Shown: positions 1 to 64,000 of the stretch, one piece after another | Numbering within the stretch: the stretch's first letter is position 1 | How the letters are laid out: each line of letters starts with the position of its first letter | Source of the DNA: Bacteroidales bacterium | GTDB lineage: Bacteria; Bacteroidota; Bacteroidia; Bacteroidales; UBA932 | DNA length: 64,000 bases | Assembly: GCA_016287075.1 (NCBI GenBank) | Contig: JAEEVC010000003.1 | Span: forward strand, 83,494 to 147,493 | Reading direction: 5' to 3' | Position numbers and translations under genes: made by a program | Notes under the pieces: generated by a model | Seen by the model: the letters and a program-made list of their open reading frames with translations, nothing else | The model's database searches: none | Told to the model about the DNA's origin: nothing

Positions 1-1
1 G

Positions 2-142
<141 letters not shown>

Positions 143-152
143 ACGATTGACA

Positions 153-1064
153 ATGAAGATTTTCAGTAAGATCATGGTCCTTGGGGCGTGCCTGCTTGCC
201 TTCGCCGCCTGCAAGTCCGAATACGAGGCGCTGCTGAGCGGCAACGACGTCGATGCCAAGTACAGGGCGGCCTTCGAGTATTTCAACCAGAAGAAGTATT
301 CGCGCGCGTCCCAGCTGTTCGAGAACCTCTCGGTCCTGACCAACGGGACGGAACGGGACGACACCGTCCAGTACTACTGGGGCCTGTCCAACTACCGCTA
401 CAAGGATTTCTATACGGCCGAGACGAACTTCGCCAAGTTCCTGGAGAAATTCCCCCGCAGCCCCTTCGCCGAGGACGCCCGCTTCCTCCATCTCGACTGC
501 ATGTACCGCTCGACCTACCGCTGGGAGCTGGACCAGACGCCGACCTACGCCTGCCTCCAGGCGATCGCCGAGTATCTCACCGCCTTCCCGGGCGACAACC
601 CCCATACGGACGCCTGCCGCAAGATGGCGGCCGACCTGAACGAGCGGCTGGACCGCAAGGCCTTCGAGAACGCCCGCCTCTACTACAAGATGGAAGACTA
701 CAAGGCCTCCCGCGTGGCCTTCCGCAACGTACTGAAGGACGACTCGGAAAACATGTACCGCGAGGATATCCTCTATTACACCGCGATGTCCTCCTATAAT
801 TATGCCCGGCTCAGCGTGGCCGCGAAGCAGCGGGAGCGGTACCTGACCTTCATCGACGATTACTACAACTTCATCGGCGAGCTTCCCGATTCCAAATACC
901 GCCGGGAGCTCGACGTGATGTACCGCCGCGCCCAGCGCGCCCTCGGCCGCTACACCGGCACCGAGGAGGAGCTCGACGCCAAGGAGAAGGATTTCGCCCG
1001 CGAGCGCAAGCAGCTGGAGAAGGAATCGAAAAAAAATGAAACCTCCGGCGGAAAAGCCAAGTAA
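153..1064 (+). CDS. bamD: Outer membrane assembly lipoprotein BamD
   Basis: A 303-residue lipoprotein that works with BamA in folding beta-barrel proteins into the outer membrane. The first residues form a lipoprotein signal with lipobox LLAFAAC, placing the mature N-terminal Cys near residue 20. The rest is all-helical TPR-like: repeats such as YRAAFEYFNQKKYSRASQLF and the following pair match the BamD/YfiO family, with helical repeats to about residue 250 and a charged Lys/Glu tail. The ATG at 153 is chosen rather than the in-frame TTG at 147 because it starts directly on the signal peptide. It is followed 29 bp later by the omega-subunit gene. The partner gene bamA lies 8 kb downstream at 8914. 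Confidence 0.9.
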   Translation: MKIFSKIMVLGACLLAFAACKSEYEALLSGNDVDAKYRAAFEYFNQKKYSRASQLFENLSVLTNGTERDDTVQYYWGLSNYRYKDFYTAETNFAKFLEKFPRSPFAEDARFLHLDCMYRSTYRWELDQTPTYACLQAIAEYLTAFPGDNPHTDACRKMAADLNERLDRKAFENARLYYKMEDYKASRVAFRNVLKDDSENMYREDILYYTAMSSYNYARLSVAAKQRERYLTFIDDYYNFIGELPDSKYRRELDVMYRRAQRALGRYTGTEEELDAKEKDFARERKQLEKESKKNETSGGKAK

Positions 1065-1093
1065 TATCCTTAGAGACCTTATTGCAACGAATC

Positions 1094-1408
1094 ATGGAAA
1101 CGAAAAAGAAAATACCCAACAACACCATCACCCGGGACATCCGCAACCTCGCGGAACCCACCGGCAACATCTATGAATCCGTCGTCATCCTCTACAAGCG
1201 TGCGAACCAGATCGCAGCTGCCGAGAAGAAGGAACTGCAGAAGAAACTCGAGGATTTCCGCAACGAGCGGGACACGATGGAAGAAGTGTTCGAGAACAAG
1301 GAACAGATCGAAATTTCGAAATATTACGAGCGCCAGCCGAAGCCGGACCTCGTTGCCATTTCCGAGTTCGAGAACGGCGACCTCTACTACCGCAAGGCCG
1401 GCAAGTAA
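1094..1408 (+). CDS. rpoZ: RNA polymerase omega subunit (Rpb6-like)
   Basis: A 104-residue cytoplasmic protein. The segment AEPTGNIYESVVILYKRANQ corresponds to the Rpb6/omega fold that clamps the C-terminus of the beta-prime subunit; the Bacteroidota version is divergent and commonly annotated simply as omega or as an Rpb6-family protein. It has a Lys/Glu-rich helix in the middle and an acidic-aromatic tail (FENGDLYYRKAGK). The start is placed at the ATG at 1094; an in-frame TTG at 1082 is less likely. The position between bamD and recN is usual for the phylum, although coaBC, commonly found between rpoZ and recN in related genomes, is absent here. The assignment rests on family resemblance and context. 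Confidence 0.75.
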   Translation: METKKKIPNNTITRDIRNLAEPTGNIYESVVILYKRANQIAAAEKKELQKKLEDFRNERDTMEEVFENKEQIEISKYYERQPKPDLVAISEFENGDLYYRKAGK

Positions 1409-1413
1409 GCCCG

Positions 1414-3063
1414 ATGCTCTCGAAACTCCTCGTCTCGAATTACGTCCTGATAGACTCTCTGGAGATCGGTTTTCCGGAGGGTCTCGTCATTATAACCGGG
1501 GAGACCGGCGCCGGCAAGTCCATCCTGCTGGGCGCCCTTTCCCTCGTCCTCGGCGCCAGGGCTGACGCCGGGACGGTCGGTCCCCGCGGGGATACCTGCG
1601 TGGTCGAGGCGGAATTCGACGTGGAGGAGGACGAGGCGCTCAGGGCCATCGCCCAGGAGTACGACCTGGACACGGACGGCGGCCACCTGATCATCCGCCG
1701 CACGGTCGCCCGGAGCGGCCGCTCCCGTTCCTTCGTGAACGACCAGCCCGTCCAGGTGGGGGCGCTCCAGGCCCTTTCCGCCCGCCTTGTCGATATCCAT
1801 TCCCAGCACCAGACGCGGCTCCTGACGGACCGTGCCTTCCAGCTCGATATCCTGGACCATTACGCCGGCGACGCCGTGCTCCGCGACGGGGTCCGCGCCT
1901 CCCATGCGCGCCTCCTCGCCCTGCGCCGCGAACGGGCCGATGCGGCGGAAAAGCTGCAGCGGATTGCCTCCGAGCGCGATTTCAACCAGGCGCAGCTGGA
2001 GCGGCTGGAAGCGGCGAAACTCCGCGACGGCGAACTGGAAGCGCTCGAGGCGGAGCAGCGCCAGCTCGCCAACGCCGAGGAAATCAAGACCGGCCTCGGC
2101 ACGGTCGGCGAGCTTTTCGCCCCGTCCGACGACGGGCGCATGTCCCTCGACGCCCTCCTCAAGGAAGCCGGCCGTTCCCTCGGCCGCATCGCCCGCTATG
2201 TCCCCGCCGTGGAGCCGCTCGCGCAGCGCATTGATTCCGCCCGGCTGGAACTCGAGGACATCCGGGAGGAAGTCGAGGACCTGAACGCCTCGACCGAACT
2301 CTCCGAAGACCGGCTCGCCCAGGTCGAGGACCGGCTCTCCCTCCTGTATGCCCTGATGAAAAAACACGGCTGCAGCGACATCGGGGGCCTGATTTCCCTG
2401 CGGGATACGCTTTCAAGCGCCCTTTTCGAGGGGGATTCCCTCCAGGACCGCCTGAAGGATCTCGACCGGGACATCGCCGCGGAAGAAGCGGCCTACGACG
2501 GCCTCGCCCGCCGGCTCCACGAAGCCCGCGAAGCCGCCGCTCCGGGATTCGCCGCGGCCATCGGCGACTCCCTCCGTTCCCTTGAACTGGAAAAGGCCCT
2601 TTTCACGGTGGCGATTGAACCCGCCGCCCCCGGCGCGGCCGGTGCGGACGCGGTCCTGTTCAAATTCTCCTCCACGGGCCGGGAACCGGTCGATCTCGCC
2701 CGTTGCGCCTCGGGCGGTGAGATATCCCGGATCATGCTGTCCCTCAAGGCGATGATGGCCCGCTACACCGACATGCCGACCATGGTGTTCGACGAGATCG
2801 ACACCGGCGTGTCCGGCAGTGCCGCCGACCGCATGGGCGCCATGATCGCCGACATGGGCGCCGACATGCAGGTCTTCGCCATCACCCATCTTCCGCAGGT
2901 CGCCGCCAAGGGCGGTGCGCATTACCTGGTCACCAAGGAAGACGGCGTCAGTTCCATCCGCCGCATCGAAGGCGAAACGCGGGTCCGCGAGATCGCCAGA
3001 ATGCTGAGCGGCGCCCGCATCACGGACGCCGCCATCGGAAACGCAAGGGAACTGCTTTCGTAA
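1414..3063 (+). CDS. recN: DNA repair ATPase RecN
   Basis: A 549-residue SMC-like ATPase used in double-strand break repair, where it is thought to bridge and scan DNA ends. The Walker A motif GETGAGKS is at residues 29-36, in the N-terminal head. A central coiled coil rich in Glu, Arg and Ala spans roughly residues 150-370. The C-terminal head carries the ABC signature SGGEISRIMLSLKA and Walker B TMVFDEIDTGVSG, followed by the switch HLPQVAAKG. Length and motif order match the family. It begins 5 bp after the omega-subunit stop and ends immediately against the stop of the convergent LysM gene, with no room for a separate terminator between them. Confidence 0.95.
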   Translation: MLSKLLVSNYVLIDSLEIGFPEGLVIITGETGAGKSILLGALSLVLGARADAGTVGPRGDTCVVEAEFDVEEDEALRAIAQEYDLDTDGGHLIIRRTVARSGRSRSFVNDQPVQVGALQALSARLVDIHSQHQTRLLTDRAFQLDILDHYAGDAVLRDGVRASHARLLALRRERADAAEKLQRIASERDFNQAQLERLEAAKLRDGELEALEAEQRQLANAEEIKTGLGTVGELFAPSDDGRMSLDALLKEAGRSLGRIARYVPAVEPLAQRIDSARLELEDIREEVEDLNASTELSEDRLAQVEDRLSLLYALMKKHGCSDIGGLISLRDTLSSALFEGDSLQDRLKDLDRDIAAEEAAYDGLARRLHEAREAAAPGFAAAIGDSLRSLELEKALFTVAIEPAAPGAAGADAVLFKFSSTGREPVDLARCASGGEISRIMLSLKAMMARYTDMPTMVFDEIDTGVSGSAADRMGAMIADMGADMQVFAITHLPQVAAKGGAHYLVTKEDGVSSIRRIEGETRVREIARMLSGARITDAAIGNARELLS

Positions 3064-4764
3064 CTACCTGACCCGACGGGTCGTAGCATCCTTTCCGTAC
3101 ACCACCCTGCGGGCTGCCTGGTTCCTGCGGCCCTGGAAATGGAAGTCGGTGTGGAGTCCCTTTTCCGTGCCCGTTTCCAGCATCCGCATCCAGTGGTCGC
3201 CGTAGCGGGAGACCAGGCGCGCGAAGTAGGTGATGGTGTCATACCCCTGGAATGCGAACTGGCTCGGCTCCGTGTTGTAGAGCGCCCGGTAGGCCAGCAG
3301 GAACTGCTTCACCTGCGGGTCGTAATAATCGACGAAATAGGCGGAACTGATGTGCAGCTGGGCGTTGTGGAACTGGTTGCTGTCGATCTCGTACGTGCGG
3401 ATCTTGGAGGGGGTGTAGAGGACGATGTCGTAGCCCCGGTCGAGCAGGATGCCGATGTTGCGGATCACGTCGCTGAGGAACGGCTGGCGGTCGGAGGCGA
3501 CCACGATGCGGTTGGTCCGGTTCTTCGCCATGTAGTCCGGAAGCCGGTTCGGGATGTTGCGGCCCTCCCGGAGGGAATAGGACAGGGTGGAGAAACTCTC
3601 ACCGCGCAGCTGCATCGCCTCGGTAATCACCTGTCCGGCCGCATTTTCCATGCCGGTTTCCGACAGGACGATGACGCGGTCTTCCCGGGCCCGCTCGCTG
3701 AAGACCCAATCCACGAGGTCCTCGTACTGGGCCTCGGCGGAACTCGGGGCCTGGATGAGGTTTACATGGCCGTCCACGAGCTCCGCCGCCTTCTGGTGGA
3801 GCGGCGAGATGACGGGAACGAGCCCGCCGGTGCGCTGCAGGACGGTTTCCAGGTCTTCCGTGGCCACCGGGCCGAGGACGAAGTCGTTGGCGGCAAGCTG
3901 CTGCTGGGAGGGGATGATACCCGTCGCCACGTCATGCACATGCAGCTTGACCCCGGTCCCGGCCTTTTCCAGGTCCCGGACGCCCATCAGTACGCCGGCA
4001 TAGAAATCCATGTAGATGTCGTTGGCCGCCCCGGATGCGTTGAACGGCAGCAGGAGCGCCACCTCGACGTTCGGCTTCGGCTGGTAGGTGATGTTGTCGA
4101 AGCGCCCGCTGATGTCGCCCTTGACATCCTGGATGATGTCCTTGATGGTCTCGATGGCGCCCTTCTTCCCGCCGTCGGGCTGCTCCGTCGCTTCCTTCGT
4201 CTCCGCTGTAACGGGCTGTCCTTCCGTCGTTTCCGTCGTTTCCGCCGCAACGGGCTGCTCCGGGATCCGGAGGACCTGGCCGGATTTGAGGCCGGTGGTG
4301 GTCAGGCCGTTGGCGGCCATGATGTCCTCGACGGACACGCCGAACTTCCGCGAGATGCCGTAGAGCGTGTCGAACCAGCGGACCGTATATTCCTGATAGG
4401 GCCCGGTGTACGGCTGCGCCGGCGGGGCGGGCTGTTTCTGCGGCGCCTCTTCCACGGTCTGCGCCTCGACGGGCGCTCCCGGAACGGGGATCAGGAGGAT
4501 GGCGTCCTTCTTCAGGCCGGTCTCATGCAGGGACGGATTGGCGGCATAGATGTCTTCCACGCTCACCTGGTAGGCCTTGCTGATGGAATAGAGGGTCTGC
4601 CTCTCCTCCACCACGTGGGAATAGTACAGCCTCCCGTTCTGCCGGACCTTTTCCTTGGAGACGGTCACCGGCGTGGGGACATATTCCTGTGCGGGGGCGG
4701 GAAGGGCGGCGAGGCACAGGGCCGTAATGGCGAGGAAGATTCTCACTTTCATAATCATACGCAT
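3064..4764 (-). CDS. LysM and periplasmic binding-protein fusion
   Basis: A 566-residue secreted protein with a signal peptide (MKVRIFLAITALCLAALPAPA). Two LysM peptidoglycan-binding modules follow: one around residues 40-90 (VVEERQTLYSISKAYQVSVE) and one around 130-180 (FDTLYGISRKFGVSVEDIMA). A Thr/Glu-rich linker then leads to a type-1 periplasmic-binding fold from about residue 250 (VEVALLLPFNA...) to the C-terminus. Such LysM plus binding-fold proteins are common in Bacteroidota and are often annotated as amino-acid ABC transporter binding proteins, but no transporter genes adjoin it and the ligand is unknown. The start at 4764 overlaps the glycosyltransferase stop (TAATG), suggesting translational coupling; 4752 is an equally acceptable start. 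Confidence 0.8.
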   Translation of the reverse strand: MRMIMKVRIFLAITALCLAALPAPAQEYVPTPVTVSKEKVRQNGRLYYSHVVEERQTLYSISKAYQVSVEDIYAANPSLHETGLKKDAILLIPVPGAPVEAQTVEEAPQKQPAPPAQPYTGPYQEYTVRWFDTLYGISRKFGVSVEDIMAANGLTTTGLKSGQVLRIPEQPVAAETTETTEGQPVTAETKEATEQPDGGKKGAIETIKDIIQDVKGDISGRFDNITYQPKPNVEVALLLPFNASGAANDIYMDFYAGVLMGVRDLEKAGTGVKLHVHDVATGIIPSQQQLAANDFVLGPVATEDLETVLQRTGGLVPVISPLHQKAAELVDGHVNLIQAPSSAEAQYEDLVDWVFSERAREDRVIVLSETGMENAAGQVITEAMQLRGESFSTLSYSLREGRNIPNRLPDYMAKNRTNRIVVASDRQPFLSDVIRNIGILLDRGYDIVLYTPSKIRTYEIDSNQFHNAQLHISSAYFVDYYDPQVKQFLLAYRALYNTEPSQFAFQGYDTITYFARLVSRYGDHWMRMLETGTEKGLHTDFHFQGRRNQAARRVVYGKDATTRRVR

Positions 4765-5879
4765 TAAAGTTGCCCGGCAAAGCCGGTCAGTCCGGTGCAG
4801 AAGCGCGTCCAGGAAAGCCGCTCTTTCTCGGCTTCGATGGCCCTCCCGCACGCGGCGCGGAGGGACGGGTCGCCGAAGAAGCGGAGGATGGCTTCCCGGA
4901 TGGCGCCGGGTTCGGCGGCCGGGACCACCAGTCCCGTCCCGCGGTCCCCGACCGCCGCTTTCAGGCCGCCGGTGTCGGTAACGATCATCGGCACTCCGAA
5001 ATGCAGGGAAATCGCGCCGATGCCGCTCTGGGTCGCGCTCCGGTACGGGAGCACGGTCACGTCGGCGGCGGAGAAGAAGCGCTTGACCTCGGCGTCGCGG
5101 ATGTAGTCCGGGAACACGTGGACACGGTCCTTCCCGGGAAGCGAGTCGATGATCGCGCGGTATTTGTCAAAGGAGCCGTAGGGCTCGCCGGCCACGATGA
5201 GCTGGTAGTCGTCCGGCAGGTCGCGGAAGGCCTCCAGCAGGATGTCCAGCCCCTTGTAATCCCGGATCAGGCCGAAGAACAGGAGGTTCTTCATCCCGTG
5301 GCGGATGCCGAGGCCCTCTTCCGCCTCCTCCCGGGGCAGCGGCGCCCCGAAGTGCGTGTAGAGCGGGTGGGGGAGCAGGATGTGGCGGGCGTCCTTCCGG
5401 AGGGCCAGCAGTTCGTCCGTCACGCTGGGGGACATGGTCACGAACCCCTGGCAGCCGCGGAGGAAATACTTCGTCAGGGGCCTGTCGAAGAAATGGGGCT
5501 CGTGGGGGATGACGTTGTCGAGGATGGCGACGACCGGGCAGCCCGCATGGCGGGCGACCCAGCCCAGCGAGGGGGCGAACCAGGACATCCAGTAGCGGAG
5601 GACCAGCAGGTCCGGCTTCCACGCGCGGATGGCGCGCGCCGTGCGGACCCAGGTGGACGGCCGGATGGTGTCCAGCAGCGCCTCGCTTTCGACGGGCATG
5701 GCCTCGTCGTCGGGCGTCACATACTGCGTCTTGCCCGGGAAAAGCAGGCCCGGATACTGGCGCTTGAAATTGAAGGCCTTGACTGAATGCGACTTGCCCA
5801 GTTCACCCACGATGTGTGCGTTGAACTGGGCAATGCCGCCCCTGAGCGGATAGAAGCTGGACAGGACGGCGATACGCAT
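4764..5879 (-). CDS. Family 4-type glycosyltransferase
   Basis: A 371-residue GT-B fold enzyme. The N-terminal acceptor domain starts with MRIAVLSSFYPLRGGIAQFN, typical of GT4 enzymes. The C-terminal donor-nucleotide domain has GLIRDYKGLDILLEAF, VFPDYIRDAEVKRFFSAADV and PYRSATQSGI, and then the EPGAI segment. It probably adds a sugar from an NDP-sugar donor to a lipid- or glycan-bound acceptor at the cytoplasmic membrane; the actual substrate cannot be read from the sequence. There is no polysaccharide cluster around it: it sits between an OmpH-like lipoprotein gene (3 bp upstream) and the LysM fusion gene, which suggests a role in envelope maintenance rather than in a capsule locus. Confidence 0.85.
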   Translation of the reverse strand: MRIAVLSSFYPLRGGIAQFNAHIVGELGKSHSVKAFNFKRQYPGLLFPGKTQYVTPDDEAMPVESEALLDTIRPSTWVRTARAIRAWKPDLLVLRYWMSWFAPSLGWVARHAGCPVVAILDNVIPHEPHFFDRPLTKYFLRGCQGFVTMSPSVTDELLALRKDARHILLPHPLYTHFGAPLPREEAEEGLGIRHGMKNLLFFGLIRDYKGLDILLEAFRDLPDDYQLIVAGEPYGSFDKYRAIIDSLPGKDRVHVFPDYIRDAEVKRFFSAADVTVLPYRSATQSGIGAISLHFGVPMIVTDTGGLKAAVGDRGTGLVVPAAEPGAIREAILRFFGDPSLRAACGRAIEAEKERLSWTRFCTGLTGFAGQL

Positions 5880-5882
5880 CGG

Positions 5883-6494
5883 CTACTTCTCGGCTTTCTC
5901 GGCGGCCTTGGTCTTGATGTACTCGTCGTTCAGGCCCTGGAGCAGTTCGTCGGTGATGTCCAGCATCGGGTCGCCGGTGACGACCGGGGCCGGGAGGATC
6001 TCACCGGAGGTGGTGAGGATGAGGGCATAGTGCTTCTCCTCGTTGAACTTCACCACATATTCGTTGATGGCGTTGGCGATCTGGTTGAGGGTCACCTGCT
6101 GCTCTTCGGCGATCTCGTTCTGCTTGCGCATGGCGTACTGCTGGTAATCCTGCTGCTGCTGCTGGAGCTTCTGGCCCTGGACTTCGGCGACGCTGCGGGT
6201 CAGGAGGCCCTTGTCGATCTTCTGCTGGAACTCGTTGACGTCCTTTTCGAGCTTCTTGCCGCGGCGGTCCACTTCGCTCTGGATGCCCGAGACCTTGGTC
6301 TCCAGGACGGAGCGCAGGTCGTTGGCCATGTCGTAGCCGGCCATCACCTTGTCGATGTTGAAGAAAACGATGCTGCCGGCGACGGCGGTGGAATCGGAAG
6401 CGGTTTCCGCCGGAGCGGCGGGAGCGGCGGCGTTGTTGCAGCCGGCGAGGACGAGGCCCAGGACGGCCAGGCCGAGGATGAGAGTCTTTTTCAT
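5883..6494 (-). CDS. OmpH/Skp-family lipoprotein
   Basis: A 203-residue predicted lipoprotein: the signal MKKTLILGLAVLGLVLAGC ends in a lipobox with Cys at residue 19, followed by an Ala/Pro linker. The body resembles Skp/OmpH periplasmic chaperones: a short strand SIVFFNIDKVMAGYDM, a long Gln/Lys/Glu-rich coiled coil (including a QQQQQ run), and a return strand ILTTSGEILPAP. Skp-type proteins hold unfolded outer-membrane proteins in the periplasm; a lipid-anchored version would be tethered. The start is put at the ATG at 6494 directly on the signal peptide, not at an upstream in-frame start. A second, non-lipidated family member lies at 11525. Confidence 0.85.
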   Translation of the reverse strand: MKKTLILGLAVLGLVLAGCNNAAAPAAPAETASDSTAVAGSIVFFNIDKVMAGYDMANDLRSVLETKVSGIQSEVDRRGKKLEKDVNEFQQKIDKGLLTRSVAEVQGQKLQQQQQDYQQYAMRKQNEIAEEQQVTLNQIANAINEYVVKFNEEKHYALILTTSGEILPAPVVTGDPMLDITDELLQGLNDEYIKTKAAEKAEK

Positions 6495-6539
6495 TTGTAT
6501 TTGCTGTATTATTTTTGTTTCAACAGGTGCAATAACTTG

Positions 6540-6547
6540 CAAATGTA
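6540..6547 (-). promoter_or_regulatory. -7 box upstream of OmpH-like lipoprotein
   Basis: On the minus strand this reads TACATTTG, matching the Bacteroidota TAnnTTTG consensus. It is 45 nt upstream of the ATG at 6494 and just beyond the pdxJ stop, so the ompH-like/glycosyltransferase/LysM group can be transcribed separately from pdxJ. No clear TTTG is seen at the -33 distance. Confidence 0.5.
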
Positions 6548-6548
6548 C

Positions 6549-7268
6549 TTATTTTTTCCGGATTTCCCCAAGATAGGCCCGAATAGTTTGCTCCAGACCC
6601 AGGTAGAGGGCGTCGCTGATGAGCGCATGGCCGATGGAGACCTCGGCGGTCCAGGGGATGGTGCGGATGAAAAAGCCGAGGTTGTCGAGGTTGAGGTCAT
6701 GGCCGGCGTTGACCCCGAGGCCGCAGCTGCGGGCGGCTTTCGCCGTCTCGAGGTAGCGGGCGACGGCGACGTCCGGGTCGAGGACGTATTCCGCCGCATA
6801 GTCGGCGGTGTAGAGCTCCACGCGGTCCGCCCCGCAGGCGGCCGCCCCTTCCGCCATGTCCGGATCCGGGTCGATGAAGATGGACGTCCGGATGCCCTTT
6901 TCCCGGAACCGACGGCAGATGTCCGTCAGGAAATCCTTGTGCTTCAGCGTGTTCCATCCGGCGTTGGAGGTGATGGCGTCGTGGGCGTCCGGGACGAGGG
7001 TGACCTGTTCCGGGACGACTTCGAGGACGAGGTCCACGAAAGAGGGGATGGGGTTGCCTTCGATATTGAACTCCGTCGTCACGAGCGGGCGGAGGAGCCG
7101 GACGTCGGCGTAGCGGATGTGCCGCTCGTCGGGGCGGGGATGGACGGTGATGCCTTCCGCGCCGAAGCCCTGGATGTCGACCGCCGCCTTCTCCACGTCC
7201 GGGAGGTTGCCCCCGCGGGCGTTGCGGAGGGTGGCGATCTTGTTGATATTCACGCTGAGCCGGGTCAT
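6549..7268 (-). CDS. pdxJ: Pyridoxine 5'-phosphate synthase
   Basis: A 239-residue TIM-barrel enzyme that condenses 1-deoxyxylulose 5-phosphate with 3-amino-2-oxopropyl phosphate to form pyridoxine 5'-phosphate, the last ring-forming step of the DXP-dependent vitamin B6 pathway. The N-terminus ([18 protein letters not shown]) and the segments [18 protein letters not shown] and [13 protein letters not shown] are diagnostic of PdxJ. The start at 7268 begins the conserved MTRLSVN; longer frames add residues not found in the family. Its substrate 1-deoxyxylulose 5-phosphate is also the substrate of the dxr product encoded at 27660. It is divergent from nadK across an 88-bp promoter region. Confidence 0.95.
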
Positions 7269-7289
7269 CTTTCTGTGCTGTTGGTCTCG

Positions 7290-7297
7290 CAAATGTA
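7290..7297 (-). promoter_or_regulatory. -7 box for pdxJ
   Basis: The minus strand reads TACATTTG, a match to TAnnTTTG, 21 nt upstream of the pdxJ start. It is arranged back to back with the nadK box at 7329-7336. Confidence 0.55.
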
Positions 7298-7328
7298 GCA
7301 AATGCTGTTCCATTTTCCAAGAATTCCG

Positions 7329-7336
7329 TAAATTTG
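7329..7336 (+). promoter_or_regulatory. -7 box for nadK
   Basis: TAAATTTG followed by C, matching TAnnTTTG, 20 nt upstream of the nadK ATG at 7357. Together with the box at 7290-7297 it makes a divergent promoter region shared with pdxJ. Confidence 0.55.
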
Positions 7337-7356
7337 CAGGAATTCACTCACGTGCG

Positions 7357-8166
7357 ATGAAAGCAGCTACTTATATCAAGCAGGCGGCGCTTGCGGACGA
7401 CCCGCGCTGGCGCGCCCTCGCGGACGGCCTGGCGGCGGGCGGTGTCGAGCTTTACCCCGTCTCCACCCGGGAGGACATCCGCCCGGAGACGGACCTCCTC
7501 CTGTCCGTCGGCGGCGACGGGACCTTCCTCTCCGCGTCGAAACGGGTGGGGGACAGCGGCATCCCGGTGCTCGGGGTCAACCTCGGCCGGCTGGGATTCC
7601 TCTCGGAAAACCGGCCCGAGGACCTTCTGGAGCCGGTTCTCCGCGGCGATTACATCGTGGAGGAACGGACCCTCCTCGCCGTGGAAGGCCTGGGCGGGGA
7701 CATGTATCCCCATGCGCTCAACGAGATGGCCGTCCAGCGGAGCGGCGCCGCCATCCTCGGCATCCGGGTCGCCGTGGACGGCCAGTCCCTGCCCGTATTC
7801 TGGGCGGACGGCCTGCTCGTCGCGACGAGCTCCGGTTCGACCGCCTATTCCCTCAGCGTCGGCGGGCCCATCTGTTCCCCGGAAGCCCCCGTGCTGGTCA
7901 TCGCGCCGATCGCCCCCCACAACCTCAATGTCCGTCCGCTGGTCGTCCCCGAATCCGCCCATATCGACATCTCCGTCGTCTCCCGGGACAGCAGCGTCCG
8001 GGTTTCCCTGGACAACCGCACGGCCCTGGCGCCCCCGACCGTCCGTCTTTCCGTACACGTGGCACAGTTTTCGCTGAAGAGAATCCGGCTTCCGGAATCC
8101 GGTTTCGTGAAGGCCCTCACGAGCAAATTGTTCTGGGGAGAAGACATCCGCAGTGGAATGGAATGA
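7357..8166 (+). CDS. nadK: NAD kinase
   Basis: A 269-residue kinase that phosphorylates NAD to NADP with ATP or inorganic polyphosphate, in the cytoplasm. The family hallmark GGDG is at residues 52-55 within SVGGDGTFLSA, followed by GVNLGRLGFLSE and the second conserved region ATSSGSTAYSLSVGGPI. Length is usual for the family. The start is the ATG at 7357, after a -7 box at 7329; further in-frame upstream sequence overlaps pdxJ on the other strand and is not part of the gene. Its stop overlaps the uppS start by 4 bp (ATGA), so the two are translationally coupled. Confidence 0.95.
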   Translation: MKAATYIKQAALADDPRWRALADGLAAGGVELYPVSTREDIRPETDLLLSVGGDGTFLSASKRVGDSGIPVLGVNLGRLGFLSENRPEDLLEPVLRGDYIVEERTLLAVEGLGGDMYPHALNEMAVQRSGAAILGIRVAVDGQSLPVFWADGLLVATSSGSTAYSLSVGGPICSPEAPVLVIAPIAPHNLNVRPLVVPESAHIDISVVSRDSSVRVSLDNRTALAPPTVRLSVHVAQFSLKRIRLPESGFVKALTSKLFWGEDIRSGME

Positions 8167-8882
8167 CGCACATGGAAGAAAAACGCATACCGCAGCACGT
8201 ATCGATCATCATGGACGGCAACGGCCGCTGGGCCCGGGAACGGGGCCGCGAGCGCGTGTACGGCCACAAGCACGGGGTTGAAAGCGTCCGTGCCTGTACG
8301 GAGGCCGCCGTCGAGGCAGGTGTGAAATACCTGTCCCTCTTCGCTTTCTCCGAGGAGAACTGGGGCCGTCCCGAGGCCGAGGTCACCACGCTCATGGAAC
8401 TGATGATGGATGCGATCGCCCGGGAGGTCCGGACGCTGATGGACAACGGCGTCCGTTTCGTCGTCATCGGCAACCGGAAACGCCTGTCCGACAAGCTGAA
8501 CCAGGCCATCGACGGCCTGATGGAAGAGACCGCCGGACAGCAGCGGATGACCCTGGTGGTCTTCCTCAGCTACAGCGGCAAGTGGGACCTCCTCCAGGCC
8601 GCAAAGGAACTGGCCCGCCGCCACGCCGGCGACCCGGAAGGGCTCGAGGCGGCCGACGCCGCGGAGTTCGACAGCCTCCTGGCGACCGCGGGCATCCCCG
8701 ACCCCGACCTGCTGATCCGCACCTCCGGCGAGCAGCGGATCTCCAATTTCCTCCTCTGGCAGTGTGCCTACACCGAATTCTATTTCACCGATATCCTTTG
8801 GCCCGATTTCCGCAAGGAAGCGTTCCGCGCCGCGCTCGAAGAATTCGCGCGGCGTGACCGGCGGTATGGAAAAGTCAAATAA
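8163..8882 (+). CDS. uppS: Undecaprenyl diphosphate synthase
   Basis: A 239-residue cis-prenyltransferase that extends farnesyl diphosphate with isopentenyl units to undecaprenyl diphosphate, the lipid carrier for peptidoglycan and other envelope glycans. The catalytic Asp is at residue 18 within IIMDGNGRWA; the conserved YLSLFAFSEENW and the C-terminal IRTSGEQRISNFLLWQ and TDILWPDF are present. The isopentenyl precursors come from the DXP pathway, one gene of which (dxr) is at 27660. It overlaps nadK by 4 bp and is followed 31 bp later by bamA, a common order in Bacteroidota. Confidence 0.97.
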   Translation: MTHMEEKRIPQHVSIIMDGNGRWARERGRERVYGHKHGVESVRACTEAAVEAGVKYLSLFAFSEENWGRPEAEVTTLMELMMDAIAREVRTLMDNGVRFVVIGNRKRLSDKLNQAIDGLMEETAGQQRMTLVVFLSYSGKWDLLQAAKELARRHAGDPEGLEAADAAEFDSLLATAGIPDPDLLIRTSGEQRISNFLLWQCAYTEFYFTDILWPDFRKEAFRAALEEFARRDRRYGKVK

Positions 8883-8888
8883 AACGAT

Positions 8889-8896
8889 TATCTTTG
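8889..8896 (+). promoter_or_regulatory. -7 box for bamA
   Basis: TATCTTTG followed by C, 17 nt before the bamA ATG at 8914. It lies in the uppS-bamA gap and would give bamA-skp its own promoter in addition to readthrough from nadK-uppS. Confidence 0.6.
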
Positions 8897-8913
8897 CAAG
8901 TTCAAACCGCTGA

Positions 8914-11496
8914 ATGATGAAGTTGAGGAACATACTCCTTCCCGCCGTCCTGTCCCTGCTGGGCACCGCCGCCTTCGCACAGACGGGCCGCGCCGGTATC
9001 GAGATCGATTATAACGCGCCGAAGGACTATATCGTCGCCGGCGTGGACGTGGAGGGCAGCCAGTATTACGGCGTGCAGCAGATCATCAACCTGACCGGCC
9101 TGCAGAAGGGCGTGGTGGTGACCATCCCCGGCGAGGACATCTCCTCGATGATCGAGCGCATCTGGGGCCAGCGCCTTTTCGAGGATGTCGCCATGGTGGT
9201 CGATTCCCTCAGCGCCGGCCGGGACAGCGTGTGGCTGAAAATCTGCATCAAGGAGCGCCCCCGCGTGTCCCGCTGGACCTTCTCCGGCGTCCGCAGCGGC
9301 GAGAAGAAGGACCTGCAGGAGCGGCTGAACCTCCGCCCTGGCCGCGAATACTCCGACTACATCAAGACCACCTCGGTGGACATCATCAAGCGGTACTACA
9401 AGGAAAAGGGCTTCCAGCTCTGCGAGGTGGACGTCGAGACGCAGCGCGACAGCGTCATCAAGAGCGCCATCACCGTCAATTTCGCCGTCAACCGGGGCCA
9501 GAAGGTCAAGATCCGCGACATCAACTTCATCGGCAACGAGCACGTCAAGGATTTCAAGCTCGCCCGCTCGATGAAGAAGACCAAATCCAACAAGATCTAT
9601 AACTTCTTCTCCAGCAAGAAGTTCAATGAAAAAGAGTACGTCAACGACAAGAAGACGGTCGTCGAGGCCTTCAACGAGGCGGGCTATCGCGACGCGCGGC
9701 TCGTGCGCGACTCCATTTATTTCGTCGAGCCCAACCGCCTCGGCATCGACCTCCAGTTCGAGGAAGGTCACAAGTATTATTTCCGCAACATCACCTGGAC
9801 GGGCAATTCCGTCTATCCGACCGAGACCCTCAACCAGATCCTCCAGATCCAGAAGGGCGACGTCTATGACCGGGTCACGATGAACAAGCGCCTCTTCGGC
9901 GGCGGCAAGCAGACCGAGTACGACATCTCCAAGCTGTACCGCGACAACGGCTACCTGTTCTTCCAGCTCACCCCCGTCGAGATGAACATCCAGAACGACT
10001 CCGTCGATGTCGAGATGCGCATCTCCGAGGGCAAGCCGGCGACCCTGAACAACATCATCATCAACGGCAATGACCTCACCAGCGAGAAAGTGGTCCGCCG
10101 CCAGGTGATGACCCGCCCGGGCTACCTGTTCTCGCAGACGGACTTCGAGCGTTCCATCCGGGAAATCGCCTCCCTCGGCCAGTTCGACCCGGAGGCCATC
10201 ACCGACCCGTCCAAGGGCTACTCGATCATCCCGAACCAGCTCAACAACACCGTCGACCTGATCTACAACGTCACCGAGAAGCCCTCCTCGCAGCTGGAAC
10301 TCTCCGGCGGCTGGGGCGGCAACACCTTCGTGGCGACGGCCGGCGTGAGCTTCAACAACTTCTCGACCCAGCGCTTCTTCGACAAGAGCGCCTGGCGTCC
10401 CGTCCCGCTGGGCGATGCGCAGAACCTCTCGTTCCGCTTCCAGACCAACGGACAGTATTATACGGCCCTCTCGGCCAGTTTCATGGAGCCGTGGCTCTTC
10501 GGCAAGAAGCCGACGTCCCTGTCGCTCTCGGGCTACTATTCCAAGATGACGGATTCCTACCTGACGATCGGAATCCTCTCGACGGACAAGATGTATGAGG
10601 TGTTCGGCTTCAACGCCGGCCTCGGCAACCGTCTCAAGTGGCCCGACAACTATTTCGTCCTGTACAATTCCCTCAGCTGGCAGACCTACCGGCTGACGAA
10701 CTGGTACAACGGCTACTTCATGTTCAACAACGGTACTTCCCACAACCTGAGCTATACCCTCTCGCTGAGCCGCAACTCCACCGACCAGCAGATCTACCCG
10801 CGCCAGGGTTCGGACTTCTCCTTCTCCCTGCAGCTGACCCCGCCCTATTCCCTCTTCCGCAAGCACACGTTCGACGCGGAGGGCAACCGGGTGGACGTCG
10901 CTTCCTGGAAGGACGTCACCTATGACAACTGGACCTCCCAGCAGCGCTACAAGTGGATCGAGTACCACAAATGGAAATTCTCGGGCGCGGTCTATACCAA
11001 GCTCATCGGCGACCTCGTGCTGATGGCCCGCGCGCAGTTCGGCTACCTGGGCTACTACAACCGCAAATGGGGCTATTCCCCGTTCGAGGGCTTCCAGGTC
11101 GGCGGTGACGGCATGACCGGCTACAACACCTACGGCTCCGAAATCATCGCCCTCCGCGGTTATGAGAACTACTCCCTGACCCCGACGGTATACAGCCCGT
11201 ACACGGGCACGACCCAGTACTCGGGTAACGTCTATGACAAGTTCACGGTTGAACTCCGTTACCCGGTCATCCTCCAGCCGCAGTCGACGATCTTCGTCCT
11301 CGGCTTCCTCGAAGGCGGTAACTGCTGGGACGATATCCGCAAGTTCAACCCCTTCCAGATCAAACGGGCCGCCGGTGTCGGCGTCCGCGTATTCCTTCCG
11401 ATGATCGGCCTCCTCGGCATTGACTGGGGCTACGGCTTTGACGACAAGCAGAACGGCGGAAGCCAGTTCCACTTCCTCATCGGACAGCAATTCTAA
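8914..11496 (+). CDS. bamA: Outer membrane assembly factor BamA
   Basis: An 860-residue Omp85 protein, the pore-forming core of the beta-barrel assembly machine. After a signal peptide (cleavage near AAFAQ) come five POTRA repeats over about residues 30-430, recognisable from recurrent openings such as KVKIRDINFIGNEHV and YYFRNITWTGNSVYP. The C-terminal 16-stranded barrel runs from about residue 440 and ends in Gly/aromatic strands; the protein finishes with HFLIGQQF, a terminal aromatic residue expected for an outer-membrane barrel. It is followed 28 bp later by the Skp-type chaperone gene, and its lipoprotein partner BamD is encoded at 153. M at 8917 is an alternative start. Confidence 0.95.
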   Translation: MMKLRNILLPAVLSLLGTAAFAQTGRAGIEIDYNAPKDYIVAGVDVEGSQYYGVQQIINLTGLQKGVVVTIPGEDISSMIERIWGQRLFEDVAMVVDSLSAGRDSVWLKICIKERPRVSRWTFSGVRSGEKKDLQERLNLRPGREYSDYIKTTSVDIIKRYYKEKGFQLCEVDVETQRDSVIKSAITVNFAVNRGQKVKIRDINFIGNEHVKDFKLARSMKKTKSNKIYNFFSSKKFNEKEYVNDKKTVVEAFNEAGYRDARLVRDSIYFVEPNRLGIDLQFEEGHKYYFRNITWTGNSVYPTETLNQILQIQKGDVYDRVTMNKRLFGGGKQTEYDISKLYRDNGYLFFQLTPVEMNIQNDSVDVEMRISEGKPATLNNIIINGNDLTSEKVVRRQVMTRPGYLFSQTDFERSIREIASLGQFDPEAITDPSKGYSIIPNQLNNTVDLIYNVTEKPSSQLELSGGWGGNTFVATAGVSFNNFSTQRFFDKSAWRPVPLGDAQNLSFRFQTNGQYYTALSASFMEPWLFGKKPTSLSLSGYYSKMTDSYLTIGILSTDKMYEVFGFNAGLGNRLKWPDNYFVLYNSLSWQTYRLTNWYNGYFMFNNGTSHNLSYTLSLSRNSTDQQIYPRQGSDFSFSLQLTPPYSLFRKHTFDAEGNRVDVASWKDVTYDNWTSQQRYKWIEYHKWKFSGAVYTKLIGDLVLMARAQFGYLGYYNRKWGYSPFEGFQVGGDGMTGYNTYGSEIIALRGYENYSLTPTVYSPYTGTTQYSGNVYDKFTVELRYPVILQPQSTIFVLGFLEGGNCWDDIRKFNPFQIKRAAGVGVRVFLPMIGLLGIDWGYGFDDKQNGGSQFHFLIGQQF

Positions 11497-11524
11497 AAGT
11501 GAAAACAATTAAAACACAAGCAAA

Positions 11525-12091
11525 ATGAAAAAGATTTTCGTCGTCGCCGCCATGGCGCTTTTGACCCTCTCCGCTTCCGCCCAGAAGATCGGACGTGTCA
11601 GTTTCTCCGAACTGGTCCAGCTGATGCCCGAGGCCGACGAGGCCCGTGCGACCCTCAAGCTCGTCAGCAAGGAAGCCGACGAGGCCCTGCAGGACATCTA
11701 CCAGGAATACCAGAACAAGATGAACCAGTACCAGCAGAAGCAGTCGAGCTGGACCCCGGCCATCAAGGAAGCCAAGGAACGGGAGCTGATGGAGATCCAG
11801 AACCGGCTCCAGGAGAACCAGCAGGTCTTCCAGCAGGAAATCCAGCAGAAGCAGAACGAGCTGATGGACCCGATTTACAAGAAGGCCCAGGAAACGGTCC
11901 AGAAGCTGGCCAAGGAAGCCGGCCTTATCGCCGTGTTCGATTCCTCCAGCGCCCTCTATTTCGATGAGGCCGCCGTCATCGACCTGACGGCTTCCGCCCG
12001 CAAGGCCCTCAACATCGCCGAAGGACGCACCCTCCAGGCCCTCAATGAAGAACTTCAGGCTGCAGCCGCGGCCGAACAGCAGCAGAAATAA
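11525..12091 (+). CDS. Skp/OmpH periplasmic chaperone
   Basis: A 188-residue exported protein. Signal peptide MKKIFVVAAMALLTLSASA is cleaved before QKIGRVSFSELV. The long Gln/Glu/Lys coiled coil over residues 50-130 and the returning beta strand (LIAVFDSSSALYFDEAA) are characteristic of the trimeric Skp fold that holds nascent outer-membrane proteins. The genetic link to bamA is conserved in many phyla. Unlike the copy at 5883, it has no lipobox and is probably soluble in the periplasm. A terminator follows at 12102. Confidence 0.92.
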   Translation: MKKIFVVAAMALLTLSASAQKIGRVSFSELVQLMPEADEARATLKLVSKEADEALQDIYQEYQNKMNQYQQKQSSWTPAIKEAKERELMEIQNRLQENQQVFQQEIQQKQNELMDPIYKKAQETVQKLAKEAGLIAVFDSSSALYFDEAAVIDLTASARKALNIAEGRTLQALNEELQAAAAAEQQQK

Positions 12092-12101
12092 TTGACTGTC
12101 A

Positions 12102-12129
12102 GGGCGGGTTTTGTACCCGCCCCTTTTTT
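12102..12129 (+). terminator. Rho-independent terminator after bamA-skp
   Basis: An 8-bp perfect stem (GGGCGGGT at 12102-12109 with ACCCGCCC at 12115-12122), a 5-nt loop, and a run of six T at 12124-12129. It ends the uppS/bamA/skp transcription unit just before korA. Confidence 0.9.
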
Positions 12130-12143
12130 GCCACATAATCGGA

Positions 12144-13991
12144 ATGCAACACAAAGTCCTTGACGCAAGTGACGTAGTGATCCGCTTCGCAGGAGATTCG
12201 GGAGATGGTATGCAGCTCACCGGGTCTCTTTTTGCGAATATGTCCGCGGTTTTCGGGAACGGGCTTTCCACCTTCCCCGACTATCCGGCCGAGATCCGCG
12301 CCCCCAAGGGAACCGTTTCCGGCGTGTCCGGTTTCCAGGTCCACATCGGGAATCATCCCGTCAACACGCCCGGCGATTTCTGCGACATGCTCGTCGCCAT
12401 GAACCCGGCCGCGCTGAAGGCCAATGCCAAATGGCTCAAGCGGACGGCCCTCGTGCTGGTGAATGAAGACGCCTTCGACGACGCGGGCCTCGCGAAGGCC
12501 GGTTTCACGGGAGACGATCCCTTCGAGGAACTGGGGATTGCCGACCGTACGCTCATCGTGGCGCCGATCACGACGCTGACGCGGAAGAGCCTCGCCGACA
12601 GCGGGCTCGACAACAGTTCCATCGACAAGTGCAAGAACATGTTCACGCTCGGCATGGCCTGCTACATCTATAGCCGCCAGCTGGACTATGTCTATCAGTA
12701 TATCGAGGGGAAGTTCGGCAAGAAGCATCCCGAGATGGTCGCGCCCAACAAGAAGGTCGTCGCCGACGGCTACAACTACGCCGCCGCCATCCAGGCCGTG
12801 CCGAACACCTATACGGTCGCCCCGGCGGACCTGCCGAAGGGCACCTACCGCAACATCACGGGCAACCAGGCCGTCGCCTGGGGCCTGATGGCCGCGGCCG
12901 AGAAGGCGGGCCTGCCGCTCTTCTGCGGCTCCTATCCAATCACCCCTGCGACGGCGATCCTCGAGGAACTCGCCATCTATAAGCATCTGAACGTCAAGAC
13001 AATGCAGACCGAGGACGAAATCGCGGGCATCTGCACGGCCATCGGCGCGGCCTTCGCCGGCCAGCTCGCCGTGACGACGACCTCCGGCCCGGGCCTCTCC
13101 CTGAAGTCCGAGGCGATGGGCCTTGCCGTGATGACCGAGCTGCCGCTCGTGGTCGTGGACGTCCAGCGCGCCGGCCCCTGCACGGGCATGCCGACCAAGA
13201 CGGAGCAGACCGACCTTTGCGAGGCGCTCTACGGCCGCAACGGCGAGAGCCCCATGGTGGTCCTCTGCGCCCATTCCCCGGCCCACTGCTTCGATGCCGC
13301 CTTCCAGGCCGCGAAGATCGCCCTGGAGCACATGACCCCGGTCCTGCTCCTGTCCGAGGGCTTCCTCGGCAACGGCTCCGAGCCCTGGCGCATCCCCTCG
13401 ATGGCCGGTTATCCCGCTATCCAGCCCCGTTTCGCCGCCGTTCCGGCGGAGGGCCGTTTCCTGCCCTTCGAGCGGGACGGAAAGACCCTCTCGCGCGCCT
13501 GGGCGACGCCCGGCCGTGCCGGTCTTGAACACCGCGTCGGCGGCCTGGAGAAGAACCACCGCGGCGTCCTGTCGACCGATCCGGACAACCACGCCCTGAT
13601 GGTCGCCGAGCGCGCGGAGAAGGTCGCGCGCGTCGCGGCCGACATCCCGGCCCTCCGGGTGGACGGGCCCGCCGCCGGCAATCTCCTTGTCGTCGGCTGG
13701 GGCGGCACCTACGGCCACCTGCTGTCCGCCGTGGACGAGGTCCGGAAGGCGGGCGGAACCGTCAGTCTCGCCCATTTCGACTTCATCAACCCGCTGCCCG
13801 CGAACACGGAGGAAGTCCTGTCGGGATTCGACCGGATCCTCGTCTGCGAGCTCAACAGCGGCCAGTTTGCGGGCTATCTCCGCAGCCGCTGCCCCGGGCA
13901 TCGGTATCTGCAGTGCAACAAGGTGCAGGGACAGACCTTCCTCGTGGAGGAGGTCGTCGCCGGCATCCGCAAAGCGTTGGAGGAGGAATAA
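12144..13991 (+). CDS. korA: 2-oxoacid:ferredoxin oxidoreductase, alpha (gamma-fused)
   Basis: A 615-residue subunit that, with the beta subunit encoded next, oxidatively decarboxylates a 2-oxoacid (most likely 2-oxoglutarate, possibly a branched-chain or pyruvate substrate) to an acyl-CoA and passes electrons to ferredoxin. The N-terminal 190 residues are the gamma domain fused in-frame (VIRFAGDSGDGMQLTG), followed by the alpha domain with GSYPITPATAILEELA and the transketolase C-terminal part (LLVVGWGGTYGHLLSAVDE). This fused arrangement is usual in Bacteroidota. The ATG at 12144 is chosen as it starts the gamma domain just after the terminator; sequence further upstream is noncoding. korB follows after 3 bp. 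Confidence 0.92.
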   Translation: MQHKVLDASDVVIRFAGDSGDGMQLTGSLFANMSAVFGNGLSTFPDYPAEIRAPKGTVSGVSGFQVHIGNHPVNTPGDFCDMLVAMNPAALKANAKWLKRTALVLVNEDAFDDAGLAKAGFTGDDPFEELGIADRTLIVAPITTLTRKSLADSGLDNSSIDKCKNMFTLGMACYIYSRQLDYVYQYIEGKFGKKHPEMVAPNKKVVADGYNYAAAIQAVPNTYTVAPADLPKGTYRNITGNQAVAWGLMAAAEKAGLPLFCGSYPITPATAILEELAIYKHLNVKTMQTEDEIAGICTAIGAAFAGQLAVTTTSGPGLSLKSEAMGLAVMTELPLVVVDVQRAGPCTGMPTKTEQTDLCEALYGRNGESPMVVLCAHSPAHCFDAAFQAAKIALEHMTPVLLLSEGFLGNGSEPWRIPSMAGYPAIQPRFAAVPAEGRFLPFERDGKTLSRAWATPGRAGLEHRVGGLEKNHRGVLSTDPDNHALMVAERAEKVARVAADIPALRVDGPAAGNLLVVGWGGTYGHLLSAVDEVRKAGGTVSLAHFDFINPLPANTEEVLSGFDRILVCELNSGQFAGYLRSRCPGHRYLQCNKVQGQTFLVEEVVAGIRKALEEE

Positions 13992-13994
13992 GCC

Positions 13995-15014
13995 ATGGCG
14001 AAATATACATTCAAGGATTTCAAGAGCGACCAGGAAGTGCGCTGGTGCCCCGGGTGCGGTGACTATTCCGTGCTCGCCGCCCTCCAGCAGGTCCTTCCCA
14101 CGGTCTGCGAGGAGAAGGGGATCGACAAGGAGAAGGTCGTGGTCGTGTCCGGCATCGGCTGCTCCTCCCGCCTCCCTTATTATATGGATACCTTCGGTTT
14201 CCACAGCATCCACGGCCGTGCGACCGCGATCGCGACGGGCGTGAAGGTGGCCAATCCGGAACTCTGCGTCTGGCAGGCCAGCGGCGACGGCGACGCGCTC
14301 GCCATCGGCGGCAACCACTTCATCCATGCCATCCGCCGCAACGTGGACCTGAACATCATGCTCTTCAACAACCGCATCTACGGCATGACGAAGGGCCAGT
14401 ATTCCCCGACCTCGAAGCTCGGCGCCGTCACCAAGACCTCGCCGTACGGCACGGTCGAGGCACCGTTCAACCCCGGCAGCCTCGTCCTCGGGGCGAAGGG
14501 CAGTTTCTTCGCCCGGAGCCTCGACGTCGATCTCCCGCTGAACAAGGAGATCATGCTCGCCGCCTCCCGCCACAAGGGCACTTCCGTGATGGAATTCCTC
14601 ACGAACTGCGTGATTTTCAACAACGGAACCCATGCGGAGATCACCGACAAGGCCTATCGCGCCGACCGGACGGTCGTCCTGCGCGCGGGCGAGCGGATGA
14701 TCTTCGGCAAGGACCGCGACAAGGGCCTCGTCCTCGACGGCTGGAAGCTGAAGGTCGTCCGGATCGGCGAGGGCGGCGTGACGGAGGACGACATCCTCGT
14801 CCACGACCCGCATGCCGACAACCTCGGCCTGCAGATGATGCTCGCCGACATGAAATACCCGGACTATCCGGTCGCCCTCGGCGTCATCCGCGACGTGGCG
14901 GAGCCGACCTATGACGAGGCGGTCGCCGCCCAGTGCGCGTCCGTCTCCGCGAAGGCCCGCTTCCACAGCGTGGACGAACTGCTCGCCTCCGGCGCCACCT
15001 GGCAAGTGAAATAA
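13995..15014 (+). CDS. korB: 2-oxoacid:ferredoxin oxidoreductase, beta
   Basis: A 339-residue thiamine-diphosphate-binding subunit partnering KorA. The N-terminal WCPGCGDYSVLAALQQ and GIGCSSRLPYYM are typical beta-subunit motifs, and the ThDP/Mg signature GDGDALAIGGNHFIHA is intact. There is no 4Fe-4S ferredoxin-like insert, as expected for the KorB class rather than the one-chain pyruvate:ferredoxin oxidoreductases. Substrate preference between 2-oxoglutarate and other oxoacids cannot be settled from sequence, but the adjoining glutamate dehydrogenase gene, which also uses 2-oxoglutarate, favours 2-oxoglutarate. Confidence 0.92.
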   Translation: MAKYTFKDFKSDQEVRWCPGCGDYSVLAALQQVLPTVCEEKGIDKEKVVVVSGIGCSSRLPYYMDTFGFHSIHGRATAIATGVKVANPELCVWQASGDGDALAIGGNHFIHAIRRNVDLNIMLFNNRIYGMTKGQYSPTSKLGAVTKTSPYGTVEAPFNPGSLVLGAKGSFFARSLDVDLPLNKEIMLAASRHKGTSVMEFLTNCVIFNNGTHAEITDKAYRADRTVVLRAGERMIFGKDRDKGLVLDGWKLKVVRIGEGGVTEDDILVHDPHADNLGLQMMLADMKYPDYPVALGVIRDVAEPTYDEAVAAQCASVSAKARFHSVDELLASGATWQVK

Positions 15015-15036
15015 ACCACAACGACACTGAAATACA

Positions 15037-16380
15037 ATGAAAACCAATGAAATCATGTCCCGCCTCCAGGTGAAGTACCCGGGCGAGAAAGAATACCTCC
15101 AGGCTGTCCAGGAGGTGCTTGAATCCATCGAGGAGGTCTATAACCGCCATCCCGAGTTCGAGGCGGCGAAGATTGTCGAGCGCATCGTCGAACCGGACCG
15201 CATCTTCACCTTCCGCGTGACCTGGATCGACGACCGCGGCGAGGTCCAGACCAACACCGGTTACCGGGTCCAGTTCAACAGCGCCATCGGTCCGTACAAG
15301 GGCGGTCTCCGCTTCCACCGGGCCGTGACCCCGTCGATGCTCAAGTTCCTCGGCTTCGAACAGACGTTCAAGAACGCGCTGACGACCCTGCCGATGGGCG
15401 GGGCGAAGGGCGGTTCCGATTTCAACCCCGTGGGCAAGTCCGATGCCGAGATCATGCGCTTCTGCCAGGCCTTCATGTGGGAACTCTGGCAGTGCATCGG
15501 CCCCGACCAGGACATCCCGGCGGGCGATGTGGGCGTGGGCAGCCGGGAAATCGGCTACCTGTACGGCATGTACAAGAAGCTGGCGCGCGAGTACAACACC
15601 GGCGTCCTGACCGGCAAGGGCTCCACCTGGGGCGGCTCGATCCTCCGTCCGGAGGCGACCGGCTTCGGCGCCCTGTATTTCACGCAGCACCTGCTCGACA
15701 AGGCCGGCAAGACCCTCGTCGGCAAGAAGATCGCCATTTCGGGCTTCGGCAACGTGGCCTGGGGCGCCGCGACGAAGGCGACCCAGCTCGGCGCCAAGGT
15801 CATCGCAATCTCCGGTCCGGACGGCGTCTGCCACATCCCGGACGGCATTACCCCGGAGATGATCGCCTACATGCTCGAGATGCGCGCCTCCAACAGCGAC
15901 CGCGTCGCCGACATGGCGACCCGCTTCCCGGACAAGGCGCAGTTCACGCCCGGCAAGAAGGCCTGGAGCATCCCCTGCGACATCGCCCTCCCGTGCGCCT
16001 TCCAGAACGAGCTTTCCGAAGAGGATGCCGTCGAACTGAAGAAGAACGGCTGCTGGTGCTGCTGCGAGGTCTCCAATATGGGCTGCCAGCCCGGCGCTAT
16101 CCACTATTTCCAGCACAACGGCGTCCTGTTCGCCCCCGGCAAGGCCGTCAATGCGGGCGGCGTGGCCACTTCCGGCCTGGAAATGACCCAGAACGCCAGC
16201 CACATCAGCTGGTCGGCGGAGGAAGTGGACAGCAAGCTCCACTACATCATGAAGTCCATCCACGAGCAGTGCGTCCGGTTCGGCACCCAGCCGGACGGGA
16301 CCGTCGATTATGTCAAGGGCGCGAACATCGCCGGCTTTATGAAGGTCGCCCAGGCGATGCTCGAGCAGGGCATCGTCTAG
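15037..16380 (+). CDS. gdhA: NADP-type glutamate dehydrogenase
   Basis: A 447-residue hexameric-type glutamate dehydrogenase interconverting 2-oxoglutarate plus ammonia and glutamate. The glutamate-binding and catalytic region has GPYKGGLRFHRAV, PMGGAKGGSDF (catalytic Lys) and DIPAGDVGVGSREIGY; the Rossmann domain has ISGFGNVAWGAATKA. Length and motifs fit the family I NADP-dependent assimilatory enzymes. Placed 22 bp after korB, it makes a functional unit around 2-oxoglutarate: one enzyme oxidises or forms it, the other aminates it. The next gene starts only 2 bp after its stop. Confidence 0.96.
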   Translation: MKTNEIMSRLQVKYPGEKEYLQAVQEVLESIEEVYNRHPEFEAAKIVERIVEPDRIFTFRVTWIDDRGEVQTNTGYRVQFNSAIGPYKGGLRFHRAVTPSMLKFLGFEQTFKNALTTLPMGGAKGGSDFNPVGKSDAEIMRFCQAFMWELWQCIGPDQDIPAGDVGVGSREIGYLYGMYKKLAREYNTGVLTGKGSTWGGSILRPEATGFGALYFTQHLLDKAGKTLVGKKIAISGFGNVAWGAATKATQLGAKVIAISGPDGVCHIPDGITPEMIAYMLEMRASNSDRVADMATRFPDKAQFTPGKKAWSIPCDIALPCAFQNELSEEDAVELKKNGCWCCCEVSNMGCQPGAIHYFQHNGVLFAPGKAVNAGGVATSGLEMTQNASHISWSAEEVDSKLHYIMKSIHEQCVRFGTQPDGTVDYVKGANIAGFMKVAQAMLEQGIV

Positions 16381-16382
16381 CG

Positions 16383-17771
16383 ATGCGTTCCCTTGCCGCG
16401 GCAGCGCTCGGCTGCATGCTGTTCCTCTGCGGGTCTTGCCAGAAGCCCGCAGAGGTCCCGTATCTGGATGTGACTGACCAGGCCGCCGTCCCGCTTCGTT
16501 CCCTGACCTTCGGATGGGAAGGCGCGACCTGCGTGATCCGGGTCCAGTCCAACGGCCCCTGGTCGCTTTCTGCGCCTGCATGGCTGGAAGCCGACCCCAC
16601 GTCGGGGACGGGCGTCTGCGATGTCACGCTGTCCGTCCCGGCGTCCGAATCGGCCGGCGACGGACAGGTAGATGACCGGCTGACGGTATCCCGGGAGGGG
16701 ATGGAGGCCATCGTCGTTTCGCTGACACGGAATCCCCGTCCCGTCGTGCCCGACCGTATCGCGGTCGTGGACGATAAGGGACATGCGGTGACGGAACTGC
16801 TTGCGGAAACGGGCGGGATGCGCATCACCCTGCACGTGGATGCGGACAAGGCCTGGACCGTCGAAGTTTCCGATCCCTGGCTGAACGCCAGTTCCGCCGG
16901 TGCGTCCGCGTCCGCCGACATCCAGCTGAACGTCCGGGCCAATGCGACGTTCGCGGACCGGACGGGCGCATTCGTCTTCCGCTCCGGAGACGCCTCCGCG
17001 ACCGTCAAGGTCGTCCAGACGGGGGAGGAGGCCGTCGTGGCCGAACCGGCCCGGAAGGCCGACCTCCTGGATGTCGTATTCGCCGCAGACGGCTCTGCGA
17101 CAGATGTTTCCGCTGCCAAACTGAAAGTCGTCAAAGTGGCTTCCGCTTCGCTGTCGGTGCAGTATAACGAAACCTACAAGCGTTATATGGCCGTGTTCGA
17201 CCGGCCTTCCGACCAGGTCGGAACGACGGTCAAGGAGGGGTACTACTATGCGGACTTTGAGAACAACGCCACGGTGAATGCGGGCCTTGCGGACTCCCAT
17301 TCGCTGGAAATCCTCCTGTGCTGCGAAGAACTCCCAGCGCCCGGTACGGCCTCGGTCAAACCGTTCAGCCTGATGAACAACGGCGGTTCCGGCTTCATGT
17401 TCTCCACCACCGGCTCCGTGGCCGGCCAGCGGCGCTTCACGTTCCTGCCCTTCATCGGGGGCGCCTACCGCTATGTGGTGGCGGACGGCGTCGGCATCGG
17501 TGCCTGGCACCATGTCGTCGGCGTCTGGGACAGCAAGGCCGGGAAGTCCTGTATCTATGTGGACGGCCGTCTCTCCGGGTCCCTGGATACGCCCGGCGAA
17601 TACACCAGGGCCGACGCCACGGCCAACCATTTCGTCATCGGTGCCGATGCCGCCAAGGGCTTTGCCTCGGCCCAGTCCGCCTTCCGCGGCGAAATCGCCG
17701 TCGCGCGCGCCTATTCCTTCCCGCTGACCGCGGGCGAGGTGCTGGACCTTTATCAATCGCTCGGAAAATGA
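16383..17771 (+). CDS. BACON and LamG-like domain lipoprotein
   Basis: A 462-residue predicted lipoprotein (lipobox around LCGSC). Two BACON-type Ig-like modules occupy roughly residues 35-115 and 120-215; they share phrases such as NGPWSLSAPAWLEADPTSG and DKAWTVEVSDPWLNASS. From about 240 to the end there is a concanavalin A/LamG-like jelly roll (DNHSLEILLCC-type strand, then GAWHHVVGVWDSKAGKSCIY and YVDGRLSGSLD). BACON domains in Bacteroidales are linked to binding of host glycoproteins or polysaccharide; LamG is usually carbohydrate- or protein-binding. Its stop overlaps the start of the phosphoesterase gene by 4 bp, so the two are likely made in fixed ratio. The ligand is unknown. Confidence 0.75.
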   Translation: MRSLAAAALGCMLFLCGSCQKPAEVPYLDVTDQAAVPLRSLTFGWEGATCVIRVQSNGPWSLSAPAWLEADPTSGTGVCDVTLSVPASESAGDGQVDDRLTVSREGMEAIVVSLTRNPRPVVPDRIAVVDDKGHAVTELLAETGGMRITLHVDADKAWTVEVSDPWLNASSAGASASADIQLNVRANATFADRTGAFVFRSGDASATVKVVQTGEEAVVAEPARKADLLDVVFAADGSATDVSAAKLKVVKVASASLSVQYNETYKRYMAVFDRPSDQVGTTVKEGYYYADFENNATVNAGLADSHSLEILLCCEELPAPGTASVKPFSLMNNGGSGFMFSTTGSVAGQRRFTFLPFIGGAYRYVVADGVGIGAWHHVVGVWDSKAGKSCIYVDGRLSGSLDTPGEYTRADATANHFVIGADAAKGFASAQSAFRGEIAVARAYSFPLTAGEVLDLYQSLGK

Positions 17772-19729
17772 AAAGAATACTCCTGATTGCCGCCCTGTGC
17801 CTGCTGGCGGCCTGTGCGAAACAGCCGGAGCCTTTCACTCCGGTGGCGGACGAAGGCGTCCTGGTGGGGAACATCGTCATCCCGAAGACGGTCGAGGCGG
17901 TGGCCGCCGGGATGGTCACGTTCAAGACCTTCGGCGAAACCCGGCTCGCGACCGGTGACAAGGTGACGCTGACCTCCGCCGACGGCGTGTCGTCCGAACT
18001 GTTCCTGACCAAGAATGACAAGGAACTCCTCTTCATCCTGCCGGAGACGATGCTTTCCGGCCATTACCGGATCTCCTTCTCCCATGCGGGGAAGAGCTAC
18101 CCGGCCGGCTCCCTGCTCCTGAACATCCTCGCCGGCGAGGAAAAGCCGGTCCCCGTGACCGCGGCGGAGGGTGCAACGGTCTATGGCCTCGTGGAATGCG
18201 AAGGGAAGGGGATTCCCGGCGTGGCCGTTTCCGACGGCTACGAGGTCGTCGTGACGGATGAGCACGGCGTGTACCAGCTGCATTCCGAAAAACTGTGGAA
18301 ATATGTCTTCATCACCCTGCCGTCGGGCTATGAAGCGCCCCTGCAGGGCATTATCCCGCAGTTCTATGCCTACCTGACGGAAGGGCCCGGGGTGGCGGAG
18401 CGGCGCGATTTCTCCCTGAAACGGGTCGCCAACGACCATTTCACGATGTTCTTCCTCGGCGACATCCACATGGCCAAGCGCGCCGACGACATCAACCAGT
18501 TCCGCCGTTTCGCCCGGTACATGAACAAGTCCCTCGCCGAAGCGCAGGGCCGCTGCTACGTGATGACCCTCGGCGACATGACCTGGGACGGTTACTGGTA
18601 CAGCAACAATTTCTATTTCCCGGAATACCTGGCGGAGGTCTCCACCTGGTTCTCGGGCGTGCCCTTCTTCCACACGATGGGCAACCACGACAACGACATG
18701 AACCGGATCGGCGACATCGAGAAGACCCGTCCGTTCACCGAGTTCATCGGCCCGTCCTATTATTCCTTCAACATCGGCAAGGTCCATTTCGTCGTCACGG
18801 ACGACATCGATTACAACGATGTCGGCACGGGAACCGCCCTCCGGGGGAATTACAAGCACAATTTCTCCTCCAACGTGATCGCCTGGCTGGCCAAGGACCT
18901 CGCGCTGGTGGATCCGGAGACGCCCGTCGTCATCTCCGCGCATTCGCCGACCGTCGCGCCCAGCGGCGCCGCGACCTTCAAGCCGCGGCTGACGGGCGCC
19001 GACGCACCCGGCGAGGCGAACACCGAGGATTTCCTCGAGGCGGTCAAGGGCCATCCGGTCCATTTCGTCGCCGGCCACTCCCACAAGGTGTTCCACTACG
19101 AGGACAAGGCCGACCAGGGCTACCTGGAGCACAACCTCGGTTCGGTCTGCGGCAACTGGTGGAACAGCGGTTATGTCGAGACCGGCATCCACCTCTGTCC
19201 CGACGGGGCCCCGGGCGGCTACGCCATCTGGGAGTTCACCGGGACGGAGCTCAAGCACCGCTACCAGGCCGCCGGGATGCCGGAGGACTATGTCTTCCGC
19301 GCCTATGACATGGGGGAGGTGAAGAAGGTGATCACGATGGAAGCGGCTGACAATGAGCCGGCTTTCCAGACCTATGTCAACGAGTTCGCGCGTTTTGACG
19401 ACAATGACCTGCTGCTCAATGTCTGGTACTGGGATTCCGCCTGGAAGATCGAGGTGACGGCCGACGGGAAGCCGCTTTCGATGGTGCGGGAATACACCTA
19501 CGACCCGCTCCTGACCTGTGCGCTGACGATGAACTACTTCGCCCGCCATGCCAGCCTGACCTCGTCGGTCATCAAGCCGTCGAAATGGCCCCATTTCTTC
19601 CGTTTCCGGATGCCGGCCGCACCTGCGGAAATCTGCGTGAAGGTCACGGACCGGAACGGGGCGGTTTCCACGGAGACGTTCCGCCATCCGAAGCCTTTCA
19701 CCCTGAACGAATACCGGATTGCGAATTGA
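17768..19729 (+). CDS. Surface metallophosphoesterase lipoprotein
   Basis: A 653-residue lipoprotein (lipobox LLAAC). N-terminal region: an Ig-like part to about residue 130, then an N-terminal metallophosphatase-associated module (VYGLVECEGKGIPGVAVSDG, a carboxypeptidase-regulatory-like turn). The calcineurin-like core spans about 215-450 with the full set of metal ligands: FFLGDIHMA, TLGDMTWDG, GNHDND, SAHSPT and VAGHSH. A C-terminal associated domain completes the protein. Substrate is unknown; relatives act on phosphodiesters or phosphomonoesters outside the cell. It overlaps the BACON/LamG gene by 4 bp, suggesting the lectin-like partner helps find the substrate (inference). Confidence 0.85.
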   Translation: MKRILLIAALCLLAACAKQPEPFTPVADEGVLVGNIVIPKTVEAVAAGMVTFKTFGETRLATGDKVTLTSADGVSSELFLTKNDKELLFILPETMLSGHYRISFSHAGKSYPAGSLLLNILAGEEKPVPVTAAEGATVYGLVECEGKGIPGVAVSDGYEVVVTDEHGVYQLHSEKLWKYVFITLPSGYEAPLQGIIPQFYAYLTEGPGVAERRDFSLKRVANDHFTMFFLGDIHMAKRADDINQFRRFARYMNKSLAEAQGRCYVMTLGDMTWDGYWYSNNFYFPEYLAEVSTWFSGVPFFHTMGNHDNDMNRIGDIEKTRPFTEFIGPSYYSFNIGKVHFVVTDDIDYNDVGTGTALRGNYKHNFSSNVIAWLAKDLALVDPETPVVISAHSPTVAPSGAATFKPRLTGADAPGEANTEDFLEAVKGHPVHFVAGHSHKVFHYEDKADQGYLEHNLGSVCGNWWNSGYVETGIHLCPDGAPGGYAIWEFTGTELKHRYQAAGMPEDYVFRAYDMGEVKKVITMEAADNEPAFQTYVNEFARFDDNDLLLNVWYWDSAWKIEVTADGKPLSMVREYTYDPLLTCALTMNYFARHASLTSSVIKPSKWPHFFRFRMPAAPAEICVKVTDRNGAVSTETFRHPKPFTLNEYRIAN

Positions 19730-19740
19730 AAAATATTGCG

Positions 19741-19748
19741 TAACTTTG
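19741..19748 (+). promoter_or_regulatory. -7 box for the SLC13 transporter
   Basis: TAACTTTG followed by C, within 12 nt of the stop of the preceding phosphoesterase gene and 46 nt before the transporter ATG at 19795. It separates the transporter from the korAB-gdhA operon. Confidence 0.6.
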
Positions 19749-19794
19749 CGGACCTTTGAAGGAACAAAAAGAAAATAAACTCTCTGTAACAGCC

Positions 19795-21252
19795 ATGGCT
19801 GAAACGAAAAAACTGAACCTGAAGTATTGTGTATTCCTGCCGATCGTGCTGATTATCACAATCTTCCTCTGGGCCGTCCCGACCAGTTTCTACGGAATCG
19901 ACGCCCTTACCGTCGTCCAGCAGCGCGTCATCGCGCTCTTTGTCTTCGCCGCCCTGATGTGGATCTTCGAGATCATTCCGAACTGGACGACTTCCCTCCT
20001 GGTGATCGTCATCTCCCTGCTGACGGTCTCCGACAAGGGCATCCGCTTCTTCTGCAATCCGGAATACGGCCAGCTTGTCGGCTTCAAGAGCATCATGGCC
20101 TCTTTCGCCGACCCGGTGGTCATGCTCTTCATGGGCGGTTTCGTCCTTGCCATCATGGCGGAAAAATACGGTCTGGACGTCACCCTGGCGCGTATCCTGC
20201 TGAAGCCTTTCGGCACGAAGCCGAAGATGGTCCTGCTGGGCTTCCTCCTCGTGATCGCGATCTTCTCGATGTTCATGTCCAATACGGCGACCGCCGCGAT
20301 GATGCTGGCGTTCCTGGCCCCGGTCCTGGCCGTCCTTCCGAGCGACGACAAGGGCAAGATCGGCCTTTCGCTCTCCATCCCGATCGCGGCGAACCTCGGC
20401 GGCATCGGCACCCCGATCGGCACCCCGCCGAACGCCACGGCCGTCAAGTTCCTCTCCGAGGCGGGCTGCGAGGTCACGTTCGGCGAATGGGCCATCCGCA
20501 TGATCCCCTATGTGGTCATCATGCTGGCCGTCGCGTGGGTGCTCCTGCAGGTCTTCTTCCCGTTCAAGGCCAAGGAGATCAAGCTGGAAATCCCTGAGAA
20601 CAAGCGCAAATCCGACTGGAAGACCTACGTCGTGTGGGTGACCTTCATCGGGACGATCCTCCTCTGGGCGACCGAAAAGCTGACGGGCATCAACTCCAAC
20701 ATCGTGGCCCTCATCCCGCTCGGCGTCCTGACCGCGCTCGGCATCTTCACCAAGGACGACATCAAGGAGATCAACTGGAGCGTCCTCTGGCTCGTCGCGG
20801 GCGGCTTCGCCCTCGGCACCTGCCTGCAGGGCACCGGCCTCGCCAAGGTCCTGATCAACGCCATCCCGTTCGGCTCGATGTCGGTCGTGCTGGTGCTCAT
20901 CGTCGCCGGCGTGGTCTGCTACTTCCTGTCGAACTTCATCTCCAACTCCGCCACGGCGGCCCTGCTCATCCCGATCCTCATCGTGGTGGCGGAAGGCATG
21001 GCCGATCCGGCGGCTGCCAACAACAGCCAGTTCCTCGCGGTCGGCGGCACCCAGGCCATGATTTCCTTCATCGCCATCTGCGCCTCCATCGCGATGCTCT
21101 TCCCGATTTCCACCCCTCCGAACGCCATCGCCGCCTCCACCGGCCTGGTCGAGACGAAGGACATGGCCAAGGTCGGCATCATCATCGGTGCCATCGGCTT
21201 CATCCTCGGTTACTTCTGGCTGACCAAGCTCTTCCCGTTCTCCATGGCTTAG
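19795..21252 (+). CDS. SLC13/DASS family carboxylate transporter
   Basis: A 485-residue integral membrane protein with about 11-12 hydrophobic segments. Two inverted-repeat SNT-type motifs typical of divalent-anion:sodium symporters are present: FMSNTATAAMM with GTPPNAT, and NFISNSATAALL with STPPNAIAA. These bind Na+ and a carboxylate head group. Probable substrates are C4-dicarboxylates, citrate-like acids or sulfate; the motif does not decide. The ATG at 19795 (MAETKK) is preferred to the in-frame TTG at 19756. The stop codon TAG shares its last base with the palindromic element that separates this gene from the porin. Confidence 0.88.
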   Translation: MAETKKLNLKYCVFLPIVLIITIFLWAVPTSFYGIDALTVVQQRVIALFVFAALMWIFEIIPNWTTSLLVIVISLLTVSDKGIRFFCNPEYGQLVGFKSIMASFADPVVMLFMGGFVLAIMAEKYGLDVTLARILLKPFGTKPKMVLLGFLLVIAIFSMFMSNTATAAMMLAFLAPVLAVLPSDDKGKIGLSLSIPIAANLGGIGTPIGTPPNATAVKFLSEAGCEVTFGEWAIRMIPYVVIMLAVAWVLLQVFFPFKAKEIKLEIPENKRKSDWKTYVVWVTFIGTILLWATEKLTGINSNIVALIPLGVLTALGIFTKDDIKEINWSVLWLVAGGFALGTCLQGTGLAKVLINAIPFGSMSVVLVLIVAGVVCYFLSNFISNSATAALLIPILIVVAEGMADPAAANNSQFLAVGGTQAMISFIAICASIAMLFPISTPPNAIAASTGLVETKDMAKVGIIIGAIGFILGYFWLTKLFPFSMA

Positions 21253-21344
21253 TGAAACAGAAAGGATAACCTGCATCACCGGTGTCTGCTGCTTCGCAGC
21301 CCTGTCCGGGTAAATGCCACCGGTGATGCAGGTTATCCTTTCAC
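21252..21344 (+). repeat. 93-bp palindromic element, copy 1
   Basis: A 25-bp perfect inverted repeat (21260-21284 with 21318-21342) encloses a 33-nt loop (21285-21317). Outside the arms, GTGAAA on the left and TTTCAC on the right also pair, with a 6-nt CAGAAA asymmetry on the left side only. Copy 2 at 33539-33631 has the same architecture and the same 33-nt loop in the opposite orientation, while part of the arm sequence differs but stays self-complementary. It starts on the last base of the transporter stop codon and ends 22 bp before the porin gene. As RNA it would form a very stable hairpin; its nature (mobile palindrome, inverton or terminator/attenuator) is undecided. Confidence 0.85.
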
Positions 21345-21366
21345 AATTCCATAATTCCATTCCCAG

Positions 21367-22452
21367 ATGAAAAAAATCCTGATTTCCCTCGCGGGCCTTC
21401 TGCTCGCCCTCGGTACTGCCTTCGCGCAGGATAGTGAAAAGCCGGAATACGGCTACAAGCAGACCGGTTTCATGAGTACGCCCAAGGTTGGCGGCTACAT
21501 CATCGGCGGTTACAAGTACAGCGACCTCGAAGGCGCGCACGGCGGCCCCGGTTTCAACTGCCGGCTCATCCGTCTGTACGTGGACGGCAGCATCTACAAC
21601 GATTTCAAGTACCGCATCCAGTTCCAGGCCAACGGCGAGAAGCCCCATGTGAAGGACTTCTACATCGAGTGGGCCCGGTACAAGGAATTCTCCGTGAAGA
21701 TGGGCCAGTTCAAGCGGGCCTTCACCTTCGAGAACCCGATGAATCCCTGGGATGTCGGCGTGGGCGACTTCTCCTTCCTGGTCCAGAAGATGGCCGGTAT
21801 GGGCGACCGCCTCGGCGAAGCCAACATGGGCGGCCGTGACCAGGGTATCCAGGTCCAGGGCGACCTCTTCCCGATGGCTTCCGACAAGTACCGCCTGCTC
21901 CACTACCAGCTCGGCGTGTACAACGGCCAGGGCATCAACCTTGCCGATGCCAACAAGTCCAAGGACATCATCGGTACGGTCCAGATCCAGCCCATCAGCG
22001 GCCTGAAACTCGGTGTGTTCGCCTGGAAGGGCAGCTGGGTGAAAGCGGCTACCGCTACGGCTCCCGGCGTCGAACTCAAGCGCGAGCGCATCAGCGCCGG
22101 CATCAACTACGACAAGGACAACTGGACGCTCCGCGCCGAATACGCCGCCGCCATCGCGGGCGAGAAGGAGCAGAGCGGCGCCGCCGACGCGTTATACGTG
22201 ACGGCCGGCATTCCGGTCCAGCCCTGGTTCAAGATGTACCTGAAGTGGGACAGGTTCGATCCGAAAGCTACGGAGGCGTTTGATCCCGCCGCGCACGACA
22301 TGTACTCCGCCTGCGCCAATTTCCGTCTCCACAAGAACCTCAATTTCCAGCTCGAATACCGCCGCCATCGTGCGCGTGTGCTCGATATGAACAAGGATGT
22401 TCTCAGCACGAAGTACAACGAACTCTGGTTCATGACCTACATCCGGTTCTAA
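21367..22452 (+). CDS. Phosphate-selective porin-like outer membrane protein
   Basis: A 361-residue outer-membrane barrel. Signal peptide ends at FAQ (residues 19-21). The N-terminal YIIGGYKYSD, then RLIRLYVDGSIYNDFKYRIQ and KMGQFKRAFTFENPMNPWDV match porin O/P (OprP-like) proteins; alternating aromatic strands run to the C-terminus, which ends in ELWFMTYIRF with the terminal Phe typical of barrel proteins. The position behind a SLC13 carboxylate transporter suggests that it admits the same anions across the outer membrane (inference). The 93-bp palindrome lies directly upstream and no TAnnTTTG box is visible in the gap, so it may depend on readthrough. Confidence 0.82.
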   Translation: MKKILISLAGLLLALGTAFAQDSEKPEYGYKQTGFMSTPKVGGYIIGGYKYSDLEGAHGGPGFNCRLIRLYVDGSIYNDFKYRIQFQANGEKPHVKDFYIEWARYKEFSVKMGQFKRAFTFENPMNPWDVGVGDFSFLVQKMAGMGDRLGEANMGGRDQGIQVQGDLFPMASDKYRLLHYQLGVYNGQGINLADANKSKDIIGTVQIQPISGLKLGVFAWKGSWVKAATATAPGVELKRERISAGINYDKDNWTLRAEYAAAIAGEKEQSGAADALYVTAGIPVQPWFKMYLKWDRFDPKATEAFDPAAHDMYSACANFRLHKNLNFQLEYRRHRARVLDMNKDVLSTKYNELWFMTYIRF

Positions 22453-22478
22453 GGCGTTTCGCGACGCTCCGACACTGC

Positions 22479-22525
22479 GGAACAGGGCCCCGGACTCAGA
22501 AGATATTCGTCCGGGGCCCTGTTCC
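22479..22525. terminator. Bidirectional terminator hairpin between convergent genes
   Basis: A perfect 16-bp stem (22479-22494 with 22510-22525, GGAACAGGGCCCCGGA and its complement) with a 15-nt loop lies between the porin stop (plus strand) and the stop of the secreted protein on the minus strand. A short T-rich stretch follows on the plus strand (GTTTTCTCC). Confidence 0.7.
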
Positions 22526-22568
22526 TCCGTTTTCTCCGCTTCGTGGCTTCGATTCGCCGCTCCGCCCG

Positions 22569-23705
22569 CTACTCCACCGGCTCGAAGGGGCCGGCGTCGG
22601 CGCCGGTCCAGCGGTAGAGGCGGAGGGTGGTGTATTGTTTCTTGTCGGGGGTCTTTCCGTTCTCGGAGATGTACCAGTAGCCGTCGCCGAGGGAAAGGAG
22701 GCCGGTGGAGCCGTATTTGAACTTCCAGCCGCGGATGCCGGTTGCCGCGTCGATGCGGCCGGCGGGGGCCAGGCTGACCACACGGCCCTTGCGGACGTAC
22801 GGGACGCCGGCGAGGGGCTGTTTGCGGGCCCGGACGGCGCCGTCGGCGGCGAAGAGCGTGTAGTTCGGGAACTGCGGCTTCTTGCCCTTGTAAACGGCCA
22901 TCAGCCAGTAACCCGTGAACGGGTCGTATTCGAGGTTCTGGACGCCCCAGCTGGTGTTTCCCGTGTAGGCGTAATAGGTGCGGCGGGGCTTGGCGGGGCC
23001 GTCGCGATGCATGTTGCCGACCTCGAGGGGCTTGGCGTACCGGCGGGCCCAGTCGCGCGTGTCGAACTGCAGAAGCACTTGATAGTCATTGTCGGAGCGT
23101 TCCGCGTCGCCGTAGATGCCGTAGGCGACGGTCAGGTACTGCCGGCCGTCCTTGCGGCCGAAGTCCGGACCGAAGCTGACGCCGTCGATGCCGCTGCAGC
23201 CGAGGCGGTGTTCCACCTGCCGGCCTTCGAGATCGACGGACGATTCATAGTCGGCGACGACCATCGGGAGGTTGACGCAGCGGACGACCCCGTCCCGGAG
23301 CGCGTCCATCCCTTCCCGTACGATCTTCGACCCGTCGATCATCGCGATGTAGAAGGTGTTCCGGTACTGGAGGTCGGACTGGTTGCGCCGGAGGATGCCC
23401 TGGCCGATGACGTCGTCCTTGTATTCGAGGGAGCCGTAGATGAGCCCGTCTTCCGCATTGTAGTCGAGGCAGCCGAGGTGGCCGAGCAGGCCGGTCACCG
23501 TGCCGACGACGCGGCCGGAGAGGTCCATCTTCACGAGGACGTCGGTGAACGACAGGTACATGTACCCGTCCTTGTCAAGGGCGATGCCCTGGACGTGGCC
23601 GGTCTCCCAGGGACCGGAATCGAGGGTCTTCGGCCAGGCGGGGGCCTGGGCGTACAGCGCGGCAGCGGCGAGCAGGCCGGCCGCAATGAGAACAAACTTA
23701 CGCAT
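22569..23705 (-). CDS. Secreted protein of unknown function, propeller-like
   Basis: A 378-residue exported protein (signal MRKFVLIAAGLLAAAALYAQ). The mature part has repeated short beta-rich units with Gly-Asp turns such as VQGIALDKDGYMYLSFTD, LGCLDYNAEDGLIYG and NLEYDPFTGYWLMAVYKGKK, which resemble blades of a beta-propeller. No catalytic signature is recognised. It is the last gene of the ruvX-def-hexomutase-M23 operon; the gap to the M23 gene is 6 bp (0 if the alternative start at 23711 is used). Its function is unknown; the propeller reading is by inspection only. Confidence 0.6.
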   Translation of the reverse strand: MRKFVLIAAGLLAAAALYAQAPAWPKTLDSGPWETGHVQGIALDKDGYMYLSFTDVLVKMDLSGRVVGTVTGLLGHLGCLDYNAEDGLIYGSLEYKDDVIGQGILRRNQSDLQYRNTFYIAMIDGSKIVREGMDALRDGVVRCVNLPMVVADYESSVDLEGRQVEHRLGCSGIDGVSFGPDFGRKDGRQYLTVAYGIYGDAERSDNDYQVLLQFDTRDWARRYAKPLEVGNMHRDGPAKPRRTYYAYTGNTSWGVQNLEYDPFTGYWLMAVYKGKKPQFPNYTLFAADGAVRARKQPLAGVPYVRKGRVVSLAPAGRIDAATGIRGWKFKYGSTGLLSLGDGYWYISENGKTPDKKQYTTLRLYRWTGADAGPFEPVE

Positions 23706-23711
23706 AGGCAT

Positions 23712-24743
23712 TTATCGGACCCTGAGCCTTCTTCCGATCTGCAGGGTCGTCGTCTGTTTGATGCCGTTGAGGCGGCAGAGGGTATTGACGGAAGTATGGT
23801 ACTTGACCGCGATCTTGGAGAGCGTATCGCCCTTGCGGACGGTGTGGTACTTCATCGCCGCGGCCGCGGCCTTCTCGCGCTCGGCCGCCAGCTGCTTGGC
23901 CTTTTCCTCGGCCGCGATGCGGTCCTTCTCGTCGGCGAGGTTGATCTCGTCCTCGTCGTCCACGGCCTGCACGTAGCGGCTGTTCGGGCTGAAGTACCAG
24001 TTCCTCAGGTGGAGGAGACGGTGGCGGAGCTTGCCGGTCTCGAAGTCGATCAGCCAGTTGGGGTCGAACGCATAGCCCTTGTAGCGGGTCTCGAAGTGGA
24101 GGTGCGGCCCGGTCGAACGGCCGGTCGAGCCGCCGAGACCGATCACGTCCCCGGCGTTGACCCAGTCGCCGGCCTTGACCTTCGCTTCGGAAAGGTGGCC
24201 GTAGAAGGTCTCCAAGCCGTTGGCGTGGCGGATGACCACGAGGTTGCCGTAGCCGCCGACATAGTCCGAGACGCGGACCCGGCCGTCAAAGGCGGCATAG
24301 GCCGGCGTGCCGGTCGGATAGGGCAGGTCGATGCCCTGGTGGGGCCGGCCGTGCCGGTAGCCGAATTTCGAGGATGGCGTGGTCTTGTGGGGACAGCAGT
24401 AGGAATCGAGCGTATCGACGATCCAGAGGGTGAAATCGGCGGGGAGCGTCTCGGCCTCCCGGTAGGGATTGGTGCTCTTGGTGTCCCAGTTCTCGGTGAA
24501 TACCTTCTTGTCCGCGAGGACTTTCGGGTCGCGGATGTACCGCCAGGTATGGTTGTCGTAGAGGATGATCTTCACGCCGGGATGGCCGGTGTCGAGGGTG
24601 TCCGCGTACGGGGTGCCCGTGCCCTTGGTGGAGGGAACGCTCTCCCGGCCGAAGACATGGCGGAGCGAGTCCGTCTGCTGGGCGGAAAGCACGAGGGTCA
24701 GGGTGAGGGCGAGGCAGGTTGTCAGGAACGTCTTTCTGTTCAT
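23712..24743 (-). CDS. M23 metallopeptidase with C-terminal LysM
   Basis: A 343-residue exported protein. After the signal (TLVLSAQ) comes an M23 (LytM) domain over about residues 125-235 with the zinc motifs HQGID (H..D) and GPHLHFET (HxH), and HANGLETFYGHL between them, so it should be an active endopeptidase cutting peptidoglycan cross-links. A Lys/Glu/Ala-rich linker at about 265-295 leads to a C-terminal LysM (VRKGDTLSKIAVKYHTSVNT) that would hold it on the cell wall. The alternative start is 24749. It directly follows the hexomutase stop and precedes the propeller-like gene. Confidence 0.9.
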   Translation of the reverse strand: MNRKTFLTTCLALTLTLVLSAQQTDSLRHVFGRESVPSTKGTGTPYADTLDTGHPGVKIILYDNHTWRYIRDPKVLADKKVFTENWDTKSTNPYREAETLPADFTLWIVDTLDSYCCPHKTTPSSKFGYRHGRPHQGIDLPYPTGTPAYAAFDGRVRVSDYVGGYGNLVVIRHANGLETFYGHLSEAKVKAGDWVNAGDVIGLGGSTGRSTGPHLHFETRYKGYAFDPNWLIDFETGKLRHRLLHLRNWYFSPNSRYVQAVDDEDEINLADEKDRIAAEEKAKQLAAEREKAAAAAMKYHTVRKGDTLSKIAVKYHTSVNTLCRLNGIKQTTTLQIGRRLRVR

Positions 24744-24749
24744 TTGCAA

Positions 24750-26114
24750 TTATCGCTGGGCTCCGAAACGGGTCTTCAGGAGCGTGTCGGTTTCCTCAAT
24801 CTTCTCCTGCAGGAGCTTCTCCGAGGTCGCTTCGCAGAGGAAGCGGAGGTAGGGTTCGGTGTTGGAGGGACGGATGTTCAGCCACCAGTCGGGGAATTCG
24901 ATGCGGTAGCCGTCGAAATCCATGAAGGCAGTGGCCTGCTCCTGGCCCATGAAATGCTCCTTCACGGCATCCATGGCGCCTTTCTTGTCCTCGACCCGGT
25001 AGTTGATCTCGCCGGAATTCCTGTAGCGGACGATTTCGGCGATGGCCTGGCTGAGGGTCTTGCCTTCCCGCTTGAGGTCGGCGACGATGCCGAGGACGAT
25101 GATCGAGGCGAGGAGGCCGCTGTCCGAATAGAAGAAGTCGCGGAAGTAGAAATGGCCGGCCAGTTCGCCGCCCCAGACGCCGTCGATTTCGCGCAGCTTG
25201 GCCGCGGCGAAGGCGCGTCCGACCTTCCAGGTGCGCATCTCGCAACCCATCGGGGCGAGGTACTCGCCGATGGCCTTGGAGGAACGGATGTCCTGGAGTA
25301 CCAGGCCCTTCAGGCCCCGTTCGCCGACAAAGTAGCGGCCCATCAGGGCAATCAGCAGGTCCGGGGAGATGAAGCGGCCCTGCTCGTCCACGAAGACCAC
25401 GCGGTCGGCGTCGCCGTCGTAGATGACGCCGGCGTCGGCCTTCACCTCGCGCACGAGGTTCTCCAGCGGGAGCACGTTGGCTTCGATGAGCGGATTGGGT
25501 TCATGGTTCGGGAAACGGCCGTCGAGCGTGTCGAAGAGGTAGTGGATGTTGTCGCCCGTGCCGAAGATCTCCTTGGCGAAGAGGTTGGCCATGCCGTTGG
25601 ACAGGTCCATGGCGACGGTGATCCCGGAAAGGTCCTTCTTGAACTTCCGCATGAAGGCGAGGTAATCCGCGAGGATCTCCTTCTGGAACACCCGGCCGCG
25701 GACGGCGGCCACCGGCGTGGGTTCGCCGTCGTCGATCCACTGCTTGATCTGTTTCAGGCCGGCGTCATAGCCCACGGCCTGGGCGTCGGTGGTGGACACC
25801 TTCATGCCGTTGTACACGGCGGCGTTGTGCGAGGCCGTGATCTGGATGGAGGCGTTGAAACCGTAATTGGCGGTCCCGAAATAGACCATGGGGGTGGAGC
25901 TCAGGCCGATGTCGTACACGTCGGCACCGGCGTCGTTGATGCCCTTGACGACCGCATCGTGGATCTCCGGCGAGGAGACACGGCAGTCACGGCCCACAAG
26001 GACCTTGTCGGCTTTCAGCAGCCTCGGAATGAAATAACCTACTTTGTAGGCGGTCTCGCGGTCCCAGTCCTTGCCGTAGATGCCGCGGATGTCGTATGCG
26101 TGGAATGCGCCCAT
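24750..26114 (-). CDS. Phosphomannomutase/phosphoglucomutase
   Basis: A 454-residue alpha-D-phosphohexomutase interconverting hexose 6-phosphate and hexose 1-phosphate, a step feeding GDP-mannose or UDP-glucose. The four domains are recognisable: N-terminal MGAFHAYDIRGIYGKDWD, phosphoserine loop ITASHNAAVYNGMKV (the Asn is followed by Ala where Pro is more usual), metal-binding YDGDADRVVFVDEQG, sugar-binding WGGELAGHF and phosphate-binding RPSNTEPYLRF. The start at 26114 opens with the conserved hexomutase N-terminus. It follows def by 4 bp in the minus-strand operon. ManB is the common name but the sugar preference is not certain. Confidence 0.93.
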   Translation of the reverse strand: MGAFHAYDIRGIYGKDWDRETAYKVGYFIPRLLKADKVLVGRDCRVSSPEIHDAVVKGINDAGADVYDIGLSSTPMVYFGTANYGFNASIQITASHNAAVYNGMKVSTTDAQAVGYDAGLKQIKQWIDDGEPTPVAAVRGRVFQKEILADYLAFMRKFKKDLSGITVAMDLSNGMANLFAKEIFGTGDNIHYLFDTLDGRFPNHEPNPLIEANVLPLENLVREVKADAGVIYDGDADRVVFVDEQGRFISPDLLIALMGRYFVGERGLKGLVLQDIRSSKAIGEYLAPMGCEMRTWKVGRAFAAAKLREIDGVWGGELAGHFYFRDFFYSDSGLLASIIVLGIVADLKREGKTLSQAIAEIVRYRNSGEINYRVEDKKGAMDAVKEHFMGQEQATAFMDFDGYRIEFPDWWLNIRPSNTEPYLRFLCEATSEKLLQEKIEETDTLLKTRFGAQR

Positions 26115-26118
26115 GGTG

Positions 26119-26673
26119 TTACTTGATTTTAGCGTTATAATGGGGATGAACCTTGCCGTGGGCAATGTTCTGGAGTTTCTTGGCGAGCATTTTCTTCCGG
26201 ATCGGCGCGACGTTGTCGGTGAACAGGTTGCCGTCCAGGTGGGAGAGTTCGTGCTGGACCATCCGGCAGGCGAACTTGTCGAAGGTCTCCGTCACTTCCT
26301 CGAGATTTTCATTGTAATATTTCACCGTGATCTTCGCGGGCCGGACGACGTCGGCATAGAGGCCGGGGATGCTCAGGCAGCCCTCGGAATAGGTCGTCTT
26401 CTCGGCGCTTTCCTCGAGGATGACCGGGTTGATCAGCGTCCGGCGGAAGTCCTTGAGGTAGTCGTAGACATCGGTCATGACGGTGCCGTCCACGATGACC
26501 ACGCGGCGGCTGACCCCGATCTGGGGGGCGGCGAGGCCGCAGCCTTCGGAATGCGCGAGCGTGTCCTTGAGGTCCTGGACAAGCCCCCGGAGCTGTTCCG
26601 GGGCGGTGATGTCGGCGTCGGCGGCCTTCTGGCGGAGTACTTCCGAGCCGTAGAGATATATGGGTTGTATCAT
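26119..26673 (-). CDS. def: Peptide deformylase
   Basis: A 184-residue metalloenzyme that removes the formyl group from the initiating methionine of new proteins. All three conserved motifs are present: GCGLAAPQIG, EGCLSIPG (metal-binding Cys) and QHELSHLDG (HExxH). The start at 26673 overlaps the ruvX stop by 4 bp (ATGA), so the genes are translationally coupled. Confidence 0.97.
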   Translation of the reverse strand: MIQPIYLYGSEVLRQKAADADITAPEQLRGLVQDLKDTLAHSEGCGLAAPQIGVSRRVVIVDGTVMTDVYDYLKDFRRTLINPVILEESAEKTTYSEGCLSIPGLYADVVRPAKITVKYYNENLEEVTETFDKFACRMVQHELSHLDGNLFTDNVAPIRKKMLAKKLQNIAHGKVHPHYNAKIK

Positions 26674-27164
26674 TTCCGTTTCTTCTTGTTTCGGGTCACG
26701 TTCCGGGACAGGGATTCCGGAACGGCGTCCGGGTTTACTGCAAAAACCGCTCCGCTTTCGCGGTCCAGCCATCCCTGCAGGATGATGGCGGCGCTGATGC
26801 GGTCCACGGACTTCTTGTCGCGGCGGTCTTTCGCCTTCATCCCGCCGTCGACCATCACCCGGTGGGCGAGGACGGAGGTGAAGCGTTCGTCTTCGAGGGA
26901 GACGGGAATCCCGGGGAATTCCTTCTCCAGCTGCCGGAGGAACAGGTCGATGTCCCGGGCCGCCTCGGACGGGCTTCCGTCCATGTTGACCGGATATCCC
27001 ACGACAAAACGGGCGATTGTTTCCGTTTGAGCATAATTTTTGAGGGAATCCATTAACTTTGCAGTATCGACCGTGTCGAGGGCGGTGGAAAAGATGCGGA
27101 GCGGGTCGCTGACGGCAATGCCGGTGCGCTTCCTTCCGTAATCGATTCCGATAATCCTGTCCAT
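26670..27164 (-). CDS. ruvX: RuvX/YqgF pre-16S rRNA nuclease
   Basis: A 164-residue RNase H-fold protein of the YqgF/RuvX family, implicated in 16S rRNA 5'-end maturation and formerly called a putative Holliday-junction resolvase. The N-terminal IIGIDYGRKRTGIAVSD carries the first catalytic Asp, VVGYPVNMDGS the central motif and LEDERFTSVLAHRV the Glu-containing motif. A Lys/Arg-rich tail (KKKRK) ends the protein. The ATG at 27164 is chosen; a longer frame from 27173 runs into the -7 box. It heads the five-gene minus-strand operon down to 22569. Confidence 0.9.
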   Translation of the reverse strand: MDRIIGIDYGRKRTGIAVSDPLRIFSTALDTVDTAKLMDSLKNYAQTETIARFVVGYPVNMDGSPSEAARDIDLFLRQLEKEFPGIPVSLEDERFTSVLAHRVMVDGGMKAKDRRDKKSVDRISAAIILQGWLDRESGAVFAVNPDAVPESLSRNVTRNKKKRK

Positions 27165-27170
27165 AGATTG

Positions 27171-27178
27171 CAAAAATA
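27171..27178 (-). promoter_or_regulatory. -7 box for ruvX operon, near-leaderless
   Basis: The minus strand reads TATTTTTG followed by C. Only 6 nt separate it from the ruvX ATG at 27164, so the transcript start would be at or next to the start codon. Confidence 0.5.
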
Positions 27179-27187
27179 ACGAATTTT

Positions 27188-27649
27188 ATGGAGAAAGAGA
27201 AGAATAAAGACGGCAGGCAAACTTTTTTCCGCCTGGATTTCCGGCGGGAAGAGCCTGCGGAACGGATCTGGTCGCGGCATTTCACCCGCTCCGGACTCGT
27301 CTGGACCGCGATTTCCGCCGCCGTCATCCTGCTTTTGGTCAACTTTTGCCTCATCGCCTTCACGCCGCTCCGGACCTTCATTCCCGGCTACCCGGACGCC
27401 CGGTCGCGGCAGCAGGCCGTCCGCAACGCCCAGCGCATCGATTCGCTGGAAACCCAGATCCTTCGCTGGGAGCTCTATACGGAGAACCTCCGCCGCGTCG
27501 TCGCGGGCGAGGAGCCGGTCCGGCTGGACAGCCTGATCCGGCGGATCGCCGAGGAGCGGGCGGAGGCGTCTGTCGCCGACCCGGCCGCGGATTCCCTGCT
27601 CCGGGCCGTCGTCCGGCAGGAAGAACATCCCGCCGATACCACGAAATAA
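27188..27649 (+). CDS. Membrane protein resembling M23-peptidase N-terminus
   Basis: A 153-residue protein with a charged cytoplasmic N-terminus (about 36 residues), one membrane segment around residues 37-60 (LVWTAISAAVILLLVNFCLI), and then LIAFTPLRTFIPGYPDARSR followed by a helical, Glu/Arg-rich periplasmic tail. In many Bacteroidales a membrane-anchored M23 peptidase is encoded at this place, and the FTPLR..IPGY phrase resembles the neck of those proteins; here the chain stops before any zinc-binding HxxxD or HxH motif. It may be a naturally short, non-enzymatic version. It precedes dxr by 10 bp. The comparison with M23 relatives is from memory and should be treated as inference. Confidence 0.6.
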   Translation: MEKEKNKDGRQTFFRLDFRREEPAERIWSRHFTRSGLVWTAISAAVILLLVNFCLIAFTPLRTFIPGYPDARSRQQAVRNAQRIDSLETQILRWELYTENLRRVVAGEEPVRLDSLIRRIAEERAEASVADPAADSLLRAVVRQEEHPADTTK

Positions 27650-27659
27650 CACCCCATCG

Positions 27660-28817
27660 ATGAAGAAGAACATCGCCATCCTCGGTTCCACCGGCTCGAT
27701 CGGTTCCCAGACCCTCGACGTCGTGCGGCAGCATCCCGACCGTTTCGGCGTCGCCCTCCTGACCGCCAACAACAATGCCGACCTGCTGGTCGCGCAGGCG
27801 CTGGAATTCCATCCGGCCGATGTCGTGATCTGCAATGAAGGGAAATACAATGCGGTCCGCTATGCCCTCGAGCACACCGCGACCCGCGTCCATGCGGGCA
27901 TGTCCGCCGTCTGCGACCTCGTGACGGGGGAGGGCGTGGACATCGTCGTCGCCGCGATGGTCGGCTTCAGCGGCCTGCGCCCGACGCTCGCCGCGATCGG
28001 TGCCGGGAAGCCCATCGCCCTGGCGAACAAGGAGACGCTCGTTGCCGCCGGCTCCGTCGTCATGGGCCTCGCCAAGGCCCGCGGCGTGGACATCCTCCCC
28101 GTCGATTCGGAGCACTCCGCCATCTTCCAGTGCCTGCTCGGCGCCGGGGAGAACAGGCCGGCAAAAATCCATCTGACGGCCTCCGGAGGGCCTTTCCGGA
28201 CCTGGGACCGCGACCGGATCGCCGGCGCGACCCGGGAGGCCGCCCTCCGCCATCCGAACTGGAACATGGGCGCCAAGATCACGATCGATTCCGCGACGAT
28301 GATGAACAAGGGCTTCGAGGTCATCGAGGCGCGCTGGCTTTTCGACCTCGGCGCGGAGCAGATCCATGTGGTCGTCCATCCCGAGTCGGTCATCCACTCG
28401 ATGGTCGAGTTCGCGGACGGGGCGGTCATCGCCCAGCTGGGCTGTCCGGACATGCGGCAGCCGATCCAGCTGGCCCTGTCCTATCCGGAGCGCCTCCCCC
28501 TGTCGAACCGGAAGCTGGATTTCGCCTCCATCGGGGCGCTCTCCTTCGAAGAGCCTGACGGAGAGAAGTTTCCATGCCTCCCGCTCGCCTTCGAGGCCCT
28601 GAGGCGCGGGGGCAATGTGCCGGCCGCGCTGAATGCGGCGAACGAGGCGGCGGTCGCCGCTTTCCTCGCCGGCCGGATCGGTTTCTACGACATCTCCGAC
28701 CTCGTCGCGGAATGCATCCGGGACGTGGAATTCATGGCGGAGCCGGACCTGGACGGCATCTTTGCGACGCATGAGGCCGTCTTCGCCCGTGCCCAGGAAA
28801 GGATCCGCCGATGGTAG
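27660..28817 (+). CDS. dxr: 1-deoxy-D-xylulose 5-phosphate reductoisomerase
   Basis: A 385-residue NADPH-dependent enzyme that converts 1-deoxyxylulose 5-phosphate to 2-C-methylerythritol 4-phosphate, the first committed step of the non-mevalonate isoprenoid pathway. The N-terminal NADPH-binding loop is LGSTGSIGSQTLDV; ALANKETLVAAG, LPVDSEHSAIFQ and the TIDSATMMNKGFEVIEA segment, with the metal-binding acidic residues, are intact. Length is normal. The stop lies 7 bp inside the rseP gene, an arrangement (dxr-rseP) conserved in many bacteria. Its product feeds UppS, encoded at 8163. Confidence 0.97.
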   Translation: MKKNIAILGSTGSIGSQTLDVVRQHPDRFGVALLTANNNADLLVAQALEFHPADVVICNEGKYNAVRYALEHTATRVHAGMSAVCDLVTGEGVDIVVAAMVGFSGLRPTLAAIGAGKPIALANKETLVAAGSVVMGLAKARGVDILPVDSEHSAIFQCLLGAGENRPAKIHLTASGGPFRTWDRDRIAGATREAALRHPNWNMGAKITIDSATMMNKGFEVIEARWLFDLGAEQIHVVVHPESVIHSMVEFADGAVIAQLGCPDMRQPIQLALSYPERLPLSNRKLDFASIGALSFEEPDGEKFPCLPLAFEALRRGGNVPAALNAANEAAVAAFLAGRIGFYDISDLVAECIRDVEFMAEPDLDGIFATHEAVFARAQERIRRW

Positions 28818-30148
28818 CGCTCATCAAGACCCTCCAGGTCATCCTGGCCCTTTCCGTGCTCATCCTCATCCATGAGCTCGGCCATTTCACCTTTGCCAAG
28901 CTCTTCGGCATCCGGGTGGACAAGTTCTTCCTCTTCTTCGATTTCGGCGGGGTGAAGCTGTTCTCGACCCGGGCGCCCTGGTTCGTCCGCCTGTTCCCGA
29001 AGGCGGCGCAGTGGGAGACCGAGTACGGCATCGGCTGGGCGCCGCTCGGCGGGTACTGCAAGATCAGCGGGATGGTGGACGAGTCGATGGACCTGGAATC
29101 CCTGAAAGGGGAGCCCCAGCCCTGGGAGTTCCGCACGAAGCCGGCCTGGCAGCGGCTCCTGGTGATGGCGGGCGGGGTCCTGTTCAATTTCATCCTGGCG
29201 GTCCTGCTGTATATCGCCATCATGGACATCTGGGGCAGCGCCTACATCAAGAACGAGGGGAACAGCATCTATGTCAATGAGCTGGCCTATGACATGGGCT
29301 TCCGCAACGGCGACCGGATCCTCGCCTTCGACGACTATGTCCCGGAGGATTTCGGCATGCTGCAGGCCGACCTGGCCCGGCGGGACGTCCGCAAGGCGAC
29401 GGTCCTCCGCCAGGGCGACACGGTCGAACTGTACATCGACCAGCGCCGCATCGGCGAGGTGCTGAATACCCCGGGGATGTTCGACCTGGCCGTCCCGTTC
29501 GTGGTGGATACGGTCATGGCCGGTTCGCCGAACGCCGGGGCCGGGCTCCGGCACGGGGACGTGGTCGCCGCCGTCGCCGGCGTGCCGGTGGCCTTCGTCC
29601 AGGATTCGCGCGGCATCCTGCAGGAGCATGCGGGCGGGACCGTCCCGGCCCTGGTGCTGCGGGAGGCCGATACCCTCCGCATGGACCTCCAGGTCGATTC
29701 GACCGGCCGGATCGGGGTCTATACGGTCATGCCGGGCATCGTGCAGAAGGAGTATTCCTTCTTCGAGGCGGTTCCGGCGGGGCTGAAGCTGACCGGCTCC
29801 ACGGTCGGCGGCTATCTCCGCGACCTCCGGCTCGTCGCCAGCCCGCGGACGGAAGCCTACAAGTCCGTCGGCAGTTTCATCGCCATCGGCCAGGTCTTCC
29901 CCTCGGCCTGGGACTGGTACCGGTTCATCAACCTGCTCGCCCTGCTTTCCATCATGCTCGGCGTCATGAACCTGCTGCCGATCCCCGCCCTCGACGGCGG
30001 CCACATCGTGTTCTGCCTCTATGAAATCATCACGCGGCGGAAACCCTCCCAGCGCTTCATGGCCGTGGCGCAGACCATCGGGATGGCGCTCCTGCTGCTA
30101 CTCATGTTCCTCGCGTTCGGCAACGATATCGGACGATTAATCCATTGA
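28811..30148 (+). CDS. rseP: Site-2 intramembrane protease RseP
   Basis: A 445-residue membrane metalloprotease. The first membrane helix contains the zinc motif HELGH at residues 21-25; the C-terminal half has NLLPIPALDGGH, which supplies the third ligand. Between them lie two PDZ-like segments (about 120-200 and 220-300), e.g. ELAYDMGFRNGDRILAFDD and SPNAGAGLRHGDVVAAVAG. RseP enzymes cleave membrane-bound anti-sigma factors or signal peptides after a first cut by another protease; the target here is not identified. It overlaps dxr and is followed 3 bp later by a DUF4837 lipoprotein gene. Confidence 0.95.
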   Translation: MVALIKTLQVILALSVLILIHELGHFTFAKLFGIRVDKFFLFFDFGGVKLFSTRAPWFVRLFPKAAQWETEYGIGWAPLGGYCKISGMVDESMDLESLKGEPQPWEFRTKPAWQRLLVMAGGVLFNFILAVLLYIAIMDIWGSAYIKNEGNSIYVNELAYDMGFRNGDRILAFDDYVPEDFGMLQADLARRDVRKATVLRQGDTVELYIDQRRIGEVLNTPGMFDLAVPFVVDTVMAGSPNAGAGLRHGDVVAAVAGVPVAFVQDSRGILQEHAGGTVPALVLREADTLRMDLQVDSTGRIGVYTVMPGIVQKEYSFFEAVPAGLKLTGSTVGGYLRDLRLVASPRTEAYKSVGSFIAIGQVFPSAWDWYRFINLLALLSIMLGVMNLLPIPALDGGHIVFCLYEIITRRKPSQRFMAVAQTIGMALLLLLMFLAFGNDIGRLIH

Positions 30149-30151
30149 TTT

Positions 30152-31150
30152 ATGAAATATTCCCTCAGAATCATCGGCCTCCTCTCGCTCATCCTCGCGG
30201 CGACGGGCTGCAAAAACGCCAAATCTTCCAAGACCCTGCTGCCGAACGTCAGCGGCAAGGCCGGCGAGATCATCGTCGTCGTCGACAAGGACAACTGGGA
30301 AGGCGCCGTCGGGACCTCCATCCGCGACCTGCTGGCCTCGGATTGCCCGTATCTGGCGCAACGGGAGCCCCTCTTCACCCTGGCCAACGTGCCTCCGGGG
30401 AGCTTTACCAATATGTTCAAGGTCCACCGGAACATCCTGATCCTCAATATCGATCCGCAGGGGACGAAAGAGGGGATGGTGTACCAGAGTGACAAGTGGG
30501 CCCATCCCCAGAGCGTGGCGCAGATCAACGCCTTCACGGCGGAGGGCGCCGTGGCGGTCCTCAGCGCCGACGCCGCGCTGCTCTGCGAGTACTTCGAGCA
30601 GGCCGAGCGGAACCGGGTGATCGCCAATTCGATCAAGTACGAGGAGACGTCGCTCCGGGCCCCGGTCGCCGCGCTGACCGGCGGCATCCTGCACATCCCG
30701 AGCGGCTACCGGCTCCGCAAGTCGACGGAGGATTTCGTCTGGATCGCCGATGAAAAGCAGTACACGAACCAGACGCTGCTGCTCTACAAATACCCCGTGG
30801 AGGGGATTGCAGAGCCCTTTTCGCTGCAGAACATCATCGCGAAGCGGAACGAGGTCATGAAGGCGAATGTCCCCGGCATGTTCGACAACACCTGGATGAC
30901 CACGTCCGAGGCGGTCCCCCCGACAACGGTGTCCAAGCGGTACCACGGGATCGATTTCATGGAAACCCGCGGATTCTGGGAGGTTTACAACGACTACATG
31001 GGCGGCCCGTTCGTCTCGCACTCCTTCTACAGCAAGGACGGTAAGGACATCATCGTGCTCGAGGCCTTCGTCTATGCCCCGAAATACGACAAGCGGCAGT
31101 TCCTCCGCGAAGTGGAGTCCATGCTTTTCTCCTTCGAGTGGAAGAAGTGA
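30152..31150 (+). CDS. DUF4837 family lipoprotein
   Basis: A 332-residue lipoprotein with lipobox ILAATGC. The mature part (ADK-type beta/alpha with GKAGEIIVVVDKDNWEG near the N-terminus and DNTWMTTSEAVPPTTVSKRY in the middle) fits DUF4837, a Bacteroidota-specific family of unknown role that often sits next to rseP or cell-envelope genes. There are no catalytic motifs that I recognise. It is the last gene of the 27188-31150 operon. Confidence 0.8.
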   Translation: MKYSLRIIGLLSLILAATGCKNAKSSKTLLPNVSGKAGEIIVVVDKDNWEGAVGTSIRDLLASDCPYLAQREPLFTLANVPPGSFTNMFKVHRNILILNIDPQGTKEGMVYQSDKWAHPQSVAQINAFTAEGAVAVLSADAALLCEYFEQAERNRVIANSIKYEETSLRAPVAALTGGILHIPSGYRLRKSTEDFVWIADEKQYTNQTLLLYKYPVEGIAEPFSLQNIIAKRNEVMKANVPGMFDNTWMTTSEAVPPTTVSKRYHGIDFMETRGFWEVYNDYMGGPFVSHSFYSKDGKDIIVLEAFVYAPKYDKRQFLREVESMLFSFEWKK

Positions 31151-31167
31151 TTTTTTGCAAAAATATA

Positions 31168-31198
31168 TTTGGCCGTTCAAAAAAAATTGCTACCTTTG
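31168..31198 (+). promoter_or_regulatory. Promoter for tRNA-Glu/rpsT/tRNA-Pro
   Basis: TTTG at 31168-31171, a 19-nt spacer, then TACCTTTG at 31191-31198 followed by C. This is a full match to the Bacteroidota -33/-7 pattern and lies 16 nt before tRNA-Glu. Confidence 0.85.
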
Positions 31199-31214
31199 CA
31201 GTCCCTTACGTTTT

Positions 31215-31286
31215 GGTGGGTTCGTATAACGGTTAGTACTCGGGATTTTCATTCCCGCAATAGGAGTTCGATTCTCCTACCCACTA
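31215..31286 (+). tRNA. tRNA-Glu (TTC)
   Basis: A 72-nt cloverleaf: acceptor GGTGGGT with ACCCACT (first pair G-T), anticodon stem CGGGA/TCCCG around loop TTTTCAT giving anticodon TTC, T-arm GGAG-TTCGATT-CTCC, discriminator A. CCA is not encoded. It shares a promoter with rpsT, 22 bp downstream. Confidence 0.95.
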
Positions 31287-31307
31287 CGAAATATAAAAAA
31301 TAAAATA

Positions 31308-31562
31308 ATGGCAAACACGAAATCTGCACAGAAAGCCGCTCGCCAGAGCGAAAGGCATCGTTTGCATAACAAGTATTATGCAAAGACGACGCGGAACGCG
31401 ATCCGCGACCTCCGCAACACCACCGACAAGAAGGCAGCCGAGGAGAATGCTCCGAAGGTCTACGCCATGATTGACAAGCTCGCCAAGATCGGTGTCATCC
31501 ACAAGAACAAGGCGGCGAACCTCAAGAGCGGTCTCGCAGTCTATATCAACAAGCTCGCCTAA
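31308..31562 (+). CDS. rpsT: 30S ribosomal protein S20
   Basis: An 84-residue basic three-helix protein that binds 16S rRNA. The N-terminal [20 protein letters not shown], the middle [12 protein letters not shown] and the C-terminal [19 protein letters not shown] fit bS20. The start follows an A-rich leader typical of highly expressed Bacteroidota genes. It lies between tRNA-Glu and tRNA-Pro in one transcription unit. Confidence 0.97.
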
Positions 31563-31584
31563 GCTTCCTGAAAATTAGGCACAT

Positions 31585-31657
31585 CGGGATGTAGCGCAGT
31601 TGGTAGCGTACTACGTTCGGGACGTAGGGGTCGTCCGTTCGAGTCGGATCATCCCGA
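31585..31657 (+). tRNA. tRNA-Pro (CGG)
   Basis: A 73-nt cloverleaf: acceptor CGGGATG with CATCCCG, D-arm GCGC/GCGT, anticodon stem CTACG/CGTAG with loop TTCGGGA (anticodon CGG), T-loop TTCGAGT, discriminator A. CCA is not encoded. Confidence 0.95.
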
Positions 31658-31687
31658 CAAGCCGCCAGGAATGGCGGCTTGTTTTTT
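31657..31687 (+). terminator. Rho-independent terminator after tRNA-Pro
   Basis: A perfect 10-bp stem (ACAAGCCGCC at 31657-31666 with GGCGGCTTGT at 31673-31682), a 6-nt loop, and a T tract. It directly abuts the tRNA. Confidence 0.92.
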
Positions 31688-31704
31688 TGTACCCTTTTTA
31701 TCGT

Positions 31705-31712
31705 TATCTTTG
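31705..31712 (+). promoter_or_regulatory. -7 box for aldo/keto reductase, near-leaderless
   Basis: TATCTTTG, with only 5 nt between it and the ATG at 31718. If transcription starts at the usual distance from the box, the mRNA has almost no leader. Confidence 0.6.
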
Positions 31713-31717
31713 TCCTC

Positions 31718-32548
31718 ATGAAACTCTTGAATGGCATTGAAATCCCCGATATGGGGTTCGGGACCTACCTGATGGCGCCCGAGGATACGTATGGCTCCGT
31801 CTCCTGTGCACTCCGCAGCGGCTGGCGCCATGTCGATACGGCGGCCTTCTACCGCAATGAGGCGGAGGTCGGCGCCGCCGTCCGCGATTCCGGGATTCCC
31901 CGGGCGGACATTTTCGTGACCACGAAACTCTGGAATGCGGACCGGGGCTATGACTCCGCTCTCCGCGCCTTCGACCGCTCGTCGGAGCAGCTCGGGCTGG
32001 AGTATGTGGACCTGTACCTGATCCACTGGCCGGCTTCCCCCTTTTTCCATGACGACTGGCGGCAGCTGAACCTCGATTCCTGGCGGGCGCTCGAGCGGCT
32101 CTACCGCGAAGGCCGGGTCCGGGCCATCGGCCTCAGCAATTTCATGCCCCGGCACATCCGGCCCATCCTCGCGGAGGCGGAGGTGGCGCCGATGGTGGAC
32201 CAGATCGAGTTCCATCCCGGCTGGGTGCAGCGGGACTGCCTCGATTTCTGCCATGAGCGCGGCATTGCCGTCGAGGCCTGGGCGCCGCTGATCAAGGGCG
32301 CCGCCCTTTCCCATCCGGTCATCACCGGCATCGCCGCGGCCCATGGGAGTTCCCCCGCACAGGTCATCCTGGCCTGGGTGCGTGCCTGCGGCGTCATCCC
32401 GCTCTGCAAATCCGTCACCCCTTCCCGCATCGCGGAAAACCTCGCCGCCGCCGACCTGGCGCTGACCCCGGACGAAGTCGCGGCCATCTCCGCCCTCGGC
32501 TACTGCGGCGGCCGCTGCTACAACCCCGACAACTGCGACTTCCGCTGA
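31718..32548 (+). CDS. Aldo/keto reductase
   Basis: A 276-residue TIM-barrel NADPH-dependent oxidoreductase. The N-terminus IEIPDMGFGTYLM, the catalytic Asp-Tyr region RHVDTAAFYRNEAEVG, the Lys motif FVTTKLWN, the His motif YLIHWP, and the cofactor-binding IPLCKSVTPSRIAENL are all present. Family members reduce small aldehydes and ketones such as 2,5-diketogluconate or methylglyoxal; the substrate here is unknown. The ATG at 31718 begins the conserved N-terminus; upstream sequence is promoter and terminator. A 2-hydroxyacid dehydrogenase gene follows 14 bp downstream, so the two may be cotranscribed. Confidence 0.9.
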   Translation: MKLLNGIEIPDMGFGTYLMAPEDTYGSVSCALRSGWRHVDTAAFYRNEAEVGAAVRDSGIPRADIFVTTKLWNADRGYDSALRAFDRSSEQLGLEYVDLYLIHWPASPFFHDDWRQLNLDSWRALERLYREGRVRAIGLSNFMPRHIRPILAEAEVAPMVDQIEFHPGWVQRDCLDFCHERGIAVEAWAPLIKGAALSHPVITGIAAAHGSSPAQVILAWVRACGVIPLCKSVTPSRIAENLAAADLALTPDEVAAISALGYCGGRCYNPDNCDFR

Positions 32549-32562
32549 TAGGTCCTGTCATT

Positions 32563-33516
32563 ATGCTGAAGATTGTTTTCCTGGATGCGGCGACGGTGGG
32601 GGATACTCCGCTGGAGCCGATTGCGCGACTCGGGGCGCTGATCTGTTACGACCGTTCGACGCCGGAGGAGGCGATGGTGCGTGTGGGCGACTGCGAGGTG
32701 CTGATTGTCAATAAGGTGCGCGTGACGCGGGAACTGCTTGCCGCGGCGCCGCGGCTGCGGCTTGTCTGCGAGGCGGCGACCGGGGTCAACAACATCGACC
32801 TCGATGCCTGCGCGGAGCGGGGGATTCCCGTGAAGAACGTGGCCGGGTATTCGACCGAGTCGGTGGTCCAGGCGACTTGGATGCACATCCTGTCCCTCGC
32901 CGGCAACGGACCGTATTTCGACGGCCGCGTGAAGGACGGGACCTATTCGCAGAGCGGGCTGTTCACGGATGTGACGCGTCCTTTCGTGGAGCTCTCGGGC
33001 AAACGGATGGGCATCATCGGCATGGGAACGATCGGGCGCCGCGTGGCCGAGGTGGCACAGGCTTTCGGGATGATTGTCAGCTACTTCTCGACATCCGGGA
33101 CCCGGCATTGCACGGATTGGCCCGCGCTGGAGCTGGATGAACTGCTCGCCACGAGCGACGTCGTTTCCATCCATGCGCCGCTGAACGCCCGGACGCAGGG
33201 CCTCCTCGGCGCGGCGGAACTCGCCCGGATGAAGCCGACGGCTTTCCTCGTGAACATGGGCCGCGGCGGGATCGTGGACGAAGCCGCGCTCGCGGCCGCC
33301 ATCGATGCCGGCACCATCGCGGGCGCAGCGCTGGATGTGTTTGTCACAGAGCCGCTTCCCGCCGACAATCCGCTCCTGCATGTCGCGCATCCGGAGCGCT
33401 TCCGCTTCACGCCGCACACGGCCTGGGCTTCCGTCGAGGCCCGCGGCCGCCTCATCGCGGCCATCGCGGACCACATCCGCACTTTCGCCGGGATGCAGCC
33501 ATGTCCTTCAGAATAA
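32563..33516 (+). CDS. D-2-hydroxyacid dehydrogenase
   Basis: A 317-residue NAD-dependent enzyme that interconverts a 2-oxoacid and its D-2-hydroxyacid. The Rossmann motif GMGTIGRRVAEVAQAF, the substrate-binding region VSIHAPLN, NMGRGGIVDEAAL, and the catalytic His in FTPHTAWASVEA are intact; LDVFVTEPLP carries the Glu of the relay. Substrate could be glycerate/hydroxypyruvate, lactate or another acid; a glycerate kinase is encoded only 3.3 kb downstream (36801) but with other genes in between, so a link to glycerate is speculative. It starts 14 bp after the aldo/keto reductase. Confidence 0.88.
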   Translation: MLKIVFLDAATVGDTPLEPIARLGALICYDRSTPEEAMVRVGDCEVLIVNKVRVTRELLAAAPRLRLVCEAATGVNNIDLDACAERGIPVKNVAGYSTESVVQATWMHILSLAGNGPYFDGRVKDGTYSQSGLFTDVTRPFVELSGKRMGIIGMGTIGRRVAEVAQAFGMIVSYFSTSGTRHCTDWPALELDELLATSDVVSIHAPLNARTQGLLGAAELARMKPTAFLVNMGRGGIVDEAALAAAIDAGTIAGAALDVFVTEPLPADNPLLHVAHPERFRFTPHTAWASVEARGRLIAAIADHIRTFAGMQPCPSE

Positions 33517-33521
33517 TCGTG

Positions 33522-33529
33522 TATCTTTG
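33522..33529 (+). promoter_or_regulatory. -7 box upstream of palindrome copy 2 and SPFH gene
   Basis: TATCTTTG followed by C, 9 nt before the palindromic element begins at 33539. A transcript starting here would carry the hairpin at its extreme 5' end, 120 nt before the SPFH start codon at 33652. Confidence 0.6.
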
Positions 33530-33538
33530 CAAGGTTAA

Positions 33539-33631
33539 GTGAAACAGAAATAACAACCTGCATCACCGGTGGCATTTACCCGGACAGGGCTGCGAAGCAG
33601 CAGACACCGGTGATGCGGGTTGTTATTTCAC
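33539..33631 (+). repeat. 93-bp palindromic element, copy 2
   Basis: 25-nt arms at 33547-33571 and 33605-33629 flank a 33-nt loop (33572-33604). The loop is the exact reverse complement of the loop of copy 1 (21285-21317). The arms share an inner core with copy 1 but differ in the outer bases, with both arms changed together so that pairing is kept (one G-T wobble). The GTGAAA/TTTCAC ends and the left-side CAGAAA asymmetry are the same in both copies. Here the element stands in the leader of the SPFH lipoprotein gene. Confidence 0.85.
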
Positions 33632-33651
33632 AATTCCCAAGTTCATCCGTT

Positions 33652-34500
33652 ATGAAAAAGCAAATCAACAAGGGCTGGGCCATCTTCGTGGCCGTGCTGT
33701 GCCTGCTCGTCATGACCTTCTCCTGCTGCACCAAGTTGGTGGACAACAGCGAGATCGGCATCAAGTTCAAGAAATTCTCCCTGACGGAACAGGGCGAGCT
33801 GATCGCCACCCAGGTGGCGGGCGTTACCTTCTACAACCCCATCACGACCAGCGTCTTCACCTATCCTGTCTATATCCAGCGTGTCGATTACCAGGCATTT
33901 ACGGTGACGACCAAGGACGCGGCCGTCTTCTCGATGGACCCGCTCCTGGCGTACCAGCTGGACCGGACGAGGGCCGCCTATGTGTTCAACAAATACCGCC
34001 GTTCCCTCGCCGAGATCGAGCAGGGCTACATGCGGACCTGCATCTACGACGCCTACCGCATCTGCGCGAACAAGTACACCTCCGATGAACTGATGGGCAA
34101 CCGCGCCCGCTTTGAACAGGAGGTGCGCGCCATGCTGGAAAAGAGCCTCGGCGACGAAGGCTTCAAGGTGTCGGAATTCACCTCCCAGATCACCCCGCCC
34201 CAGTCCCTCTCCGCCGCCATCGAGGCGAAGAACCAGGCCATCCAGGAGGCCCTGAAGGCCGAAAACCTCGTCAAGCAGGCCCAGGCCAATGCCCAGATCG
34301 CCATCGCCAAGGCCCAGGGCGAGGCCGAAGCCACCAAGGTCAAGGCCGATGCCGAGGCCTATTACAACCGCACCATCGCCGCCTCCCTCTCCCCGATGAT
34401 CGTCCAGGAGGACTGGATCGAGAAATGGGACGGCAAACTCCCGACCGTCGCTTCTTCCGGAAGCGGCATGATGATCAACCTGTCGGATATCAAGAAATAA
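33652..34500 (+). CDS. SPFH/prohibitin-like lipoprotein
   Basis: A 282-residue protein with a hydrophobic N-terminus ending in VMTFSCC, which can serve as a lipobox or membrane anchor. The SPFH/Band 7 domain follows (NSEIGIKFKKFSLTEQGELI, VYIQRVDYQAFTVTTKDAAV), then the long Ala/Glu/Lys coiled coil typical of prohibitins (residues about 175-245, e.g. AQIAIAKAQGEAEATKVKAD). Such proteins oligomerise into membrane rings or scaffolds. It has its own promoter and a long hairpin leader; the next gene, guaA, is convergent, 18 bp away. Confidence 0.85.
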   Translation: MKKQINKGWAIFVAVLCLLVMTFSCCTKLVDNSEIGIKFKKFSLTEQGELIATQVAGVTFYNPITTSVFTYPVYIQRVDYQAFTVTTKDAAVFSMDPLLAYQLDRTRAAYVFNKYRRSLAEIEQGYMRTCIYDAYRICANKYTSDELMGNRARFEQEVRAMLEKSLGDEGFKVSEFTSQITPPQSLSAAIEAKNQAIQEALKAENLVKQAQANAQIAIAKAQGEAEATKVKADAEAYYNRTIAASLSPMIVQEDWIEKWDGKLPTVASSGSGMMINLSDIKK

Positions 34501-34518
34501 GCGCCGGCATCCGCCCGG

Positions 34519-36099
34519 CTACTCCCACTCGATGGTTGCCGGCGGTTTGGACGAGATGTCGTAAACGACGCGGTTGACGCCGCGGACCTTGTTGATGATC
34601 TCGTTCGAAACCGCGGCGAGGAAGTCGTGGGGGAAGGGGAACCAGTCGGCCGTCATGCCGTCGGTGGAGACGACGGCGCGGAGGGCGACCGGGTTCTCGT
34701 AGGTGCGCTCGTCGCCCATGACGCCGACGCTCCGGACGGGCAGGAGGATCACGCCGGCCTGCCAGATGGCGTCGTAGAGGGTTTTCGCCTCCAGGAGCGG
34801 GTCGGAAGCGGAGCGGAGGTGGAGGTCGGAGCAGTCGTAGGCGCGGAGGGCGCGGATGAAGATGTCGTCGGCCTCGCGGAGGACGCGCAGTTTCTCCCCG
34901 TCCACGTCGCCGAGGATGCGGATGGCGAGGGACGGTCCCGGGAAGGGATGCCGCCCGACCAGTTCCTCCTTGATGCCGAGCGAGCGCCCGACGCGCCGCA
35001 CCTCGTCCTTGAAGAGCATCCGGAGCGGCTCCACGATCCGGAGGTCCATCTCTTCCGGAAGCCCGCCGACATTGTGGTGGGACTTGATCTTCGAGGCCAC
35101 GCCGGGGATGCCGGCGGATTCGATGACATCGGGGTAGATGGTGCCCTGGGCCAGCCAGCGGGCGCCCTCGATCTGTCGGGCGTAGCGGTCGAAGGTCTCG
35201 ATGAACACCCGGCCGATGGCCTTGCGTTTCGCCTCGGGCTCCGCCAGCCCCTTCAGGGCGTCCAGGAAGGCCTGCGAGGCGTCGGCGCCGACCACGTTGA
35301 GGCCCATGTCCTGGTAGGAGGCCATGACATCCTCGAATTCATTCTTCCGGAGCAGCCCGTTGTTGACGAAGATGCAGGTCAGCTGCGCTCCGATGGCCTT
35401 GTGCAGCAGCACGGCCGCGACGGTCGAATCGACGCCGCCGCTGAGGCCGAGGATGACCTTGTCGCCCCCGATCTTCGCCTTGAGGTCCGCGACGGTCGTG
35501 TCGATGAACGAGGCGGGGGTCCATTCCCCCTTGCAGCCGCAGATGCGGAACGCGAAGTTCCTCAGGATCTTCGCCCCCTCCTTCGTATGGTACACCTCGG
35601 GGTGGAACTGGACCGCAAACACTTGTTTGTCAAGGATTTGATAGGCGGCATTGCGGACATCGGCCGTCGAGGCGATGACTTCCGCACCTTCCGGGAGGGC
35701 AGAAATCGTGTCCCCATGGGACATCCACACCTGCGAGGCCGCCGCCACGCCTTCGAGGAGCGGGGAGGGGACCGGGGCGACTTTCAGGATGGCGCGGCCG
35801 TATTCCCGGGCCAGGGCGCCTTCCACCCGGCCGCCGCAGCGATGGGCGATGTATTGCGCCCCGTAGCAGATGCCAAGCACCGGAACCTTGCCCCAGAAGG
35901 CGTCCAGGGCGATCTGCGGTGCGTTGGCGTCCCGCACCGAGCAGGGGCTGCCCGACAGGATGACCCCACGGACGTCCCCGTCCAGCGCCGGCATCTTGTC
36001 GAAGGGATGGATTTCGCAGAAAACGTTCAGTTCCCGGAGGCGCCGACCGATCAGCTGCGTCACCTGGGAACCGCAATCCAGAATGATGATCCTTTCCAT
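34519..36099 (-). CDS. guaA: GMP synthase (glutamine-hydrolysing)
   Basis: A 526-residue enzyme that aminates XMP to GMP. The N-terminal class I glutamine amidotransferase domain has the nucleophile Cys in [12 protein letters not shown] and the His/Glu in [10 protein letters not shown]. The ATP pyrophosphatase domain starts with the P-loop [14 protein letters not shown], and the C-terminal dimerisation domain ends in the family tail [10 protein letters not shown]. Length is normal. A -7 box lies 14 nt upstream of the start. Confidence 0.97.
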
Positions 36100-36113
36100 A
36101 ATGCAAATATAAT

Positions 36114-36121
36114 CATTTCAC
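36114..36121 (-). promoter_or_regulatory. -7 box for guaA
   Basis: The minus strand reads TATATTTG followed by C, 14 nt upstream of the guaA ATG at 36099. Confidence 0.6.
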
Positions 36122-36226
36122 TCCGCTTATCCTATCCCTGCCAAAAAGAATCCCGGCCGACAGGCCAGCGGCAGGGAAATAAGGCCCTTGTCCCGGTCAT
36201 GGATTGCGGGAACGGGGGAAAATGCG

Positions 36227-36234
36227 TACCTTCG
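36227..36234 (+). promoter_or_regulatory. -7-like box for the 36239 gene, near-leaderless
   Basis: TACCTTCG, one mismatch from TAnnTTTG, with 4 nt between it and the ATG at 36239. The gap of about 140 bp between guaA and this gene otherwise holds only the guaA promoter and nothing else I recognise. Confidence 0.4.
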
Positions 36235-36238
36235 TGGA

Positions 36239-36769
36239 ATGATGGAGGAAAACAGTTTCAAGGACCGGCTGACGGAGCATCTGCTCCGGATCTGTACTTC
36301 GGAGGGGTATCTCGGGGGTACGCTGCTGTCCTCGCCGGATATCGACGAGGCTTGGGTGCGGTATGCGCCGTCGTATTACGGAGATGCCGTGCATGAATTC
36401 AATGGTTATCCGGAATTTACGCTTGCATGTGCGGGCTTTCTCGGGATGGCCGTCGCCGCCCTCTGGGACCGGGACTGGCCGCGCTACCGGGAGATGCCCT
36501 ATTCATTTTTCCTCGGGGAGCGGGGCTTCGACGACATGGACGACCATATCGCCGCCGATATCCTCAAGGACCGCAAATGGGCCCCGTCCGCCCTGCAGTC
36601 CGTCAGCGGCGCCGCCTACCATTACCTGATGAAAGAACATCCGGAGGCCGGTACGGTTGAGGCATACCGCCTTTTCCTCGCCGCCTGCGAGGTCCTGTTC
36701 AAAATCGGCGCGGCCATCGAACTCCATCGCCTCGGCTACAAATACGAAAAGGTCGATCTGGTCAACTGA
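36239..36769 (+). CDS. Conserved hypothetical protein, helical
   Basis: A 176-residue soluble protein with no signal peptide. It is Trp/Tyr rich with short helices: SPDIDEAWVRYAPSYYGDAV, EFTLACAGFLGMAVAALWDR, YSFFLGERGFDDMDDHIAAD and GAAYHYLMKEHPEAGTVEAY. I do not recognise a named family, though proteins of this kind seem restricted to Bacteroidales. The start may be the ATG at 36239 or the adjacent one at 36242; in-frame upstream sequence to 36188 is unlikely to be coding because it would include the promoter. Glycerate kinase follows 31 bp downstream. Confidence 0.7.
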   Translation: MMEENSFKDRLTEHLLRICTSEGYLGGTLLSSPDIDEAWVRYAPSYYGDAVHEFNGYPEFTLACAGFLGMAVAALWDRDWPRYREMPYSFFLGERGFDDMDDHIAADILKDRKWAPSALQSVSGAAYHYLMKEHPEAGTVEAYRLFLAACEVLFKIGAAIELHRLGYKYEKVDLVN

Positions 36770-36800
36770 CCCGGCCCTGGATCCTCCCGAACCCGGCATC

Positions 36801-38051
36801 ATGCGGAAAGTTGTCATAGCGGTGGACTCCTTCAAGGGATCCTTGTCCTCCCGGCAGGTCGCGGAAGCGGCTGCCGCGGCGGTCCGGGAGGTGTTCCCCG
36901 CCTGCGAGACAGTATGTTTGGACGTGGCGGACGGGGGAGAGGGAACGCTGGAGGCCCTATGCGGGGCGGGTTGCCGGCGGCTGGACGGCGGGATGTCGCC
37001 GGCCGCATCCGGCGGCGCCGTCCGCATTCCCTTGACCGTGCAAGGGCCGCTCGGCGACCCCGTCGTCGCGGAGTATGCCGTGATGGCGCAAGGGACAGCC
37101 GTCATTGAAATGGCGCGGGCAAGCGGGCTTACCCTTGTGTCGCCCGAACTTCGCAACCCGCTCAACACCAGTTCTTTCGGAACGGGCGAACTGATTGCGG
37201 ACGCGCTCCGGCGGGGCTGCCGCTCGTGCATCATCGGTCTCGGCGGCAGCGCCACGAACGATGCCGGCACCGGTATGCTCGCGGCACTCGGGTGGCGTTT
37301 CCTCGACCGGGACGGCCACGCCCTGCCGCCCGTCGGCGCGTCCCTCGGCGCGATTGTTTCCATTGACGATTCCCGGGTCCCGGCGTCGCTGCGACCGGGT
37401 GTCGGTCAGGCCGGATGCGGCGCTGACCGCTGCCGGTTCACCGTCGCGTGCGACGTGGACACGCCTTTTTGCGGGCCGGATGGGGCGGCGGCCGTGTTCG
37501 CGCCCCAGAAGGGGGCGGACGCGGAAGCCGTCGCCCGGCTGGAGGCCGGCATGCAGTCGTTCGCAACGGTCATTGCGCATTTTACGGGCGTGGATGTTCG
37601 GCGTATGCCGGGCGCCGGGGCGGCCGGCGGCCTTGGCGGCGCCCTCGCCGCCTTCCTCGGCGCGGTCCTTAAACCCGGCGCCGAACTGGTTCTCGATGCC
37701 GCTGGCTTCGGGGAGGCCCTGTCCGGCGCCGACCTGGTCATCACCGGCGAGGGCCGCCTCGATGCGCAGACCGCCCGCGGCAAACTCCCGTTCCAGGTCC
37801 TCCGCCGTGCCGCTGCACTCGGCATCCCCACCCTGGCCATCGCCGGCCAGCTCGGCCCCGGCGCCGCCGGCATGGCTTCTGCCGTGCATGGCACGCCTGC
37901 GGATGCCGCCGGCATGCCCGCCGATGGCCCTGGGCCCCGCTTCAGCGCGGTGCTTTGCGTGACCCCGGAAGGCATGCCGCTGGAAACGGCGATGCGGCCG
38001 GAAGTCGCGCTGCGGAATATCCGTGAGGCCCTGCGCCGTTTCCTATCCTGA
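36801..38051 (+). CDS. Glycerate 2-kinase (GarK/GlxK type)
   Basis: A 416-residue kinase phosphorylating D-glycerate to 2-phosphoglycerate. The N-terminus VVIAVDSFKGSLSSRQVAEA, then VADGGEGTLEAL, the glycine-rich GLGGSATNDAGTGMLAAL and the C-terminal ITGEGRLDAQTARGKLPF match this family. It carries extra Gly/Ala/Pro-rich stretches (about residues 195-215 and 355-375) that look like low-complexity expansions in GC-rich DNA. The start is the ATG at 36801. Glycerate kinases link glucarate/galactarate or serine breakdown to glycolysis; no such catabolic genes adjoin it. Confidence 0.9.
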   Translation: MRKVVIAVDSFKGSLSSRQVAEAAAAAVREVFPACETVCLDVADGGEGTLEALCGAGCRRLDGGMSPAASGGAVRIPLTVQGPLGDPVVAEYAVMAQGTAVIEMARASGLTLVSPELRNPLNTSSFGTGELIADALRRGCRSCIIGLGGSATNDAGTGMLAALGWRFLDRDGHALPPVGASLGAIVSIDDSRVPASLRPGVGQAGCGADRCRFTVACDVDTPFCGPDGAAAVFAPQKGADAEAVARLEAGMQSFATVIAHFTGVDVRRMPGAGAAGGLGGALAAFLGAVLKPGAELVLDAAGFGEALSGADLVITGEGRLDAQTARGKLPFQVLRRAAALGIPTLAIAGQLGPGAAGMASAVHGTPADAAGMPADGPGPRFSAVLCVTPEGMPLETAMRPEVALRNIREALRRFLS

Positions 38052-38123
38052 CGGACCGGCGCACCCGGCATTCGCCCTGGCGATGGAAGCGGATTGTAAA
38101 TGACTGATTGATACGTACTTGAT

Positions 38124-39836
38124 ATGGATATGAAAACATGGAAAGGCCGGGTGGCTGCCATCGGGCGCGGCCTCGTGGAAAGCGTGCGCCAGTTCCCGCT
38201 GGAGGCGCTGCTCGGCGTGGTGTATTTCGCCGTGTTCGTCTTTGACCGGACGATTGTGGATAAACTGCCGGGGACGGATCCGGCGAACCTGATGTTCTGG
38301 TTCTTCCCGCAGTATGTCCTGCTGTTCACGCTGCACCGGTTCAGCAAGGGACGCCCTGTCGTCAGGGTCCTTTTTGTCCTTTCCTGGTTCCTGTGGATCC
38401 CGCTGCTGGTGTGGTGCACGGGCCGGTTGGGATGGTCCGTGGGGATATCCTACCTGCTGGCCGGGATCCTGCTGGTCGCAGGGGGACGGTGGATGGACGA
38501 TGCGCCTTATGGCCGGCACATCCTGTGGACGCTGGGGAAGGTCGCGGCCGGATTCCTGGTCGGCGGCCTGCTGATGCTCATCGTGACGGCGCTCACCGCC
38601 TCCGTCAGTTTCTTATTTGCCCTTCACCTGTCCGACAACTGGTTCTCCTGGCCGAACGCGTTCATCGCGCTGGTCATCCTCCCGCTGCTCTGCTGCCGTT
38701 TCGTGACGGAAGAGCCGGAGGATACCGGGACCGCGGTCGGGGCGGCGGCTGGAGCGGAACCGGCTGCAACAGCCTCGGGCCGGAGCGCCTCCCGCCTCCT
38801 GTCCATCGCGGTCGATGCCATCCTCTCGCCGGCGCTGGTGATCTATGCCTTGATCCTGTATGTCTATGCCGCCATCATCCTGATCCATTGGCAGTTACCG
38901 GAAGGTGGCGTGGCGTATCTGGTGCTGGGCTTCCTTCTGGTCGGCCTGCTCTGCCATCTGCTCCGCCTGCAGGTGGAAAAACGCCATTTCGAGTGGTTCT
39001 ACCGGGCTTTTCCGGCCATTTCCATCGTCCCGCTGGTCCTGCTGTGGGCGGGCATTGTCCGCCGTATCGGGGATTATGGCTTCACGGAGCCCCGCGTGTA
39101 CCTGCTCGCGCTGGCAGCGCTGGTGACGGTCTTCGTCGCCATGCTCCTCAGGAAGCGCTCCCGGAACTTCCAGTTGATGACGCTCATGCTGGCCGGAGCC
39201 GCCGTGCTGCTGACCTTTATCCCGGGCATCCGTGCCCGTGACTTCGGCCTCCGCAGCCAGCAGGCGCGGCTGGAGCGGCTTCTCCCCGTCGTGCTGGAAG
39301 AGGGAAAGACGCTGGAAGCAATTGATTGCGAGGAGATCAAGGCCGATTCCGTCCGCCTGGCGGCCTTTCATGAAGCCTTCGGCGTCTGGGAACACCTCCG
39401 GAGGGAAATGGATGAGGAGGCGTTCCAGGCGCGGTATGGTGCTGTCGGCGATTTCGTGGCCATGAATTGTTCGCTCATCGGGCTGTCCGTAGAGCCAGAG
39501 GATCCGGAATGGATCGCTCTCCCCGGCCGGGTCGATCTGGGGCAGTACCGTCATTTCGTCCCGGCCACCTTCTACCATTACTACGAGGACGGGGAGGCCG
39601 CCATCTTCTTTGCGGACGAGTCGAAGCGGGATACCCTGCTGGTGTGCCCTGTCCGGGAGCGGCTCCCGCAATGGGCGGAGACCGCGGAACCGCAGGAGAG
39701 CGACGCCTGGAACGTCCTGGTTTACAGGAATGAACGCTATATGGCCGTTTTCGGGAAGGTCAGCCCCTCGGACGGGAAGGTGTACCATTTCCGCACCGGA
39801 GAGCACTACCTGTACGCGAAGGACGGAGTCCGCTGA
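38124..39836 (+). CDS. DUF4153-like multipass membrane protein
   Basis: A 570-residue integral membrane protein. Hydrophobic segments fill about residues 25-370 (roughly 10-12 helices), for example LILYVYAAIILIHWQLPEG and FPAISIVPLVLLWAGIV; the C-terminal 190 residues are soluble, with QARLERLLPVVLEEGKTLEA and an ensuing alpha/beta part. The arrangement is that of DUF4153 proteins, common in Bacteroidota and of unknown function. An insertion of Ala/Glu-rich residues (about 200-220) separates two membrane blocks. It lies alone between glycerate kinase (72 bp upstream) and typA. Confidence 0.72.
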   Translation: MDMKTWKGRVAAIGRGLVESVRQFPLEALLGVVYFAVFVFDRTIVDKLPGTDPANLMFWFFPQYVLLFTLHRFSKGRPVVRVLFVLSWFLWIPLLVWCTGRLGWSVGISYLLAGILLVAGGRWMDDAPYGRHILWTLGKVAAGFLVGGLLMLIVTALTASVSFLFALHLSDNWFSWPNAFIALVILPLLCCRFVTEEPEDTGTAVGAAAGAEPAATASGRSASRLLSIAVDAILSPALVIYALILYVYAAIILIHWQLPEGGVAYLVLGFLLVGLLCHLLRLQVEKRHFEWFYRAFPAISIVPLVLLWAGIVRRIGDYGFTEPRVYLLALAALVTVFVAMLLRKRSRNFQLMTLMLAGAAVLLTFIPGIRARDFGLRSQQARLERLLPVVLEEGKTLEAIDCEEIKADSVRLAAFHEAFGVWEHLRREMDEEAFQARYGAVGDFVAMNCSLIGLSVEPEDPEWIALPGRVDLGQYRHFVPATFYHYYEDGEAAIFFADESKRDTLLVCPVRERLPQWAETAEPQESDAWNVLVYRNERYMAVFGKVSPSDGKVYHFRTGEHYLYAKDGVR

Positions 39837-39866
39837 CAGGTGTTGCAGGATTTCCGCAGATTTTCG

Positions 39867-39874
39867 TATCTTTG
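39867..39874 (+). promoter_or_regulatory. -7 box for typA
   Basis: TATCTTTG followed by C, 21 nt upstream of the typA ATG at 39896. Confidence 0.6.
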
Positions 39875-39895
39875 CAAGTTTTTAAGAAGAACGAT

Positions 39896-41698
39896 ATGGA
39901 AATCAGGAACATTGCGATCATCGCCCACGTCGACCACGGCAAGACGACCCTTGTCGACCGGATGATTTACCAGGCCAACCTGGTGCGCCGGCCGGAAGAC
40001 CTCGGCAACCTTATCCTCGACAACAACGACCTGGAGCGGGAGCGCGGCATCACCATCCTGGCGAAGAATGTGTCCGTGACCTATAAGGGCGTGAAAATCA
40101 ATATCATCGACACGCCCGGCCACAGCGATTTCGGCGGCGAGGTCGAACGGGTGCTGAACATGGCGGACGGCGTGCTGCTGCTGGTTGACGCCTTCGAGGG
40201 CTGCATGCCCCAGACCCGGTTCGTGCTGAACAAGGCCATCGAGATGGGCAAGAAGCCGATCGTGGTGATCAACAAGGTGGACAAGCCGAACTGCCGGCCG
40301 GACGAGGTCCAGGAAGAGGTGTTCGAGCTGATGTTCAACCTCGGTGCGACGGAGGAACAGCTTGATTTCAAGACGGTTTACGGCAGCGCGAAGCAGGGCT
40401 GGATGGCTGCCGACTGGAAGCAGCCCGCCGGGGACATCACCTATCTGCTCGACACGATCCTCGAGGAGATCCCGGCCCCGCCGGTGGTCGAAGGGACGCC
40501 GCAGATGCTGGTTTCCTCGCTGGAATATTCCCCCTATGTGGGCCGGATCGCCGTCGGCCGCATCACCCGCGGCACGCTCCGCGCCGGCATGCCGGTGAGC
40601 CTGTGCAAGCGGATGGACGTGGTCGAGAAGTCGAAGATCAAGCAGCTGATGGTCTTCGAGGGCCTCGGCAAGGCCAATGTGGACGAGGTCCGCTGCGGCG
40701 ACATCTGCGCCGTGGTGGGCATCGAGGGCTTCGAGATCGGCGACACGATTGCCGACATCGAGAACCCGGAGGCGCTGCCGCCGATCGCGGTGGACGAGCC
40801 GACGATGTCCATGCTCTTCATGATCAACAACTCGCCCTTCTTCGGAAAGGACGGTAAATATGTGACTTCCAGGCACATCAAGGACCGCCTCGACCGTGAA
40901 CTGGAGAAGAACCTCGCCCTGCGGGTGAAGCCCGGCGTCAACGCCGACTCCTTCATCGTGTACGGGCGCGGCGTCCTCCACCTGTCCGTCCTGATCGAGA
41001 CGATGCGCCGGGAAGGCTTCGAGCTCCAGGTCGGCCAGCCCAAGGTTCTCGACAAGACCATAGGCGGCCAGCGCTGCGAGCCGATTGAGGACCTCTCCAT
41101 CGAGGTCCCCGAGCAGTTCGTCGGCGCCGCCATCGAGCTCTCGACCCGCCGCAAGGGCGCCCTGGTGCGCATGGAACCGCGCGGCGACCGGACCCTCCTC
41201 GAGTTCGAGATTCCGACCCGCGGCCTGATGGGCCTCCGCTCGAACCTGCTCACCGCGACGCAGGGCGAGGCGGTCGTCGCCCACCGCTACAAGGAGTACC
41301 AGCCCTACAAGGGCGAGATCGAAATGCGGACCAACGGCTCCCTCGTCTCCCTGGAGACCGGCGAGGCCGTGGCCTATTCGATGAACAAGCTGCTGGACCG
41401 CGGCCGTTTCTTCGTGGAACCGGGCGAGGAGATCTACGGTGGCCAGGTGGTCGGCGAGCACACCCGCGAGCGCGACCTGAACATCAACATCTGCAAGACC
41501 AAGAAACTCACGAACGTGCGTGCTTCCGGCTCCGACGAGAAGGTGATCCTGCCGCCGGCGGTCAAGTTCTCCCTCGAGGAGGCGCTGGAATACATCCAGG
41601 AGGATGAGCTCGTGGAAATCACCCCGAACCACATGCGGATGCGGAAAATCCTGCTCGATCCGCTCGCGCGGAAGAGAAATTCCCCTGGGGAGGATTGA
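39896..41698 (+). CDS. typA: Ribosome-associated GTPase TypA/BipA
   Basis: A 600-residue translational GTPase. The G1 loop AHVDHGKTTLVDRM, G2/switch RERGITILAKN, G3 DTPGHSDFGGEVERV and G4 NKVDKPNCRP are present; domains II and the C-terminal part (IEVPEQFVGAAIELSTRRKG, ending NHMRMRKILLDPLARKRN) are characteristic of BipA, not EF-G or LepA. It assists 50S subunit assembly and adaptation to stress or cold. The ATG at 39896 is chosen; upstream in-frame codons overlap the promoter. Confidence 0.97.
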   Translation: MEIRNIAIIAHVDHGKTTLVDRMIYQANLVRRPEDLGNLILDNNDLERERGITILAKNVSVTYKGVKINIIDTPGHSDFGGEVERVLNMADGVLLLVDAFEGCMPQTRFVLNKAIEMGKKPIVVINKVDKPNCRPDEVQEEVFELMFNLGATEEQLDFKTVYGSAKQGWMAADWKQPAGDITYLLDTILEEIPAPPVVEGTPQMLVSSLEYSPYVGRIAVGRITRGTLRAGMPVSLCKRMDVVEKSKIKQLMVFEGLGKANVDEVRCGDICAVVGIEGFEIGDTIADIENPEALPPIAVDEPTMSMLFMINNSPFFGKDGKYVTSRHIKDRLDRELEKNLALRVKPGVNADSFIVYGRGVLHLSVLIETMRREGFELQVGQPKVLDKTIGGQRCEPIEDLSIEVPEQFVGAAIELSTRRKGALVRMEPRGDRTLLEFEIPTRGLMGLRSNLLTATQGEAVVAHRYKEYQPYKGEIEMRTNGSLVSLETGEAVAYSMNKLLDRGRFFVEPGEEIYGGQVVGEHTRERDLNINICKTKKLTNVRASGSDEKVILPPAVKFSLEEALEYIQEDELVEITPNHMRMRKILLDPLARKRNSPGED

Positions 41699-41716
41699 TT
41701 TTCCAAAAATAATTAC

Positions 41717-41724
41717 TACCTTTG
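41717..41724 (+). promoter_or_regulatory. -7 box for DUF177-rpmF
   Basis: TACCTTTG followed by C, 24 nt upstream of the ATG at 41749. Confidence 0.6.
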
Positions 41725-41748
41725 CATCCCTTAATCTGTTTCGAGGCA

Positions 41749-42276
41749 ATGGACTATACGCTACCTTTGAATGGATTGGCCCAGGGTCGGACCGTGTTCG
41801 ACTGGAAGGCCGGGAAAGAGTTCTTTGAAGCTTTCGACAACGCCGACATCCTCTCCTCTGCGCTTGACGTTCACGTAACCGTAGAGAAATCAGGTCGTTA
41901 CATCGGTATCGACCTGGACATAGAGGGCTATGTGACTGTCCCGTGCGACAGGTGTCTGGAGGATCTCGATCTGCCGGTTTCGGCCGCCCCGCGCTTCAGT
42001 GTGAAGTTCGGCGAGGCGCCGCAGGAGCAGGCGGAGGATTCCAAGGAGGGCGAACGCGAGATCCTGTATCTCCCGTCCTCCGACGCAGACCTTGACCTCA
42101 GTCAGCTCATCTACGACTTCGTCAACCTCTCCCTTCCGCTGCAGCGCGTGCATCCGGAGGGCGGGTGCAACCCGGAGATGGTGAAGTACCTCGGCCATGA
42201 AGAAAGCTCCCCGCAGGTTCCGGAAGGCGGTGACAACCCCTTCGCGGCCCTGAAAGGACTTTTTGACGGGAAATGA
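41749..42276 (+). CDS. DUF177 (YceD-like) protein
   Basis: A 175-residue cytoplasmic protein. The central VTVPCDRCLEDLDLPVSAAP has the CxxC-like Cys-Asp-Arg-Cys arrangement of DUF177/YceD proteins; the second Cys region (LQRVHPEGGCNPEMVKYL) follows the acidic stretch. In bacteria this gene almost always precedes rpmF, as here (22 bp gap), and in some species it is linked to 23S rRNA processing. The start at 41749 is the ATG after the -7 box. Confidence 0.88.
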   Translation: MDYTLPLNGLAQGRTVFDWKAGKEFFEAFDNADILSSALDVHVTVEKSGRYIGIDLDIEGYVTVPCDRCLEDLDLPVSAAPRFSVKFGEAPQEQAEDSKEGEREILYLPSSDADLDLSQLIYDFVNLSLPLQRVHPEGGCNPEMVKYLGHEESSPQVPEGGDNPFAALKGLFDGK

Positions 42277-42298
42277 TAAATTTTAAAACATATTAACA

Positions 42299-42481
42299 AT
42301 GGCACATCCGAAACACAAGCTCTCCAAGCAGAGAAGAGACAAGAGAAGGACGCACGATTTCGCCCCTGTCCCGACCCTGAGCGTTTGCCCCAACTGCGGT
42401 GCGACCGTCATCTACCACAGGGTTTGCCCTGAGTGCGGTTACTACCGGGGTCGTCAGATCATCGTCAAGAGCGCGGAATAA
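42299..42481 (+). CDS. rpmF: 50S ribosomal protein L32
   Basis: A 60-residue basic zinc-ribbon protein. MAHPKHKLSKQRRDKRRTHD is the family N-terminus and two CxxC pairs (CPNCG and CPECG) form the metal site. It has the A-rich leader usual for ribosomal genes in the phylum and follows the DUF177 gene. Confidence 0.97.
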   Translation: MAHPKHKLSKQRRDKRRTHDFAPVPTLSVCPNCGATVIYHRVCPECGYYRGRQIIVKSAE

Positions 42482-42525
42482 TTCCGTTCTCCCATCGAAC
42501 CCCTGCCGGAAACTTCCGGCCGAAC

Positions 42526-42597
42526 GGCCCGATAGTTCAACGGATAGAACGGAAGTTTCCTAAACTTTAAATAGAGGTTCGATTCCTCTTCGGGCTA
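42526..42597 (+). tRNA. tRNA-Arg (CCT), island integration site
   Basis: A 72-nt cloverleaf: acceptor GGCCCGA/TCGGGCT, D-arm GTTC/GAAC, anticodon stem GAAGT/ACTTT with loop TTCCTAA (anticodon CCT), T-arm AGAGG-TTCGATT-CCTCT, discriminator A, no encoded CCA. Its 3' half (42551-42588) is repeated at 47860-47897 with one mismatch, as left behind when an element integrates at a tRNA gene. Confidence 0.95.
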
Positions 42598-42605
42598 CGA
42601 AAAAT

Positions 42606-42629
42606 GCCAGGCAATTCGCCTGGCTTATT
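42606..42629 (+). terminator. Hairpin after tRNA-Arg
   Basis: A 7-bp stem GCCAGGC/GCCTGGC with loop AATTC followed by the weak T-rich TTATT. It probably ends the DUF177-rpmF-tRNA transcript. Confidence 0.65.
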
Positions 42630-42667
42630 CGTTTGACGCCCTCCGGGGAAGCAGGGCGGGGTCGCGC

Positions 42668-43456
42668 CTACTCTTCCTCGACGTAGACGGGACGGACAAG
42701 CGCGCCGTAGTAGCGGCCGATGCTCCAGCGGCCGGCGGGCTCGTCTATTTCAAGGCCGAGGCAATAGGCGCCGTCGGGGCCGCCATCCTCCCCTGTGGAC
42801 AGGCTGGACGTCCAGTAATAACCCAGTTCATTGACTTCTTCCGGGGACTTGTCGATGATTCTGCCGCCCAGGGGCAGGAAGATGCTGGCGCCCGTGTCCT
42901 TGTAGGTTATGCGAACGCCGTAGATGGTGTTGCCATAGACGTTCTTCACTTCATTATAATCCTCGTCGATGGCCTCCTCATACTCCCACTTGTAGTTGCT
43001 GAGCTTCTGTGTATAGAGCAGGGCAAGGACTTCATCCAGGGTGGGCATGCGCCATTTCCCCTTGAGGTTCTTCTTGGCGGCGTCATCCGATGACTTCAGG
43101 ACGGCGGCATTGTCCGCATTGCGGGTCCCCGCCCACCATTCGTCCTGTGACTCCAGGCAGTACTTGGTGAATTCCGTGCCGACTGCGTTGGCATATGAAT
43201 AGGTATTCCAGTTGTAACCGTCCTTCTTGGTGACGGTTTCGCCCCAGGCGTAGTAGTTTCCGTATTCACACTCATTCGTAGCACCCAGATTGAAAGAAGC
43301 CCATTTGATGGGTTTCCCGCCTACCTGGATGCCCAGGTCCACCGCCTCCGGTTTGACGACAGGATGGTTGTTGTCTTTTACCAGGGGGTCTGTTTTCGTG
43401 CAAGACGCCGTCATCGCCAGCATCACGGCCAACGTCAGGTACAGGGACTGTTTCAT
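42668..43456 (-). CDS. FISUMP-like secreted lipoprotein
   Basis: A 262-residue lipoprotein (lipobox AMTASC). The mature domain has repeating signposts: WASFNLGATNECEYGNYYAW, LKGKWRMPTLDEVLALL, YYWTSSL and ALVRPVYVEEE. These correspond to the Fibrobacter-succinogenes-major-paralogous (FISUMP)/DUF1566-like fold found in many Bacteroidota surface proteins; the role is unknown, perhaps adhesion. The protein encoded at 61773 has the same signposts and is a distant paralogue. It is the first gene inside the tRNA-Arg-bounded segment. Confidence 0.7.
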   Translation of the reverse strand: MKQSLYLTLAVMLAMTASCTKTDPLVKDNNHPVVKPEAVDLGIQVGGKPIKWASFNLGATNECEYGNYYAWGETVTKKDGYNWNTYSYANAVGTEFTKYCLESQDEWWAGTRNADNAAVLKSSDDAAKKNLKGKWRMPTLDEVLALLYTQKLSNYKWEYEEAIDEDYNEVKNVYGNTIYGVRITYKDTGASIFLPLGGRIIDKSPEEVNELGYYWTSSLSTGEDGGPDGAYCLGLEIDEPAGRWSIGRYYGALVRPVYVEEE

Positions 43457-43546
43457 ATAATAACTTGATTTATAATGAATACTTGGATGTAACCAATCGC
43501 AAATATAAGAAAAAAAAACCGTTGATTGTCAGCCCCCGGGAGAGTT

Positions 43547-44182
43547 TCACTCCCGCATGTTCCCTTCGGTGTCGTAGTAGTAGAAGCGGTCGTTGCGGGT
43601 GCAGCGGAAGAGGCCGTTGCCCATCAGTACGATTTCATCTCCCCAGACGCCCGTCAGGCGGTCTCCTTCCGGGTCGGAAACATAACTGCGGTCTTCGATG
43701 CGGGTGATGTAATAGCCGTTGGGGAGCAGCTCGATATAGTCCCGGGACCAGATGTTGAGGTAACTTCCCTCCGGGTCATATACCTTCCATAAGTCGCTGA
43801 TATGCACGCAGTAACAGCCGTTCCACCAGAACAGGACCTCATCCCCGTGCACGAAAGTGGCCGAGCCCTCGCGGTCATGGATCCGCCACTGGTCGCCGCG
43901 GCGGACCTTGTAGCAGCCGTTGGACAGGAGGCGGATTTCATCACCCCGTACAAGGCAGTCGTTGCCGTTGTCGTAGATCCGGACCTGCCCTCCGATGATG
44001 CGGACGTGACAGCCGTTCCAGAGCAGCTGCCATTCGTATTCGCACGGAGTCTCCATGCGCGGACGGCCCCCCTGCCAATGGAAGGGACCGCCGGGATGCC
44101 CGCCCCGGGGACCCGGCTGTGGCTGCGCGGAAGCGGAGAGGAGGGCCAGGGCGAGGCAGAGGGCCGTGAGCGTCTTTTTCAT
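43547..44182 (-). CDS. Secreted protein with five WG-like repeats
   Basis: A 211-residue exported protein (signal ending LLSASAQ). After a Gly/Pro/His-rich linker the rest consists of five tandem units of about 32 residues, each with a G-D-x-I/V start, an NG turn and an R/D-x-x-Y/W-x-I/V-x-D-x-E-G half, for example GDEIRLLSNGCYKV and GDEVLFWWNGCYCV. The pattern resembles WG repeats, thought to be beta-rich binding units. Cys residues recur at the NGC turn of the first three units. It lies between the FISUMP-like gene and the amidohydrolase, all minus strand. Function unknown. Confidence 0.62.
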   Translation of the reverse strand: MKKTLTALCLALALLSASAQPQPGPRGGHPGGPFHWQGGRPRMETPCEYEWQLLWNGCHVRIIGGQVRIYDNGNDCLVRGDEIRLLSNGCYKVRRGDQWRIHDREGSATFVHGDEVLFWWNGCYCVHISDLWKVYDPEGSYLNIWSRDYIELLPNGYYITRIEDRSYVSDPEGDRLTGVWGDEIVLMGNGLFRCTRNDRFYYYDTEGNMRE

Positions 44183-44198
44183 CGCGGGCTCGTTTTCG

Positions 44199-45659
44199 CT
44201 ATTTCCGGTAGTCCAGCGGAGGCTTGCGGTTCCCCATCAGCGGAACGAATTCAGGATGAGGGCCTTGGACGGATTCGAATTCATCCCGGACGGCCTTAAC
44301 TTTCGCGGGGTCCGTGTACAGGTCGACGGCGGTCAGGTAGAAAACCTTCGCGACGTTCAGCACCGATTTCGTGCCGATCGTGGTTCCGCCGATCGCGGTC
44401 TGCTGCCAGGTATGGATGCCGGTCGTGGTGGTGGCCAGGCGCAGGTTGGCGAGCGGGACCACCTGCGAGACGTTGCCCACGTCGCTGGAGCCTCCGCCCG
44501 TTCCGGGAGGGCCGAGTTCGGGCTTGACGGTCAGCAGGCCGGCCAGTTCCTTCTCCGGGTTCCGGGCGTCGGAATTCGCCAGGACTTCCCGTACGAAGGC
44601 CTTCTCCCGGTCGTCGAGGTCCAGCCCGCCGACCGTCCTGAGATTGTCCAGCATCATCCCGGCCAGGGTCTTGTTGATGAGGCGTTCGTAGTTGCCGTGG
44701 ACGATCTCGTATTCCATCGTGGTCCCGGTACCGAGCGCGGCGCCTTCCGCGGCCTTGACGGCCCGGGGGATGATTTCAAGCAGCTCGGTGCCTTTGGGAT
44801 GGCGGAAATAATAGTACACCTGGGCGAACTCCGGGACGATGTTGGGCGCATCGCCGCCGCGGGTGATCACGTACTGGACCATCGTGCCGGCGGGCAGGTG
44901 TTCGCGCATCAGATTCATCATCATATCGAAAGCCTCCACGGCGTCCAGGGCGGAACGGCCGTCCCACGGCGCGGCGGCCGCGTGGGCTGGGGTCCCGTGG
45001 AACGAGAACTTGACGCCGATATTGGCCACGCCCGAGGAAAGGGACACCTCGTTCACCGTGGCGGGGTGCCAGTCGAGGACGGCATCGCAGCCGTCGAAAC
45101 AGCCTGCCATCGTCATGTAGGCCTTGCCGCCACCGCCTTCCTCGGCAGGGCATCCGAACACCTTGACGGTGCCCGCGGCACCGCTTTCGGCGAGGAAACG
45201 CGAGATGGAGACGCCGGACGCCACGGCGGCCGTGCCGATGATGTTGTGACCGCAGCCGTGGCCGTACGGCCGCCCTTCCAGGGGTTTCCGGAACGTCACC
45301 GTATCCTGGGAAAGGCCGGGCAGGGCATCGTATTCGGCCATCACCCCGATGACCGGGCTGCCGCTTCCGTACGTGGCGACGAACGCCGTCGGGATGCCGG
45401 CGACGCCCCTTTCCACCGAGAAGCCGTTCTCCTCGAGGAACGCGGCGAGCAGCGCCGAACTCCGGTATTCCTGGTAACCGGGCTCCGCGAAACCGTGAAG
45501 TTGTTTCTGGATCCTGTCATAAACGGAAAAACTCTCGTTGAGGTAATCGATGCCGCAGCGCTGTACGGTCTTCTTGACGCCTTTCCCCGGCAGTGCCATG
45601 CAGAGGAGCAGCAGTCCGGCCGCCAGGGCGGTCCTTTTGAGTGAACGGTGCATTTTCAT
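44199..45659 (-). CDS. M20-family amidohydrolase (AbgB-like), exported
   Basis: A 486-residue zinc hydrolase with a signal peptide (ALAAGLLLLCMALPGKG). The catalytic domain has VMAEYDALPGLS, YGHGCGHNIIGTAAVAS, CPAEEGGGGKAYM, and the dimerisation domain FHGTPAHAAAAPWDGRSALD; ELGPPGTGGGSSDVGNVS near the C-terminus completes the metal site. Relatives cleave N-acyl or p-aminobenzoyl-glutamate-type amides. The retained motifs suggest an active enzyme working in the periplasm. The start could also be at 45653. It has its own -7 box, and ends 16 bp before the WG-repeat gene. Confidence 0.88.
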   Translation of the reverse strand: MKMHRSLKRTALAAGLLLLCMALPGKGVKKTVQRCGIDYLNESFSVYDRIQKQLHGFAEPGYQEYRSSALLAAFLEENGFSVERGVAGIPTAFVATYGSGSPVIGVMAEYDALPGLSQDTVTFRKPLEGRPYGHGCGHNIIGTAAVASGVSISRFLAESGAAGTVKVFGCPAEEGGGGKAYMTMAGCFDGCDAVLDWHPATVNEVSLSSGVANIGVKFSFHGTPAHAAAAPWDGRSALDAVEAFDMMMNLMREHLPAGTMVQYVITRGGDAPNIVPEFAQVYYYFRHPKGTELLEIIPRAVKAAEGAALGTGTTMEYEIVHGNYERLINKTLAGMMLDNLRTVGGLDLDDREKAFVREVLANSDARNPEKELAGLLTVKPELGPPGTGGGSSDVGNVSQVVPLANLRLATTTTGIHTWQQTAIGGTTIGTKSVLNVAKVFYLTAVDLYTDPAKVKAVRDEFESVQGPHPEFVPLMGNRKPPLDYRK

Positions 45660-45665
45660 AGGAGA

Positions 45666-45673
45666 CAAAGATA
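45666..45673 (-). promoter_or_regulatory. -7 box for the amidohydrolase, near-leaderless
   Basis: The minus strand reads TATCTTTG, 6 nt from the ATG at 45659 (12 nt from the alternative ATG at 45653). Confidence 0.55.
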
Positions 45674-45873
45674 AAAAAATATGCGGCTATTTCGCGCGCG
45701 TACGTATTTTTTTTGTATCTTGCCCCATTGAAACCAGAAAGGCTTTAAGAGTATGTTACGGATGTCATACAATTGCCCTGGAATTGGATTCGTTAAAATG
45801 ATGGTCGGGGTCAAACAAAGTGATAAGACGAAAGTCCAGTATTGTATTACTGCTATTGATGCTGTCAGGACAC

Positions 45874-46009
45874 AAAAACAGGAGGCCCAATGACCTCCTG
45901 CTATCTTTGCCCCAAGACTACGCGGCGGAATTACTTCGAAAGCGAGGATTAAGCTGGCGGGGACTTTGCGCTACCCTTTGTCCATCCGTATCACGATTTA
46001 TTATCTTGC
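45874..46009 (-). ncRNA. Candidate small RNA with own promoter and terminator
   Basis: On the minus strand a TTTG-19 nt-TACCTTTG promoter (46042 to 46012) is followed, about 136 nt later, by a 7-bp CAGGAGG/CCTCCTG hairpin (45879-45900) and a TTTTT run (45874-45878). The transcript in between has no long open frame on its own strand but can pair internally, e.g. around the palindromic TTCGAA and between C4/G4 runs. No known RNA family is recognised; it lies in the tRNA-Arg island next to abiE. Start and end are estimates from the promoter and terminator. Confidence 0.45.
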
Positions 46010-46011
46010 TG

Positions 46012-46042
46012 CAAAGGTAGCACTTTTTCCTTCATCTGCAAA
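46012..46042 (-). promoter_or_regulatory. Full -33/-7 promoter for the candidate small RNA
   Basis: On the minus strand: TTTG (46042-46039), 19-nt spacer, TACCTTTG (46019-46012) then C. The spacing matches the promoters of tRNA-Glu (31168) and abiE (47731). It points away from abiE towards the amidohydrolase. Confidence 0.7.
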
Positions 46043-46086
46043 ACACAGTTGTACCCCAAGTGGAAAACACCTCCTGCTTCATGGTG

Positions 46087-46287
46087 TCATTCTTCATCAT
46101 CATCCTGTTGCTTCAGGTAATGTAAATGTGGATTGCAGGGGTCTGGAATCCACTTTCGGAGTTCCCGGATCTTCTCCAGGTCCTCCAGGAAAAGGTTCGA
46201 CAAAATGTCATTTGGGGCTACGAAAGCACCGGCGAAATGCCAGTGCTCGTCCACGATTTTGGCCGTTTTCTTGGATGAGATTGGATT
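46087..46287 (-). pseudogene. Startless open fragment after abiEii
   Basis: A 66-codon open frame bounded by an upstream TAG and a TGA at 46087-46089. The translation (ending HYLKQQDDDEE, with EHWHFAGAFVAPNDILSNLF in the middle) looks like real protein in composition, but has no start codon, and a neighbouring frame is also open upstream, as expected for a frameshifted remnant. I do not recognise the family. It lies downstream of abiEii in the same direction. Confidence 0.3.
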
Positions 46288-46331
46288 CTATGTGCTCAGT
46301 CCTGGCGACGCAGCAAGTCAAATGCAACCAT

Positions 46332-47105
46332 TCATTTCCACAGAGCAGGGAAGTCCAAAATGCGGGAGGAGTTTTCCGGGTGAAACAGCAAGTACTTGAA
46401 ATCCTGAGCTTTGAGACGAAAATCCGTCCTGTCGCACACCTGCTTCATCCGGCATCTCAGCTGCTCGCCGGTTGCAATGCCCTCCCGTTGCGAAAGATAG
46501 TTCATATCCGGTTCGCTTCTGGAGCGCAGAAACATGGCATCATAGAAATCCCGGCCTTTTCCGCGGTGGAGAATGGTGGATAGTTTCATTGCATACAGCG
46601 TAGCGTCTGAAGGTGAGGGTATCCTGAAATAGAATCCGTCTCTGTTCACAGTGAACATATCTCGCTGATAATCCACTCCCTGGTCCTGTGCCTCAATCTT
46701 CAACACAAACTTCTTTTCCCGGTAAGGGGATAATCCCAGGTCGTAAAGCAGCTGCGGGAACTGAATGGTCCTGCGGAAAGCCGTCAGGGCATCACTCTCC
46801 TTTTCCTTGGCGACAGCAGGAAGACCGTTCCGCCTTAGAAAGCGGACGACATCATCGGTCAGGCTTGCGAACTCCTCCTGCGAGAGATTCTTGCAATCAA
46901 AGTCCAAATCCTCGGAAAACCGGTCTATCTGCCTGAGGAGTCGTAGGGCGGTGCCGCCGATAAATGTCAGTTTCCCAATCAGAGAGTGGGAGGATAAAAA
47001 GTCCAGGACCATCAGCTCCAGGTATTCCTTATAGAGTTGGATGTCCGTGTCCGGACTTTCCGGAAAACCGGGATAAAATGCTCTGATGTTTTGCAGGTCA
47101 AGCAT
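46332..47105 (-). CDS. AbiEii-type nucleotidyltransferase toxin
   Basis: A 257-residue protein of the AbiEii/AbiGii family. The nucleotidyltransferase signature is clear: FIGGTALRLLRQIDRFSEDL with the following Asp-Phe-Asp (GG...D-x-D), then a conserved LYAMKLSTILHRGKGRDFYD that matches the K/R-x-x-DxxD region. In known AbiE systems this partner is the toxin, acting by adding nucleotides to tRNA or a similar target, and protects populations against phages by abortive infection. It overlaps the antitoxin gene by 8 bp (46332-47105 and 47098-47712). Its GC content is well below that of core genes nearby, as expected for acquired DNA. Confidence 0.85.
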   Translation of the reverse strand: MLDLQNIRAFYPGFPESPDTDIQLYKEYLELMVLDFLSSHSLIGKLTFIGGTALRLLRQIDRFSEDLDFDCKNLSQEEFASLTDDVVRFLRRNGLPAVAKEKESDALTAFRRTIQFPQLLYDLGLSPYREKKFVLKIEAQDQGVDYQRDMFTVNRDGFYFRIPSPSDATLYAMKLSTILHRGKGRDFYDAMFLRSRSEPDMNYLSQREGIATGEQLRCRMKQVCDRTDFRLKAQDFKYLLFHPENSSRILDFPALWK

Positions 47106-47712
47106 AGGTATTCTCCATTACTGCGGCTCTTTGTGAGAGAGCCTTATTGTCAAATCGCACTAAAAAGGCACGGAAACGCTTCCAGTCAAACTCTTCGCGC
47201 ATGGCATCCCTGTCAAGGCGAAGATTCTCCATATCGCGGTCCGATTTGTATTCAGGGTGGAAGTAAAGCAGGTCCAGCAGGGCTTTCTCCGGGGTTGCCA
47301 TAAGAGAGGGCAAACCGTCCCTCGGCTGGAGGGGCTTATACCCGAAAAACAGGTTCGGGGAAACGTGACGATAGGAATAATAACCGATCGGGGTGTCAAA
47401 TACGGCGGTCTTCAGCGTACTCACGGATGTAAGCGCAAGGACAGTTTCAGGGATTATTTCGTGCCACGAGAGGACATACTCCAGGCTGAGGTAGGACGGG
47501 CAATAGATTTTACCGGCCGCTGCCATACGCACGTCCGCCATTCCTGCCTCATCGGGGAAAAGGTACCAGCCCTGGCGGATGCGCAGGATTTTTCCCTCAC
47601 CCTTCCAGCGCCTGAGATTGGAGGAAAGGCTGTTGTCGCTGCTTCTCTCTATACTGTTCAAGGAAAAGACACCTTGCCCCGAGTATTGCTTTTTGAATTC
47701 GTAATAGTTCAT
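47098..47712 (-). CDS. AbiEi-type antitoxin/regulator
   Basis: A 204-residue protein. The N-terminal 60 residues are a winged helix (LSSNLRRWKGEGKILRIRQG) typical of AbiEi antitoxins; the C-terminal part has IYCPSYLSLEYVLSWHEIIP, LTSVSTLKTAVFDTPIG and MATPEKALLDLLYFHPEYKS, also typical of the family. In type IV AbiE systems it represses its own promoter and counteracts the toxin. The ATG at 47712 is selected as it lies 18 nt from a complete promoter. Confidence 0.85.
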   Translation of the reverse strand: MNYYEFKKQYSGQGVFSLNSIERSSDNSLSSNLRRWKGEGKILRIRQGWYLFPDEAGMADVRMAAAGKIYCPSYLSLEYVLSWHEIIPETVLALTSVSTLKTAVFDTPIGYYSYRHVSPNLFFGYKPLQPRDGLPSLMATPEKALLDLLYFHPEYKSDRDMENLRLDRDAMREEFDWKRFRAFLVRFDNKALSQRAAVMENTYA

Positions 47713-47730
47713 TATATTTCCGAAACTGTG

Positions 47731-47761
47731 CAAATATACACAATTTCGGAAATAAAACAAA
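47731..47761 (-). promoter_or_regulatory. Promoter for abiE operon
   Basis: Minus strand: TTTG (47761-47758), 19-nt spacer, TATATTTG (47738-47731) then C. It ends 18 nt before the antitoxin start. AbiEi proteins usually bind near their own promoter, but I see no clear operator palindrome here. Confidence 0.75.
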
Positions 47762-47859
47762 GGGTTAGACAAAGACCATCACTGATCATGTTGTCCCATA
47801 GTTGTACCCAAATTTACAAAGGAGTCGTAAAGTGTTGAGACACGGATACTTCTGAATAT

Positions 47860-47897
47860 GGAAGTTTCCTAAACTTTAAACAGAGGTTCGATTCCTC
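47860..47897 (+). repeat. Copy of tRNA-Arg 3' half (att-like repeat)
   Basis: 38 nt identical to 42551-42588 of tRNA-Arg(CCT) except for one base (C for T in the variable loop). It contains the anticodon arm and most of the T-arm but not the acceptor end, so it is not a tRNA gene. Its right edge supplies the stop codon of the AraC regulator on the opposite strand (TGA, complement of 47896-47898). It is read as the second attachment site of an element integrated at tRNA-Arg. Confidence 0.8.
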
Positions 47898-49545
47898 AGG
47901 TTTCAGGGTCCTGCGTTTGATGCTTCAACCACTCCGACGGGGTAAGGTCCGTTGCAGATTTGAAGTTGCGGTAGAAAGATGCCTCGCCCGAGAAACCGGA
48001 CTCGTCGGCAACCCTGTGCAGGGGCCAGTCCGGGTGAGAGCGCATCTGCTCCTGGGCATGGCGGACGCGAAGCCTGCCCAGATATTCCGGGAAGGACATC
48101 CCCCATTGACCGTTGATACATGCCGAAATGTACGTGGAGTTGGTGCCCAGTTCCGTGGCGATATCCTGCACCTTGAGACCTTTGCGGAGATACAGCTGCC
48201 TGCCCTCTACCAGGGCGGCGATGCGAGAGGCCATATCCAGTCCTTGGGAAGAAGGTTCACGTTCCGGGAAATCGTCTCTCCCCGGCCTTTTTCTTCGGAA
48301 GATGAGCCATCCTACAAGCAGGACAAGCGCACCCAGCAGCAGGAAGGGGAACAATGGGAGCATCCGCTTCCCCTGAAAGGGCTCCGTATGGAAAATGAAG
48401 GCATCCGCAAGCGGATTGTAATTGTCGCCTGCATTCCCGCCCACAACGGCGATGCGTCCGCCAGGCAGCAGGATACTTTGCAAATCCCATCCGCTGACAG
48501 GATGGTTTGCAGATAACAGTCTTACCTGGGCCTTGCTGCCCTGCAGCGCCTTCCCATAGTCGATTATGCAGACGAAGATATGCTCTTTCGCGGTACCGAC
48601 ACCCACAAGATAAACCTTCGAGGCAGCGACATCTGCGAATGATTGCCCCCAAACGATGGAATCGCGGGACGCCCCCGTCATCGGAACAGGGACATCCGTT
48701 TCCAGCAGCGAAAACTGTTCGCCCGCTTGCTTTGCGAAGGCGACCTGCCCGTCCTCATTCCTTCTGATTGGAATCAGCGAGGCATAAGCTCCCAGGGCGG
48801 GATTGCCGATGAAGGTCCGTTCCGGGAGGATATTGGATTCCAGGCGGATCGGTCGCCAGGCCGCGAACAGGGTATCGGTAAAAGGCGCTCCCCGGAACCG
48901 GTCTATGACAAGGGTGTCGAGTGTCCGGCCGTGCGTATCGTAACCGCTGAGGATCAAGGCGTTGTCCGGCGCACTCGGGAGGATGTACGGTGACGAGCGT
49001 GGCTGCGAAGCCGCCTTGAGGGGTGCGCCTCCATTTTCAGCGGAATATGCTGCGATACAGTCACTTCCATACCAGTTGCCGCTGACAATGATCGTTCCGT
49101 CGGATAAAACGGCTCCGGAACAGACCGCCCTTGCCGTATCCAGGATGGGCAGCGGGGAAAAACTGTGGGTGTCGTGATGGTACGACTCCGCCCCCAGGCT
49201 CAGGCCCTTGCCGAAGGGCTCGTTCATGCCCCCCGCAACCAACACGTCGCCGGAGGGAAGCCGTACGGCAAGCGAGTAGTCGTGGGGATAAAGGCTTTCC
49301 ACGGTGTGCCATTTCCCGTTGCTCAGGTACTCCGCCGTCTTGGTGGGGACGAATCCCGTCGTGTGCCCGCCGATGACCGTCAGTTCCCCGTCCAGGTCCA
49401 TCAGCACATGGCAGGTGCGTGGGATGCCCAGCGGAGGCAGCGGCTCTATGTATCCGGCTTCATAACCGCCCCGCCCCGGCGTTTGGCGGCAAGCGCAAAT
49501 TACCAGCGGCAACAGAACCGAAAGGATGGTGCCCAAGCGTTTCAT
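47896..49545 (-). CDS. Membrane-anchored AraC regulator with kelch-like domain
   Basis: A 549-residue protein. The N-terminus is a signal/lipobox-like segment (LPLVICAC). About residues 30-390 form repeated kelch-like blades (e.g. HVLMDLDGELTVIGGHTTGF, GDVLVAGGMNEPFGKG, DGTIIVSGNWYGSDCIA, GGRIAVVGGNAG). A single membrane helix follows at about 400-420 (LFPFLLLGALVLLVGWLIF), then a cytoplasmic C-terminal AraC/XylS double helix-turn-helix of about 100 residues (VQDIATELGTNSTYISACIN ... VADESGFSGEASFYRNFKSA). So a periplasmic sensor is fused directly to a DNA-binding domain. Its stop codon lies within the att-like repeat. The neighbouring fimbrillin-like gene (24 bp beyond its start, same strand) is a plausible target. 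Confidence 0.8.
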   Translation of the reverse strand: MKRLGTILSVLLPLVICACRQTPGRGGYEAGYIEPLPPLGIPRTCHVLMDLDGELTVIGGHTTGFVPTKTAEYLSNGKWHTVESLYPHDYSLAVRLPSGDVLVAGGMNEPFGKGLSLGAESYHHDTHSFSPLPILDTARAVCSGAVLSDGTIIVSGNWYGSDCIAAYSAENGGAPLKAASQPRSSPYILPSAPDNALILSGYDTHGRTLDTLVIDRFRGAPFTDTLFAAWRPIRLESNILPERTFIGNPALGAYASLIPIRRNEDGQVAFAKQAGEQFSLLETDVPVPMTGASRDSIVWGQSFADVAASKVYLVGVGTAKEHIFVCIIDYGKALQGSKAQVRLLSANHPVSGWDLQSILLPGGRIAVVGGNAGDNYNPLADAFIFHTEPFQGKRMLPLFPFLLLGALVLLVGWLIFRRKRPGRDDFPEREPSSQGLDMASRIAALVEGRQLYLRKGLKVQDIATELGTNSTYISACINGQWGMSFPEYLGRLRVRHAQEQMRSHPDWPLHRVADESGFSGEASFYRNFKSATDLTPSEWLKHQTQDPET

Positions 49546-49569
49546 CCCCGCAAATATAGAAAACAAAAA

Positions 49570-52398
49570 CTACAATTTAGGCGGATTCGAATAACCGTCG
49601 GGTTCGTACATGCTGTCACGGGCTTTCAGGGGGACGCTGCCGTCGAAATCGCTCGCGCGGACAATTTTTGTCTTAATGAAATAATCAGATCCGTCGGGCG
49701 CGTGGGGCCAGGAGACCATGTAGGCGCTTTGTACATCGACGAGGCCGTTCCTGAGTGGCTCCCGGTCCATCGTGTACTCTTTTCCGCTGAGGTTGTCGAC
49801 CATGACAAATCTGTACGAGAAGACCTTGCCGTCAGGGATTTGCGGCGTAATATCCAATGTGACGTCGCTTTCTTTCTCTCCCGATGGAATGCTGGCCAGC
49901 AGGAACCTTCTTGCAGCGGACATTCCGCTTGCCGGGACCGTCACTCTGCTCGCCTGGCCGATGGTCGTGAATACAGGGGCCAGGTAGGCGTACTGATGGT
50001 CCGTGATGCCAAGGGTTCCGCCTTCAAGAAACTCCACATACACGTTCCATCCGGAGAGGGTCGGCAGGCTTGAACGGACTCTGGCCCTGAGTCCGTCCAC
50101 GTGCGTATAAATGTCGTCAATCGCGCCAAACCACCAGCCTCCATATTCTTTGAATACAGGTGTCATGATTTCGACAATTTCTACGTTGTGCTCGTCGTAA
50201 TAGTCGCCCCTGCTCCTGTATCCGAATTCTTTCATGGCTTTTGTCGGGCCGTAAAACCCATACCACAGATCGATTTTGGGCCATAGATACCTTTCCCAGA
50301 TCGGCGCTATATCGATGGTGACCGTAAGATTCTTGAAACTTTTGGTAAAATAGCCGCCCAAGGTGGCAATGACCGGGAATAGCTCGATCATCGGCTGCAA
50401 AAACAGCTTTGGCGAGCTCCAACCGCTCAGGCTGCTGTCGGTTATCCCGAACTTGAGGCCGCAATTGGCCTGGACGCCGGCTTCCATCATGCCATAGATG
50501 GAGAATTTGGGGGACAGCTCAAACCCGCCATGGGCATACAGGCTGCCGGAAAGGCCGCCGGTCTCCAGCTTGATTGCATCGGTCTCCGACGGCTTGGGAG
50601 GGATATGCCTGGATGTGAAGCCGTCCCCTTTGTTGTAGGCGATGCCGAAGGTCCCCATGTCATAGTCATATTTCATCGACGCTGAAAACACCAGGTCTCC
50701 ACCGATGCCGACATAGGCCGATATGTCCATCTCCGGTGTCACCATAACACCCGGCGCAAGGGGAATCGGGGCGCAGTACAGCGTGACCAGATGCTTCCGG
50801 GATGTTTCCGAGAAAGAGGCCGTGAGTTTGAAGTCTGCACTGAAACTGAAAACCGGATTGACCGTGATATACAGATACTGGAACTCGCCCTGAACGGCGC
50901 CGGCGGCAATCCGGGTATTCAATTTCACGGATGCCCCGAACACCGCTTCCGCGTGGGGCTTCTTGATGTTGAGGCTCAGACCCGGGAAAGAGAAGGAAGG
51001 GCTGGCGCTTCCTTTGGTCTGGACTCCGGTCAGACGTGAGGCCGCTTCAGGGCCGAAAAACAGTTCCCCGTCGGGGCTTATGCCAAACGGCACGGGGTTT
51101 CCCCCGTCATCGCGGATTTCCGTGATGTAGGCCGACAGGTCCAGCTGCGTGCCTTCTTCCTCGTTCAGATTGCCCGCGTCGTCATACATCTTGCCGCCCA
51201 CCTGCAGCTGGGCATAAGGCGCTGCCACATTGGCTTCGCTGGCGGCATAAACCCGGTGATAGCCGCCGCCCAGGTCCTGGGAACTCATAACTTTGAGAAC
51301 GCCGCCCTCCGGCACCAGCTCGCTGCCATATTCAAACACCAGGAAATTGCCCTCCTGCAGCGCGAATTCATCGCGCACCAGCAGTTCCAGCGCGGGCCCG
51401 TGATAATAGCCCATCCCGTCCGGGTAGCGTATGGCATTGCCGTCCGCGCCGCGCAGTTCGGTGGTCGTCTTCCGGATGACCGTCATCAGTTCCGCTTTCT
51501 CTGCGGTAACCAGGAACGCCCCGTCCATCATCCTGGCGGTATTGTCGAGATAGTCATAGCGGGTCATGTCGCCGATGGGATAAACCTTCCCGCTCCCGAG
51601 CGTCCTGCCCGATGTGCTGCCTATGGTTTTGACCGTCCGTTTTCCGCCATCCGTGACAAATGTAAGGGAAAAGCCTTTGCTGTAAGCCCTGGCCGGCACG
51701 ATCAGATAAAACGGGCGTTTCTCGCCTGGGCCCATCTGAAGTCCTCCGCCAAAATCCAGGGTCAGCACCGCCCCGTTGCCGGTGATTTCAGCGCCGGCAG
51801 GGTTTCCTGCCGTGATCTTCATGCTGCCGCAGACCGCCTTCCCGCTCAAATCACGGAATTCGATGGAGGTAAGGACGGTCTCTTCGTCAAAGACCTGCCC
51901 GATTTTCAGGATGGACCCAACGGGGCGGAACGTCAGTCCCTGCTTACTGTCCCCGCTTCCGGCCATGATGTTCGCGGCCGGATCCGGTCCGAAAGCGGCA
52001 TACTGCTGCGTGGCCGGGAAACTGACAACCAGCCCGTCTCCACTGCGCTGCGCCCCCTCCTGGTAAGGACTGTAGGCCATCAGGTCACCCTTGACAGAAG
52101 CGTCCGCACCCTGGAACCCGGCTTCCTTTCCGTCGGAGGAAATGGTCGATGGCAGGACCTCATATCGCTGGTTGGAAGCGTTGGCGGAAAAGATGCCGAT
52201 GGCATCGCCGCCCTGCCACCTGGACATCATCCTGACACCGGGGTCATCCTTGAGGGCGGTTTTCGTGGCAGGGGATGAATCTTCTATTCTGCATACGATG
52301 CGCTGCCCGCCGTCTTCGACGGCCGGCAGGGTGTCCCTCGTGCAGCCGGCGACAACCGACAAGGTTGTCAAGGCTAAAACGAAACAATGCTTGTTCAT
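49570..52398 (-). CDS. Large fimbrillin-like lipoprotein
   Basis: A 942-residue lipoprotein (lipobox SVVAGC). The N-terminal ~300 residues resemble fimbrillin family proteins: EDSSPATKTALKDD, MSRWQGGDAIGIFSAN, GDLMAYSPYQEGA and PARAYSKGFSLTFVTDGGKR. The rest, about 640 residues, is beta-rich with repeated long amphipathic stretches (FSADFKLTASFSETSRKHLV, LFLQPMIELFPVIATLGGYF) that I cannot assign. It ends 24 bp before the start of the AraC regulator gene and begins 13 bp after the stop of the BACON lipoprotein, so BACON protein, fimbrillin-like protein and regulator probably form one operon. Confidence 0.7.
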   Translation of the reverse strand: MNKHCFVLALTTLSVVAGCTRDTLPAVEDGGQRIVCRIEDSSPATKTALKDDPGVRMMSRWQGGDAIGIFSANASNQRYEVLPSTISSDGKEAGFQGADASVKGDLMAYSPYQEGAQRSGDGLVVSFPATQQYAAFGPDPAANIMAGSGDSKQGLTFRPVGSILKIGQVFDEETVLTSIEFRDLSGKAVCGSMKITAGNPAGAEITGNGAVLTLDFGGGLQMGPGEKRPFYLIVPARAYSKGFSLTFVTDGGKRTVKTIGSTSGRTLGSGKVYPIGDMTRYDYLDNTARMMDGAFLVTAEKAELMTVIRKTTTELRGADGNAIRYPDGMGYYHGPALELLVRDEFALQEGNFLVFEYGSELVPEGGVLKVMSSQDLGGGYHRVYAASEANVAAPYAQLQVGGKMYDDAGNLNEEEGTQLDLSAYITEIRDDGGNPVPFGISPDGELFFGPEAASRLTGVQTKGSASPSFSFPGLSLNIKKPHAEAVFGASVKLNTRIAAGAVQGEFQYLYITVNPVFSFSADFKLTASFSETSRKHLVTLYCAPIPLAPGVMVTPEMDISAYVGIGGDLVFSASMKYDYDMGTFGIAYNKGDGFTSRHIPPKPSETDAIKLETGGLSGSLYAHGGFELSPKFSIYGMMEAGVQANCGLKFGITDSSLSGWSSPKLFLQPMIELFPVIATLGGYFTKSFKNLTVTIDIAPIWERYLWPKIDLWYGFYGPTKAMKEFGYRSRGDYYDEHNVEIVEIMTPVFKEYGGWWFGAIDDIYTHVDGLRARVRSSLPTLSGWNVYVEFLEGGTLGITDHQYAYLAPVFTTIGQASRVTVPASGMSAARRFLLASIPSGEKESDVTLDITPQIPDGKVFSYRFVMVDNLSGKEYTMDREPLRNGLVDVQSAYMVSWPHAPDGSDYFIKTKIVRASDFDGSVPLKARDSMYEPDGYSNPPKL

Positions 52399-52411
52399 AA
52401 TGGCAGGTTGT

Positions 52412-53206
52412 CTATTCGTCCCACGGATACGTATCGTCATAATCGTAGTCATGCCCCGACAGGCCCCCTGTCCTTTCAATGACCACGAAGCTGGTATGCT
52501 GGAAGTCGTCGTTGCTGTCTGATATGGTGATCGTCGCCTTGCGGAGGCCATCCCCGTCCGCAAGAGGCTGGGAGCTGAGGCGCAGCGTCACCTGGTCGAT
52601 GCGCTCCACCGTCAGCCAGGAAGCATCGGTGGAAGGCGTCCACTTGTAGCAGTTGGTGACAATATGGGCATCCCTCTGACCGCCGGCGCTTATCTCAAGC
52701 ACGTAAGAGAAAAGCGACAGATCCCATTGATACTCATCCGTATAATTGAAATAGACCCGCCCCTGCTGGACCACACGGATGGACTTGCTCTTCTGGCCGG
52801 GGGCGGACACGGTTACCTGGGCTTTGCGGGCTGCGAGGTTCCGGAAGAGCCCGTTTTCATCCCGGGTATCATAGTCTCCTACGGTAATGACGACCGTCGC
52901 TTTCGCCGACATGGTCTCTTCGGTTTTATCGACTTTACACCAGGCCGCATCGGACGAAACAGCCCATCCGGCAAGGTTCGTCTCAACGATCAGGGTGGTT
53001 CCGTCGGCGTCGGCATTGAAGATGACCTCGTAATCGTCGGGCACTTCCCGGCTGAGGTTGATCATCAGTTTGAAATAGTCTCCCGCAGGGGTAGGCGGCG
53101 TAACATCGGGCCCCTCCGGCCCGGGCTTGTCCGGCTCTTCGCAGCCGAAGGGAATCAACGCTCCGAGCGCCAGGGCTGCGACCCTTGAAAGCATTCTTTT
53201 GTGCAT
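52412..53206 (-). CDS. BACON-domain lipoprotein
   Basis: A 264-residue lipoprotein (lipobox LIPFGC; a Pro-rich segment follows). Two BACON-type repeats are visible: residues about 75-155 (VSSDAAWCKVDKTEETMSAK, then RKAQVTVSAPGQKSKSIRVVQQGR) and about 165-250 (NCYKWTPSTDASWLTVERID, then LRKATITISDSNDDFQHTSF). BACON modules are thought to bind carbohydrate or mucin-type host glycans. It is encoded 13 bp upstream of the large fimbrillin-like protein. Confidence 0.72.
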   Translation of the reverse strand: MHKRMLSRVAALALGALIPFGCEEPDKPGPEGPDVTPPTPAGDYFKLMINLSREVPDDYEVIFNADADGTTLIVETNLAGWAVSSDAAWCKVDKTEETMSAKATVVITVGDYDTRDENGLFRNLAARKAQVTVSAPGQKSKSIRVVQQGRVYFNYTDEYQWDLSLFSYVLEISAGGQRDAHIVTNCYKWTPSTDASWLTVERIDQVTLRLSSQPLADGDGLRKATITISDSNDDFQHTSFVVIERTGGLSGHDYDYDDTYPWDE

Positions 53207-53394
53207 GGTGCGATATTTTGTCAAATATCGCTACACGACCCGCATCCCGCTCTCTCAATTCAAAGAAACAATACTATCAAATCCTTTAATCTTGACAATC
53301 TGCGCGTTCCGGCCCGGCCGCGCCGGTCCCTCTTTTCCCGTCAAGCAACGTCAAATCAAAAAAAATTCGTATCTTGCCACGAATAAAGCAGATA

Positions 53395-53709
53395 ATGAAA
53401 ATGGACGTTTTGATCGGTGAAGAGGGCGGCGCCCTCGTTTGTACCCTGCGGGGACGGCTGGACACGCCGGCATCCCAGGAAGTGATGAAGGCGGTGCAGC
53501 CGCTGCTGGAACAGGCGGACCGGGAAATCATCCTCGACTGCCGGGACCTGGAGTACATCAGCAGTTCCGGGCTGCGCATCCTCCTGATGCTCAGGAAGGA
53601 AACGGGCCGGAAGGGCGGCCGGCTGGTCATCCGCGGCATCCGCGAAGCCATCCGCCAGGTTTTCCTGATGACCGGTTTCTACAACCTGTTCGAAATCCGG
53701 GAGGCATGA
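53395..53709 (+). CDS. STAS-domain anti-anti-sigma-like protein
   Basis: A 104-residue single-domain STAS protein of the SpoIIAA/RsbV type. The conserved phosphorylation loop is intact: ILDCRDLEYISSSGLRILL, with Ser57 in the position phosphorylated in RsbV/SpoIIAA. It has no other domain. In partner-switching systems the unphosphorylated STAS protein binds the RsbW kinase and releases its target; the PP2C phosphatase dephosphorylates it. Here the fused phosphatase/kinase is encoded four genes downstream. The start is placed at 53395 (MKMDVL). Its stop overlaps the next start (ATGA). Confidence 0.9.
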   Translation: MKMDVLIGEEGGALVCTLRGRLDTPASQEVMKAVQPLLEQADREIILDCRDLEYISSSGLRILLMLRKETGRKGGRLVIRGIREAIRQVFLMTGFYNLFEIREA

Positions 53710-54800
53710 TGGAAGATTATGGTCTGGACCTGCACGGCCGGATGATCCTGGAAGAGTTCCGGGAGCTGGAGCCCGTCCTCTTCAAGATGAAGGACACGGT
53801 CCTCTCGCTGATCCGGAAGGACATCGCCGACAAGGGACTGATGGTCACGGCGACGGAGGCCCGGGTCAAGCAGGAGCAGAGCCTGGCCGGGAAACTGGAG
53901 CGGAAAGGGTCCAAATACGCGACGGCGGAGGACATCACCGACCTTCTCGGCGTCCGGGTCATCACCTTCTACAGCGATGACGTGGACAAGATCGCCGCGA
54001 TGGTCGAGAACCTGTTCGACATCGACCGGGAGAACTCGGTGGACAAGCGGAAGATGCACCATCTGGACAGCTTCGGCTACAATTCCCTCCACTATATCTG
54101 CCGGATTCCGGCGGCGGTCTGCAGCGATCCGGACTGCCCGCGGATGAACGAGATTCCCTTCGAAATCCAGATCCGGACGGCCCTGCAGCACGTCTGGGCG
54201 ACCCTTTACCATGATTCCGGCTACAAGTCCGGCGTAGAGATCCCGGTCGGTTACCTGCGGGACATGAACCGCCTTGCGGGGATGCTGGAGCTGGTCGACG
54301 AGCAGTTCTGCCGGATCCGTACGGGCATCAACGACTACCGCCGGCGCGTCCAGGCACTCGTCGCCGACGGCTGCCTCGAAGAGGTGGAACTGGACGGCGA
54401 CACCTTCAAGAGTTACCTGGCGATGCAGCCCTTCGACCACCTGAACCGGCGGATCGCGGCGCTCAACCAGGCGGAGATTCAGGATGTCTCCCTCCAGAAG
54501 TTCCTGCCGGTGCTGCGCGGGCTCGGGATGAAGACGCTCGGGGATGTGGACCGGATGGTCAAGGAATGCTCGGAGGATGCCTACCGGCTCGCCGCCTACC
54601 AGCTCGGGGTCACCGACATCGACATCATCACCTCGACGGTCGCCCCCCAGAACCTGTGCCTGGTCTATGTCCTGCGGAAGGGCGTCGGCCGCGCCGGCCT
54701 GAAATATGTCTTTGACACCCTGAACGGGGAATCGGCCGGGAACGAAGCCCTTTCCGAGATGGTCTATGCCCAGGCGGAAGAAATGAAAATGATTGAGTAA
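53706..54800 (+). CDS. Small alarmone synthetase (RelA/SpoT synthetase domain)
   Basis: A 364-residue protein with an N-terminal RelA_SpoT nucleotidyltransferase domain (about residues 40-200) and a C-terminal helical/mixed region without TGS, ACT or HD domains. Motifs: DLLGVRVITFYSDDVDKI, HHLDSFGYNSLHYIC (the GYxSLH-type loop) and PFEIQIRTALQHVWATLYHD (QIRT signature). It should make (p)ppGpp or pGpp from GTP/GDP and ATP. The ~160-residue C-terminal part (ITSTVAPQNLCLVYVLRKG near the end) is unlike the short tails of RelP/RelQ and may be regulatory. The start ATG at 53706 overlaps the STAS stop by 4 bp. Confidence 0.85.
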   Translation: MMEDYGLDLHGRMILEEFRELEPVLFKMKDTVLSLIRKDIADKGLMVTATEARVKQEQSLAGKLERKGSKYATAEDITDLLGVRVITFYSDDVDKIAAMVENLFDIDRENSVDKRKMHHLDSFGYNSLHYICRIPAAVCSDPDCPRMNEIPFEIQIRTALQHVWATLYHDSGYKSGVEIPVGYLRDMNRLAGMLELVDEQFCRIRTGINDYRRRVQALVADGCLEEVELDGDTFKSYLAMQPFDHLNRRIAALNQAEIQDVSLQKFLPVLRGLGMKTLGDVDRMVKECSEDAYRLAAYQLGVTDIDIITSTVAPQNLCLVYVLRKGVGRAGLKYVFDTLNGESAGNEALSEMVYAQAEEMKMIE

Positions 54801-54811
54801 CACTTGCTTCC

Positions 54812-55393
54812 ATGGGATATAACGCTTCATTGGATACCTCCCTGCTGGACAGGGCCATCGAATTCGCCGTGCGCGCCCATGCGGGAACCGAGCGGCGCGG
54901 CAAGGGCTTCCCGTACATCGTCCATCCGATGGAGGCGATGGCCATTGTCGCAACGATGACCCCCGACCAGGAGGTCCTCGCCGCCGCCGCGCTCCACGAT
55001 GTCGTCGAGGATACGGATGTGACGGTGGAGGAGATCCGTGCGGCGTTCGGCGACAGGGTCGCATCCCTGGTGGCCTGCGAGAGCGATATCGTACTGGCGG
55101 AACTGTCGGAGGAGGCCAGCTGGCCGGTCCGGAAGCAGGCGGCGATCGACCGCCTCGCCGCCGCATCGCACGATGCGAAGGTCGTCGCCCTCGGCGACAA
55201 GCTGTCGAACATGCGGGCGATCGCCCGGGATTACGCCGTCCAGGGCGATGCGCTCTGGAACCTCTTCCATGTCAAGGACCGGGCGTCCCATGCCTGGCAT
55301 TACCGGGGCCTTGCCTCTTCCCTGTCCGAACTGTCGGAAACATTTGCCTACCAGGAGTTTGTTGAACTGATTGCGCGCGTTTTCCATGATTGA
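54812..55393 (+). CDS. Small alarmone hydrolase (HD, Mesh1-like)
   Basis: A 193-residue HD-domain protein. The metal-binding set of RelA/SpoT-type hydrolases is present: YIVHPMEAMAIVA (His), ALHDVVEDTDVTVEEI (HD and the ED dyad), and ALGDKLSNMRAIARDY (Asp). Together with the usual AAFGDRVASLV it indicates an active Mn-dependent (p)ppGpp pyrophosphohydrolase. It starts 11 bp after the synthetase gene, so synthesis and degradation are encoded as separate neighbouring proteins, not fused as in Rel/SpoT. It overlaps the next gene by 8 bp. Confidence 0.87.
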   Translation: MGYNASLDTSLLDRAIEFAVRAHAGTERRGKGFPYIVHPMEAMAIVATMTPDQEVLAAAALHDVVEDTDVTVEEIRAAFGDRVASLVACESDIVLAELSEEASWPVRKQAAIDRLAAASHDAKVVALGDKLSNMRAIARDYAVQGDALWNLFHVKDRASHAWHYRGLASSLSELSETFAYQEFVELIARVFHD

Positions 55394-56228
55394 TGACATC
55401 CGTCCCGTCCCGATTGACCTGTCGGATTATGAATTTGCCGGCGAAGGGGCCAACGGGGCCAGCTACAACCACCGCACCGACCCGGATATCCTGCTGAAGC
55501 TCTATACCCGGGGCGACATGACCCAGCCGCTCGATGAGCTGCTGACCGCCCGGAAGGTGTTCGCGGCGGGCATTCCGACGCCCGAGCCCGGCGACCTGGT
55601 GACGGACGGGCAACGGGTCGGCCTGCGCTTCCGCCGCATCCGCGGGAAGCGCTCCTATGCCCGCGCCATCGGCGACGATCCCTCGACGGTCGGCCACTAT
55701 GCCGTCCTTTTCGCCCGGATGAGCCGGCAACTGCATGCTACGCATGTGGATACGTCCCTGTTCGAGAATGTCAAGGACCGCTACCTGCGCCTGCTCGCCG
55801 CCAATCCGTTCTTCACGGATGACCAGAAGGACAAGATCGCCGCGTACATCCGCCGGGTGCCCGATACGGACACGGCCCTCCACGGCGACCTCCAGTTCGG
55901 CAATGTCATCTTTGCCGGCGACCGCCACTATTTCATCGACCTCGGCGATTTCTGTTACGGCCATCCCATGTTCGACCTCGGCATGGTCTATATCACCGGG
56001 AAACTGAACGATCCCGGTTTTACGCGGGAGGCCTTCCACATGGAACCGGAGACGGCTTCGGCTTTCTGGGATGCCTTTGCGCCCGCCTATTTCGGCCCCG
56101 ATGCCGACCTCGCCGCCCTCGAGCGCGAGGTGCGGATTTTCGCCGGCCTCAAGACCCTGATTATCGAACGGGATACCGGCCGGCCGATGCCCGAGTTCCG
56201 TGCGATGCTGGAAGGAACTATATATTAG
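55386..56228 (+). CDS. APH-fold phosphotransferase
   Basis: A 280-residue kinase-like protein. The phosphotransferase core has TALHGDLQFGNVIFAGDRHY (HxDxxxxN catalytic loop) and FIDLGDFCYGHPMFDLGMVY (metal-binding DxD-like), and a glycine-rich start EFAGEGANGASYNHR. It belongs with aminoglycoside/choline/hydroxyurea phosphotransferase-type enzymes, and resembles the group often annotated as TIGR02172-type proteins in Bacteroidota. The substrate is unknown; its place in this operon makes a small-molecule or protein kinase role in the signalling system possible. It overlaps the hydrolase gene by 8 bp and ends 6 bp before the phosphatase gene. Confidence 0.8.
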   Translation: MIDDIRPVPIDLSDYEFAGEGANGASYNHRTDPDILLKLYTRGDMTQPLDELLTARKVFAAGIPTPEPGDLVTDGQRVGLRFRRIRGKRSYARAIGDDPSTVGHYAVLFARMSRQLHATHVDTSLFENVKDRYLRLLAANPFFTDDQKDKIAAYIRRVPDTDTALHGDLQFGNVIFAGDRHYFIDLGDFCYGHPMFDLGMVYITGKLNDPGFTREAFHMEPETASAFWDAFAPAYFGPDADLAALEREVRIFAGLKTLIIERDTGRPMPEFRAMLEGTIY

Positions 56229-56234
56229 AAGATT

Positions 56235-58415
56235 ATGAGCATCCTGAACCCGGTCCGCTGGTTTGCCCGGCAAGGCTTTCTGATTATCCTGACCGCCGCA
56301 ATCATCCTCGAAGCGACGGCAGTGATCCAGTTTTATTATGCCCAGAAGGGCCTCCGGGAAGAGGCGACGCACCGGGCGGAGAGCGAACTGGAAGCGACCG
56401 GACTGGAAATCGACGACGTGATGGACCAGGTCGAATCCGCCGTCCGGAACAATATCTGGCTTGCGCAGACCCTCCTGACCTACCCGGACACGCTGCGCCA
56501 TCTCCCCGAAATCCTGGTGGCGAACAATCCGGTCATCTACGGCAGTACCATCGCCCTGGAGCCGGATTACTATCCCGGCCGGGAGCGCCTGTTCTCTCCC
56601 TATGCCTACCGGGAAGGGGACGCCGTCCGGACGAAGCAGCTCGGCTCGGATGCGTATGATTACACCGCCATGGAGTGGTATGCCGATGCGAGCGAAACCG
56701 GCCATTGGAGCGAACCGTACTTCGATACGGGCGGGGGAGAGGAGATGATGACCACCTTCTCGATGCCGGTGACGGACCCTTCCGGCCGCCGCGTCGGCGT
56801 CATTACGGCGGACATGTCGCTCGAATGGCTGACGGACCTGGTGGGCGACCTGAAAGTCTATCCCGGCGCCATCAGCATGATGTTCAGCCGGACCGGCCAG
56901 GTCATGGTCTGCCCCGCCGAATCCCTCGTCATGCGCCGGAACATCGCAGAACTCACGGCTTCGATGGAGGATACCGCGGCCATCCGGCTCGGCAGGGAAA
57001 TGCTCGCCGGGAAGAGCGGCAACATGCCGATCCGGGCCCAGGAAAAGGTCCGGGACGTGTTCTATGCCCCGGTCGAGCGGACAGGGTGGTCGATGGCCAT
57101 CGTCATTCCGCGGGAGGAGATTTTCCGCGGGGTCAAGCGGATCGGCATGATCGTCGGATGCCTGCAGCTGCTGGGCCTGCTGATGCTGGCGCTGATCCTC
57201 TACCGGACGGCGGCCGGGCGGAAGAAACTGCAGGCTGCCGAAGAACGGAAAGAACGGATGGACAGGGAGTTGCAGATTGCCAGCGGTATCCAGATGGCGA
57301 TGCTCCCGAAAGTCTATCCGCCCTTCCCGGAACGGAACGAACTGGACGTTTTCGGCTTGCTTGTCCCCGCCAAGGAGGTCGGTGGCGACCTGTTCGATTA
57401 TTATCTCCGGGGCGACTCCCTGCTGTTCTGCATCGGGGACGTGTCCGGAAAGGGGATCCCCGCCTCCCTCGTAATGGCGGTGACCCGCAGCCTTTTCCGC
57501 TCCGTATCCGCCCACGACGACATTCCCGGCCGCATCGCCGGGTTCATGAACGAGTCGATGGCGGAGATGAACGACAGCAGTATGTTCGTGACCCTGTTCC
57601 TTGGCATCCTGGACCTGTCCACGGGACGGCTGCGCTATTGCAATGCCGGCCACAACGCGCCGCTGACCGTCACGGCGGACGGGCAGGCCCGCTTCCTGTC
57701 GGTCCTCCCGAACCTGCCGCTGGGCGTTGACGACCATTATTTCTTCGTGGACGAGGAATTCCAGCTCGCGCCCGGCGACACCCTTTTCCTCTATACCGAC
57801 GGCCTGACCGAGGCGGAAAACGCCGGGAAGGAACTGTTCGGGGAAGAGCGTCTGCTCGGTTCGTTCGCATCCCTGGCGCCGCTGGGGGCGCACGCCCAGG
57901 TGACGCATATCGTCGATGCCGTTCATGGACACGTCGGTACGGCGCCCCAGAGCGACGACCTGACGATGCTTTCCATCAAGTATCAGGGCGTCGGCGAAGG
58001 CCCCGCGAGGGGGCGCTGGCTGCGCCTGCACAACGACATCCGCCAGCTTTCCCAACTGGCCGGATTCGTGGAATCCGTCGGGGAAGACGCTTCACTCGGG
58101 CAGACGGACGTGCTGCAGTTGAACCTGGCGGTCGAAGAGGCGGTGACGAATGTGATCATGTATGCCTATCCCGGCGGGACGGACGGACTCGTGGACATCG
58201 AGGCGGTCGTCCGGGACGGCTGGCTCGTCTTCACCATCAGCGACAGCGGCAAGCCCTTCGATCCCACGTCTGCCCGGCCGGTGGATACGTCGCTGTCCGC
58301 GGAACAGCGTCCCATCGGCGGCCTCGGCATCCACCTGGTCCGCCAGATCATGGACGAGGTGTCCTATGCCCGCGTCGAGGACCGGAACATCCTGACGCTC
58401 AAGAAGAAAGTCTAG
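56235..58415 (+). CDS. Membrane sensor-PP2C phosphatase-RsbW fusion
   Basis: A 726-residue protein. A membrane helix (about 15-36) precedes a periplasmic sensor domain of Cache type (about 40-310), then a second helix (about 315-337) and a short coiled coil (AAEERKERMDRELQIASGI). The PP2C/RsbU domain (about 350-600) has AKEVGGDLFDYYL, FCIGDVSGKGIPASLVMA, CNAGHNAPLTV, FLYTDGLTEAENAG and SDDLTMLSIKY, with the metal Asp residues kept. The C-terminal ~125 residues are an RsbW-type GHKL ATPase: LNLAVEEAVTNVIMYAYPGG (N box), TISDSGKPFDP (G1) and GGLGIHLVRQIMDE (G2). Phosphatase and kinase for the STAS protein are thus on one chain. Confidence 0.9.
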   Translation: MSILNPVRWFARQGFLIILTAAIILEATAVIQFYYAQKGLREEATHRAESELEATGLEIDDVMDQVESAVRNNIWLAQTLLTYPDTLRHLPEILVANNPVIYGSTIALEPDYYPGRERLFSPYAYREGDAVRTKQLGSDAYDYTAMEWYADASETGHWSEPYFDTGGGEEMMTTFSMPVTDPSGRRVGVITADMSLEWLTDLVGDLKVYPGAISMMFSRTGQVMVCPAESLVMRRNIAELTASMEDTAAIRLGREMLAGKSGNMPIRAQEKVRDVFYAPVERTGWSMAIVIPREEIFRGVKRIGMIVGCLQLLGLLMLALILYRTAAGRKKLQAAEERKERMDRELQIASGIQMAMLPKVYPPFPERNELDVFGLLVPAKEVGGDLFDYYLRGDSLLFCIGDVSGKGIPASLVMAVTRSLFRSVSAHDDIPGRIAGFMNESMAEMNDSSMFVTLFLGILDLSTGRLRYCNAGHNAPLTVTADGQARFLSVLPNLPLGVDDHYFFVDEEFQLAPGDTLFLYTDGLTEAENAGKELFGEERLLGSFASLAPLGAHAQVTHIVDAVHGHVGTAPQSDDLTMLSIKYQGVGEGPARGRWLRLHNDIRQLSQLAGFVESVGEDASLGQTDVLQLNLAVEEAVTNVIMYAYPGGTDGLVDIEAVVRDGWLVFTISDSGKPFDPTSARPVDTSLSAEQRPIGGLGIHLVRQIMDEVSYARVEDRNILTLKKKV

Positions 58416-59377
58416 ACGAAAATCACCTCCCGACCGTGGAACAGGAACCCGCCTGCGACGACATACTGCCGGCAGGTGGGGGAGAACTGCTCCTCGGTGG
58501 AGAAGTGCAGGTGGCCGGATAGGATGCATTTGAGCAGCGGCTCCTGCCTGAGGTAGGCGATGAAATCGCGGGTGACGCCTTCAGCCTGCTGGAAGCCGTA
58601 GGTCTTGCCGCCGATTTCGGGCAGTTCCGTGTAATCGATGGGGCCCTTGTCCCGCCAGAAGCGGGTATTGGCGCGCCAGATGTCCTCGGTCATGAAGGGG
58701 ACATGCATGCAGAGGACGATCGGGAGCCCTTTTTCCGCTTCCTTCCGGAAACGGGCGGCCTGGTCCTCGGTGACGTAGCCATAGACATCGTCCAGGGTGA
58801 TGAAATTCACTCCGTTCGCGACCTGGGACTGGAAGCGGATGTCGAAGGGATAGACCTGCTGGAGGAGGTCGCGGGTGTTGTCCTTGTAGGCCTCCGTGTG
58901 CTCCTCCCTGGGCTCGCTGTAGCCCATGTCGGTGCTGAATTCATGGTTGCCGACCGCCCCGATGTACTCGGTGCCGAAATACTTCCGCACCAGGTCGAAA
59001 TTCGCCTTGCTCTGCCAGTCGATGAGGTCGCCCGTATGGACCAGGTAATCCACGTGCTGCTTCGCCCAGGCGATCGCGTCCTGCAGCGCCTCTTCCTGAT
59101 GACCGCCGAAGGTGGTCGTGCGTTTCTTGTTGAGCATCAGCTTTTTCTCGTTCTCGTGGGGGTAGGCGGCCGTCAGGTGCGAGTCGGAGATGTGCAGGAC
59201 GGAGAACGGTTTCTCCAGCCCGATGTGCACGGTGGAATAACTGAGGGAAAGGCGTTCCCGCTTGCCGCGGCTGGGGAAAACTTCCGGCCGGTCTTCCGCG
59301 AAGGAGGGAAGCTGGGCCGTCGCGATCAGGGCGCCGGCGCCCGCCAGTTTCCTGAGGAAATCTCTTCTGTCTGTCAT
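58412..59377 (-). CDS. Exported calcineurin-like phosphoesterase
   Basis: A 321-residue metallophosphoesterase. The N-terminus TDRRDFLRKLAGAGALIATA is twin-arginine-like, indicating folded export. The core has LHISDSHLTAAYPH, YLVHTGDLIDWQ, GAVGNHEF, LCMHVPFM and CILSGHLHFST, the complete set of metal ligands. Substrate unknown. The ATG at 59377 is chosen at the start of the export signal; the stop at 58412-58414 overlaps the end of the PP2C fusion gene on the other strand. Confidence 0.85.
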   Translation of the reverse strand: MTDRRDFLRKLAGAGALIATAQLPSFAEDRPEVFPSRGKRERLSLSYSTVHIGLEKPFSVLHISDSHLTAAYPHENEKKLMLNKKRTTTFGGHQEEALQDAIAWAKQHVDYLVHTGDLIDWQSKANFDLVRKYFGTEYIGAVGNHEFSTDMGYSEPREEHTEAYKDNTRDLLQQVYPFDIRFQSQVANGVNFITLDDVYGYVTEDQAARFRKEAEKGLPIVLCMHVPFMTEDIWRANTRFWRDKGPIDYTELPEIGGKTYGFQQAEGVTRDFIAYLRQEPLLKCILSGHLHFSTEEQFSPTCRQYVVAGGFLFHGREVIFV

Positions 59378-59407
59378 GTTTGTTAAATTCAGGTTTTTTC
59401 TTGACAG

Positions 59408-59447
59408 CGAAACAGCAGAAGGCCGGGGAGGTCCTTCTGCTGTTTCG
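59408..59447. repeat. 15-bp perfect inverted repeat
   Basis: CGAAACAGCAGAAGG (59408-59422) and its complement (59433-59447) with a 10-nt loop, in the gap between the minus-strand lipoprotein at 59464 and the phosphoesterase. There is no T tract on the minus strand directly after it, so it is not a classic terminator, though it may act as one or protect mRNA ends. Its GAAACAG...AAGG arm loosely recalls the flank of the 93-bp palindromes. Confidence 0.5.
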
Positions 59448-59463
59448 TCATGTTGCCAGTCCA

Positions 59464-60204
59464 CTATTTGGACTTGTCCTTGAGGGCTTTCTCGATCTGC
59501 TTCTGGACTTCGGGGTCACTGAGCGCCTTTTCCGCTTCGTCCATCGTCTCCTGCATGCTCTTCTGGAGACCCTGGCCGATGATGGTCCGGGCGGCGAAAG
59601 GCTTGTCCTCGCCGTTTTTCCGCTTCTCGAGCTGCTTGACATCCACCATGTAATAGGTGCCGTCCTTGATGAAGTTCCAGGAATAGCTGCCCATGTAGAG
59701 TTCGATGCCGAAGAGGGACTGGGGCTTGCCTTCGTCGAGGACGACCTCGAGGGTCTTCTCGGCCGCCGCCTCGGCGGGATCGCTCTTCTGGGTGAATCCG
59801 TAGACATTGATGCCGCCGTCGGCCGCCTTGGCCGTGGCCGCATAGACCTTCTTCACGTAGGCGATGAAATCGTCACGGTTCAGCGTGCTGTCTTTCGCCA
59901 CGAAGGTCACATAGGAGGCGGACATCTCTTCGCCGAGGAAATCGTACTTGCCGGTTTCCTTGCCGTACTCGAAGTCGGGCGTCACGTCGGCGATGGGGAT
60001 GTTGAAGCGTTTCTTGAACCAGAAAGAGGCCGCTTCGGCGGTGTTCTTCTCACCGTTGAAGGTGTCTTTCGCGATGTTCTCAGCCACCTTCTCGAGGTTC
60101 ACTTTGCCTTCGCCTTCGTTTCCGGCGGCGGCTTTCTTGCCTCCCTTGGGGCCGCAGGCCGTAATGGCGGCGATGCAGAGGAGGGTCATCAATACTTTGC
60201 GCAT
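59464..60204 (-). CDS. Lipoprotein of unknown function
   Basis: A 246-residue lipoprotein (lipobox AAITAC, then GPKGGKK). The mature part starts with a Gly/Ala/Lys linker and has KVAENIAKDTFNGEKNTAEA, KSDPAEAAAEKTLEVVLDEG and IELYMGSYSWNFIKDGTYYM; the last 50 residues form a Lys/Glu helix (QKSMQETMDEAEKALSDPEV). No recognised domain. The ATG at 60204 begins the signal peptide; the longer frame is not used. Confidence 0.65.
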   Translation of the reverse strand: MRKVLMTLLCIAAITACGPKGGKKAAAGNEGEGKVNLEKVAENIAKDTFNGEKNTAEAASFWFKKRFNIPIADVTPDFEYGKETGKYDFLGEEMSASYVTFVAKDSTLNRDDFIAYVKKVYAATAKAADGGINVYGFTQKSDPAEAAAEKTLEVVLDEGKPQSLFGIELYMGSYSWNFIKDGTYYMVDVKQLEKRKNGEDKPFAARTIIGQGLQKSMQETMDEAEKALSDPEVQKQIEKALKDKSK

Positions 60205-60309
60205 GGTACAGAGGTGTTTAAGGATGAATGAATTGCAATTTCCACAAAGATAAGAAAAGAAAACGGACAAACAAATCGCGCGGGGGATACGGTTTTGGCA
60301 GACATTGCT

Positions 60310-60317
60310 TATCTTTG
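60310..60317 (+). promoter_or_regulatory. -7 box for the GNAT gene
   Basis: TATCTTTG, 27 nt before the ATG at 60345. It is divergent from the lipoprotein gene at 60204. Confidence 0.55.
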
Positions 60318-60344
60318 TGACGGGCGGAATGGATAAACTGGAAA

Positions 60345-60914
60345 ATGGCTGAAGGGAAGAACGGGAATATGCATTTGGGAGCGCCGGGGACCGGTGCCCC
60401 GCTGCGGGTGCGTCCTGCCCGGGAGGAGGATGTGCCCGCCATCCTGGCTGTACTGGAGGCGGCCAAAGGCATCATGCGCGCCACGGGCAACCGCCATCAA
60501 TGGGCGGACGGCTATCCTTTCGAGGCCGACATCCTGCGGGATATCGGGCGCGGCGGCGGGTATGTCGTCGAGGTTGTGGATGAAGGCCGCATCGCCGGGT
60601 ATTTCGCGATGCTGCCGTCGCCCGAGCCGACCTATGCGCGCATCGAGGGCGGCGCCTGGCTGGAGGACGCGAGCCCCTATCTGGTCATCCACCGCATCGG
60701 CAGCCTGCCCGATGTGCATGGGGTCTTCCGCGCCCTGCTGGATTTCGCCCTGTCCCGCTGCCCGAACATCCGCATCGATACGCACCGTGACAACACCGTC
60801 ATGCAGCATCTCCTGGAAATCAACGGCTTCCGCTATTGCGGCATCATCTATCTCGCTTCCGGCGACGAGCGCCTCGCCTATCAGCGCTGCCCGGCTTCCC
60901 CTATGATCCCATAA
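60345..60914 (+). CDS. GNAT-family N-acetyltransferase
   Basis: A 189-residue acetyltransferase with a 20-residue N-terminal extension (HLGAPGTGAPLRVRPAREED). The GNAT fold is indicated by RVRPAREEDVPAILAVLEAA (beta1-alpha1), YVVEVVDEGRIAGYFAML (beta2-3), YLVIHRIGSLPDVHGVFRAL (acetyl-CoA region) and IRIDTHRDNTVMQHLLEING followed by FRYCG (beta5-6). The substrate cannot be deduced; relatives acetylate amines of small molecules or proteins. It stands alone between divergent and convergent minus-strand lipoprotein genes. Confidence 0.85.
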   Translation: MAEGKNGNMHLGAPGTGAPLRVRPAREEDVPAILAVLEAAKGIMRATGNRHQWADGYPFEADILRDIGRGGGYVVEVVDEGRIAGYFAMLPSPEPTYARIEGGAWLEDASPYLVIHRIGSLPDVHGVFRALLDFALSRCPNIRIDTHRDNTVMQHLLEINGFRYCGIIYLASGDERLAYQRCPASPMIP

Positions 60915-60945
60915 ACGGATGACGGCAGGGGCCATCATCCGTTTA
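60912..60945. terminator. Bidirectional terminator hairpin
   Basis: TAAACGGATGA (60912-60922) pairs with TCATCCGTTTA (60935-60945); three further pairs follow after one mismatch, leaving a 4-nt loop. It overlaps the stop codon of the GNAT gene and lies 27 bp before the convergent lipoprotein stop. No T tract, but the A/T-rich arm ends can act as one in either direction. Confidence 0.55.
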
Positions 60946-60971
60946 CATAAAGTGTCGGGGGCTTGAATCGG

Positions 60972-61661
60972 TCAGGAAGGCCTTTGCGCCATCAACTCTT
61001 CCAGTTCGGCATCGGTCTTTTGGGAGACTTCGCCCTCTTTGAAGAAACGGGTGGGCAGGATGGCGAATACCTTGTTGCCGTGAAGGAAAACCAGGTCGTA
61101 ACAGCCGGGCCCGACCTCTTCGGGATGAAGATAGAATGAACCCCAGGCCAGGGTCGCATCTTCGGGATCCTGGTTCAGTTCCAGTTCCTGGACATAGCCG
61201 GGTGTCTCGTCGTTCAGGGCATTCTCCAGGTAAAAACCCTGGTCCGCATGGTGCGGGAAAACCATTACCTTGATGCCGGATGCCACCGTGGCTTGCGGAA
61301 GGATCTCGACCCATTCGTTCAACTCGAAGACGGAGCAGATTCCCTCGGTCGCACAGGGCTTGCTGTTGAATTCCGTGCTGCCGGTGTGGTTGCCGGACAG
61401 GCTCAGGGCGGTCATGACGGGCTGTTCCCCATCCTTGCCGTTGACAAAGCAGAGTTTGCCGAGGGCGATTGTATCCTGGACTTGCGGGGAATTGGCGGCG
61501 GTGGCATTGGCGTCGGTGCCTGTACCGCCGGCGCCTGCATCATTGATGACGACCGCGGCTTCATCGTTTGACGGGGTTGCCTTCGTCTTTGCACCCCGGT
61601 TGAGGCAGGCTGTCGAGAGCACGGCGAATCCTGCGAGGATGAGAATTGTGATTTTTTTCAT
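60972..61661 (-). CDS. Lipoprotein of unknown function
   Basis: A 229-residue lipoprotein (lipobox VLSTAC). After a Thr/Ala/Gly-rich linker (about residues 20-55) the mature domain has DTIALGKLCFVNGKDGEQPV, MTALSLSGNHTGSTEFNSKP, FELNEWVEILPQATVASGIK and YDLVFLHGNKVFAILPTRFF. I recognise no family. The ATG at 61661 starts the signal peptide. Confidence 0.6.
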   Translation of the reverse strand: MKKITILILAGFAVLSTACLNRGAKTKATPSNDEAAVVINDAGAGGTGTDANATAANSPQVQDTIALGKLCFVNGKDGEQPVMTALSLSGNHTGSTEFNSKPCATEGICSVFELNEWVEILPQATVASGIKVMVFPHHADQGFYLENALNDETPGYVQELELNQDPEDATLAWGSFYLHPEEVGPGCYDLVFLHGNKVFAILPTRFFKEGEVSQKTDAELEELMAQRPS

Positions 61662-61741
61662 AATTATTGACTTGTGTCGGCAAGATAGCAATTATTTATG
61701 AATTCTCCGCGGGGTATCGCTTGATTCTTCAATAAGAATGC

Positions 61742-61749
61742 TATCTTTG
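61742..61749 (+). promoter_or_regulatory. -7 box for the Ig-like/FISUMP lipoprotein
   Basis: TATCTTTG, 23 nt before the ATG at 61773. Confidence 0.55.
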
Positions 61750-61772
61750 TATTCAGTTAAATATGCCTATCC

Positions 61773-62861
61773 ATGAAGAGAACGATCCCTATCCTCGCTG
61801 TCCTGTCGCTGCTGGGCTGCGGGACCGCCTGCCATCCCGAGGAAAACGGGACGGAACCGACTGAACAGACGGAACCTTCCGGGCCGACCGAACCGACCGG
61901 GCCGACCGAACCGACGGTTGTCCTTGTGACGGGAATAACGCTCAATGAAACTTCGGTGCCGCTCCTCGTGGGAGAGGGTACGACGCTCACGGCCGCAGTC
62001 GTCCCGGATAATGCCGGAAACAAGGCGGTCTCCTGGTCCTCCAGCGATGGAAGTATCGCGAAAGTGGACGGAAACGGCAAGGTAAGTGCCGTCGCCCGCG
62101 GCAAGGCCGACATCATCGTCTCGGCCCGGGACGGCAGCGGAATCTCCGCTACCTGCACGGTCCTCGTATCCAACCCCTGCCCGGAGGGCGCCATCGACAT
62201 GGGCTCGACGACTGAGGAGGGAATCAAGGTCTATTGGGCACCGGTCAACCTCACGGCAACAGGCTTTGCCGGCACCCAGAACGAGACCGGCGATTATTTC
62301 GCCTGGGGCGAGACTCAGCCGTATTATACCAGCATGGACCCGCTCGTCTGGAAGGAGGGGAAATCCGAAGGGTATGCCTGGACTTCCTATCAGTGGTTCA
62401 AAGGCCAGCAAAGCGACAAGAACGCCATCGTTTCCAAATACTGCTGGAAGGAGAGCACCGGCTACTGGGGCGGAAGCGGCGAGCCGGACGGAAAGAGTGT
62501 CCTCGATCCGGAGGATGACGCGGCCCATGTCATCCTGGGAGGCAAATGGCGCATGCCCACGAACGAGGAGTTCTCCAACCTGAGAGCGGTGTGCCAGCGG
62601 AAATGGACATCGGTCAACGGCAGGAACGGGCTCCTGCTGACGGCCTCCAACGGCAACACCCTCTTCTTCCCCGGGACGGACGAATGGTGGGGATCCAACT
62701 TGTCCCGAATGCAGAATCACCAGGGTAAATACTGGTCATCATCGCTCTTGGAAGGCGGAGCCGGCTATGCCTACTTCATGGCTGCCGATGTAAACGGAAT
62801 GGGACCGAGAAGCATGGCCTCCCGGGTCCTGGGAATGGCCATCCGCCCCGTTTCAGACTGA
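61773..62861 (+). CDS. Ig-like (BIG2) and FISUMP-like lipoprotein
   Basis: A 362-residue lipoprotein (lipobox LLGCGTAC region). A Thr/Pro/Glu-rich linker (repeats of EPTGPTEP type, about residues 28-50) leads to a bacterial Ig-like group 2 domain (VTGITLNETSVPLLVGEGTT, then VSWSSSDGSIAKVDGNGKVS, then ARGKADIIVSARDGSGI), about residues 50-125. The C-terminal domain (about 130-360) has the FISUMP-like signposts: TGDYFAWGETQPYY, LGGKWRMPTNEEFSNLR, FFPGTDEWW, KYWSSSLLEGG and MAIRPVS. It shares these signposts with the 42668 protein. Function unknown, probably surface-exposed adhesion. Confidence 0.7.
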   Translation: MKRTIPILAVLSLLGCGTACHPEENGTEPTEQTEPSGPTEPTGPTEPTVVLVTGITLNETSVPLLVGEGTTLTAAVVPDNAGNKAVSWSSSDGSIAKVDGNGKVSAVARGKADIIVSARDGSGISATCTVLVSNPCPEGAIDMGSTTEEGIKVYWAPVNLTATGFAGTQNETGDYFAWGETQPYYTSMDPLVWKEGKSEGYAWTSYQWFKGQQSDKNAIVSKYCWKESTGYWGGSGEPDGKSVLDPEDDAAHVILGGKWRMPTNEEFSNLRAVCQRKWTSVNGRNGLLLTASNGNTLFFPGTDEWWGSNLSRMQNHQGKYWSSSLLEGGAGYAYFMAADVNGMGPRSMASRVLGMAIRPVSD

Positions 62862-62995
62862 TGGGTTCGGCGGAGAGAAAGCGTCGATGGAGATGGCCGT
62901 CGGTGACCGGCGGTATCTCCCCGTCATTGCTTCGCCCTCTGAAGCAAACGCCGAAGTGAAACTCAGCTCAAGCGATCCTTCCATCGTCCGTCTTC
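62860..62995 (+). pseudogene. Fragment of a BIG2 Ig-like gene
   Basis: Immediately after the previous gene and in a different frame, the sequence encodes MEMAVGDRRYLPVIASPSEA followed by NAEVKLSSSDPSIVRLP, a recognisable beginning of a bacterial Ig-like group 2 module. After about 63000 the translation loses the pattern and becomes Ser/Pro/Arg-rich. It is read as the remnant of a second Ig-like domain or gene. Confidence 0.45.
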
Positions 62996-63515
62996 CGCCC
63001 TCCGTCTGCCACCCTACATCTGCCCCTCGGGATGCTGCCACGTCTAATGACTGCCGCCTTTTCTCACTGCGAAAGGGATTATCGCACAGGTATTTCGCGC
63101 TCAAAGCAGAAATAGGACCGGCGAATGCCCTTTCTGTACTGCGAACGCAAAAATTATCGGCAACCATCGCGCTCACAGCAGAATACAGCAGAACCGCTCC
63201 CATTCCCTCTCCGCATTCGCTCTCCGTCGCAGGCAAAAGCGGCCACTCCTGCCCGCCGCTCCGGCGAGCGACTTCCGCCGCGGGCAAAAACGGCTTCTCC
63301 TGCCCGCCGCGGCTGGGAACGCGCTCGCGTCACGTTTCATAGCAGCACGCCGGCGGCTGGATTCTGTCAATGCGTGGCGGTTAGATGGCTGTATTACAAG
63401 AAGTCACGTGGTTTTTCGGTGCGGTTGTTCGGCCGAATGATTCGGGATAAAGTTCATTGTCAAACAGATAGCTGCCACGCGTTGATCGGTTTCCGTCTGC
63501 CGCCCGGAGACTGTT

Positions 63516-63597
63516 GTCAGGGGTGTCGTATGAGGCACCCCTAACGACGAAAAAGCCCCTTTTTGCTGTTAGGGGTGTCAGCCGGAGCACCACTGAC
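63516..63597 (+). repeat. Two imperfect 29-nt repeats around a 23-nt gap
   Basis: GGGGTGTCGTATGAGGCACC... and GGGGTGTCAGCCGGAGCACC... share start and end (GGGGTGTC, GCACC, CGAC) over about 29 nt. The first copy itself folds as AGGGGTG/CACCCCT. The gap contains AAAAAGCCCCTTTTTG. They could be ends of a small mobile element or recombination sites; they are too few and too divergent for a CRISPR array. Confidence 0.35.
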
Positions 63598-63855
63598 GAC
63601 ACCCTGGTCCTAGGCCCCCTGAATGAGTTTGTCTCCAAGCCCGGTCTAGCCATTATGGCCATGAGAAATCAGGGAGTTACGAAGAAAAAGAAAGCGGACA
63701 AACCGTCGTTTCCGATGATTTGTCTGCTTTGGCTCCCCGAAACAGCGAAATGTTGAACCTGTGGCGGGATTTCCTCCAAGTCGTCAAGTTCATTGACGAG
63801 AATCAGGAGTGGATTAATCCTTTATTAAGACACTTGAAGAGATAAAGGCGAGTCA

Positions 63856-63887
63856 TTTGCAAATCGTACTAAAATAGCTTAACTTTG
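63856..63887 (+). promoter_or_regulatory. Promoter for the partial gene at the window edge
   Basis: TTTG (63856-63859), 20-nt spacer, TAACTTTG (63880-63887), 34 nt before the ATG at 63922. Confidence 0.7.
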
Positions 63888-63921
63888 TTTAGATATATTG
63901 GTGGACCCAAGGCCGCATATA

Positions 63922-64000
63922 ATGAATACGATCAACTTGATAGCCAAGAAACTACTTTCTTCAGAAGGATTTCTCTTCAAAAGAGGCGCATGGTATGCCT
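63922..64000 (+). CDS. Unknown protein, 5' end (partial)
   Basis: The window ends 26 codons into a frame starting MNTINLIAKKLLSSEGFLFK. It follows a complete promoter and is AT-rich compared with the core genes, which together with the repeats on its left suggests acquired DNA. Too short to assign. Confidence 0.5.
   Translation, partial: MNTINLIAKKLLSSEGFLFKRGAWYA

Follow-up and report, generated by a model that had tools for sequence, protein, structure and literature searches.

A five-gene unit in a Bacteroidales genome groups a predicted STAS partner switch with a small alarmone synthetase and hydrolase

Introduction

Sigma factors are the known targets of partner switches, as are diguanylate cyclases in Pseudomonas, and the control of ppGpp is known to run through ribosome-bound Rel and through transcriptional control of small synthetases. 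In the window analysed here (a 64,000 nt stretch of contig JAEEVC010000003.1 from the Bacteroidales bacterium assembly GCA_016287075.1), genes for a putative partner switch lie among genes for the predicted synthesis and breakdown of alarmone, raising the questions of whether these genes belong together and, if so, what the switch would act on. No paper describing this unit was found in searches of an open-access library.

Organization of the unit

The unit spans 53395–58415 and consists of five ORFs on the same (+) strand, an ATG start being possible for every one. The genes and the regions within them are as follows.

53395..53709, +, STAS-domain phosphoprotein (RsbV/SpoIIAA-like), 104 aa; Pfam STAS 1.4e-18; predicted phospho-Ser57
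53563..53565, +, Ser57 codon of the STAS protein; sequence context YIS-S57-SG
53706..54800, +, small alarmone synthetase (SAS), SYNTH plus C-terminal helical domain, 364 aa; Pfam RelA_SpoT 9.9e-21
54345..54797, +, SAS C-terminal helical domain (predicted model), candidate docking or regulatory domain
54812..55393, +, predicted small HD alarmone hydrolase, 193 aa; Pfam HD_4 3.1e-21
55386..56228, +, APH-fold kinase of the TIGR02172 family, 280 aa; Pfam APH 6.6e-17; TIGR02172
56235..58415, +, fusion of membrane dCache sensor, PP2C (SpoIIE/RsbU) phosphatase and RsbW kinase, 726 aa; Pfam
56517..57101, +, dCache sensor region; MCP-like_PDC_1 residues 95–201, dCache_1 residues 140–289
57411..57983, +, PP2C/SpoIIE phosphatase domain; Pfam, residues 393–583
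58032..58406, +, RsbW-type HATPase domain; Pfam, residues 600–724

The main Pfam matches of all five proteins are above their cut-offs and the motifs are intact, so that the ORFs and Pfam bear out the gene content and order proposed in the sequence-only reading. The tight junctions that it described are also correct, the coordinates giving, in order, a 4 nt overlap, an 11 nt gap, an 8 nt overlap and a 6 nt gap.

The predicted partner switch

The STAS protein scores above the TIGR00377 cut-off, and the solved structure nearest to it is 4hyl, followed by SpoIIAA. Ser57, at the position where SpoIIAA is phosphorylated, is matched by Ser in 40 of 40 STAS domains in one alignment and in 91 of 91 STAS proteins of the unit type in another, and the phosphorylatable Ser that had been read from the sequence is therefore both intact and invariant in the aligned domains. 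The fusion protein matches SpoIIE (E-value 3.4e-52), HATPase_c_2 (3e-27), MCP-like_PDC_1 (1.6e-26) and dCache_1 (1.9e-16) in Pfam, and its solved relatives include 3ke6 (Rv1364c), which is the best match for the phosphatase region, and 6m36 (RsbW). Among aligned relatives, five Asp columns of the PP2C domain, where Asp residues bind metal, are conserved in 83/83, and the Glu and Asn of the N-box and an Asp column of the RsbW domain in 89/89. The unit thus holds the parts of an RsbU/V/W-type partner-switching module, namely a Ser-bearing STAS protein, an RsbW-type HATPase and a PP2C domain with its Asp residues, and phosphorylation of the STAS protein at Ser57 is predicted to be set by the PP2C and RsbW domains.

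A SigB-type sigma factor is not the likely output. None was found within the unit by Pfam analysis of the five proteins, and a scan of the draft genome (97.71 % complete) for SigB/SigF/SigG-type factors with TIGR02980 gave six matches, all below the cut-off, the best scoring 114 against 234.35 bits. A SigB-type output was rejected on this ground, in agreement with the earlier expectation that such a factor would be missing.

The alarmone synthetase and hydrolase

The SAS has the SYNTH fold and catalytic motifs and is a predicted synthetase. The three synthetase motifs are conserved in 103 of 103 relatives, and the AlphaFold2 model (pLDDT 89.9) has 5dec (SAS1/RelQ) as its top Foldseek match, followed by RelP and SAS2 entries. 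The closest solved structures are the RelP, RelQ and YwaC synthetases; in the RelQ/YjbM equivalog NF053588 the protein falls far below the cut-off (55.1 of 320 bits). The C-terminal domain, residues 214–364, is mainly helical when modelled separately (pLDDT 91.8). A Pfam scan of the window copy gave no match for this domain and detected no TPR, the C-terminal domain of the DsRel/SAS-TPR synthetases, and a Foldseek search returned no matches at E<=0.001. The domain is also conserved in Fibrobacter, where the adjoining switch is absent. No SAS fused to STAS or RsbW was found among the best 120 of 7811 homologues, which carry RelA_SpoT alone. The distribution of the unit SAS is patchy, with a homologue in 152 of 398 sampled genomes of the family, and predictions about it are therefore testable in many genomes.

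The HD protein, for which the closest solved structure is 4yf1 (Lmo0812), is a predicted small alarmone hydrolase on the basis of HD_4 and an HDxxED motif that is conserved in 97 of 97 relatives. Long HD frames in the Fibrobacter loci L064, L065 and L068 were rejected as real fusions, L064, the one scanned with Pfam, containing HD only. The genome also encodes two long RSH.

Conservation of the cluster

The sample consisted of 93 resolvable loci carrying a SAS of the unit type, the window included. Near the SAS are found HD in 89, STAS in 86, RsbW in 85, APH in 84 and PP2C in 80 loci. A switch gene of any kind adjoins the SAS in 87 loci and none does in six, and the full set of five functions is present in 75, in many gene orders, as would be expected if the combination stays together as one unit, which had been put forward from the window alone. 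Under one clustering rule the gene families of the unit reach 70 to 93 of the 93 loci, the lowest count, 70, being that of HD alone, with 19 further HD fused to APH. The commonest flanking family reaches only 24 loci and the second nine, and a looser clustering rule gives the same figures. Because the clustering is conserved among relatives whereas the flanks are weakly conserved, the grouping goes beyond chance, and these comparisons support the conclusion that the five genes form a conserved, co-inherited unit.

The cluster also survives reshuffling of gene order. On a quick SAS tree, the placement of STAS (upstream, downstream or none) changes at least 11 times, upstream placement alone at least five times (three forced by well-supported branches), and the HD-APH fusion state at least four times (two forced). 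STAS lies downstream of the SAS in 74/93 loci, mostly behind the phosphatase/kinase gene, and the adjacency of STAS and SAS is therefore in itself weak evidence. Two loci are pared to a STAS and SAS pair, namely L182 and L081, the latter lying at the end of its contig, and in L051 a cytidylate-kinase-like protein stands in place of HD. Quick trees place the phosphatases beside one SAS clade in at least two, probably three, lineages: the main one, a variant in L039, L040, L046 and L050, and that of Fibrobacter L067. Most SAS-side phosphatases form one clade, in which 18 of 20 rows are SAS-linked and the other two come from genomes with the unit elsewhere.

The unit does not appear to be universal, nor the switch tied exclusively to the SAS. 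It had been proposed that the idea of a single circuit would fail if the alarmone genes were usually found apart from the switch genes. This is not so in the Bacteroidales family but is so in Fibrobacter, where 17 of 18 loci are an HD-SAS pair with no switch gene in the examined stretch, which in eight of the 18 includes <3 kb upstream; P0005-like phosphatases are present in all 19 genomes examined for them. Within the Bacteroidales family, modules of Cache-PP2C-RsbW and STAS commonly occur without a SAS, one (L077) lying elsewhere in this genome, and STAS therefore has other targets too.

The APH kinase and natural fusions

The APH protein scores above the TIGR02172 (NCBIfam) cut-off (243.7 against 228.2 bits), and its catalytic Asp, Asn and Asp are conserved in 89 of 90 relatives, the remaining one having a gap. 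A term search for the label TIGR02172 found no papers. HD-APH fusions make up 120 of 120 among the matches listed, of 737, and STAS-APH fusions 66 of 69, 22 of the 69 also carrying HATPase_c_2 (RsbW; three of the 22 were domain-scanned), though neither count is a frequency because both queries are themselves fusions. The STAS-APH fusions retain the kinase residues (Asp 68/68, Asn 67/68, Asp 68/68), and two such fusions, L100 and L122, have no SAS in the examined stretch. The kinase had been regarded as an unexplained addition; it is not, since natural proteins join it with HD, with STAS or with both STAS and RsbW.

What the switch would gate

The same fusions raise the possibility, which we consider unlikely though not negligible, that the target is APH or HD-APH instead of the SAS, with APH phosphorylating a small molecule or protein and the SAS and HD supplying and clearing a nucleotide of the same pathway. 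Conserved kinase residues in proteins joining APH to STAS, some of them with RsbW as well, the two such proteins without a nearby SAS, and the existence of HD-APH fusions when the homologues sampled gave no comparable SAS fusion all point this way. Against it, nine of the 93 loci have no APH, among them L041 and L203, which still have SAS, HD, STAS and PP2C-RsbW, and the STAS and SAS pairs of L081 and L182 have no APH nearby, though the genome of L081 has APH proteins elsewhere. It seems improbable that the genes are only neighbours, the standalone Cache-PP2C-RsbW/STAS module having another target and the alarmone genes being carried along on its transcript. Standalone switch modules, including L077, and the mostly solitary HD-SAS pairs of Fibrobacter are consistent with mere proximity; the clustering, however, outlasts rearrangements that the flanks do not, the SAS-side phosphatases fall mostly in one SAS-linked clade, and fusions link HD to APH and APH to STAS and RsbW.

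FaRel is a synthetase paired with a hydrolase antitoxin, and the adjoining SAS and hydrolase of the unit resemble it. A toxin-antitoxin or anti-phage module, with a toxic SAS, the HD hydrolase as antitoxin and the switch as trigger, would also suit the patchy presence of the SAS and its weak match to PADLOC PDC-S33 (4.4e-16). However, the solved structures closest to the SAS are the RelP, RelQ and YwaC synthetases, and a separate SAS in the genome matches PDC-S33 at 2.6e-96 and adjoins a SocA_Panacea antitoxin-like ORF. In the unit, none of the four proteins encoded with the SAS matches Panacea in Pfam, though the HD hydrolase does adjoin the SAS, and a sensor-phosphatase-kinase in a five-gene unit is, to our knowledge, unusual as a toxin-antitoxin layout. 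Because of the separate PDC-S33/Panacea pair and the RelP/RelQ-like fold, a toxic SAS was rejected as the main reading, and we regard it as very improbable.

We consider it somewhat probable that the Cache-gated STAS phospho-switch gates the SAS and HD, an outside cue thereby setting ppGpp. A membrane sensor, a predicted phosphate switch and predicted ppGpp enzymes are clustered, and an outside cue would therefore be likely to set the alarm level. A ligand would bind the predicted periplasmic Cache domain, and binding would, judging from the intact motifs, shift the balance of phosphatase and kinase inside one polypeptide. By analogy with SiaC and SiaD, unphosphorylated STAS may dock on the SAS, most likely at the C-terminal helical domain, and may activate it, the direction being uncertain. 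The HD-APH and STAS-APH fusions suggest that APH could couple the switch to the hydrolase, synthesis and breakdown moving oppositely. Several observations weigh against this reading: the best 120 of 7811 SAS homologues show no fusion to STAS or RsbW, the Fibrobacter HD-SAS pairs mostly lack an adjoining switch yet keep the C-terminal domain of the SAS, six of the 93 loci have no switch gene, and many switch modules occur apart from such a SAS. More tentatively, and with some doubt, the unit might represent a third route of ppGpp control, in which a transmembrane Cache receptor steers synthesis and breakdown jointly through the STAS phospho-switch and APH would be a new physical bridge, shutting down the hydrolase when the synthetase is activated.

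A predicted SAS/HD pair as output would extend partner switches to the stringent response and would allow an extracellular cue to set ppGpp, likely without the ribosome. It would also offer an output for a partner switch in a genome with no SigB-type factor above the cut-off, and a context for the TIGR02172 kinases.

Comparison with known systems

The unit has three domain families in common with RsbU/RsbV/RsbW, SpoIIE/SpoIIAA/SpoIIAB and the fused Rv1364c, with its motifs intact, but the RsbU/V/W and SpoIIE/AA/AB switches differ in that this genome has no SigB/SigF-type factor above the cut-off. Its SAS shares the SYNTH fold and motifs with RelP and RelQ and differs from them in the additional C-terminal domain of ~150 residues. 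Treponema denticola also has a separate small synthetase and small hydrolase, Tde-SAS and Tde-SAH, and the C-terminal regulatory domain of Tde-SAS is a TPR that acts as a brake (PMC10434055), whereas no TPR was detected in the unit SAS. The locus numbers of the two differ (TDE1711 and TDE1690), the words STAS and operon are absent from that paper, and T. denticola has no long RSH, compared with two in this genome (PMC10434055).

In Pseudomonas aeruginosa, the anti-anti-sigma factor HsbA interacts with the diguanylate cyclase HsbD, a comparable pairing; the output there is c-di-GMP, and neither an alarmone enzyme nor an APH kinase is named in the abstract of that paper (PMC5085249). The closest likeness is to SiaABCD of P. 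aeruginosa, made up of the PP2C SiaA, the kinase SiaB, SiaC and the diguanylate cyclase SiaD. Thr68 phosphorylation of SiaC is balanced by SiaA and SiaB (PMC7647112) and SiaC binds and activates SiaD (PMC8457831), so that the phosphorylation state of an anti-sigma-antagonist-like protein depends on a phosphatase and a kinase and its output is a nucleotide second-messenger enzyme and not a sigma factor (PMC8457831, PMC7647112). In the unit, the kinase domain is of the RsbW type and fused to the phosphatase, the APH kinase is extra and the gating is predicted. No GGDEF (diguanylate cyclase) match was found in the five proteins (Pfam, E<=0.01), and the output would instead be a predicted alarmone synthetase and hydrolase. 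Hence, the best reading, by analogy, is that the unit may be an alarmone counterpart of SiaABCD in which STAS gates the SAS and/or HD-APH.

Five-gene unit and its surroundings

The domain content, tight junctions and intact motifs that the sequence-only reading had described at 53395-58415 were confirmed for all five proteins, which are encoded as follows.

53395-53709, + strand, STAS protein, with Ser57 as predicted phosphorylation site
53706-54800, + strand, predicted small alarmone synthetase (SAS), 364 aa
54812-55393, + strand, predicted small alarmone hydrolase (HD), 193 aa
55386-56228, + strand, APH-fold kinase of the TIGR02172 family, 280 aa
56235-58415, + strand, dCache-PP2C-RsbW protein, 726 aa

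The junctions are, in order, a 4-nt overlap, an 11-nt gap, an 8-nt overlap and a 6-nt gap. To the left, the closest long ORF (52412-53224) has the opposite orientation; to the right, the last gene shares its final 4 nt with a convergent ORF (58412-59464). Judged by this ORF layout, the five genes look like one predicted unit. Elsewhere in the window, at 46332-47772, lie two adjoining minus-strand ORFs, presumably a pair of the AbiEii/AbiEi toxin-antitoxin type.

Conservation of the cluster

The SAS was found in 152 of 398 genomes of the family (E<=1e-60). One locus per genome was examined for 103 of the 152, and 93 of these loci extend at least 5.5 kb downstream and at least 2 kb upstream. Co-occurrence across genomes, proposed earlier as a check, was borne out: within 9 kb of the SAS in the 93 loci, HD was found in 89, STAS in 86, RsbW in 85, APH in 84 and PP2C in 80, with any switch gene in 87 and the complete five functions in 75. 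The commonest gene order was SAS, HD, APH, Cache-PP2C-RsbW, STAS (50/103 loci), and the order in the window, with STAS first, was found in two of the 103. Under one clustering rule (n=93), the families of the unit span 93 (SAS), 85 (STAS), 84 (APH, fused APH included), 80 (PP2C) and 70 (unfused HD) loci, while the most widely shared flanking family occurs at 24 loci and the second at 9, and these two flank figures did not change under a looser rule. On a quick synthetase tree, the placement of STAS changes at least 11 times and the HD-APH fusion state at least four times, though the changes forced by well-supported branches are fewer (three for upstream STAS, two for HD-APH fusion). Since the unit genes persist while the flanks vary and placements change, the grouping outlasts the rearrangement that scatters the flanks, and clustering of the SAS with switch genes is strongly supported by these locus comparisons. 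In the first draw, a relative of the phosphatase/kinase was present in 50 of 149 genomes, and these 50 include all 23 genomes with the SAS at E<1e-100 (hypergeometric 1.7e-13, shared descent ignored). Switch modules are also common where this SAS is missing, as it is from 27 of those 50 genomes (two of the 27 have a weak SYNTH match).

Alarmone genes lying usually apart from the switch had been named as evidence against a common circuit. This is not the pattern in the family, where a switch gene is absent from six of 93 loci, but it is in Fibrobacter, where 17 of 18 loci have an HD-SAS pair without switch genes in the examined stretch (less than 3 kb upstream in eight of the 18). The eighteenth, L067, has a divergent phosphatase/STAS pair and an HD gene on the opposite strand. 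Named SAS relatives are Bacteroidales, Bacteroidia and Fibrobacter records. Because only seven of 395 genomes sampled from the phylum matched the synthetase profile (E<=1e-30), and only the window's genome over the whole length, the SAS seems to be a trait of this family and of Fibrobacter, as judged from the family, the phylum sample and a pattern scan.

In a quick tree, the SAS of the window and of family locus L051 cluster with those of Fibrobacter (support 85), apart from other first-draw family SAS, and this may reflect transfer between the two groups. At L051, a cytidylate-kinase-like protein (PF13189, L051:2358-3014) occupies the HD slot; another PF13189 gene (L042:9050-9700) lies immediately 5' of the SAS of L042, and the family of this gene is common to nine of the 93 loci. 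In one Fibrobacter assembly (L069:7977-9072), the SAS frame is broken in two and adjoins an HD frame.

APH kinase

The APH kinase had been regarded as an unexplained addition, a view that natural fusions argue against. Both domains were present in all of the best 120 of 737 proteins retrieved with an HD-APH query and in 66 of 69 retrieved with a STAS-APH query, 22 of the 69 also including an RsbW-type ATPase; as these counts came from fusion queries, they show wide existence and not frequency. The kinase residues are retained in 120/120 HD-APH fusions and in the STAS-APH set (Asp 68/68, Asn 67/68, Asp 68/68). Because of its fusions to HD, to STAS and to STAS with RsbW, the APH kinase is a predicted integral part of such switches. 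The 22 STAS-APH-HATPase_c_2 proteins (in the set P0127-P0195; about 520 aa, one labelled Clostridiales), with domains in that order in the three scanned, would each be a partner switch contained in one polypeptide and centred on an APH kinase. In a variant unit, an RsbW-type ATPase is fused to a DAGK/YegS lipid-kinase-like protein (L039:10503-11807, L046:9704-11008).

Synthetase and possible contacts

Among the best 120 of 7811 SAS homologues, none was fused to a switch domain. The best hints of STAS-SAS contact come from two loci reduced to STAS and SAS (L182, and L081 at a contig end) and from quick trees in which one synthetase clade has neighbouring phosphatases from two or more lineages, probably three.

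The AlphaFold2 model of the SAS (mean pLDDT 89.9) shows a SYNTH domain of high confidence, which in a fold comparison matches structures of SAS1/RelQ, RelP and SAS2, and a helical C-terminal domain (pLDDT 91.8 when modelled alone), for which no Pfam match was found in the window's copy and no significant match in a fold search. In Tde-SAS of Treponema denticola, a C-terminal TPR domain is described as a brake on synthesis (PMC10434055). The C-terminal domain of the unit's SAS is a candidate docking site, a proposal weakened by its retention in Fibrobacter, where no switch adjoins.

Genome background

The 2.87-Mb draft genome (66 contigs) encodes two long Rel-type enzymes, each with HD, SYNTH, TGS and ACT domains; Rel plus RshB is given as the typical set in eight Bacteroidia genomes, with one to three such proteins each (Atkinson et al. 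2011, PMC3153485). As the two long enzymes are already there, the predicted SAS/HD pair is an added input beside the usual stringent-response enzymes. Besides the SAS of the unit, a fourth SYNTH protein (347 aa) matches the PADLOC defence model PDC-S33 at 2.6e-96 and adjoins a SocA_Panacea ORF, the two forming a toxSAS-Panacea-like pair (G000:C60, L078:1450-3562). In agreement with the sequence-only reading, no SigB/F/G factor scored over the family cut-off in the draft genome (best 114 of 234.35 bits). The genome was found to encode two HATPase_c_2 proteins, that of the unit and one in a second switch locus (G000:C27, L077:4785-7189), where genes for a 701 aa Cache-PP2C-RsbW protein and a 100 aa STAS protein overlap by 4 nt; cross-talk of this standalone switch with that of the unit is possible.

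Comparison with known partner switches

In partner switches, the PP2C and RsbW domains counteract each other on a single STAS protein. With both joined to a Cache sensor in one membrane polypeptide, the unit would include a one-protein phospho-switch acting on STAS. Among the papers listed in searches of an open-access library, none could be recognised by title and abstract as describing a partner switch that includes a small alarmone synthetase, and the words ppGpp, alarmone and cyclase are absent from the STAS-only review PMC8256260. In the SiaABCD system of Pseudomonas, SiaC is reported to bind and activate the cyclase SiaD (PMC8457831), and phosphorylation of SiaC Thr68 to be balanced by SiaA and SiaB (PMC7647112); HsbA is likewise reported to interact with the cyclase HsbD (PMC5085249). 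By analogy, a SiaABCD-like switch acting on alarmone enzymes is a plausible and the favoured reading of the unit, with the difference that the output, which in SiaABCD is the cyclase SiaD, would here be the predicted alarmone synthetase/hydrolase pair.
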